Below are positions 1 to 26,523 of a stretch of DNA of 26,523 nt, piece after piece. How positions within the stretch are numbered: position 1 is the first letter of the stretch; each line of letters starts with the position of its first letter. The position numbers and the translations under genes are program-made. Source of the DNA: a virus; the IMG/VR virus record IMGVR_UViG_3300013138_000730, positions 1-26,523 of that record. The stretch is one strand, 5' to 3'. The notes under the pieces were generated by a model. That model worked only from the letters and a program-made list of their open reading frames with translations, was not told the DNA's origin and searched no databases.

Positions 1-89
1 TAAAAAGAATGTCCGGGAATGTTATCGTTGAAGCACCCTAGCTCTCCGAAGTAAGCGTACAGGGATTTTAGTTTATCGAGTTCAAGCAT
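1..89 (-). CDS. Partial hypothetical protein (N-terminus only)
   Basis: The start of a gene that runs off the left edge. An ATG at 89-87 opens a frame that stays open to base 1 (29 codons), beginning MLELDKLKSLYAYFGELG and continuing with CFNDNIPGHS. It overlaps the 3' end of the DNA glycosylase gene by 22 bases, in keeping with the tight packing nearby. Too little is visible to name a function. The start rests only on the ATG and the open frame. Confidence 0.5.
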   Translation of the reverse strand, partial: MLELDKLKSLYAYFGELGCFNDNIPGHSF

Positions 90-487
90 TCAGCATTAGA
101 TTTTTTCCATTCGAGATATTTTACAAGAACTCCATCTTTGGGTTTCACATCCATTCGATTATTGTAAAAAATATCGTACGAATCTGCTGCGTACTGACCT
201 ATGCCGTAAAGATCACGAGGATCGATCCAATCCTTGCTTACCCAATCCTCGCTGAATTTTATTAGAGTGTTCGCTCGTTTGTTATGAAAGCCTAAGGGCT
301 TTAAGATTTCGGATAGAATTTTCGGATCGGCATCCGCCATTTCGAGTGCATCTGAGTACGTGGAGAAGAGCTCATCTCTTATGGTATCGACCTGTTTCCT
401 CCTGGTGCAATTCAGGAGGATACAGCACACCATTGACTTCCAAGGATTATGGTAATATATCTCCTGCAGTAGTTCGTACGGACTCAT
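68..487 (-). CDS. MBD4-like mismatch-specific DNA glycosylase (HhH-GPD type)
   Basis: Predicted to remove thymine or uracil-type bases mispaired with G. The 139 residues resemble, from memory, the catalytic domain of eukaryotic MBD4 over almost its whole length: YYHNPWKSMVCCILLNCT (11-28) matches the FHDPWKLLIATIFLNRT helix, EILKPLGFHNKRANTLIKFS (60-79) matches [20 protein letters not shown], and the helix-hairpin-helix LYGIGQYAADSYDIF (93-107) matches LHGIGKYGNDSYRIF. The catalytic Asp of that family corresponds to D102 here. There is no methyl-CpG-binding domain and no iron-sulphur cluster. The open frame extends upstream to 619, but the ATG at 487 gives an ATGA overlap with the upstream membrane protein and a complete domain, so it is preferred. 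Family assignment is strong; the actual substrate is inferred. Confidence 0.82.
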   Translation of the reverse strand: MSPYELLQEIYYHNPWKSMVCCILLNCTRRKQVDTIRDELFSTYSDALEMADADPKILSEILKPLGFHNKRANTLIKFSEDWVSKDWIDPRDLYGIGQYAADSYDIFYNNRMDVKPKDGVLVKYLEWKKSNAECLNSIN

Positions 488-747
488 GCGGAAAGCTTGA
501 GAATGAGGTATTGGCTTAATTTCACCAAGCCGCCCCAAGTTAATCGTAGGATCGCTACTGCTGCTGTGATAGGCCATCCCAACGAGAATGCGGTGTACGC
601 TTCTGCATTGCTGGACCAATCATCGTAATTGGCATAAGTTTTTTCCTGGTTGTAATCGACCCAGTATTTCTTTCCGAATATTGACCACACTATTAAACTG
701 ACAAAAAATCCGATCACGTAGATCGCTATCCATCCTAATGGTGCCAT
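484..747 (-). CDS. Small two-segment membrane protein, unknown function
   Basis: An 87-residue protein with a hydrophobic segment at residues 5-24 (GWIAIYVIGFFVSLIVWSIF), a polar Tyr/Asp/Asn-rich middle, and a second hydrophobic stretch at about 52-85. It therefore probably sits in the host inner membrane as a hairpin. Its stop overlaps the glycosylase start as ATGA. Its first 128 bases overlap the annotated 3' end of the FkbM gene in another frame, which is unusually long for this compact genome. If the FkbM frame shifted at the A7 run just upstream, FkbM would stop two bases before this ATG. No family is recognised; a membrane role in lysis or superinfection exclusion is possible but unsupported. 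Confidence 0.6.
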   Translation of the reverse strand: MAPLGWIAIYVIGFFVSLIVWSIFGKKYWVDYNQEKTYANYDDWSSNAEAYTAFSLGWPITAAVAILRLTWGGLVKLSQYLILKLSA

Positions 748-1552
748 GGTTAAATGTTTTTTTGAAAGCGGCGAAGTGAGTAATGAAATGCTTGTGACTT
801 GCGGCTCTGGTGTTAACGTATACCCTTTCGAAATTATCGGTCATGATCTGCATGATTTCCGCGAATTTCGATTTCCGGTTTTCCAGGAGCCAGCTATAAT
901 GAAAGTGATACTCGACAATGATGAGTTTTATGTTGCTCCAGTCTCTAACGGCTTTGATCGTTTCGTATTCCATCCCCTCAATGTCCATCTTCACGCAATT
1001 TACCTTCTTCAGAACGTCATTGATGTTCTCAGCAGGAACGACCATAATTTCACGGCCTTTTACCGGATGAACGCTATGCTTGCCGGAATCGTGAGACAAG
1101 AAGAATTCGACGTTAGGTGAATCGTCCACAACGATCGCTTTTTCGACCAGTTCGCAACGATTTTCTACCCCGTTCATTTCGAGGTTCTGTTGAGCGAATT
1201 CGATGTTGTTATGGAAAGGTTCGTAGGCATACACCTTACGAATTCTTGGAAACTGAGTCAGCATCCTGACCGCAAATATTCCTATGTGAGCTCCTGCGTC
1301 CAACCAGGTATCTTCCTGGTCAAGATCTGCCAGAGTTAACGATGGAAACCCCTGAGCGTAATGTGGTATGAAGAGAGGCTTAAAGTACTCTCCGCCAGTA
1401 GGTTTGATAGAAATGTTCTGCGAAATGTTGAACTTGATCTCTTCCTCCGATCTTACGAGAAAGCGATAGTCATGATATTTAGTACGTTTTTCGTATATTT
1501 GGAGAGTCCCCGCTAGTCTAGCTTCCTCTATGGAGCATAATACGTCCGCCAT
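620..1552 (-). CDS. FkbM-family SAM-dependent methyltransferase
   Basis: Predicted to transfer methyl from S-adenosylmethionine to a hydroxyl, typically of a sugar. SAM motif I is WLDAGAHIGIF (83-93), followed by the acidic YEPF turn (110-113), the FkbM signature VKMDIEGMEYE (187-197) and IIVEYH strand (211-216). In phages these enzymes often accompany glycosyltransferases, and a large one lies at 22429-24777, so the two may work on the same glycan (inference). A promoter-like TATAAT element lies 22 bases upstream. The last 43 or so codons after HFAAFKK look unrelated to the family and overlap the next gene by 128 bases. An A7 run at 757-763 could shift the frame by -1 and end the protein at 750, just before the next ATG. 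Confidence 0.85.
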   Translation of the reverse strand: MADVLCSIEEARLAGTLQIYEKRTKYHDYRFLVRSEEEIKFNISQNISIKPTGGEYFKPLFIPHYAQGFPSLTLADLDQEDTWLDAGAHIGIFAVRMLTQFPRIRKVYAYEPFHNNIEFAQQNLEMNGVENRCELVEKAIVVDDSPNVEFFLSHDSGKHSVHPVKGREIMVVPAENINDVLKKVNCVKMDIEGMEYETIKAVRDWSNIKLIIVEYHFHYSWLLENRKSKFAEIMQIMTDNFERVYVNTRAASHKHFITHFAAFKKTFNHGTIRMDSDLRDRIFCQFNSVVNIRKEILGRLQPGKNLCQLR

Positions 1553-1572
1553 TACAAATCAGTCTTTGGGAC

Positions 1573-1587
1573 TATTATACTACATTT
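1573..1587 (-). promoter_or_regulatory. Promoter-like element with TATAAT
   Basis: The minus strand reads AAATGTAGTATAATA, identical over 15 bases to the sequence just before the tmRNA (19769-19783, plus strand). Its TATAAT lies 22 bases before the FkbM start codon. No clear -35 box precedes either copy. Identity at two independent gene starts suggests a promoter class distinct from the AATAAATAA motif, probably one used by host or modified host polymerase. Confidence 0.5.
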
Positions 1588-1882
1588 ACTTGTCTGGATC
1601 TAAATCGAATGGAGTTCCCTTGATATTTATTTCACTCTTGTTGTCCGGGTTGATTCCAGATTCCTGGTACTTATCGTCCTTTGGCTTCTCTACCTTTTCG
1701 ATGTCAGTAGCTTTTACTGGAATTGCTCGGTTGTCACAGGTCATAATCTGGTACTCACGGTCCATCGGATCAACTCCAATGATCGTGCCGGATTTTCCGT
1801 CTTTAAGGATGACTTTCTGACCTGCTTTGTACTTAGAAGTCTTTGGATGGACTAAGGTTATGTCCTCAGCCTCATTTAGACT
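1586..1882 (-). CDS. SH3-like C-terminal extension reached by -1 frameshift (or separate broken ORF)
   Basis: An open frame of 98 codons fills the gap between the 512-residue virion-type protein and FkbM. It has no plausible start codon before its folded part: the first in-frame ATG lies in the middle of the domain. It runs directly on, in the -1 frame, from the A9 run at 1882-1890 where the upstream gene ends (KKK then V-stop). The shifted product reads SLNEAEDITLVHPKTS, then KYKAGQKVILKDGKSGTIIG (a KOW/SH3-like strand pattern), ending GTPFDLDPDK. Either slippage on A9 makes a minor long form of about 608 residues, or one A is missing from the assembly and the long form is the only product. 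Confidence 0.6.
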   Translation of the reverse strand, partial: SLNEAEDITLVHPKTSKYKAGQKVILKDGKSGTIIGVDPMDREYQIMTCDNRAIPVKATDIEKVEKPKDDKYQESGINPDNKSEINIKGTPFDLDPDK

Positions 1883-3414
1883 TTTTTTTTACTTTGGTCG
1901 AGTGTGATGTAATGATTCTTGAGATCGACGATGTTCTTTTCGATCGCGCTCTTGAGATCTCCCAACTGAACCTGGTAGTCCGCTGGCAGAGTCTTATCGG
2001 AAAGGGCTTCTTCCAACTGCCGTACTGAACCTTCAAGTTTTTCGAGATCTTTATCGATCTGTGCTTTTTCTTCGTCGATGCGTTTGATCGTCATGTCGCG
2101 TTCTTCTAGCTGAATAGCGTAAAGTTCGCTTACATCGTAATTGAAGTTCTCCATCACGTAACTGTGGAAAGCTAGACCGTGCATTTTCTTGATGACTCTG
2201 GTGTTTCCAAGCTTTTCGAAAACTAGCTGTTGATCTCCGACTGTGAACACGATAGCATCGGAATTTAAGCGCTCGTTAACGAGTCTCTTAGCAAATTCGA
2301 GGTTACCTATCATTTCGAGACCGTTGAACACCTTCATTAAGTTAGCTCTGATGTCAACCTGTTCCATCATGAATATCTGGGATAGATCGATCTTCGTTAG
2401 ATCGTCCACGATCTTGTTATTGATCTTAAGCTGAAGGTTGTTAGCCTCATTGATTGCAAATGAAATTTCGAGATTCCTACCACGGCAGAAGATTTCGTTG
2501 TTTCTTTCCTGGAAGTTCAGCCTTGCGAAAGCTTCGCACAAAGTATAGAATTCCGGGTATTTCTGAGCTTCTTCAACAGGAAGAGCAATAGGATCTTCAT
2601 TTTCCGTAAGCTTAACGAATGCACTGTCGATCAAAATGATAGCTGACGCTTCGTCCAACTTATGGAAAGGAGCGATGACTGCTTTCACCTTCACTTCGGA
2701 ATTTCCCAAGCCGATGTTGAATTTGCCCTGATTTTTAGCTTCTACCATGCTCAAGGTATTGACAAGCCTTTTTACCACCGGCATTTCGACATGACCACGC
2801 ATTTTCATCTTGATCGTATCGGATTCGAATTGCTGGGCTAGCAGAGATTCCTCAAGGATAGAAATAGCTTCCTTGTACATCATTCCGCTGGTCTGGCGCA
2901 TTTCGAAGATTGCGTTCAGTATCTCAAGTTTTGCTCTGTTTTCGTTAACGTAATTGGTCAAGTCAGTTAGGACCTGAGCAACTTCTGGAGAGTACGAGTA
3001 CTTATTGAGAGCTTCGTAAACTGGACCGATTGCCCTGAATTCAGGAACGTTCTGCAGAAGCCTATCGATTTCGCCCAGAATATGAGCGAAAGTAGGATCC
3101 TTAGCAACGTTCGATTCTTTGAGCATCGTCATCTTCATTTGAATTCCGGCTTCTTTTGCCATGTTCTGAAGACGCTTCGTCGGTTTTTCAGCTAATTTTC
3201 TGAAATTCGCAACAACTTCCTTTAGATCCTCGTTAACCGTTGCGGTAGCAAGTTCGTCCAGATTGGTTAGAGCAGTTTCCAATATTTGGTCGGACGGAAC
3301 TCCAAGGAGAGTGGAATTGTTAATCGATTCGAGTACTACTCGTACGACTGCACTATCCTTAAGTTTAGGATTAGTTTTGAGCTCGGTTATTAAATCTTGT
3401 ATTAGGCCGTTCAT
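1876..3414 (-). CDS. Large unknown protein, probably virion-associated
   Basis: A 512-residue soluble protein, not recognised. It is mostly helical by eye at the N-terminus (residues 1-215), has a mixed alpha/beta centre (about 216-420) and ends with a strongly charged coiled-coil-like segment (about 425-505, ERDMTIKRIDEEKAQIDKDL and on). No enzyme motif or signal peptide is visible. It has its own AATAAATAA promoter-like site 19 bases before the ATG and sits among late structural genes, so a virion or assembly role is likely (inference). The frame ends in KKKV-stop at an A9 run, beyond which the -1 frame continues for 98 codons with an SH3-like sequence. Confidence 0.75.
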   Translation of the reverse strand: MNGLIQDLITELKTNPKLKDSAVVRVVLESINNSTLLGVPSDQILETALTNLDELATATVNEDLKEVVANFRKLAEKPTKRLQNMAKEAGIQMKMTMLKESNVAKDPTFAHILGEIDRLLQNVPEFRAIGPVYEALNKYSYSPEVAQVLTDLTNYVNENRAKLEILNAIFEMRQTSGMMYKEAISILEESLLAQQFESDTIKMKMRGHVEMPVVKRLVNTLSMVEAKNQGKFNIGLGNSEVKVKAVIAPFHKLDEASAIILIDSAFVKLTENEDPIALPVEEAQKYPEFYTLCEAFARLNFQERNNEIFCRGRNLEISFAINEANNLQLKINNKIVDDLTKIDLSQIFMMEQVDIRANLMKVFNGLEMIGNLEFAKRLVNERLNSDAIVFTVGDQQLVFEKLGNTRVIKKMHGLAFHSYVMENFNYDVSELYAIQLEERDMTIKRIDEEKAQIDKDLEKLEGSVRQLEEALSDKTLPADYQVQLGDLKSAIEKNIVDLKNHYITLDQSKKKV

Positions 3415-3432
3415 TCAATTAGCTATCTTTTT

Positions 3433-3441
3433 TTATTTATT
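3433..3441 (-). promoter_or_regulatory. Late-promoter-like site AATAAATAA
   Basis: Minus strand CTAATAAATAAAA, 19 bases before the ATG at 3414. It resembles the T4 late promoter TATAAATA in sequence and in distance to the start codon, and recurs before several other minus-strand genes here. Confidence 0.55.
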
Positions 3442-3460
3442 AGCACTAAGTACGCTAACT

Positions 3461-3469
3461 TTATTTATC
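3461..3469 (-). promoter_or_regulatory. Second late-promoter-like site GATAAATAA
   Basis: Minus strand GGATAAATAAAG immediately after the stop of the upstream gene, about 28 bases before the AATAAATAA site. It may be a tandem promoter for the same gene; support is weaker because the distance to the ATG is longer (47 bases). Confidence 0.35.
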
Positions 3470-3471
3470 CT

Positions 3472-5442
3472 TTAATCCTGCGCAGTTTGTTGAGAAGCAG
3501 GAGGTTTAGTAGCGGCAGCCGAATTCATTGTTTTTGCGGTCTGATTCTGAGTATTTTCTTTAACTGCTATTCCTTCTATCTTTTTCGTTACCAATCCCTC
3601 ATTTTCCTTGGTGAGGTTAGTCACCTTTTCTTTCAATCCGGCGATAGTCTTGTCCTTTTTGACTGCAATTTCTGCATCCAACCTAGAGCTGATTAGGTTA
3701 GCGTAATTCACGGATGAAACCCAGGTTCCTGTGTAGAACAAAGTTTCAGTTCCATCGATCTTGGAAACAAGGGTAAGCATGAATAGATTGTCCTTTGCCA
3801 TCTGTAAAATCTGCAAAGCGGATTCCTTTGGAATTCTGAACGCTATTTCTCCACGGCTAGGGCTGGTAAGAGATGGATCAACCAACGAGTCGAACGAGTA
3901 CTTCGAGGTTTGACCGAAGTTCAATTTGAAAGTAGATCCGTTGTTCAGGTCGATTCTCTTTTGGTTCGTGGCATCGACCGGATTGGCCTGGTATGCCGTG
4001 AACTTTATGAAATTGTCAACTGGATCGATAGGAAGGACCAATCTGCCTTGGCCGTAAACAACCTTGTCGGTTTCGTTTCCGACCTTATTTAGAGCATTCT
4101 CCTGGCTGAGCATGATGTCCATCTGCTTGATTGGAACGTATTCCTGAACAACGACCTTTTCTGTTATCTTTTCAACCACAGGAATAGGCGGAACTGGAAT
4201 TACTGTTACTTGTGTAGACTTCGGAGCGAACAGGTTAGAAATTTCGAAGTTCTTCTGAACGATCTTGTTGTAGACCTTCATTGATTGAGCGCCGTCCGGT
4301 AAATTGATCTTAGCAAGCTTTTTACCGTACTTGTTTGGGTTTATGACGCTGAGCGAAGCGGTTTTGATTACTTGATCTCCATTAAGAGTGTTGATCAAAC
4401 GTAGGGTGTAATCTATCGACATCGAAACTGCGAATCCTGCTTCCTTGAGAATTGGTCGGTACGTTAGAACTTCGTCGAACTTATCGTCCTGGTAGATTAT
4501 CGCGTTTCCAGTAGGGTAGAGAGTCGATCCTATCTGCTCGTAAACTTGCAGCTGATGAGAGAATATCCAATTCTGATCTGGCCCACTTTCGTTTAGTGAG
4601 GTGATCAGAGCATCCGGAAACGCTCCGTTCCAGGTAGCAAAGAACTGAATGTAATCGCCGTCTGCTGCTTCCGCTATTTGACAGCCGAGAGCGTCGAACT
4701 TATTCACCTGAGCGACTGACCCCTCGTAATAATTGACGAATTTGTACCTGTCGTAGGTTACGTTATTTGGAGCATTGTATTCCTCGTACTGAGCTTCGGC
4801 TAAGAACACCGAAACTGGCGCGTTCTTGATGAATCCTACTCCATTCGTTATTGCGTACTCGAAGGAAGCAGAACTGAACTGCTCGTAATCTGCATCCATC
4901 CATGGAATTGCTGGGATTTTTACGTCGATGTACCTGTCGTAAATCGTATTAGCAATGAATAACGGATGATTGTTGTACGTTAGCAGGCTGAGAGCTGTAG
5001 CTGCGTCCAATAGGATCGTAGCGAGCTGAATCTGCTTGAGGTCGTTCATCTTGTGTTTTGCTCCGACTATGATGTTCTCGATCTCAGTAAAATTGAAACC
5101 TGAAGCAAAATGAAAACGTAAAGTGTCCATCACTAAGTTCGTGCTTAGCGATGGACTCAATGCGGTTTCCGTGATATTTGGGTCGTATGCCGTGTAGATT
5201 GGCACGAGAGTAGTATCGACGTAAATCACCTTTGATCCGCCTAACGATACTACGCTAAGATTCCTTGAGTTATGAGTCGTCTCCGAGAATCCATCGGTAT
5301 TGTAAATCTGTGCCGTACTGACGTTCTTGTTGTCGACCAGGTAAAAGTCGGTGCTCAGTACCGTTGGCGATGGATCTCCGAGCGGGTTAGCTCGGTATTC
5401 CAAGATACAATAGTTAGAAAGATTTACGAAGCTTGAATTCAT
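3472..5442 (-). CDS. Large unknown protein, probably structural
   Basis: A 656-residue protein without recognised motifs. The first 400 or so residues are rich in Asn, Thr, Ser and Tyr with alternating hydrophobic strands, as in many phage virion proteins. Then comes a proline/valine linker (VTVIPVPPIPVVEKIT), a further beta-type domain (about 440-580), and a C-terminal charged heptad stretch beginning near AVKKDKTIAGLKEKVTNLTK that suggests a coiled coil, followed by a disordered Gln/Thr/Pro tail. It starts one base after the stop of the spanin-like gene upstream, so the two are co-transcribed. Virion location is inferred from composition and context only. Confidence 0.7.
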   Translation of the reverse strand: MNSSFVNLSNYCILEYRANPLGDPSPTVLSTDFYLVDNKNVSTAQIYNTDGFSETTHNSRNLSVVSLGGSKVIYVDTTLVPIYTAYDPNITETALSPSLSTNLVMDTLRFHFASGFNFTEIENIIVGAKHKMNDLKQIQLATILLDAATALSLLTYNNHPLFIANTIYDRYIDVKIPAIPWMDADYEQFSSASFEYAITNGVGFIKNAPVSVFLAEAQYEEYNAPNNVTYDRYKFVNYYEGSVAQVNKFDALGCQIAEAADGDYIQFFATWNGAFPDALITSLNESGPDQNWIFSHQLQVYEQIGSTLYPTGNAIIYQDDKFDEVLTYRPILKEAGFAVSMSIDYTLRLINTLNGDQVIKTASLSVINPNKYGKKLAKINLPDGAQSMKVYNKIVQKNFEISNLFAPKSTQVTVIPVPPIPVVEKITEKVVVQEYVPIKQMDIMLSQENALNKVGNETDKVVYGQGRLVLPIDPVDNFIKFTAYQANPVDATNQKRIDLNNGSTFKLNFGQTSKYSFDSLVDPSLTSPSRGEIAFRIPKESALQILQMAKDNLFMLTLVSKIDGTETLFYTGTWVSSVNYANLISSRLDAEIAVKKDKTIAGLKEKVTNLTKENEGLVTKKIEGIAVKENTQNQTAKTMNSAAATKPPASQQTAQD

Positions 5443-5443
5443 T

Positions 5444-6265
5444 TCATTTGTTATGTATTTTAATTGTTAGCCACCTAGGTGACAGGTACACAGCCACTCC
5501 CAAGTACGGCAGTAACTGCGGTTGTTTTTCGATGGTAGCTCCGTATCCGACGACGAATGCCAGACCAAGGTATATTGACGGCTTCTTGTTGAGCTCTTCC
5601 TCTATTTTCGTTATTCCACCGAGACTTACTTTGGCTGGGAATGCCGTTCGCGAAGTGACGCTAGCTATTCCAGTCTTCTTATCTCGATTTATTCCAAGTT
5701 CCAATCCAATACCTACGGTGGTGGTAAGATCAACCTTTCCTGCTACGATCTTGTTATCCTTTATCGAAGTTGTCACGCATCCGTTCACCAAGTAATAGTT
5801 CAATAGATCGTAAGTTTTTCCGACGTCTATGACGACAGTCGAGTCATTAAGTATGTAGCTTCCACTTCCTGCGATTCTATTCTTCAGGTATTGGATCATT
5901 TGATCCTTGAAAACTATCTGTGCGTTCAAGTAGGCGATGAGTTCGCTGTTCTTAGCGCCCTTTTCGACCATGCTTTTGTACTTAGCATATATGTCAGAGT
6001 ATTGATTCTCAAGCATCTCGTTGGTCGCAGTAAGTACAGAAATTTCTGACATGCTACGACCAGCTTTATCCTTCCAGAAACACATGGTGTCGTTTGCGAC
6101 CTTCAGGTTGTTCGAAAGGATTGATTCTGTTTGCTTTAGCTTCTGATTTTCTCTAGCTAAATCATCATTTTTGCTGCACTGCCGCAACGAAAAAAGAACA
6201 AGTATCACGATTATCCCTAATGCGATGAACTTGAAGTACTTATTGAACCATTGTAATGCTTTCAT
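5444..6265 (-). CDS. Membrane-anchored coiled-coil protein with beta-rich end (spanin-like architecture)
   Basis: 273 residues. Residues 13-28 (FIALGIIVILVLFSLR) form one N-terminal membrane anchor following a short basic N-terminus, so the rest should face the periplasm. A charged heptad region follows (about 33-130, with NDDLARENQKLKQTES), then a beta-rich part with alternating hydrophobic residues (about 145-273) that includes GLAFVVGYGATIE and LPYLGVAVYLSPRWL and ends in a basic tail. The order anchor, coiled coil, membrane-active beta segment is that of a spanin-type lysis protein or of a protein spanning the envelope. This is architecture only; no sequence family is recognised. Confidence 0.65.
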   Translation of the reverse strand: MKALQWFNKYFKFIALGIIVILVLFSLRQCSKNDDLARENQKLKQTESILSNNLKVANDTMCFWKDKAGRSMSEISVLTATNEMLENQYSDIYAKYKSMVEKGAKNSELIAYLNAQIVFKDQMIQYLKNRIAGSGSYILNDSTVVIDVGKTYDLLNYYLVNGCVTTSIKDNKIVAGKVDLTTTVGIGLELGINRDKKTGIASVTSRTAFPAKVSLGGITKIEEELNKKPSIYLGLAFVVGYGATIEKQPQLLPYLGVAVYLSPRWLTIKIHNK

Positions 6266-6300
6266 TTCGATGTGTATTTACGAGTTTATACTTTACAAGA

Positions 6301-6537
6301 TCATTTGGGTTCAGATTTCACTGCTTGCAGTATTGCATAGAAGTCTGGGGATTCGCCAGTCTCTCGTTTTATTTTATCTATTAAAGATCTCTCTTCTTCC
6401 CTTACTCCCATTAGTTCCAATTCAATCTGTTGTTTTCTCATCAGTATGAGTTTCGTCTGATCTTCTAGGAGTTTCAGATCCCTTGCGATCTTTGCGTACT
6501 TGTCAACTATGACTTTTGCTTCGTTCAGGTATTTCAT
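6301..6537 (-). CDS. Small coiled-coil protein, unknown
   Basis: 78 residues, almost entirely predicted helix with heptad-like spacing (KVIVDKYAKIARDLKLLEDQ, then ELMGVREEERSLIDKIKRET). It begins immediately after the TAA of the 602-residue gene with no intervening base, so the two are translationally linked. Such short helical proteins in T4-like structural clusters are often chaperones or scaffolds, but nothing here proves that. Confidence 0.65.
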   Translation of the reverse strand: MKYLNEAKVIVDKYAKIARDLKLLEDQTKLILMRKQQIELELMGVREEERSLIDKIKRETGESPDFYAILQAVKSEPK

Positions 6538-8346
6538 TTAGTAAGATTTTATCTTGATTCCTTGACTTACTAGGGCATCGTAAATTCCGTGAAGGTAGAA
6601 TTCGATCAATTGATTAGGATTTTCGACGACTGATTTTTCTTCAGCCTTTTCCTTTTCTTTTTCGATTCGGCGTTCTTCTTGCGTAATTTTTCGATTGTCC
6701 TCGTTTCTGATTGTACTGCTATTGTTGTTTATCGTATTAGAACTGTTTGCATTCGTGATTTGGGTTTGGCCGATTGTCAACAGGGAACTTTGAACTTTTC
6801 CCAACATGTCATTCACTGCAGCCAATCCCCTGGCTTCAGGAGTGTTCTGCATTATTCCATTAGCGATTTCAGGAGTTACTTTTTTCTCTGCAGTTTTTAC
6901 TTTTACTTCAGGGTTCACGCCAGGCGATTCAGATTTTTCCTGAGAGTTCTGAGGTGGAGCGTTTGCAGTAGTTTTCACGGTTGCTTCTATCTGCTGCTTT
7001 TTCTTATCTCCTTCCTCGATTATCTTAGCGAACAGATCCTTTTTATCCAAGCTAGGATCCCTTTGCCCCGGAGAACCAGAGCTAGTCTTTTTGTCCTGAA
7101 CCGGAGGTTTTATGAGATCCTTGGTAATTGGAGCAGACCCTAACGTTTTGGAGATAACGTTCTGCTCGGAAACCGGTTGATCCTTCTTATCTTCCTTTTT
7201 TTCTACTTCTGCTCCAGTTTCGCTAGGTTTTGTAGGTTCAATTTTATCGAGCCAACCGATTTCACGTAACTTATTAAGTTGAAGAAGAAGAGCTTCGTCG
7301 TCTTCCTTTTTTAATTGTTCCGGAGTCTTAGCTGGCGGTTCTGCTGCAGTTTTAATCACCGATCCAGGAGTAGTAACGTAGCTTACTGCTCCGCCCTTAT
7401 CTCCAGTCGGCGCTAATTTCTGACCCTTATCGTCGACCTGTTCTTTCAGCTTTTTCTCCAAGAAAGCTGTCCCCTGAGTTTGCTGGTAATTCGTGAGCTT
7501 GAAACGATCGTCCGAGCTTTGGATTACCTTTACTGTCTTGTCCTGAGGAACTTCTTTTTCTCCGGCCGCAGCTAAAGAAGAAGCGGCTGGCGAACTATTT
7601 GCTGGATTAGTCTTATCAGTCTTTACTGAACCATCAGGATTTAACCCATGTTCGATATTGTACTTGATGATGGCCTGTTCGACCGTTAACGACTTGACGG
7701 TTGGGTCGGTAGGCTTCTCCTTTTCTTTTACCGGTTCTACTGGAACGACTGGCGGATTCTTGACCACCACCGATTCTTGAGACTTTTCGTCCTTCGGTTT
7801 TTGAGATTCGTTGGCAACTACTGATGACGGAGTAGCATCGTCCTTTTTTTCCTGCTTTATTTCGGTGGTCTTATCGGTTTTCTCAATTACTTTTTCTACC
7901 GATTTCTGCTGTTCCGGAATATTGACATTCACCGTGACCTTTGGCGGTTCAGGTTTGGTCTTCAGGTCCTCATTGATTTGATTTACTCCAGCATCGGTCG
8001 ATCCACGGTCGGCCGTCACGAAAGGTTCTTGATTCGAAAGTTCTGATTCCGTGCTGGTTGCTGCTACTGCTGCTATTTTCGCAGGAGTTAAATCGTTAAC
8101 GTCGGTAGGGTTTCCGAGTTCTTCCTGTTTCTTAACCACCGAGGACGGAGTTAATTCATTGGCCTTTCCCAATTCGTTTCTGACGGTTTCGGTCGCTCTT
8201 TCTATTTCTTTCTGTAGTTCTTCTGGAGTGGTTGCCGTCACTTCAAAAAATCTCATCGAATCGGGAACTGCGTTTCCGCTTTCGTCAAGAGTGTCAACAT
8301 AGATTATGTCGCCTATCACCCTGCTTTTAATTGTGTACTGTGCCAA
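6538..8346 (-). CDS. Long low-complexity protein, mostly disordered
   Basis: 602 residues starting at a TTG codon (no in-frame ATG upstream). Residues 1-60 form a small ordered domain (YTIKSRVIGDIIYVDTLDES). About 60-540 are Lys/Glu/Pro/Thr/Ser/Val-rich and probably disordered, with a repeated PSSVV phrase (near 67 and 172). An Asn/Ser run (ITNANSSNTINNNSS) leads into a charged helix (about 555-575) and a conserved-looking hydrophobic end QLIEFYLHGIYDALVSQGIK. Ordered ends joined by a long flexible linker suggest a tether, tape-like or scaffold function. An AATAAATAA site lies 19 bases before the start and a terminator lies just upstream, so it opens a transcription unit. Confidence 0.7.
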   Translation of the reverse strand: MAQYTIKSRVIGDIIYVDTLDESGNAVPDSMRFFEVTATTPEELQKEIERATETVRNELGKANELTPSSVVKKQEELGNPTDVNDLTPAKIAAVAATSTESELSNQEPFVTADRGSTDAGVNQINEDLKTKPEPPKVTVNVNIPEQQKSVEKVIEKTDKTTEIKQEKKDDATPSSVVANESQKPKDEKSQESVVVKNPPVVPVEPVKEKEKPTDPTVKSLTVEQAIIKYNIEHGLNPDGSVKTDKTNPANSSPAASSLAAAGEKEVPQDKTVKVIQSSDDRFKLTNYQQTQGTAFLEKKLKEQVDDKGQKLAPTGDKGGAVSYVTTPGSVIKTAAEPPAKTPEQLKKEDDEALLLQLNKLREIGWLDKIEPTKPSETGAEVEKKEDKKDQPVSEQNVISKTLGSAPITKDLIKPPVQDKKTSSGSPGQRDPSLDKKDLFAKIIEEGDKKKQQIEATVKTTANAPPQNSQEKSESPGVNPEVKVKTAEKKVTPEIANGIMQNTPEARGLAAVNDMLGKVQSSLLTIGQTQITNANSSNTINNNSSTIRNEDNRKITQEERRIEKEKEKAEEKSVVENPNQLIEFYLHGIYDALVSQGIKIKSY

Positions 8347-8364
8347 GGAATGAGAATCTTTTTG

Positions 8365-8373
8365 TTATTTATT
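8365..8373 (-). promoter_or_regulatory. Late-promoter-like site AATAAATAA
   Basis: Minus strand CGAATAAATAAC, 19 bases before the TTG start at 8346 and directly behind the terminator hairpin of the preceding gene. Same motif and spacing as the other late-promoter-like sites in the window. Confidence 0.55.
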
Positions 8374-8374
8374 C

Positions 8375-8412
8375 GAAAATAAAAGAGGCCATAGTCCTTA
8401 TGACTCGGCCCC
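8375..8412 (-). terminator. Rho-independent terminator overlapping a stop codon
   Basis: On the minus strand GGGGCC-G-AGTC pairs with GACT-AT-GGCCTC around a 5-base loop, followed by TTTTATTTT. The 5' arm contains the last codons (GA, E, S and stop) of the small gene at 8398. It separates that gene from the next unit, whose promoter-like site follows within two bases. Confidence 0.7.
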
Positions 8413-8568
8413 TCCCAATTCGATCTTTTCGTTGATCTGCGTTCCAGATTCCTGAATCAGTAGGTTCAGGTAATAAATGTACTCGTAATACGATAATCCA
8501 TATAGGCTGTCGAAAGATTGATTAAGCTTCACTGCTAGAATCCGGTTAATCTCAAATAAGTTCGTCAA
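8398..8568 (-). CDS. Small protein following the gp26-like hub gene (possible hub assembly factor)
   Basis: The coding frame is clear (TNLFEINRILAVKLNQSFDS, then YYEYIYYLNLLIQE) but the start is not: there is no ATG. The open frame reaches a GTG at 8646, which would overlap the upstream gene by 95 bases. The TTG at 8568 gives a 17-base overlap, follows GGCGGA closely, and is preferred (56 residues). The pattern (Leu/Phe)-F-x-x-N-x-x-L followed by a YYEY-Y helix recalls short tail or baseplate assembly proteins encoded next to gp26 in T4-like phages (gp51-like), a weak resemblance from memory. Its stop lies inside the terminator stem. Confidence 0.55.
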   Translation of the reverse strand: MTNLFEINRILAVKLNQSFDSLYGLSYYEYIYYLNLLIQESGTQINEKIELGGAES

Positions 8569-9562
8569 GTCCGCCTGAAATAAAGAAAAGATCTTTGACC
8601 GTGAAGCCGGACTTTGAAAAAAGAGGCGTGGATACTGGTTTTCCACATTTCGGACAGGACGTTCCTACCATTGACATACGCGCATCCTCAAGCAGCTTTA
8701 CGAATTTCGTTACGAACGTGAACTTATTGATGTGCCACGAAAAATTCTCGGTGGCTAAGTCCTGGTACTTTTGCTGCGTGAACGATTGCCAATCCTGAAT
8801 CAGGTATGGAGCGATAGGAATGAATGCCTTATCGATCTTTCTTCCGTCCGCCCTAGCTTGAGTTATTCTTGCTCTTAGCTTTTCTACTGCTCCGATCGTC
8901 GGCATGTAAATGTAGAACGTTTCGTTCAGTTTCTGCGATTCGATTTCGAAGCACTTGTACTGAGGAGAATAGTACCGCATCACCTCGTCCGGAAATTCAA
9001 TGAAACTTAGCATTGGACTTTTCACCCGAAGTTCGTCCGTCCATTTTTCCTGATCGACGCACGGTCCAGGACATGTGAACTTGACGAAGATCGCGTTCTG
9101 ATCGTCTGGAAATGTTATTTCCTGGATTAAGAATATCAGAGCTAAACGATCAAGTTCTGAAATATCCCGCCATGTTAACCAAGCTCTGCCGCCCCTGATC
9201 TTCACTCTGCAGCATTTTTCAATGATGAAGTTCAAAGTGTCATCGACGTCGAGACGGTCATTCTCGTCCATGGTGGACCATTGCCTGATTTCGCTAACAC
9301 TTGCTGACCTGATCGTGATTTCGGTTCCGTCGGGATAGAACATTCCACGCGACGGTAAATTTTCCAAGGGAACGTTCTTCCAATGCGAATCATTCGATCC
9401 ACTGATCGTAGATTCCAACATTGGAGTTATCGCTCTTCCTAGGTTTGGTTGTACTGCTTTTGGTTCTGGTTGCGGAGCTTCCTGATTCTTTCTGAACTTT
9501 CTATCCTGTTCTTCCAAAAATTCGCGACCAGCAGATTCCAGGTTGTCACCCTTTTCTTGCAT
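8552..9562 (-). CDS. Probable baseplate hub protein, T4 gp26-like
   Basis: 336 residues. A charged, disordered N-terminus (1-60) precedes the signature LENLPSRGMFYPDGTEITIR (66-85), common at the start of T4-like baseplate proteins of the gp26 type. The core continues with DDTLNFIIEKCCRVKI (107-122) and LDRLALIFLIQEITF (137-151). Cys pairs at CPGPC (164-168) and CPKCGKP near residue 305 could bind a metal ion. Proteins of this family act in assembling the central hub of the baseplate. It has its own AATAAATAA site 23 bases upstream and overlaps the small downstream gene, so the two are translated together. The fold family is likely; the exact T4 equivalent is less certain. Confidence 0.6.
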   Translation of the reverse strand: MQEKGDNLESAGREFLEEQDRKFRKNQEAPQPEPKAVQPNLGRAITPMLESTISGSNDSHWKNVPLENLPSRGMFYPDGTEITIRSASVSEIRQWSTMDENDRLDVDDTLNFIIEKCCRVKIRGGRAWLTWRDISELDRLALIFLIQEITFPDDQNAIFVKFTCPGPCVDQEKWTDELRVKSPMLSFIEFPDEVMRYYSPQYKCFEIESQKLNETFYIYMPTIGAVEKLRARITQARADGRKIDKAFIPIAPYLIQDWQSFTQQKYQDLATENFSWHINKFTFVTKFVKLLEDARMSMVGTSCPKCGKPVSTPLFSKSGFTVKDLFFISGGLDELI

Positions 9563-9584
9563 GGGTATAAATTATTTTACTAAT

Positions 9585-9593
9585 TTATTTATT
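9585..9593 (-). promoter_or_regulatory. Late-promoter-like site AATAAATAA
   Basis: Minus strand CCAATAAATAAATT, 23 bases before the ATG at 9562, directly after the stop of the upstream gene. Same motif as at the other late-promoter-like sites. Confidence 0.55.
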
Positions 9594-9598
9594 GGATT

Positions 9599-10051
9599 TT
9601 ATATCAGGAACTCCAGGAAGGTTTTTGCTCGGTGATTCTTGGACTCGGTGAGTCGACTTAAAGTCTGGGGATAAACTTCTATCAATTTCATGGATTTCGG
9701 ATCCCTAATGAAAGCTCTGATCGTCTGCGATTTCCTGTCAATCTTAAGCGAATCGAATATTCCGAAAACTACTGTAGGCTGACTTTTTTCGTTGGTAAAT
9801 ACAGAGTTCGTCTTTACGCCACTAATCCGTGACCCCTTCTTAAACATTTGGCTAAGCTTATTGATCTCATCAGCGAACGAATCAACGTTCACAGGAGCCA
9901 CCCTGGAGAGATCTGCGAGTGGTAGGATCTTAATAGCAATACCATTGCTGTACGGAGATTTGGACGCAGCAAAATTGAAATCGGACCTTCCGTAAAATGG
10001 AAGACCTTGCATGGCCTGCTGCCTCTGTCCAAATGTCATGATTGGTATCAT
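9599..10051 (-). CDS. Hypothetical protein
   Basis: 150 residues, no recognised family. Mixed alpha/beta composition, no membrane segment; KSQTIRAFIRDPKSMKLIEV suggests a beta hairpin. The ATG overlaps the stop of the upstream gene by one base (TAATG), so translation is coupled. Position before the hub gene suggests a structural or assembly role, by context only. Confidence 0.65.
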   Translation of the reverse strand: MIPIMTFGQRQQAMQGLPFYGRSDFNFAASKSPYSNGIAIKILPLADLSRVAPVNVDSFADEINKLSQMFKKGSRISGVKTNSVFTNEKSQPTVVFGIFDSLKIDRKSQTIRAFIRDPKSMKLIEVYPQTLSRLTESKNHRAKTFLEFLI

Positions 10052-10386
10052 TAGACCATAGATGGTAAGTTTGTCGTTCCCAATAGGACGATGGTTCCGT
10101 CAACTGCTGCAGTTAGCTTTGCAACTTGACAGTAAAAAGTTCCGCCAGCCGGAATCTTGATCGTGACTCCGCTTCCGCCTGTTCCCTGTGAAACTGTCCA
10201 CACGGTAATGTCCTGAGCCGCAACCGCACAGTTATGAATTCCGAACCAACTTGGCGACATTGTTCCAATGGATCCTGGGATTCCATCGTTCACGATAGCT
10301 CCGCTAGGATTCGTGTCCGTAAAAGTAGGAGTGTAAATCGTGTCGTTATTTGCGTGTTTCTGTACGTATTTTGCAATCGGGATCAT
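10051..10386 (-). CDS. Small beta-rich protein, unknown (virion-like composition)
   Basis: 111 residues rich in Thr, Gly, Ile and Val with alternating strands (ITVWTVSQGTGGSGVTIKIP, then AAVDGTIVLLGTTN), ending at a TAATG overlap with the next gene. The N-terminal IPIAKYVQKHANNDTIYTPT is polar. Composition resembles small decoration or fibre-associated proteins, but no family is recognised. It lies 14 bases after the stop of the upstream gene. Confidence 0.6.
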   Translation of the reverse strand: MIPIAKYVQKHANNDTIYTPTFTDTNPSGAIVNDGIPGSIGTMSPSWFGIHNCAVAAQDITVWTVSQGTGGSGVTIKIPAGGTFYCQVAKLTAAVDGTIVLLGTTNLPSMV

Positions 10387-10400
10387 CTGTTACAATATTT

Positions 10401-11138
10401 TTAGCAAGCGCAATCACTAACACTGCCATTGCTCTTAACTGATAGTATCAAGCCGGTTGCTGTAATGCTATAACCGCCTCTACCAGTTTCGTCTGGCACA
10501 CTAGGATTAACTAAATCTATTCTATTTATTAGACTCATCGCGTCCCTAGTTATTGGATTTACAAAATGTGCATAAAACGAATGCAGTGGCATTACCATCG
10601 GTGGGTCAATCATTGGATCGCTCACTCCAGTCCAAATGTGTAAAAGACACTTATTGTCCTCTACCAAAACTTCATTTCCACCCTTATCTACTGACGAATA
10701 CGTCACGTACAAGAGAATTCCACGAGCGTAATTCCTTTCATTTTCTAACAGGTAATATGCTGGCAAACTCGATGGTCCGTAAGTACCAGAAGGCGCAATG
10801 TATTCCGTTCCTTGTCCAAATGGATAATTTTCGCTTCCTGTTCCTGTCCAGTAATTAGGCGCCGAAACCAAGTCCAATTGGTCAAGACCATTATAGAATA
10901 GCATTAGCGCTTCGCCTGAACAAATTTCAAAATTTATGGAATTCTGAGTATCGACCGGATACACGAAATTCTGAAGCGCGCAGTAAGCCGCATCAGTCTG
11001 AGCCTGGTTGAAAACCATGAAGCATTTATCGATCAGTCTCAAAGTTTTCTTTCCACTGGTTTGGGAAGCGCATAGATTTGCGAAAGCCGCGCTGGTCCTC
11101 TTTTTTAACGGGTCGTCATTGTATTGAATGTATGCCAT
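10401..11138 (-). CDS. Hypothetical protein
   Basis: About 245 residues from the ATG at 11138 (MAYIQYNDDP); a TTG three codons further upstream is possible but less likely. Rich in Asn, Tyr, Ser and Gly with many short strands (YNGLDQLDLVSAP, NYARGILLYVTYSS) and ending in a Cys-rich tip, SVSDCAC. No catalytic motif or membrane segment is visible. The base sequence looks more AT-rich than its neighbours, a common trait of exchangeable fibre or accessory genes. A fibre or virion surface function is only a guess. Confidence 0.6.
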   Translation of the reverse strand: MAYIQYNDDPLKKRTSAAFANLCASQTSGKKTLRLIDKCFMVFNQAQTDAAYCALQNFVYPVDTQNSINFEICSGEALMLFYNGLDQLDLVSAPNYWTGTGSENYPFGQGTEYIAPSGTYGPSSLPAYYLLENERNYARGILLYVTYSSVDKGGNEVLVEDNKCLLHIWTGVSDPMIDPPMVMPLHSFYAHFVNPITRDAMSLINRIDLVNPSVPDETGRGGYSITATGLILSVKSNGSVSDCAC

Positions 11139-11154
11139 GTCAGTCAACTAATTT

Positions 11155-11943
11155 TTACGGATCGTGCGGCCGTTTTAAGTCGGGGATATGCTCTCCCCTA
11201 GCTACTATCTCATCTATCGTCTTCGTATGATGAGTAGTTGGGCTTATGTTATTTAATTGCGGACTGCTGGCAGGTTCAGGCGCTGTGGTCGTTACGAGTT
11301 TAGGTTCCGTGGTTGGAGGTTCAACTGATTCTTCACGTTTCTTGAAAAATAATGGAACCGCTGGTTTTTCCTGTTTAGGTGCTACTGTGGTCGTAACTTC
11401 CTCTACTACTGGAGCAGGCTGTTCTTCTTTTATCGGTTCAGGTTCGAGCACTTCCTCGTAAGGTAAGCTGGGTTCTTTTTCCGGTCTTGGTTCTATTTCT
11501 TTGACCGTTTCGTCTGGCTTTATGTAATCGACTAGGGCCTTTATGAAACCTAGGGCTACCATAGGTAAGATTGCACCGCTGATCAGGCCAAGAATCCTCT
11601 TCTGGTAAATCACCTCTTCGTCGACCAAACCGAATAGTTCTATCCATTGTTGATAATCCTTTGCATGAGAGTACGCGAAGTAAGTATTTCCCATTGCCTG
11701 CATTGCCGTTAAGACTATGAATAGGGCCCAAACTATGGTCTTATTCATCTTATGAAGGGCAACTATTGAAGCTAAGGACGCGGCTGCTCCGACCTCGTAA
11801 GCGACTGCAAGGCCGATAGCTAACCACATCGGATTAGTTAGCGCAAAAAAATCAACGACGTGAACCGTTGATATGAGCGAAGTAATTACATAAAGCAAAG
11901 TGAATGCACTTATGACGAAATAGTGCACCATTTTCTTTTTCAT
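11155..11943 (-). CDS. Four-segment membrane protein with Pro/Glu-rich tail
   Basis: 262 residues with hydrophobic segments at about 7-30 (YFVISAFTLLYVITSLISTV), 38-63, 68-88 and 118-138, then a long soluble tail from about 145 rich in Pro, Glu, Thr and Val (EPRPEKEPSLPYEEVLEPEP). The tail is probably disordered and cytoplasmic. The start overlaps the stop of the upstream small protein as ATGA, which links it to that membrane-anchored coiled-coil protein. No family is recognised; roles in envelope remodelling or superinfection control are possible but unsupported. Confidence 0.65.
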   Translation of the reverse strand: MKKKMVHYFVISAFTLLYVITSLISTVHVVDFFALTNPMWLAIGLAVAYEVGAAASLASIVALHKMNKTIVWALFIVLTAMQAMGNTYFAYSHAKDYQQWIELFGLVDEEVIYQKRILGLISGAILPMVALGFIKALVDYIKPDETVKEIEPRPEKEPSLPYEEVLEPEPIKEEQPAPVVEEVTTTVAPKQEKPAVPLFFKKREESVEPPTTEPKLVTTTAPEPASSPQLNNISPTTHHTKTIDEIVARGEHIPDLKRPHDP

Positions 11944-12242
11944 CTATTATTTGCTTCCAATTTTTTGAGCTCCTCGTCTATCGCAGTTTGACGATTGACG
12001 TCGAGCATTTTTCGATCGGTCGATTGAATCATTCGTTTTTCTGATTTTAAGCCCTCGATCGTTAAAGCCTTGGTCAATTCGTCACGAGTGGCGATAGAGT
12101 CCAACTGGGCATTCGTTATCTTGTCCTGCTTTTCCAACTTGTCCAGCTTCCTGGAGGTCGAGCAATTCTGAACGAATAGGACGACGAAGACAAAGCCAAA
12201 GGCTATCAGTATCTTGATGATGTGCTGTTCAATGAATTTCAT
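11940..12242 (-). CDS. Membrane-anchored coiled-coil protein (i-spanin-like layout)
   Basis: 100 residues: a single anchor at about 8-26 (IIKILIAFGFVFVVLFVQN), a Cys just after it (NCSTSR), and then a charged helical region (KLDKLEKQDKITNAQLDSIA and on to the end). Size and layout match Rz-type inner-membrane spanins, which work in outer-membrane disruption at lysis. The Cys is not in a standard lipobox. Its AATAAATAA site lies 18 bases upstream and it overlaps the four-segment membrane protein as ATGA. Sequence identity to known spanins cannot be judged by eye, so the role is inference. Confidence 0.6.
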   Translation of the reverse strand: MKFIEQHIIKILIAFGFVFVVLFVQNCSTSRKLDKLEKQDKITNAQLDSIATRDELTKALTIEGLKSEKRMIQSTDRKMLDVNRQTAIDEELKKLEANNR

Positions 12243-12259
12243 CGTTGCTTGTCTTTTGG

Positions 12260-12268
12260 TTATTTATT
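12260..12268 (-). promoter_or_regulatory. Late-promoter-like site AATAAATAA
   Basis: Minus strand CGAAATAAATAACC, 18 bases before the ATG at 12242, overlapping the stop codon of the upstream gene. Same motif and spacing as the other sites. Confidence 0.55.
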
Positions 12269-12770
12269 TCGAGGTCATAGCGCTGCTAATCCAATCGAAG
12301 ATGCTTTGGTACTCGAATCCTATCCTGATCAATGCGTACGCTATGAAGCCTGCAGCTATTGCCCAAGCTGCTATGTAGATAACGTTCCACAAGGTAGCGA
12401 TCGGGCGATACTTTATTTGAATCAAGTAGGCATAGTAGTCCTCGTTCTTGATTCTTTCGGTCTCGGCTTCGATTAATTCACCGATTCCGGCCTTTTCGAA
12501 CAGAGGTTTCTTCTTCAGCAGGGATTCGTAGACTCTGCTCTTTTCGAGCTCGAGAACTTCTTCTCCCATCATTAGAGTTTCAGGTTCAAGATTGAGAACG
12601 TAATACGCCCGGTTTCTCTTGTCCAGGCGCATTCCGTTCGTCTTCAAAGAACCATCGGCAAACAAGCGTTTCATTTGTGTCGTATAGAAACGCCTGTTTG
12701 CAAAATTACGAAGGACCTGCACGCAAGTTTCGTAAAATGTCCGTGGTTTTAATGCTTCAAGTAATGTCAT
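12264..12770 (-). CDS. Protein with C-terminal membrane segment, unknown
   Basis: 168 residues. The first 115 are soluble and basic (RNFANRRFYTTQMKRLFADG), followed by a charged helix, then a hydrophobic region at about 124-150 (TLWNVIYIAAWAIAAGFIAY) and a short amphipathic end. It starts two bases after the stop of the sigma factor gene, so it is transcribed with it. The soluble part with its KTNGMRLDKRNRAYYVLNLE phrase could form a small winged-helix-like or beta fold, but nothing is recognised with confidence. Confidence 0.6.
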   Translation of the reverse strand: MTLLEALKPRTFYETCVQVLRNFANRRFYTTQMKRLFADGSLKTNGMRLDKRNRAYYVLNLEPETLMMGEEVLELEKSRVYESLLKKKPLFEKAGIGELIEAETERIKNEDYYAYLIQIKYRPIATLWNVIYIAAWAIAAGFIAYALIRIGFEYQSIFDWISSAMTSK

Positions 12771-12772
12771 AC

Positions 12773-13411
12773 TCAGAAATATTCGTTAATTTGTTCCCTC
12801 ATGTGCGGGTTATTTTCCAACACTCGGTCTCTTAACATTTTACGAGCCTTTCGTATCTTGGTTTTCACCGTGTTGAGATTCATGTCGTACTTCTCCGCAA
12901 TGTCGTTTCCCCTCATCTGGTTTATCTCTTTATCTATAAGGATGTCCTTTTCGATGCATTCCGGAAGGAAGAACATTTCTGAATGGGTCATTGAGAACAG
13001 TGTGTTCAGGTATTCCTCTCGCTCCAAGTTAGAGCTCGAATTGTCCTCGATGATTGGTGGATGAGTGAGGCTGTCAAGCTTTACAGTGATTTGACTGGTA
13101 ATTTTATGCTTGTGCAGCAGAGCTTCGTTCCTGGCGATGGTGTAGATCCATGTAGTGAAACGATACTCGTGATTGTAAGATTCAAGGCCCTTGAAAATTT
13201 TGAATAACGTGTTGTGTAGGGCTTCTTCTGTTTCGATGCTTGACTCTGGCTGATCTTTGAAAAATTTCCAAATGAAGAATTTAAGCTTCGGGTACATTAT
13301 TGATGCTAACCGATTTCTATCCTTTTCTGTGTAATTTTTGCTATTAATTTTTTCAGCGAGTGCTTGCATTTCATCGTTAAGTTGCTTATTGATTTCATCG
13401 TACGCGTTCAT
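12773..13411 (-). CDS. Sigma-70 family (ECF-like) RNA polymerase sigma factor
   Basis: 212 residues. Region 2 lies at about 36-103, with the core-binding and -10 recognition helix ALHNTLFKIFKGLES (64-78) and the typical YRFTTWIYTIARNEALLH (83-100). A linker with an acidic Ser-rich stretch follows, then region 4 at about 150-197 with a helix-turn-helix NDIAEKYDMNLNTVKTKIRK (169-188). It lacks regions 1 and 3, as in ECF sigma factors. In T4 the late sigma gp55 reads TATAAATA; this protein is the natural candidate to read the AATAAATAA motif repeated through this window (inference). It sits between PhoH and a membrane protein gene, in the same operon. Confidence 0.85.
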   Translation of the reverse strand: MNAYDEINKQLNDEMQALAEKINSKNYTEKDRNRLASIMYPKLKFFIWKFFKDQPESSIETEEALHNTLFKIFKGLESYNHEYRFTTWIYTIARNEALLHKHKITSQITVKLDSLTHPPIIEDNSSSNLEREEYLNTLFSMTHSEMFFLPECIEKDILIDKEINQMRGNDIAEKYDMNLNTVKTKIRKARKMLRDRVLENNPHMREQINEYF

Positions 13412-13427
13412 ATAAGATTGGTTATTT

Positions 13428-14156
13428 TTACTTTAAGAATTGATGGTTCGGATTTTTCTCTTTCCATTCTTCGTATCTTTTTATTATCTGGATTAGGATG
13501 TCTTTCCGTATAACGTCTTCTTCTCCAAACTTATGCACTGATAAGCCGGCAATTCCTTTCATCAGCTTAATAAAGTCAGGAAGCGCTACCTGTTCTTTGG
13601 TGATGTCAGATTGACTGACGTCTCCGCAGACCACGGCCTTCGCATCCTTGCCCAATCTCGTGATGAATAACATAAGCTGTTTGAAGTTAGCATTCTGTGC
13701 TTCATCAAAGACCATCAAGCAGTCGTCGAACGTTGCTCCACGCATGTAGGCCAACGGGCGGTACTCAATTACTCCCATCTGCTCAAGCCAACTCACAAGA
13801 TGAGGATCTTTCAGCAATTTTACTAAATTGGACCGATAACTTTCCATGAAAAGATCAATTTTCTCCTTTATGTCATCTGGGAGGAATCCCAGCTTCTCAC
13901 CAGACTCTTGGATCGGCTTGGAGAGAATTATCTTATTGATCTTTCCTGCAGTGTAAAGTTTGAGGGCAGCCAAGCACGCAGTAAATGTTTTACTGGTTCC
14001 AGCTGGCCCGTAACAAAAAGTAATGTCGTTCTCTGTAATTAAGTTTAAGTACTTCGTTTGCGAATGTGTTAATGTGATGTGTTGTAAGTCGTTCTCTGTG
14101 ATTTCAAGGTCAATGATTCTTTTAGGTTTTCGTGGTTCTCTTGGTTGTTTAGCCAT
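13428..14156 (-). CDS. phoH: PhoH-like ATPase
   Basis: A soluble P-loop ATPase of the PhoH family, common in T4-like and marine phages; the family is thought to act in RNA metabolism, but its phage role is unknown. Counting from the upstream ATG at 14183, Walker A is GPAGTSKT (59-66), the family motif SKPIQESGEKLGFLPDDI lies at 88-105, Walker B is LMVFDEAQN (156-164) and the sensor motif is VVCGDVSQSD (184-193). The ATG at 14156 (MAKQPREP) overlaps the upstream gene by only 8 bases, against 35 for the ATG at 14183, and is chosen here; the N-terminus is therefore uncertain by nine residues. The gene precedes the sigma factor by 16 bases. Confidence 0.9.
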   Translation of the reverse strand: MAKQPREPRKPKRIIDLEITENDLQHITLTHSQTKYLNLITENDITFCYGPAGTSKTFTACLAALKLYTAGKINKIILSKPIQESGEKLGFLPDDIKEKIDLFMESYRSNLVKLLKDPHLVSWLEQMGVIEYRPLAYMRGATFDDCLMVFDEAQNANFKQLMLFITRLGKDAKAVVCGDVSQSDITKEQVALPDFIKLMKGIAGLSVHKFGEEDVIRKDILIQIIKRYEEWKEKNPNHQFLK

Positions 14157-14451
14157 TCGGTTTCTTTTTTTTCCTATTCTCATTCATTTTGTCCTGAACG
14201 CTCTTGCATTTTTGACACATTTCGTAATCCTCAATGCTCTCAAAAAACGTTCGAGCCTTTTCCAGAACAGTATCCCATTCGTCTTTTTTTGCTATTACAT
14301 CGATTTCCTCCTCCATTATTTTTAGGTTCTTAACGTAGATCTGTTTCTTATTGCCAGCAATCGATTCTTTGATCGCTTCTATCAACTGCGAAAATATCTT
14401 TTTCTTATTGATCAGGTAGCTCTTTGCTTCATCGATTGCTTTCATTTTCAT
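14149..14451 (-). CDS. Small helical protein, unknown
   Basis: 100 residues, nearly all helix and Lys/Glu-rich, with a single Cys-x-x-Cys (MCQKCKS) near residue 80 and a basic tail (NENRKKKKPNG). It overlaps the terminase 3' end by 23 bases and the PhoH start, so all three are co-translated. An ATG two codons later (14445) would shorten the overlap. No family is recognised. Confidence 0.6.
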   Translation of the reverse strand: MKMKAIDEAKSYLINKKKIFSQLIEAIKESIAGNKKQIYVKNLKIMEEEIDVIAKKDEWDTVLEKARTFFESIEDYEMCQKCKSVQDKMNENRKKKKPNG

Positions 14452-16450
14452 TACGATATTTTTCGACAGATTCGACGTACTGTTTCAAATCTTCCGAGTT
14501 GCTTCCGTAGAATCTTTCCGATATTTCTCGGTAGTTCTTGATGTAATCCTCATTTATCGATTGGTTCAATCCTGAACTACGAGCGATACCGGAACCTCCT
14601 CCGTTCAATTCGTTCAGGATACCGTAATCGTAATTCGTTCCACGGTTGAAGTAAGCATCCTTCAGGTACTTCTCGTGAACTTCTGCCATGTAATCAGCCG
14701 GCATCCTATCGATCTCGGCATTAGCTATTTCCCAAAAATTAGGAGATTCAAAGAACGCTGCAGTATTCACGCAAGTCATAGCAAGGTCGTCATTGCCGCT
14801 CTGACCTCTGTAAGTACCATTCCTGGTCCTACCGAACGATCCAAGCTCATGAATCGTCTTGAACTCGTTGGGCAGAATCTTATTCACAGCAGTCAGATAC
14901 TTGAACCTTTCACAGAACTTTATCTTATTATTAACGTTCAACTTAAGGCCAGGTTTCCAAGCTTGAGCTGCTTCCGTGTGCTTGGAAAAGATTAACATAC
15001 CACTCCAGTAGTTTTCGTTCTGCATGATCTTGTCCATGATGTACTCGCCCTTGTGGTTCAATTCCACCAGGAGGCGTACTTTTTCTGGATTGAAAACCTT
15101 GTAAATTAGGTGCGACAGTGCATTGCAGTATTGATTGATGTCCTTAGTGTTCGTTCTGAAAGCCCCTACTTGAACAAGAGCAAAAATGTCAGTCTCGTTC
15201 TTGATGAATTCCTTGACGAGTTCTAGCATTTTTATGGGCAGAGCAACGAACTTGAATATGTTGATGATAGAGTAGTCCCTATTGAGTCCATCCGCCGTAT
15301 CGACGGAAAATACGTACATGTGAGGATCCAATTTTATTTCCTCTATGGTCAGCTTTGCAAAATTAGGGTGAGTGGTAAATCCTTCCAATAGGGATATGAC
15401 GTCGGGTTCTTCAGCCCATGCTGGCGTGGTGTACGGCAATCTGAGCTTGAATATTTTCTTGAGCGTTTTAGAAGACAGTAAGAGGACGTCGGACGAGAAG
15501 AACTGCAACCCGTATTCCTGGTTGAAGTCTTCTTCCGAGCCTAAGTCGGAAATAGTTCTCCGCTTCCAGTCTTCGTCCCTTTCTGGAACCTGCCACCAGT
15601 CGACCCTTAGCGCAGTATACTGGTTCTTTCCGTTCAGAGCGTCCATGTAAATGTCGTAGAACTTATTCATACCGTTAGGTGTGGAAGTGATGATGATTTT
15701 CGATTTCGATGTGGAAGCTGAGATGGTAGGGTAAATAGCACGATAGAAGAAGTTCAAGTACGATGGATTGATGTGGGCGAACTCGTCGATGTACAGCAAG
15801 TGGACCGTGAAACCGATACCAGTATTCTTCGTGGTGGTACGACCGATAAGTCGACATCCATTATCGAATCTCATCGACATGACGTTGTTAGAAACGCAAC
15901 CGGGTTTTAAGAAGAAAGGCAAATGCTCGAGCACGGACTTGATCTTGTCTATGACTTCCTTCGTCGTCGTTGCGATGTTAGCAACGGTCAGAACGTTCTT
16001 TTCTGTCTGGAATATCAGGAACCATGTAATGAAGATAACTGCCGTGACGGACTTACCGATCTGACGGGAAGCGTTCAGAATGTTCATTCTGTTTTTCTTG
16101 AATGCGGTTAGGATTTCTTCCTGGTAATCGCGCAAGGTTATCTGTTGGACTCCATCGTCCGTCATTACTTGGGTATACGTATTCGCGAAGTAAAGAACGT
16201 CGTTCTTACACTTGCGGATTTCCTCAACCTCTTCCGGTGTGTATTCGAAAATGAGATTGGGTTTCTTCCATACTGGATCGTTATCCTTGAACGGGGAGTT
16301 CTTGATGGTCTTGCTGTCTATGACTCCATCCTCAACGTCCTGCAGTAGCTTATCGACTCGTTCCGAGGTCCATATCGCTAGATTCTCCTGGTCAAGGTTT
16401 GATAGTTTTATTCTGGACGATCCGCCAGTTTCGGTTAGAAAATCTTTCAT
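14429..16450 (-). CDS. Terminase large subunit, T4 gp17-like
   Basis: The DNA-packaging motor ATPase and headful nuclease. 673 residues: ATPase domain with the gp17-type Walker A ASRQIGKS (127-134), Walker B LLYIDEF (218-224) and coupling motif TSTPNG (255-260), then the RNase H-like nuclease domain opening with the acidic strand VFSVDTADGLNRDYS (380-394), a later acidic strand RLLVELN, and NDDLAMTCVNTAAFF near 560. Length is slightly above T4 gp17 (about 610). The ATG overlaps the stop of the gp16-like gene as ATGA, reproducing the T4 gene order 16-17. The start choice is supported by that overlap. Confidence 0.95.
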   Translation of the reverse strand: MKDFLTETGGSSRIKLSNLDQENLAIWTSERVDKLLQDVEDGVIDSKTIKNSPFKDNDPVWKKPNLIFEYTPEEVEEIRKCKNDVLYFANTYTQVMTDDGVQQITLRDYQEEILTAFKKNRMNILNASRQIGKSVTAVIFITWFLIFQTEKNVLTVANIATTTKEVIDKIKSVLEHLPFFLKPGCVSNNVMSMRFDNGCRLIGRTTTKNTGIGFTVHLLYIDEFAHINPSYLNFFYRAIYPTISASTSKSKIIITSTPNGMNKFYDIYMDALNGKNQYTALRVDWWQVPERDEDWKRRTISDLGSEEDFNQEYGLQFFSSDVLLLSSKTLKKIFKLRLPYTTPAWAEEPDVISLLEGFTTHPNFAKLTIEEIKLDPHMYVFSVDTADGLNRDYSIINIFKFVALPIKMLELVKEFIKNETDIFALVQVGAFRTNTKDINQYCNALSHLIYKVFNPEKVRLLVELNHKGEYIMDKIMQNENYWSGMLIFSKHTEAAQAWKPGLKLNVNNKIKFCERFKYLTAVNKILPNEFKTIHELGSFGRTRNGTYRGQSGNDDLAMTCVNTAAFFESPNFWEIANAEIDRMPADYMAEVHEKYLKDAYFNRGTNYDYGILNELNGGGSGIARSSGLNQSINEDYIKNYREISERFYGSNSEDLKQYVESVEKYRNENESNR

Positions 16451-17184
16451 ACGAGTGAGTTAACATCCTCCGATAGATCATCGATCTTATCCTCGATGGT
16501 GCCCTGAGAAATTCCGAACTTCTGAATGAGCTCGGTTTTTTTGCTCGGATTGGTTCGAGAATCGTCGACTTCTGGGTTATCGACCTCCTCTGCTGTTATC
16601 TCTTTCATGATATTTTTGGTCCCAGCGGTGATGTAGAATTGTTTTTCTGTTGCTAGAAGAGGGGTGACGGTCGATCCGTTAGTTCCCTTTTGCGTGACGT
16701 CCTGATTGATCTTCTTGTACGTGTCCTCTAGGAATAGCATGTAATTCGCCTGAGTCTTCACGACGGTTGTCAGTTTGTCCTGTAATTGTCCGAAAACTTC
16801 GAACAGACGAGGATGAGTGTTTCCCTGGTTTATTTCCTCAGCGATTTTTTCGATCGCCATCCTTAAGGTCTTTAATTGGAAGAATATGTTCGAGATGCTC
16901 GTGTTGTCCAGTATCTGTTTCTGCTTCAAGTACTCTACGTTATCGATGACTCCTAGATCGACGTAGAATTTCAGCATGGATCCAGTAATGTCCTTGGCCT
17001 GCTTTTCGAACTTACGATTCATTTCTTCGAAATCGATGGGCGGAGCCGCTGCGATTTCTCCCATCTGTTCGTCAATGACGTCTTCCTCGGCGCTAGGTCC
17101 TCCGGAATAACCTCTAAGCAGATCCTCAAGTTCTCCGCGGATCTGTTGCTTCTTTTCCTTATTGAAAACTTGTTGACCTGCCAT
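16447..17184 (-). CDS. Terminase small subunit, T4 gp16-like
   Basis: Recognises phage DNA and stimulates the gp17 motor. 245 residues: an acidic, disordered N-terminus (1-60), a helical core (about 62-165) and a Ser/Asp-rich C-terminus. The core phrase THPRLFEVFGQLQDKLTT (123-140) parallels SPRHMEVFATLMGQMTTT of T4 gp16, and EKQFYITAGTKNIMKEI (180-196) parallels NATVFMGSPTELMDEI. It lies directly upstream of the large subunit with an ATGA overlap and is longer than T4 gp16 (164 residues) because of both tails. Alignment is from memory by eye. Confidence 0.78.
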   Translation of the reverse strand: MAGQQVFNKEKKQQIRGELEDLLRGYSGGPSAEEDVIDEQMGEIAAAPPIDFEEMNRKFEKQAKDITGSMLKFYVDLGVIDNVEYLKQKQILDNTSISNIFFQLKTLRMAIEKIAEEINQGNTHPRLFEVFGQLQDKLTTVVKTQANYMLFLEDTYKKINQDVTQKGTNGSTVTPLLATEKQFYITAGTKNIMKEITAEEVDNPEVDDSRTNPSKKTELIQKFGISQGTIEDKIDDLSEDVNSLV

Positions 17185-17429
17185 TAGTTTATCCTATTTT
17201 CGTTCTTGTCCAATGCTGGGTTGGCAAAGATTTTTACCTGTTTTATCGCTTCAATGTGTTCGTAGATGTACTGTTCCATGTAAGAAAGGAACGTATCCAT
17301 AGTCGAATTCGCTCCGAACATCTGATTGGACAAAGTTTTTCTCAAAACGTTTCCCTTGTACATGAAACCCAAATGGAGTCTCTTATCCTTTCTGTTGTAT
17401 ATCGTCCAATAAATGGAATTCCTTATCAT
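17184..17429 (-). CDS. Small hypothetical protein between gp6-like and gp16-like genes
   Basis: 81 residues (IYWTIYNRKDKRLHLGFMYK, then a helix with MEQYIYEHIEAIKQVKIF). Starts with an ATGA overlap with the gp6-like gene and ends in a TAATG overlap with the gp16-like gene, so it is certainly in the same operon. The pattern looks like a beta hairpin plus helix; no family is recognised. Confidence 0.65.
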   Translation of the reverse strand: MIRNSIYWTIYNRKDKRLHLGFMYKGNVLRKTLSNQMFGANSTMDTFLSYMEQYIYEHIEAIKQVKIFANPALDKNENRIN

Positions 17430-19111
17430 AAAAGGGTCAATTTTTTACGCGATGCTTTCTGAGCTTTGATCTCGATGTTTACTGCACCAAGAGAAGTTTC
17501 GGAAATTCCTTCCTGGTAAACGTTTCCGTAACGATCCTTCCATCCTCCCCTGATAACCGGAAATTCGTCGATCTTCATGATTATGTCGTTGAACTCGTCC
17601 AACCCGGTGTACGAATTTGAATCCCTTGCTGGATCGGCAATGAAAGCTAGTTCGTTAAGCTCCGAAACGATTGAAATGCTTACGGAGTCCACTCCATTCA
17701 CGCTTTCGATCACGGAAATCAGATCGCTCTTTGGAACACGATCGTTCCTGGATAACTTGATGAAGTAATTTCCGAGAGAGTCTATGATGTCGGACTTGAT
17801 GATTTCGTTTTCTACATCGTCGAATGCAATGATGCTAACGTTCAGAACGTACTTTATGAGAATTGGGTCCAATAGAGTTATGTCTGTGGATACTAGTTTC
17901 GTTCCGGATCTTTCTACGTACTTCAGAAGCTCGTTCTTTTGGAACTGAGTCAACGAGAAGTTCGCTAACGGAAGCTTGAAGTAATCGGAGCTTTGCAGGA
18001 ACAGCTGAGTGACGTCAGGAATGAGGAACACGTTGATCATTCTAGTGTCGGTTTCGCTAAGGAAAACTCGAACGGTCGAGAACATCTGCATCTTGTGAAA
18101 TAGGACCTCGTAATTGTCCACGTTAACCAGTGCGAAATTCTTTGAAGCTTTCGGCCCTATCAATCTCGTCAGCTCAATGTCTTCAGGATCGACTCCGAAA
18201 CTAGGTGGGCTGATCGTCACGATGTCGAAATACTCGTTCAAATTTATCTCGTCTCCCAAAGGAGAGAATGCGGTTTCAGCAAACGTGAATTGAATCTGCC
18301 TAGGATCGTCAACTCTGATGTTTCCGCCAGCTCCTTCCGATACTAAGTACTCGACTATGATCTCGCTTCCGGCATCCGGAATCTTTCCCATTGAACCGTT
18401 TCCGAAGTAAAGGTCCAAGCCGTTCGTTATGCCAGTCTTCGTTATGAAGCCCTTTGCATTTCTAGGAATGTCTAGCATCGATTCATACCTTGTCCACTGT
18501 TCGCCGTTCACGTAAACGTTAACTCTGAACTGATCGATGTAAAAGTTATTGGGGTATCCCAAGCTGAAACTGTCAGTTGGTTTTCCTTTGGCAGTTACTG
18601 TTTGACTTTCGATGTCTCCCTGGCGGAGGCTGAACACGGCCATGGTTTCTGGGCCGATCAAGTTCAGTCGTACTTCATCCTGCGGTAGTTCCATCACGTA
18701 TGTCAATCCGTTGTTAGTACACGTGAGCCTGAACAGGTTGTTTAAGATTACCTTATTCGCGGGAGCAAGTATTCCAGGCTTCCTCAGGATCCTTATCTGA
18801 GCTGTCGCTCCGATCGCCCTGCTAGGATTGTGGCCAGCCAACGTAGTCAAACTGTAGATTGATGAAGGTCTCGATGCCTCGTAGACGTTAAGCTCAGTTA
18901 TGGAATCTTCGAGGTAGTAGAATATGAGCTGACTTAGGTTCTCAAAAACGATCAGAAGCTGGCCAAACGGCGAGGCTGCTGTGAATATTGCTCTGCCTTG
19001 CTTGTACGTGTCCTGTAGAAAAGTAATCGTTTCACCAAGAATATCACCGATCCTTATTTTAAGGCTGGTGAAGAGCCTGAGCGAAGTATTTTGACTTGTG
19101 TTGCTGGCCAT
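17426..19111 (-). CDS. Baseplate wedge protein, T4 gp6 / baseplate J-like
   Basis: Forms the dimeric wedge ring of the contractile-tail baseplate. 561 residues: an N-terminal helical part with FTAASPFGQLLIVFENLSQL and IFYYLEDSITELNVYEA (about 42-80), as in gp6-like proteins; a beta-rich middle with GLDLYFGNGSMGKIPDAGSE (about 230-250) and VEYLVSEGAGGNIR, characteristic of baseplate J-type proteins; and a C-terminal part with repeated alpha/beta units (DIIDSLGNYFIKLSRNDRVP, KSDLISVIESVNGVDSVSIS). T4 gp6 is about 660 residues, so this is somewhat shorter. An AATAAATAA site lies 22 bases upstream and the gene heads the gp6-gp16-gp17 unit. Confidence 0.9.
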   Translation of the reverse strand: MASNTSQNTSLRLFTSLKIRIGDILGETITFLQDTYKQGRAIFTAASPFGQLLIVFENLSQLIFYYLEDSITELNVYEASRPSSIYSLTTLAGHNPSRAIGATAQIRILRKPGILAPANKVILNNLFRLTCTNNGLTYVMELPQDEVRLNLIGPETMAVFSLRQGDIESQTVTAKGKPTDSFSLGYPNNFYIDQFRVNVYVNGEQWTRYESMLDIPRNAKGFITKTGITNGLDLYFGNGSMGKIPDAGSEIIVEYLVSEGAGGNIRVDDPRQIQFTFAETAFSPLGDEINLNEYFDIVTISPPSFGVDPEDIELTRLIGPKASKNFALVNVDNYEVLFHKMQMFSTVRVFLSETDTRMINVFLIPDVTQLFLQSSDYFKLPLANFSLTQFQKNELLKYVERSGTKLVSTDITLLDPILIKYVLNVSIIAFDDVENEIIKSDIIDSLGNYFIKLSRNDRVPKSDLISVIESVNGVDSVSISIVSELNELAFIADPARDSNSYTGLDEFNDIIMKIDEFPVIRGGWKDRYGNVYQEGISETSLGAVNIEIKAQKASRKKLTLL

Positions 19112-19132
19112 TTCTGGAATATTTCTTTCTTG

Positions 19133-19141
19133 TTATTTATT
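19133..19141 (-). promoter_or_regulatory. Late-promoter-like site AATAAATAA
   Basis: Minus strand GCTAATAAATAACA, 22 bases before the ATG at 19111. Heads the gp6-gp16-gp17 unit. Confidence 0.55.
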
Positions 19142-19179
19142 AGCGAATGTTCAGTTATGCGGTTAACGTTGACTTGGAA

Positions 19180-19722
19180 CTATGCAACAGTCCAAGTTAT
19201 TTCATCAATTATTGCCCAATCATCTATAGAAGCTACGCCAGTCATCATAAAAAATAGCATTCCAGTTCTTGATGCAGTATACGAACCAGAAGCGGTTGTT
19301 ACCGAACTTGGACTGGCGGTAACAGAACAATCAATAATCGGCCCAATCGGGTATCCTACGCTCAACCCTATGTTACTTTTGTACTTGAAAGAATAATTGT
19401 ATGTGACTCCATTTGTTTGCGAAAATGATTGCTCTGCTACATATAAGAAATACGCACTAATCGACCTATTTGCAACAAATTTTTGAGCACGTCCAGAAAA
19501 GCCGTCGGTTCCGTTTATGATGGTGCACGTAGCTGCAGTTCCTGTACGAATCCAATCATCTGCAACTCCGTCAGAATCAGTATCCACCCAACTGGTAGTT
19601 CCAATACCATCGCCGTTTTTAATCAAAGAATTCGAGGTATTAATTAAGTAGATTTTGTATGGAGCATTAGGTTCCATCTCTAATCTATCATTTGTTTGAT
19701 TTAGGATCAGTCTATTCGCCAT
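19180..19722 (-). CDS. Fibre- or carbohydrate-binding-like protein
   Basis: 180 residues. After a short N-terminal strand region comes LIKNGDGIGTTSWVDTDSDG then VADDW (about 33-57), a phrase typical of sugar-binding modules appended to phage fibres, and then a jelly-roll-like pattern of strands (SISAYFLYVAEQSFSQTNG, YNYSFKYKSNIGLSVGY) ending IDDWAIIDEITWTVA. This suggests a single beta-sandwich domain that binds a surface glycan (inference). The same phrase occurs in the decayed gene at 24827-25259, so the two are related. It looks AT-richer than its neighbours. A promoter-like site lies 16 bases upstream. Confidence 0.7.
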   Translation of the reverse strand: MANRLILNQTNDRLEMEPNAPYKIYLINTSNSLIKNGDGIGTTSWVDTDSDGVADDWIRTGTAATCTIINGTDGFSGRAQKFVANRSISAYFLYVAEQSFSQTNGVTYNYSFKYKSNIGLSVGYPIGPIIDCSVTASPSSVTTASGSYTASRTGMLFFMMTGVASIDDWAIIDEITWTVA

Positions 19723-19737
19723 ACTGTTTCTTTTTTA

Positions 19738-19746
19738 TTATTTATT
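19738..19746 (-). promoter_or_regulatory. Late-promoter-like site AATAAATAA
   Basis: Minus strand GATAATAAATAATA, 16 bases before the ATG at 19722. It stands back to back with a plus-strand copy at 19762-19770, forming a divergent promoter region. Confidence 0.55.
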
Positions 19747-19761
19747 ATCGAATGAACCAGC

Positions 19762-19770
19762 GATAAATAA
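19762..19770 (+). promoter_or_regulatory. Late-promoter-like site GATAAATAA before tmRNA
   Basis: Plus strand GCGATAAATAAATG, 30 bases before the mature tmRNA 5' end. It overlaps the TATAAT element by two bases, so the tmRNA may have two promoters used at different times. Confidence 0.4.
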
Positions 19771-19783
19771 ATGTAGTATAATA
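19769..19783 (+). promoter_or_regulatory. Promoter-like element with TATAAT before tmRNA
   Basis: AAATGTAGTATAATA, identical to the element before the FkbM gene (1573-1587, minus strand). TATAAT at 19777-19782 ends 17 bases before the mature 5' end of the tmRNA, leaving a short leader for RNase P to remove. Confidence 0.5.
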
Positions 19784-19799
19784 CGTAGGAGATTTATCC

Positions 19800-20203
19800 G
19801 GGGGTGAACGGCATTGACGTGAGCGATCGGGTTAAACTTGCATGCCGAGAATGATACCATCTCGCTAACTGTATCAAAACTGTAAGTGGCAACACTACAA
19901 TCTGGGATCTCATCAATGGCACCGCTGTTGCTGAGAGCGTTGACGAGCTAGCACTAGTTGCGTAAACCGTTGGCCGCACTTGCCAACGACCATCGAAGAA
20001 AGGTGCACGTACGGAAAATCGGCAATAGTACCGTTTCGAAACCGTGGAGCCGAAATCATCCACGACAGGTTCGCTGACTGGACCCTAAGTCAGTTCAAAA
20101 AAGAAGGGCAAAGGTTTTGTTGGCTTCGTAAAACCAACTAAGCATGTGAACGAAAGTTTAGTCAAGCACTAAACGGACATGGGTTCGAATCCCATCACCT
20201 CCA
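19800..20203 (+). ncRNA. ssrA: Transfer-messenger RNA (tmRNA), one-piece
   Basis: Phage-encoded tmRNA that would rescue stalled ribosomes and tag the released peptide. The 5' end GGGGGTG pairs with CACCTCC (20196-20202) as the acceptor stem, with A20203 as discriminator; CCA is not encoded (CGG follows). The T arm is ATGGG-TTCGAAT-CCCAT (20179-20195). The 5' domain contains the conserved CTTGCATGCCGAG. The tag frame opens at GGC (19888) just after a TAAGT context, parallel to TAGTC-GCA in E. coli, and closes at TAA 19963-19965. The 404-base length exceeds the usual 360 or so because the tag is long. Downstream bases to 20203 should form pseudoknots, not traced here. It is followed by a terminator and a homing endonuclease. 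Confidence 0.92.
19888..19965 (+). other. tmRNA tag reading frame (25 residues plus stop)
   Basis: The resume codon is GGC (Gly). The tag begins GNTTIWDLINGT, continues AVAESVDE and ends LALVA-stop. The last residues match the ALAA/ALVA signal recognised by ClpXP-type proteases. At 25 residues it is much longer than the usual 8-15, and the IWDLI stretch is hydrophobic. A glycine resume codon is, from memory, typical of Bacteroidota tmRNAs. Confidence 0.8.
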
Positions 20204-20211
20204 CGGGAATG

Positions 20212-20262
20212 AAATGTACCTTAGTCGCAGATATATAAATCTAAAACTGAGGTACATTTTTT
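20212..20262 (+). terminator. tmRNA terminator that also hides the endonuclease ribosome site
   Basis: AAATGTACCTTAG (20212-20224) pairs with CTGAGGTACATTT (20247-20259) as a 13-bp stem with one G-T wobble around a 22-base loop, followed by a T run to 20262. It should end tmRNA transcription. The GAGG ribosome site of the following gene lies in its 3' arm and a TATAAAT promoter-like box lies in its loop. Confidence 0.75.
20234..20240 (+). promoter_or_regulatory. Late promoter TATAAAT in the terminator loop
   Basis: ATATATAAATC, the closest match in the window to the T4 late promoter TATAAATA. A transcript starting about 6-7 bases downstream would lack the 5' arm of the hairpin and leave the ribosome site of the GIY-YIG gene free. 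Confidence 0.6.
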
Positions 20263-20970
20263 ATGCCACGTAAGCAACACACTCACCACTATATCTATCG
20301 AATCACATGTTCTGTTACTGGTAGATATTACATCGGCATGCATTCCACTTCTGATCTCGAAGATAATTACTTGGGAAGTGGTACTCAATTATGGCGATCG
20401 AAAAACAAACACGGTAAGCATACGCATACCAAAGAAATCCTAGAATTTTTACCAGACCGAAAGGCTTTAGCAGATAGAGAACGAGAGATCGTTAACGAAT
20501 CGCTAATTGCTGATCCTATGTGCATGAATTTAATGAAGGGCGGAGAAGCTGGAGGATTTATGAATGAAGAGCATCAACTAAAATGCTCATCTGCCGGCGG
20601 AAGAACCACCAATCCAGAGAAATCGAAGAAGGCCAGCGAAAAGATGAAGGAATCGAATCGCAAAATGATGGAGCAAGGAATTCATCATACTCCTAACTGG
20701 ATAGGTAAACACCATCGACCGGAAATTCGCGAATTGATAGGTGCGAATAGTTCAGTAAAACAGAGAGGTTCTAGAAATTCGCAGTTTGGAACCAGATGGA
20801 TCTCTAATGAAGTTGAGAGTATAAAAGTTAAGGATGAAAATCTCCAAGTGTATCTAAATAATGGTTATCAAATGGGAAGAAAAAAGAAAGTAGTAAAATC
20901 AGAAAGCGACCTAGCAATAGAAAGGGCTTGTGAAATAGCCAGGCAACACCCGGAAGATCCGGGGTTATGA
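20263..20970 (+). CDS. GIY-YIG homing endonuclease (T4 Seg / I-TevI type)
   Basis: A mobile-element nuclease that cuts a target near its own insertion site in phage DNA lacking it. 235 residues: the catalytic GIY-YIG domain at about 9-90, with HYIYRITCSVTGRYYIG (9-25), DNYLGSGT and EREIVNESLIADP; then DNA-binding NUMOD3-like repeats (IGKHHRPEIRELIGANSS, 147-164) and GSRNSQFGTRWISN (168-181), typical of this family. It is free-standing, not intron-borne, directly after the tmRNA. A GAGG ribosome site lies 10 bases before the ATG, inside the terminator hairpin. The stop is followed in the same frame by 25 sense codons that look like the end of another gene. Confidence 0.92.
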   Translation: MPRKQHTHHYIYRITCSVTGRYYIGMHSTSDLEDNYLGSGTQLWRSKNKHGKHTHTKEILEFLPDRKALADREREIVNESLIADPMCMNLMKGGEAGGFMNEEHQLKCSSAGGRTTNPEKSKKASEKMKESNRKMMEQGIHHTPNWIGKHHRPEIRELIGANSSVKQRGSRNSQFGTRWISNEVESIKVKDENLQVYLNNGYQMGRKKKVVKSESDLAIERACEIARQHPEDPGL

Positions 20971-21048
20971 CCTAGTTATACACAAATGACAATGATGGGA
21001 CCCGGCGGTTCTGGAACTTCTGGTACTTCTATGCCAATGAATAAATAA
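20971..21048 (+). pseudogene. Leftover 3' end of a displaced plus-strand gene
   Basis: The frame of the endonuclease continues past its TGA with PSYTQMTMMGPGGSGTSGTS then MPMNK-stop. An ATG at 20986 could make a 20-residue peptide, but the Gly-Ser-Thr linker and lack of a ribosome site look more like the C-terminal end of a virion protein whose body is gone. The tmRNA/endonuclease insertion upstream is the obvious cause (inference). It ends four bases before the gp15-like ATG. Confidence 0.4.
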
Positions 21049-21052
21049 AGGT

Positions 21053-21817
21053 ATGAAAACCTTAAATACAGACGACATTTTTCTCAGGAACCTTTCCATT
21101 TCCTTTCTGGAACTCCTTAATACGACAATGACGATAAGCATGTCGAGAAACGATATGAAAGAAACGTTCTCCGTTCCATTCATGTACAATTACGGAATAG
21201 ACGAGGGTTTCCTAAAGGATTTTTACATTGGTCTCCCTGACAATTGCAATATTCCGGTTGCAGAAGGAACGTATGATATGATCCCAAGGGGAATCATCAC
21301 CCTCAATTCGTTCCAAGTAAAGAACTCCGACATTACGAACCGTTTCATTAGGGGTCAGTACACCGAAACGGAAAGGGGAACTCAAGAAGAGAACGTTCTG
21401 ACCGGTTATTCCGCTCAGCTTTACTCGTTACCTCTCGCAGTCAAGTTCGATGTCAAGGTGATAACCGGAAGCATCAATCAAGCTTTCAAGGTAGCGGAAA
21501 GCATTCTCGATCTCGTGTATTCCAATCGGGTGATGTACTTTCAATACAAGGGAGTACGAATTCCTGCACAGTTCCATTTCCCAGAACAAGAAACGATCGA
21601 TAAGAAGTATGCATTTACTTATTCCGATAACAACAAGCTAAACGTAAATATCCCAGTGGATGTAGAAACGTACTTCCCAAGCTTCGAACAGTCATCGAAG
21701 AGACACAGCAAGAACGTCATGGAAAGAATTCTCGTTAGGGAGTTCGACGAAGAAGGTCATCTGATCAATAAAGTTTGGGTGGATCAGAACACTGCGCCGG
21801 TTCCGCCGGAAGAGTAA
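21053..21817 (+). CDS. Tail sheath stabiliser/completion protein, T4 gp15-like
   Basis: Caps the sheath and joins tail to neck in T4-like phages. 254 residues. The N-terminal DDIFLRNLSISFLELLNTTM followed by SRNDMKETFSVPFMYN (31-46) corresponds to SSFRRYATLMGDLF and KFIRVPITYAS of T4 gp15. The centre has IPRGIITLNSFQVKNSD (like LPRINLHLVDFSYN) and then LPLAVKFDVKVITGSINQAF, like the IYELSIFTRYEDDMFQIVEQ stretch; the C-terminal part has VNIPVDVETYFPSF (like LTFEVNGWMYPP) and a proline-rich end. Length is close to T4 (272). It is on the plus strand, unlike the other structural genes, and converges with the next gene on TAATTA. Confidence 0.65.
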   Translation: MKTLNTDDIFLRNLSISFLELLNTTMTISMSRNDMKETFSVPFMYNYGIDEGFLKDFYIGLPDNCNIPVAEGTYDMIPRGIITLNSFQVKNSDITNRFIRGQYTETERGTQEENVLTGYSAQLYSLPLAVKFDVKVITGSINQAFKVAESILDLVYSNRVMYFQYKGVRIPAQFHFPEQETIDKKYAFTYSDNNKLNVNIPVDVETYFPSFEQSSKRHSKNVMERILVREFDEEGHLINKVWVDQNTAPVPPEE

Positions 21818-22432
21818 TTAGCTGAATTCCGGTTCAACGTCGAAGTTGAAGTACTGGAACGTCACTGTGAACGATTTGAATTCGCTCTTCACTGCAGCGT
21901 ACGACAGTTGAAAGTCGGTCAATCCCTTTATCATAGGCCGGTTGAATATCAGGGACATGAATGCGTATCCCTCGTTGTTCAGAATGGTCAATCGAATCGG
22001 CCCAAAGAATGGGTGATTTACATTTTCCACGGCCGGAACGCTTAATGCTTGTCCCAATGAATTCTGAGTGTTATGCGGATTGATGTTCGCGAAGTCCAAG
22101 TAATTCAGCATGTTGTCCAGAAAAATGAAGTAATTCATCCAACCGTCTGTAAGCTTGAAGGATATTTTGAGTTCCCTCGTGAATTGATCTGCAATAGGAA
22201 CTCCACTTTGACTTTCCTGCCTCTTTCCTAGAACTCGTACCTGTTGTTTTAACTCGCTCTGAAATCCTGGAAAATTCATGGTCTGTATTGTTGAAGCCAT
22301 GAAATCCGACAGGGATCTGTACGGAGTCATGAGGTTGCGATAGTACTTCTCGTACTTCTTGTCGATTTCTGGATTGAAGAAATCCTGCGGTAGGTTTATG
22401 AGAAACCCATTCTGTCTGGCGTTTAGTATCAT
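21818..22432 (-). CDS. Tail-tube-fold protein (gp19/gp48/gp54-like)
   Basis: 204 residues. After an N-terminal arm (QNGFLINLPQDFFNPEIDKK, then MASTIQTMNFPGF) comes a beta fold with RELKISFKLTDGWMNYFIFL (about 84-103), FGPIRLTILNNEGYAFMSLI (143-162) and the terminal pair LTDFQLSYAAVKSEFKSFTV and TFQYFNFDVE. The final pattern of a LxLxY strand followed by FTVTFQY is typical of tail tube proteins. The N-terminal arm is longer than in T4 gp19, so it might be a tube-initiating baseplate protein rather than the main tube subunit. Its ATG overlaps the glycosyltransferase stop as ATGA. Its TAA shares the TAATTA with the convergent gp15-like gene. Confidence 0.6.
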   Translation of the reverse strand: MILNARQNGFLINLPQDFFNPEIDKKYEKYYRNLMTPYRSLSDFMASTIQTMNFPGFQSELKQQVRVLGKRQESQSGVPIADQFTRELKISFKLTDGWMNYFIFLDNMLNYLDFANINPHNTQNSLGQALSVPAVENVNHPFFGPIRLTILNNEGYAFMSLIFNRPMIKGLTDFQLSYAAVKSEFKSFTVTFQYFNFDVEPEFS

Positions 22433-24777
22433 ACAGGATTATCTATAACGCTGTCCAGCGCGAGCTTCAGTTGTTCGATCACCATCTTTGGAGTTATTGA
22501 CCTAGTACATTCGAACATTCGTTCGGTGCCCTTATGATCCGGACACCATAACCAATCGTTCGTCGTCAATCTGTATCGATTGAAACAACCGGAACATTTT
22601 CCTTCCGGTGTGATCACCCTGAACGTGTTCAGCTGCGTTTCCGTGTAAGGATACGAGAAACCGGAAATTATGACGGTAGGAACGTCAAGAGCCCAGGAAA
22701 GCCAGCTCAAACCGCTACCGATTCCAACGAAAGCTTGCGAGGCAAGTAATTCCTTGATGACGTCCTCTATTGGACCGTTCGGATGCTTGCGTATTCCAGT
22801 TGGATGAGAGTTTCCCATGAATCCATCATCTTCCTTCGAAAGCAGGACGACTTCGTATCCGTTGGCATTGCACCAATCGACGACCTTCTGCCAGCCACCA
22901 GTTTTGTTCCAGTACTTGGCTTGGCAAGTCGCGTGAATTGCAATTGCTATCTGTTTCTTTTTCTTTACTTTAGGAAGTGTAAGAATGGGTTTCGTTTCCG
23001 TGTACTCCAATCCAAGAATGTCGAACTGCGATTTCTGCATTGGCATCGGTCTTGGATCGCTTGGGTTCTTAGCCAAATCTAGCCTATCCTCCTTATCGTC
23101 CGCATAGAACCAACCCAATGAATACATAGCAACGAGATCAGGAACTGGAGTTCCCGGTTCTATGAACTCTATCTCCGTGTAGTTTTTCTCGAACAAATCA
23201 TTGTGAAATGTCGAGCATATCATTTTGCAACTGTGCTTCTTACGAAATTCCTCGATCGGTGGAAACCAGCCTAACGTATCTCCAAGAGATTGAGATTCCA
23301 GGGAAATGTAGACCCTGCGATCCTTAAGCTCTATTGACTTGTCCAGTATGATCTCGTTAGTTTTGACATCGATCAGCTTTATCTGCCAGTCCACGTAGTA
23401 CTTCTTGTACGCAAAAACGTTAGAGTTATTCTTTATCGTCTGTTCGTGTTCGACCTTGCCAGTTGACTTATCAATGAATTGAACTCGGAACGATGCTGGG
23501 TCACCACCCGTGATCTCCAGGTGAGGACCACCGACAAAATGATATGATACTTTAAGAGTATTGGGATCATTCCTGATCACCTCTGTGATGAGATCTTTCC
23601 TGCTTTCCAAATGATCCGCCGCGAGCTTTGCTACCCTGTCCCAATTGTAAAGCTCGTGTATTTCCTTGGCTTCGATCAGGGCTCTTTCTTTATGTTCCTC
23701 GTACTTCTTGTAAGCATCACGCATTACTTTGCCGAGATCCTCAAAATCCGGTTCGTAATAATTTCCGACCGTTTCGTTGAAGTGATTGTACGAGCTGGCA
23801 TTCGCTGGTTTTTCTCCGAGAACCTTAACCGGAAGTCCCCTACCTTCGGCAAATTCTAACTGAGCGCAGCAATTCGAGTAAATGGATGGAGTTCCGCAGG
23901 CCATTGCTTCGATGAGAGGTAAGTTCCAACCTTCGGATCTTGAACAAGATAGGAAAACATTCATTGATCGCAGCAAGTTAACGTAATCTTCCCTTGGCGG
24001 AAGGTGCACTATCTTTATTCTAGCGTTTAGAAGGCCGTACTTTTCGAGCCTTTCTTCTGTCGTCTTTAGCTTGTCGCCGGAATACGGATTATCGATGGAA
24101 ACTATGAGATCTACCGGTTCTTTAGGATCGAACGTTTTCAAGAAAGTCTCGATGATTTCCTTGGTGGACTTTCGATAGTCCCACCTACCGAAAAGACCGA
24201 AAGTGAATCTCTTGGGATTGCTCGTGAGAACGTGATATGCTTTAGCTGGGTAAAATGTTGAAGTATCGACTCCCTCAGGTATCACGAACACTCTATCCTC
24301 TGGGTATCCCTGCTTTATCGAACAGTCCCTTTGCCATTTAGATGGGACCCATAGCTCGTGAAATTCGAGAAGTTTTTTGAAGAATGCGTCTGGTTGAAGG
24401 GTTGATTCCCAGACGTTGAATGCTATTTTGTACCCAGAATACGGACGATAGAAGTAATGATGGTTCGTTTCGTTCAGAACGAGATTGATTCCACATTTCC
24501 CGGGATTCGGATAGCTCTGGTATATCGGAAAATCGACCAGCTCACGTTTATCGTCCCATATCGACTGCTCAGTCATTAGGGTCTTCAACTGATCGTCGAT
24601 GTACGGTTCGTAATTATGAGGTTCCTCTGAATAACCTGTCCAAGTCTTGCCTATCGTGAAGTTTCGGATCTCCAAGGGAACGTACTTGGATAGTGCTCTG
24701 AAAAAAGATTGCGCGTGATTATTGTATCCAGTGGTGCCAATTAGGGAAGTGGACACTCTGATCTTGATGTCGAACAT
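22429..24777 (-). CDS. Two-domain glycosyltransferase: GT4 plus TibC-like O-heptosyltransferase
   Basis: 782 residues joining two enzymes. Residues 1-390 form a GT4-type transferase: GYNNHAQSFFRALS, FGLFGRWDYRKSTKEIIETF (193-212) and the E-x7-E motif in SEGWNLPLIEAMACGTPSI (281-299). Residues about 405-782 match the autotransporter O-heptosyltransferase (Aah/TibC) family: a beta domain (VQFIDKSTGKVEHEQTIKNN, 432-451), VYISLESQSLGDTLGWFPPI (489-508), EFRKKHSCKMICSTF, a GT9-like donor site GIGSGLSWLSWALDVPTVI (685-703) and a Cys finger C728-x2-C731-x13-C745-x11-C757, like the iron finger of TibC. That family adds heptose to Ser residues of autotransporters. Here the likely acceptors are Ser/Thr-rich virion fibres encoded just upstream (inference). 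Confidence 0.85.
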   Translation of the reverse strand: MFDIKIRVSTSLIGTTGYNNHAQSFFRALSKYVPLEIRNFTIGKTWTGYSEEPHNYEPYIDDQLKTLMTEQSIWDDKRELVDFPIYQSYPNPGKCGINLVLNETNHHYFYRPYSGYKIAFNVWESTLQPDAFFKKLLEFHELWVPSKWQRDCSIKQGYPEDRVFVIPEGVDTSTFYPAKAYHVLTSNPKRFTFGLFGRWDYRKSTKEIIETFLKTFDPKEPVDLIVSIDNPYSGDKLKTTEERLEKYGLLNARIKIVHLPPREDYVNLLRSMNVFLSCSRSEGWNLPLIEAMACGTPSIYSNCCAQLEFAEGRGLPVKVLGEKPANASSYNHFNETVGNYYEPDFEDLGKVMRDAYKKYEEHKERALIEAKEIHELYNWDRVAKLAADHLESRKDLITEVIRNDPNTLKVSYHFVGGPHLEITGGDPASFRVQFIDKSTGKVEHEQTIKNNSNVFAYKKYYVDWQIKLIDVKTNEIILDKSIELKDRRVYISLESQSLGDTLGWFPPIEEFRKKHSCKMICSTFHNDLFEKNYTEIEFIEPGTPVPDLVAMYSLGWFYADDKEDRLDLAKNPSDPRPMPMQKSQFDILGLEYTETKPILTLPKVKKKKQIAIAIHATCQAKYWNKTGGWQKVVDWCNANGYEVVLLSKEDDGFMGNSHPTGIRKHPNGPIEDVIKELLASQAFVGIGSGLSWLSWALDVPTVIISGFSYPYTETQLNTFRVITPEGKCSGCFNRYRLTTNDWLWCPDHKGTERMFECTRSITPKMVIEQLKLALDSVIDNPV

Positions 24778-24787
24778 TAAGGAAATT

Positions 24788-24820
24788 GCAATTTTAGGAT
24801 TTTATACTTAATCCAATTGC
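24788..24820 (-). promoter_or_regulatory. AT-rich hairpin with TATAA loop before the glycosyltransferase
   Basis: The minus strand reads GCAATT-GGATT-AAGTATAA-AATCC-TAA-AATTGC: an outer 6-bp and an inner 5-bp stem with a 3-base bulge, ending 11 bases before the ATG at 24777. The loop holds AGTATAAAA, resembling a weak late promoter. It may combine terminator and promoter functions; no U run follows, so termination is doubtful. Confidence 0.3.
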
Positions 24821-24826
24821 TCGGTT

Positions 24827-25259
24827 CTACGATACTTGAACGTAACTTGCGGTTACCACTTGAAAGGTGTCTCCGATTTGAACGGTGAATACTATTCCAT
24901 TGAAATCATCACCGGACATTATCTGGAATGCTAGAGCGGTAGTCGTGTTCGCAGTACCATTAGTCAAATTCATTATCAAGTCCTCTTTACTTCCTAATGA
25001 CCATACGTTAACGTTAACGTCATTACCACAAGCGGTAGTATCAAAAGCTATTTCAATATTGTACGTGTGAGACAAAGCATCAGTCACTCCAAAATCATTG
25101 CTGTAAAGATTAACCGATATTACTTGGACAACCAATCAATTGCCGAGAATCCTTTATCACGTAATTCGAAAGATCGTCTCCGCTCCAATCGTCCGCTATT
25201 CCATCCGAATCACTGTCAACTCATAATGTCTGACCTTCACCGCCAGCGTTCAGAATCAT
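24827..25259 (-). pseudogene. Decayed fibre-type gene (nonsense plus frameshift)
   Basis: From the ATG at 25259 the frame reads MILNAGGEGQTL, then TGA (25223-25221), then VDSDSDGIADDWSGDDLSNY. This aligns without gaps to IKNGDGIGTTSWVDTDSDG and VADDW of the protein at 19180-19722, with the Trp codon TGG replaced by TGA. The frame then ends soon after; a second, shifted frame opening at a TTG (25135) continues for 102 beta-rich residues (VISVNLYSNDFGVTDALSHT and on, ending ASYVQVS). One extra base near 25136 explains the shift. The 102-residue ORF has a stop just before it and no ATG. TGA serves as a normal stop elsewhere in the window, so recoding is unlikely. Confidence 0.65.
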
Positions 25260-25283
25260 TTCCTTCAGCTTCTACTATTATTT

Positions 25284-26012
25284 CTAGTTTGTTAATTCAG
25301 GATCGGTTAGAATCATTAACGGCACGTTATCCGGCCAATTGATCGTGATGTTAACTGCGCCGTCTGCTCCGGGCCCGCCGGCACTGGTTCCAGGAAGAGC
25401 CATTATTGCACCTCCTCCGCCTCCACCGTATCCAGTTCCGCTGTTTCCTGCTTCACCGCCGGCACCAGCCGAACCTGTAACTCCTTCACCGCCGGCACCA
25501 CCGCCGGCAATTCCTCCAACTCCAGCTTTTCCACCTACTGCATTTCCTCCGACCTGTTCGTTTCCTGCTCCACCGCCGCCTCCACCTGAAGTTGTAGCTC
25601 CACCATTTGCACCGGTTCCTCCAGTATAACCGAGTCCGGCTACTACCGATCCGCCACTTCCACCAGTAGTGGTCTGAAGAGAGCAACCTGCTCCACCTCC
25701 AGCTTCGGCGTATACTGTATACTTTTTATCTCCAATTCTTTGATACGAGACAGAACTATTTCCGCCGTTTATGGAGGAATCATTTCCTCCAGCTCCTACT
25801 ATTATTTGTATTGTTGTATTCCAAAGATCACCGTCTATTTCAAAATTTGGGCAAGCATAAGCTCCTCCTCCGGCTCCACCACCACGACCGCTCGTCATGG
25901 ATGCGCCCCTTCCTCCGCCAGCCCAACATTCTACTGCACTTATTGTTGCACCGTACGGTAAAATGAAAGTTGAAGTTCCAGGAGTCTTGTATTTTTTAGA
26001 AGTTGATCCCAT
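25284..26012 (-). CDS. Glycine-rich tail fibre tip / adhesin (gp38-like)
   Basis: 242 residues, more than a third Gly. The N-terminal strand PGTSTFILPYGATISAVECW leads into glycine-rich runs (AGGGRGASMTSGRGGGAGGG, GGSGGSVVAGLGYTGGTGAN and others) separated by short strands, and ends with the strand GAVNITINWPDN. This is the pattern of receptor-binding tips such as gp38 of phage S16, where polyglycine helices pack side by side, and of bacterial glycine-rich adhesin domains. It lies directly after the fibre gene, as gp38 follows gp37 in T-even phages. A short tail (VPLMILTDPELTN) follows the fold. Receptor recognition is inferred from family and position. Confidence 0.72.
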   Translation of the reverse strand: MGSTSKKYKTPGTSTFILPYGATISAVECWAGGGRGASMTSGRGGGAGGGAYACPNFEIDGDLWNTTIQIIVGAGGNDSSINGGNSSVSYQRIGDKKYTVYAEAGGGAGCSLQTTTGGSGGSVVAGLGYTGGTGANGGATTSGGGGGGAGNEQVGGNAVGGKAGVGGIAGGGAGGEGVTGSAGAGGEAGNSGTGYGGGGGGAIMALPGTSAGGPGADGAVNITINWPDNVPLMILTDPELTN

Positions 26013-26027
26013 TCATTGATCCTATTT

Positions 26028-26523
26028 TTAGGCTCCGTCAACAGTTATAGTTATCATGGTCGGAGACCCAGACGTGCTTGCGAAATTAACGACTAACCAG
26101 TTTCCTGCAGCAATTGATGTTCCGTTAACTGTTCCGGTCGTACCACCTGTACCAGATATAGTAGATTGTACTGCGGTTCCTGCATAAGTTCCCGGAGTAG
26201 TTCCGTAAAGTACCGTGAATGTTGCGCTAGTATCAGCAGAAACGAAAGTATCGCATGAGGATGGAGTAAAAGTAGCTTTCAATTTTGGACCTAGAACAGT
26301 TCCTGGTGCAGGATTAGCAATGACCCAAGTGAACGTTCTTTCCGGAGCTGCTCCAGAAGTACCAGAAGATCCTGAGGAACCTGAAGTACCAGAAGTACCG
26401 GAAGTACCACTTGAACCTGATTTACCTGACGATCCAGAGCTTCCAGAAGTTCCTGAGGAACCTGAAGTACCAGAAGTACCGGATGCTGCTACTTTCGTTC
26501 TAACATATCCGTCCGAATCGAGA
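26028..26523 (-). CDS. Tail fibre-like protein with Gly-X-Ser repeats (partial, C-terminal part)
   Basis: The 5' end lies outside the window; the frame is open from 26522 to the TAA at 26028-26030 (164 codons). Visible are LDSDGYVRTKVAAS, 14 perfect Gly-X-Ser triplets (X is Thr or Ser, once Lys), a linker APERTFTWVIANPAPGTV, and a C-terminal beta domain (about 80 residues: ATFTPSSCDTFVSADTSATF, VLYGTTPGTYAGTAVQS, NWLVVNFASTSGSPTMITIT). The repeats resemble collagen-like spacing without proline. The Ser/Thr density makes this a good acceptor for the O-glycosyltransferase encoded nearby. It is followed at 15 bases by the gp38-like gene. Confidence 0.75.
   Translation of the reverse strand, partial: LDSDGYVRTKVAASGTSGTSGSSGTSGSSGSSGKSGSSGTSGTSGTSGSSGSSGTSGAAPERTFTWVIANPAPGTVLGPKLKATFTPSSCDTFVSADTSATFTVLYGTTPGTYAGTAVQSTISGTGGTTGTVNGTSIAAGNWLVVNFASTSGSPTMITITVDGA
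26355..26480 (-). repeat. Gly-X-Ser coding repeat (14 triplets) with a 33-base direct repeat
   Basis: 126 bases encode 14 consecutive GTS/GSS/GKS triplets. Within and just beyond it, a 33-base sequence occurs twice exactly (26370-26402 and 26451-26483), spaced by 81 bases. Such repeats can change length by recombination or slippage. Confidence 0.8.

Follow-up and report, generated by a model that had tools for sequence, protein, structure and literature searches.

Organization of the tmRNA-nuclease region

The analysed stretch of DNA (the window, 26,523 nucleotides) is a 26.5-kb virus fragment of a T4-like phage, which encodes a T4-type terminase, a baseplate wedge protein, PhoH and a sigma-70-family factor. 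The nearest named terminases, which include those of Sphingomonas phage PAU, Tenacibaculum phages and Prevotella Lak phages, are all less than 60% identical. A DNA search for a close phage record returned only a 54-bp match, under a homing endonuclease gene. The sigma-70-family factor (12773–13411, minus strand; PHROG 1740, E 2.8e-9; Sigma70_r2) is a candidate gp55-like late sigma factor.

The tmRNA gene, identified by ARAGORN and Rfam (RF00023, 93.7 bits, E 1.3e-35), spans positions 19800–20204 of the plus strand and encodes the tag GNTTIWDLINGTAVAESVDELALVA. On the same strand, a gene for a 235-aa GIY-YIG homing endonuclease of the SegB family follows at 20263–20970 (Pfam PF01541, E 1.5e-6; PHROG 314, 8.1e-33); the GIY-YIG gene of the original prediction is thus confirmed, with its ATG at 20263. 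Further downstream lies a gp15-like tail sheath stabiliser gene (21053–21817, plus strand), recognised by a Pfam T4-gp15_tss match below the cut-off and by synteny in the related loci L019, L020 and L030. In relatives lacking the nuclease, this gene adjoins the tmRNA gene.

The gp15-like gene has its own late-type promoter, AATAAATAA, at 21040–21048 (plus strand). A late-type box is found only about 13–15 nt before the gp15 ATG in the window (21040–21053) and in L014, L016, L019, L020, L030, L031 and L032, so that gp15 mRNA may be leaderless or nearly so. In L014 and L016, the AATAAATAA promoter of gp15 overlaps the last nuclease codons (NK-stop). In the window (20968–21048), an in-frame TGA ends the nuclease ORF earlier, and the frame runs on to the same MNK-stop. 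In the fetched loci we saw no convincing counterpart of the window nuclease's C-terminal extension (residue 210 or so onwards, with the in-frame stretch past the TGA included).

The nuclease and its tRNA-like neighbours

The window nuclease features both the GIY-YIG catalytic domain and the SegB-like C-terminus (NSQFG.xWI), as found by Pfam, PHROG, BLASTP and alignment, and is 32% identical to T4 SegB over 193 aligned columns (BLASTP, 5e-30). Judged by its sequence, it is a relative of SegB rather than of I-TevI. The comparison with I-TevI made in the original prediction is apt for the logic of the switch discussed below, but the closest known system is SegB. The nuclease ATG is located 58 nt 3' of the tmRNA gene, the adjacency to a tRNA or tRNA-like gene that characterises the SegB type.

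Relatives of the nuclease were drawn from viral contigs. Of 63 distinct elements, 52 have a tRNA or tmRNA upstream according to ARAGORN, and in 48 of these 52 the RNA gene ends 24–58 nt before the ATG. The upstream tRNAs are of many isotypes, and tmRNA linkage is observed in at least three places of the nuclease tree (the window clade, L063 and L077), with modest support in parts. L016/L017, L031 and L032, which belong to the window clade, share the order tmRNA, hairpin, nuclease and gp15; no gp15 gene adjoins the tmRNA cases of L063 and L077.

The T-arm of the window tmRNA contains GTTCGAATC (20183–20191, plus strand), found by pattern search, the reverse complement of which matches RAWTSGAAC. 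This motif is enriched at T6 SegB cut sites, inside tRNA genes, in a study that describes segB as widely linked to tRNAs and in which tmRNA goes unmentioned (PMC13096335). That RAWTSGAAC would fit tRNA T-arms is our own reading, beyond that study, and the T-arm motif may be the reason why a tmRNA can replace a tRNA as the site. Only 24 of 62 elements have the exact motif in the adjacent T-arm, many of the others being one base off.

A hairpin covers the start region of the nuclease gene

A hairpin begins 6 nt past the tmRNA gene and stops 2 nt short of the nuclease ATG. Its 5' arm, GAAATGTACCTTAGT, maps to 20211–20225 and its 3' arm, ACTGAGGTACATTTT, to 20246–20260 (both plus strand), the latter spanning positions -17 to -3 of the nuclease gene. 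A 13-bp stem had been proposed; folding confirms a hairpin here (-24 to -26 kcal/mol; z about -5, ranging from -4.5 to -5.7; none of 200 shuffled sequences as stable) but gives 15 pairs, two of which are G-U (one internal, one terminal).

The effect of the 5' arm was assessed in 59 distinct box-bearing elements. The mean unpaired value of the -12 to +6 region is 0.22 with the 5' arm and 0.69 without it, and in predicted folds the long RNA is less open than the short one in 59/59 elements. Among 125 control genes with a similar box, the value goes from 0.50 to 0.67 (difference from the elements, p 2e-17). Shuffling the 5' arm yields 0.49. When 5' arms are swapped between members the value is 0.46, about half of the effect being gone; the element's own arm performs better in 58 of the 59 cases (p 2e-11), indicating that the arms co-evolved. 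Many two-sided replacements of stem pairs between relatives are also seen in the pair strings. Folding of single elements and arm swapping were used because the MAFFT alignment of the elements has too many gaps in its 3' part to allow pairs to be counted. On read-through RNA, predicted folding occludes the start region, as in a late switch.

In the window, the -12 to +6 region goes from 0.29 unpaired in the long RNA to 0.52 in the short RNA, a modest opening. The GAGG at 20249–20252 (plus strand), which resembles a Shine-Dalgarno sequence, pairs along its whole length in the long RNA, and the short RNA leaves both it and the AUG mostly paired in a weak fold (-4 kcal/mol). On these predicted folds, the window is not the cleanest member of the element family. 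The proposal that a promoter within the hairpin would free the nuclease start is supported in its logic by the distinct relatives, the performance of their own arms and the agreement of the box with phage motifs described below, with only this modest opening in the window itself.

The original prediction also held that the hairpin buries GAGG as the ribosome site. GAGG is present and paired, but its role as a Shine-Dalgarno site is doubtful, since the other genes of the phage show no use of such sites. Strong anti-Shine-Dalgarno matches precede 8% of the window genes, compared with 6% in shuffled sequence and 19% at random positions; in most of the related phages examined, they are similarly scarce before genes and in shuffled sequence. 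We therefore abandoned the idea that ribosomes use GAGG as their site. Several elements of the family are devoid of any Shine-Dalgarno-like sequence. Given this and the scarce use of such sites, the lock is most likely the double-stranded initiation region: on the predicted folds, the element would hide the whole initiation region and not the Shine-Dalgarno sequence alone.

A few nt past the tRNA, elements of the family have a TTTTGTACC-like sequence, followed by a box and by a 3' arm that runs up to the ATG. Their sequences vary while the fold persists, and nearly all relatives located beside phage tRNA genes show this hairpin-and-box arrangement. The window retains the TTTTGTACC motif in part only (AAATGTACC). 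We discarded the notion that TTTTGTACC is shared by non-GIY-YIG genes, as the remaining matches look like chance.

The promoter-like box mostly matches the promoter motif of the same phage

The sequence TATAAAT, originally proposed as a box in the loop, is present at 20234–20240, but a register 4 nt upstream was preferred. The latter, GATATATAA (20230–20238, plus strand), overlaps the apical loop and the helix, scores better and is co-linear with its homologue GATAAATAA in L016, as determined with a promoter matrix and by alignment. With the phage's own promoter matrix it ranks 8 of 53,012 positions, while other loop registers rank 105 and 146. The box is one base off the phage consensus (ATATATA for ATAAATA), and the first A of ATATATA is located 32 nt before the nuclease ATG. 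It also aligns with AATAAATAA, the late-type motif that other genes of the window clade carry, mostly 24–30 nt upstream of the ATG. T4 late-promoter spacing (a start about 13 nt downstream of the first base of the box) places the predicted transcription start near 20243 (plus strand) and not at 20245–20250, as had been proposed; a promoter within the hairpin is itself supported by the box matching described next. Both the placement and the class of the box fit an RNA that lacks the 5' arm and starts at about this predicted position.

Boxes in the sampled phage contigs fall into three classes, ATAAATA, TATTTAT and ATATATA. Other genes of phages with ATAAATA elements carry 61 ATAAATA motifs against 13 and 2 of the other motifs; the corresponding figures are 85 against 32 and 8 for TATTTAT, and 22 against 5 and 2 for ATATATA. 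The 3x3 chi-square for box class and promoter class of the same phage is 169, a statistic that ignores phage kinship. The two classes agree in 33 of 37 scorable contigs, compared with a permutation mean of 13.2 (p 5e-5, kinship again ignored). Since ATAAATA and TATTTAT are mutually reverse complementary, divergent genes add noise to these counts. The window, a mixed case, was excluded from the table. There is strong evidence at the sequence level that the box acts as a promoter read by the phage's own machinery. We infer late timing from the motif and from the sigma-factor gene: the term rests on comparison with T4 (TATAAATA, gp55; PMC3014915) and on the presence of the motif upstream of baseplate and other virion-type genes.

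Proposed termination of the tmRNA transcript

The stem (15 bp, -24 kcal/mol) is followed directly by a T6 run at 20257–20262 (plus strand), the sequence pattern of an intrinsic terminator and a candidate terminator of the tmRNA. A generic terminator scan with a loop limit of 8 did not flag the hairpin, the loop of which is larger. At least five T residues precede the ATG in only 2 of 63 elements, the window and L016 (L017 has the same sequence as L016 here), in which no other tmRNA terminator was seen. The original claim that the T run ends the tmRNA transcript is thus plausible on the sequence pattern for the window and L016/L017 only. L031 and L032, members of the same clade with tmRNA, hairpin, nuclease and gp15, lack the T run, and tRNA-linked relatives likewise keep hairpin and box without it. 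The translation lock would therefore be common to the clade members and termination a feature of some. The terminator appears accessory to the switch, and the tree fits a gain of the T run in two members as well as its loss in the others.

Relatives without the nuclease (L019, L020 and L030) feature the tmRNA gene, an ordinary terminator, a late box and gp15. Ordinary tmRNA terminators (L014, L019, L020, L021, L026 and L030) resemble the window hairpin in having a stem and a T run shortly past the tmRNA gene; in contrast to it, they contain neither a promoter box nor a start codon. In L014, L019, L020 and L030, the gene downstream has its own late box, placed after the terminator.

A proposed late-promoter-opened lock and its alternatives

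We consider it likely that the sequence 3' of the tmRNA gene is the control region of a SegB-type cassette, a hairpin lock opened by a late promoter and combined here with a terminator. A SegB-type homing endonuclease cassette would have become established 3' of the phage tmRNA gene, the tRNA-like T-arm of which may serve the enzyme for recognition and cutting. RNA reading through from the tmRNA gene would carry both arms, making positions -17 to -3 double-stranded, so that ribosomes could not start. Polymerase with the late-type sigma factor of the phage would initiate at the box within the hairpin, near 20243, and the resulting RNA, having no 5' arm, would be translatable. In the window and L016/L017, where a T run follows the stem, the same hairpin would also end tmRNA transcription, replacing the separate terminator of relatives without the nuclease. 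A broader reading, which in our opinion could hold or fail with equal ease, is that the tmRNA gene is treated as a tRNA target, that one hairpin acts as tmRNA terminator and translation lock and is opened only by the internal promoter, and that the box is retuned to the late motif of each phage, which would fit the cassette to the transcription programme of any phage that it newly enters.

A stem with a T6 run right after a tmRNA gene, at the place where relatives without the nuclease have a terminator, might be nothing but the intrinsic terminator of the tmRNA, with the nuclease start and an AT-rich box beside it by chance. This is very unlikely, given that L031 and L032 keep the tmRNA-hairpin-nuclease arrangement and tRNA-linked relatives the hairpin and box, all without a T run, and that box class tracks the promoter class of the phage. 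If the box is a real promoter, the hairpin might still have a non-translational role, either as a nuclease binding site for autorepression, as I-TevI represses its own late promoter (PMC2988022), or as a site of tRNA or tmRNA processing. Conservation of TTTTGTACC at the 5' end of the element, even where it is unpaired, suggests such a DNA- or protein-binding role. We nevertheless regard this as unlikely to be the main function, because the arms co-vary and pairing ends at the start codon, which would be needless for a binding site alone, and because the window keeps TTTTGTACC only in part. A binding or processing role and the switch could coexist.

The site itself may be read differently, in a manner compatible with the late-promoter switch: the nuclease might target the start of gp15, its adjacency to tmRNA being incidental. 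All members of the window clade are immediately 5' of gp15. The sister nuclease of L014 (57–58% identical), which has no hairpin and sits behind a duplicated gp15 start, is located (4204–5060) between a duplicated gp15 promoter and 5' end, a stub of about 23 matching codons, and an intact gp15. This arrangement resembles the outcome of homing into gp15 in which a duplication restored the start of the gene. Nearly all other relatives, however, are equally close to tRNAs, of which many isotypes are represented, and the tmRNA cases of L063 and L077, elsewhere in the tree, lack an adjoining gp15. A gp15 target is possible, if rather doubtful.

Relationship to known systems

Late-promoter hairpins have been described for I-TevI, I-TevII, I-TevIII, segB and mobE; a translation block has been shown for I-TevI and mobE and is implicated for segB (PMC2988022, PMC3014915). 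In T4, the start of segB lies 41 nt 3' of tRNA-Ile and is accompanied by a hairpin and CATAAATAC; the hairpin and a predicted late promoter have already been described (PMC2988022). SegB of T4 and T6, a homologue of the window nuclease, is a free-standing GIY-YIG protein encoded in the tRNA cluster, 3' of a tRNA, and likewise has a hairpin over the start region and a late-type promoter (PMC2988022). The window differs in that the neighbouring gene is a tmRNA, the box is at the hairpin apex and not in the 5' arm, the hairpin has a T run and the phage uses no Shine-Dalgarno sites.

In I-TevI of the T4 td intron, the promoter is also within the hairpin, and the start region becomes accessible in late transcripts only (PMC2988022, PMC3014915). 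Unlike the window nuclease, I-TevI is intron-encoded, resides in a protein gene and not beside a tRNA-like gene, and has no described terminator role. MobE of Aeromonas phage Aeh1 is a free-standing homing endonuclease whose ribosome site is sequestered by a hairpin (PMC2988022), but it belongs to the HNH family and sits in a ribonucleotide reductase gene. The leader of T4 gene e (lysozyme) has a late promoter upstream within an inhibitory structure (PMC3014915); in contrast to the window gene, gene e is a lysis gene and not a mobile element.

The merger of this logic with a tmRNA terminator had been described as apparently new. The switch logic is known from I-TevI, segB and mobE; the tmRNA site, the merged terminator and the matching of boxes across phages are new. 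In a literature search mostly confined to freely accessible papers, we found no description of a homing endonuclease beside a phage tmRNA in this arrangement. The analysis extends a control trick of a few T4-type homing endonuclease genes to some 60 distinct loci; of the uncultured phages that carry them, many appear to make no use of Shine-Dalgarno sites. Occlusion of the start region, not of a Shine-Dalgarno sequence, is suggested as the conserved feature. With box class corresponding to phage promoter class, the late-type promoter of an uncultured phage may be read from its SegB element, and the tmRNA cases suggest that tmRNA genes, like tRNA genes, host these elements.

Variant arrangements

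Upstream of the tmRNA genes, in the window (19763–19783) and in L014 to L030, an ATAAATA-like box and TAGTATAATA are found a few nt apart, which suggests two promoters for the tmRNA genes of the clade. TAGTATAATA also occurs at position 1582 of the window (minus strand) and upstream of other genes. In L021 to L026, a 153-aa ORF (MLDVFRKLGDHS...) fills the gap between tmRNA and gp15 instead of the nuclease. The tmRNA-linked nuclease of L077 (505–600) has no visible box, and its start codon belongs to an inverted repeat, TTTTTTGTTCCTTGGCAT/ATGCCAAGGAAAAAAA, that involves the nuclease's own coding sequence. L036 (1197–3420) carries three GIY-YIG copies in tandem, each with its own box element, the cassette having spread locally within one tRNA array.

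Follow-up and report, generated by a model that had tools for sequence, protein, structure and literature searches.

The presence of a TibC/Aah-related enzyme beside a collagen-like fibre in a phage tail cluster raises the question of whether a phage may glycosylate its own tail fibre. The window analysed here is the whole 26,523-nucleotide stretch of IMG/VR virus record IMGVR_UViG_3300013138_000730, in which the enzyme gene lies downstream of the fibre ORF within a same-strand tail cluster. The relevant features are as follows.

26028-26522, minus strand: collagen-like tail fibre, C-terminal portion only, the candidate acceptor; the ORF is open at the window end and its 5' end lies outside the window
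25284-26012, minus strand: glycine-rich protein (PF21722) downstream of the fibre, candidate tip
24827-25135, minus strand: small ORF between the candidate tip and the enzyme, matching phrog_31154 at E 0.035 only
22429-24777, minus strand: 782-residue protein with GT4 (residues about 1-392) and TibC-type O-glycosyltransferase (about 409-771) domains, from profile and structure matches
21818-22432, minus strand: tail-tube-like gene that shares 4 bases with the enzyme gene (phrog_45 tail tube, E 4e-4)
620-1552, minus strand: FkbM-family methyltransferase (TIGR01444, 72.7 bits, cut-off 37.7)

The order of genes around the tail-tube-like gene is identical in relatives, and this gene is a marker of the late tail cluster. 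The small ORF matched no NCBIfam or Pfam family at E 1. A preliminary description of the locus had seen a gp38-like tip in the glycine-rich protein; this identity found no support, as the protein matched PF21722 (Gly_rich_2, 45.8 bits, cut-off 24.3), and a PDB sequence search returned no gp38 but WRAP-T entries alone, none better than E 0.18.

The enzyme was analysed by profile, sequence and structure comparison. A Pfam profile search placed PF00534 at residues 186-309 (46.8 bits), and TIGR04414 (hepto_Aah_TibC) matched residues 409-771 with 258.1 bits, above its curated equivalog cut-off of 200. The fusion of a GT4 to a TibC/Aah-like domain proposed in the preliminary description was thus confirmed, as was membership of the C-terminal half in the heptosyltransferase family, on which that proposal had been made to depend. 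The best PDB matches of the TibC-type domain were 4RAP and 4RB4; TibC (4RAP) was the top sequence match by phmmer (E 3.2e-55) and the top fold match of the predicted structure by Foldseek (E 1.1e-28, TMt 0.76), the model having a pLDDT of 71.4 with finger and thumb poorly modelled. In alignment with TibC, as described in the available text of PMC4358343, the catalytic base D110 is kept as D500 and the donor residues T226, K230 and W305 as T617, K621 and W692, and the hydrophobic pair of the thumb is shared. The predicted Cys finger also held, with C728, C731, C745 and C757 aligning with Cys339, Cys342, Cys358 and Cys370 of the iron finger in the TibC numbering of that paper. The profile of the N-terminal beta-barrel, PF21129, scored 21.8 bits, under its cut-off of 27, and strands are predicted at residues 409-481.

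Unlike TibC and Aah, however, the window enzyme is fused to GT4, belongs to the other side of the family tree and has lost R286, an adenine contact of TibC described as highly conserved in the family, which is V673 here. This position is not arginine in most phage copies and is arginine in 69 of 80 bacterial loci. The enzyme differs also in its neighbour, which is a collagen-like phage fibre and not an autotransporter; no autotransporter acceptor was found by family profiles among the window proteins scanned, and the enzyme was therefore not classed as an autotransporter heptosyltransferase.

A role in modifying the host surface has been given to other phage glycosyltransferases from host-recognition clusters (PMC7029224, in the part available), and the window enzyme could likewise act on lipopolysaccharide or some other glycan of the envelope and lie beside the fibre only by coincidence. 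We consider this improbable, since the profile of the protein O-glycosyltransferases (258 bits) far outscores that of LPS heptosyltransferase I (30.9 bits) on the same protein, and since the pairing with repeat proteins is conserved in bacteria too (see below).

The repeat tract of the candidate acceptor has a Gly at every third residue. Its ORF contains 14 Gly-X-Ser triplets, and the count of 14 Gly-(Ser/Thr)-Ser triplets given earlier stands only if one GKS is included; strictly there are 13 (seven GTS and six GSS). GAA follows the repeat triplets, giving 15 triplets scored in the window, and a C-terminal domain comes next, which is 56% identical to that of the fibre of one relative (L002). 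The serine codons are mixed (TCT 7, TCA 7, TCC 3, AGC 1, AGT 1, TCG 1), and therefore the tract is not a simple DNA repeat. The collagen profile PF01391 was matched with 30.3 bits (cut-off 27.2), weak proof of homology in so low-complexity a sequence. Proline is absent from the tract in the window, and the fibre of one relative, 3011 residues long with 867 triplets, holds 1553 Ser and Thr and 13 Pro. The repeat at another related locus, L011, is of a different type.

We then asked how regularly enzyme and repeats occur together. A repeat fibre lies upstream of the enzyme in 8 of 12 whole-protein relatives, and repeat runs were found at 29 of 80 TibC loci versus 0 of 120 arbitrary loci. Conversely, among 50 viral contigs picked for such repeats alone, 19 carried TIGR04414, versus none of 50 arbitrary contigs; it was missing from the other 31, many of which are fragments. 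The isolated Microcystis phage Mel-JY01 encodes a repeat ORF and a GT4-methyltransferase-TibC protein. Only 4 of 41 loci with stand-alone phage TibC had a repeat run close by, and 8 of 33 fused loci were without one. A test on independent pairs gave no significant association of fusion with repeats, and fusion was thus rejected as a phylogenetically independent predictor of them. The tail-tube gene was also tried as a probe for a with/without control and was set aside, because it led to just 3 loci, of which two were previously known contigs.

Such a pairing might reflect shared habitat or genome size alone, large aquatic phages being rich in both long repeat fibres and glycosyltransferases. 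The arbitrary control contigs, the largest of 78 kb, were indeed shorter than many repeat contigs, and the result of the independent pairs also fits this explanation. We nevertheless regard it as quite unlikely, as the two genes are placed closely inside large contigs: of 8 fused enzymes from contigs of 80 kb or more, 7 had a run within the fetched locus, against 1.2 expected. Furthermore, the same pairing is found in bacterial genomes. With all rows taken in, similar repeat proteins adjoin the enzyme at 14 of 18 loci from those bacterial relatives that fall on the phages' side of the tree, as against repeat runs at 0 of 58 loci (0 of 46 testable) on the other side, where autotransporter-type domains were seen in three of four neighbours scanned. 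At one bacterial locus (L366), a repeat protein directly precedes a stand-alone TibC amid cellular genes. The recurrence of this pairing in many phages and some bacteria points to a sugar coat added to the fibre by the enzyme, and thus supports the fibre glycosylation by the TibC half proposed at the outset.

We therefore consider it likely that this phage adds sugar to the tail fibre that it encodes. In the cytoplasm, ahead of assembly, the TibC-type domain would move an activated sugar to the Ser/Thr hydroxyls in the Gly-(Ser/Thr)-Ser repeats of that fibre, whose gene lies in the same cluster. The fused GT4 domain would then attach a second sugar, a plausible extension, and fused or neighbouring methyltransferases may cap the glycan in some relatives, so that GT4 and methyltransferase modules would vary it. 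General support for methylation comes from several relatives in which methyltransferase and TibC domains are fused. This support does not extend to the particular FkbM gene named in the preliminary description, which is present but lies 21 kb away and has a possible capping role by analogy only. The densely glycosylated, nearly proline-free collagen-like tract would form a stiff hydrated rod, the sugar either filling the stabilising role of hydroxyproline or building a mucin-like brush. The preliminary description proposed, besides stiffening, that the sugar might alter host range or shield from defence.

The transferred sugar is most likely heptose from ADP-heptose, made by host or phage. A pair of HldE-like kinase and adenylyltransferase genes lies just downstream of TibC at 26 of 80 loci versus 0 of 120, suggesting one role for the viral heptose enzymes that two 2024 commentaries (PMC11461863, PMC11573728), in the parts available, leave open. 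That the fibre or another virion protein is instead glycosylated with a non-heptose sugar appears unlikely, though a good deal less so than the two alternatives above. The loss of R286 would fit it, as would the absence of gmhA (0 of 25 contigs), which was accordingly rejected as part of the phage gene set, and the lack of HldE-like genes on most repeat-bearing contigs; rfaE domain II was found on only 4 of 50 repeat contigs and in 1 of 12 window-clade and other first relatives. Against it, the donor site retains T226, K230 and W305, and phage TibC copies beside HldE-like genes also have V or L in place of R286, so that its loss is compatible with ADP-heptose. Residue 286 was rejected as an acceptor marker as well: it is R beside repeats in bacteria, and phage copies linked to HldE have V or L there. 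A 'cytidylyltransferase like protein' of Mel-JY01 was discarded as an HldE candidate, as its NCBIfam matches were only weak and to NMN adenylyltransferases.

More tentatively, and with somewhat less than even confidence, we suggest a second branch of the TibC family with nearly proline-free Gly-(Ser/Thr)-Ser collagen-like acceptors, with which phages would make very long fibres of a glyco-collagen or brush-like kind. Some of these phages would have their own HldE-like donor genes, and different glycosyltransferase and methyltransferase modules would be shuffled onto one TibC core. If true, this would be one explanation for the presence of heptose enzymes in viruses. The protein O-glycosyltransferase family concerned has a known structure and is linked here to a specific proposed repeat acceptor in many phages and in bacteria, and the pairing is directly testable because one carrier is an isolated phage.

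Among the papers listed by a literature search confined to open-access PMC, none dealt with phage enzymes of the TibC type or with such enzymes paired with collagen-like fibres. Several known systems are comparable, as described in the available portions of their sources. Virion glycosylation is reported for some mycobacteriophages, whose phage-encoded glycosyltransferases likewise decorate virion proteins (Freeman 2023, via PMC12619734 and PMC11256854). There it concerns the C-termini of capsid and tail-tube proteins, and here, as proposed, fibre repeats and a TibC-type enzyme, a distinction drawn from the descriptions. Mimivirus L230 (PMC9614988) is likewise encoded by a virus and glycosylates a collagen-like protein of that virus; however, it is an unrelated bifunctional enzyme that places glucose on hydroxylysine, whereas Ser/Thr is proposed here, with no hydroxylase taking part. 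In Bacillus spores, BclA (PMC8968730) similarly has a glycosylated bacterial collagen-like tract, which the sugar is thought to help stabilise. The same source gives Pro in X and Thr in Y as the common pattern of bacterial collagens, while the tracts described here have almost no Pro, place Ser in Y and have most of their Thr in X. Sugar is a candidate answer to how such long, nearly proline-free tracts would be stable without hydroxyproline.

The preliminary description had placed a TibC-type enzyme in the same cluster as a repeat-bearing fibre, and both were found on the minus strand, in a cluster transcribed in the order fibre, glycine-rich protein, small ORF, GT4-TibC fusion and tail-tube-like gene.

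26028-26522, minus strand: fibre, truncated at the window edge
25284-26012, minus strand: glycine-rich protein
24827-25135, minus strand: small ORF
22429-24777, minus strand: GT4-TibC fusion (TIGR04414 and PF00534)
21818-22432, minus strand: tail-tube-like gene, 4-base overlap with the fusion

The window, 26,523 bases long, spans the entire virus record and may itself be a fragment. The visible part of the fibre holds 15 triplets and, by comparison with the TibC locus L002 (60 and 13 triplets), further triplets would be expected past the window edge. A phage tmRNA gene (19800-20206, plus strand; Rfam RF00023, 93.7 bits, also ARAGORN) is directly followed by a GIY-YIG homing-endonuclease-like gene (20263-20970, plus strand), and such a gene adjoins tail genes in the loci L002 and L003 too.

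The fusion of GT4 to a TibC-type half was borne out by profile searches, with PF00534 matching the N-terminal half and TIGR04414 scoring 258.1 bits (cut-off 200) at residues 409-771 of the C-terminal half. The protein matched the TibC structure 4RAP (E 3.2e-55, phmmer), with 116 identities over 305 residues of the phmmer alignment. Using the residue roles described in PMC4358343, D110, T226, K230 and W305 of TibC were kept as D500, T617, K621 and W692, and Cys339/342/358/370 as C728, C731, C745 and C757, the thumb pair F265/V266 corresponding to F653/M654; R286 (V673) and P300 (G687) were not kept. An AlphaFold model, built from 7 sequences (pLDDT 71.4, pTM 0.52), matched 4RAP better than any other PDB entry (E 1.1e-28, TMt 0.76), supporting the expected fold overall, with the finger and thumb predicted at low confidence.

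TibC-type enzymes do occur repeatedly together with Gly-(Ser/Thr)-Ser fibres, and the best explanation of this pairing is the one proposed at the outset, probable O-glycosylation of the fibre by the enzyme. Repeat runs were scored from 10 Gly-X-X triplets upwards where Ser/Thr made up 60% or more of the X and Y positions; they were found in 29 of 80 TibC loci, the best 80 of at least 587 stretches confirmed by alignment search, versus 0/120 loci picked by an arbitrary 14-mer. In a reverse survey of 50 repeat contigs, selected solely by matching a nucleotide pattern of these repeats, TIGR04414 was present in 19 (18 above cut-off) versus 0/50 arbitrary contigs, a contrast favoured by the shorter length of the latter; it was present in 12 of the 17 repeat contigs that reach 60 kb. 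Where fused TibC sat on a contig of 80 kb or more, the run lay inside the fetched locus in 7/8 cases, where 1.2 would be expected with one run randomly placed. Within the best 80 of at least 587, runs accompanied fused TibC in 25/33 loci and stand-alone TibC in 4/41, six loci truncated by a contig end being excluded; after removal of near copies from these best 80, the counts were 21/25 and 4/40, with slightly different class rules and such truncated loci included. An independent-pairs test of fusion versus repeats on the tree was not significant, and some stand-alone loci (e.g. L056, L061 and L088) have repeats elsewhere on the contig.

The whole GT4-TibC protein was found in 12 IMG/VR loci, the nearest relatives, and in eight of them a long Gly-(Ser/Thr)-Ser ORF lies upstream of the enzyme. 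Among the four others, L008 and L009 have at most 677 bp of upstream DNA, and L013 has no such long ORF within 10 kb upstream, its contig holding 75 matches to the repeat pattern elsewhere. In the related contig G002, the complete fibre ORF encodes 3011 aa with 867 Gly-X-X triplets, 1553 Ser+Thr, 13 Pro and 20 Lys+Arg; over 2871 triplets from seven window-clade loci, X is mainly Ser or Thr and Y mainly Ser. In the last of the four, L011, a fibre end upstream of the GT4-TibC gene (L011:1-339) carries (GSFTGSADATGS)-type Ser/Thr-rich repeats, not Gly-X-X, and from this repeat type the acceptor range may be broader than collagen-like tracts.

Microcystis phage Mel-JY01 (PP395634), which is an isolate, has a similar arrangement: in one ORF of 1226 aa, GT4 and TibC (317.4 bits) flank a methyltransferase-like segment, which is a putative methyltransferase from our reading of the sequence and the record name, library matches being weak. 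Upstream lies a Ser-rich structural protein, preceded in turn by an ORF with Gly-X-X repeats (1016 codons, 125 scored triplets) that is still open at base 2 of PP395634. This collagen-like ORF (L014:2-3049, at the start of PP395634) is without annotation, a minus-strand hypothetical CDS being annotated across part of it, and an ORF open at the opposite end of the record would run on in frame into it.

Forty-three N-terminal extensions, a few of them bacterial, fell into BLAST groups of 17, 11, 9, 3, 2 and 1, whose representatives carry GT4 domains or a methyltransferase; the extension of the L078 group had no Pfam match. Since methyltransferase domains share one protein with TibC (L136, L107, L080 and L086), methylation of the same glycan is supported in general; for the FkbM enzyme of the window, 21 kb away, the methyl capping proposed earlier would apply by analogy only. 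The GT4 half could likewise extend the glycan, and stiffer fibres, altered host range or shielding from defence may all be envisaged as effects.

In bacterial and archaeal genomes, 80 loci were sampled. After removal of 28 near copies, a tree of 157 rows was built with FastTree (a quick method, with long branches present); it placed 58 bacterial rows on one side and 18 with all 81 phage rows. Repeat runs occurred in 14/18 bacterial rows on the phage side versus 0/58 on the other (Fisher 4e-12, the counts not being independent as the rows are related by ancestry). Some of these 18 rows resemble phage DNA, e.g. L365, with phage-tail-like neighbours by our reading. Two pairs look to sit among cellular genes: in L366 (Methylococcaceae; L366:8841-11092) stand-alone TibC is immediately preceded by a protein of 316 aa that has (GTT/GTS)n and a signal-like N-terminus, and in L370 (L370:9953-11875) a Gly-Ser-Ser protein lies near stand-alone TibC. 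Of four neighbours scanned on the other side, three matched autotransporter-related families (AIDA, Autotransporter, Pertactin) and one a Hint domain.

The transferred sugar is likely heptose. An HldE-like adenylyltransferase and kinase were both found in 26/80 TibC loci (best 80 of at least 587) versus 0/120 arbitrary loci, and in 20/65 of these best loci with near copies removed, downstream of TibC within about 0.4 kb. The best NCBIfam matches were rfaE domain II for the adenylyltransferases scanned (89.9-115.3 bits, below the cut-off of 181.5) and rfaE domain I for the kinases (91.7-124.4 bits, below 345). In L054, L035 and L048 the fusion, HldE-like pair and repeat fibre adjoin one another; in G004, a 253 kb relative of the window, the pair is distant from the fusion and adjoins a cupin. 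As rfaE domain II was present in 4/50 repeat contigs and gmhA in 0/25 contigs, donor synthesis by the phage is an addition in some cases and not the rule; the remainder must come from the host, or the sugar is another one. Two 2024 commentaries (PMC11461863, PMC11573728) describe heptose enzymes in viruses, whose role they leave open. Similar cupins lie by HldE-like genes in two phage groups (L054:11076-11459 and L354:11139-11522), that of L054 matching Cupin_2 and, weakly, D-lyxose isomerase, and might be sugar isomerases.
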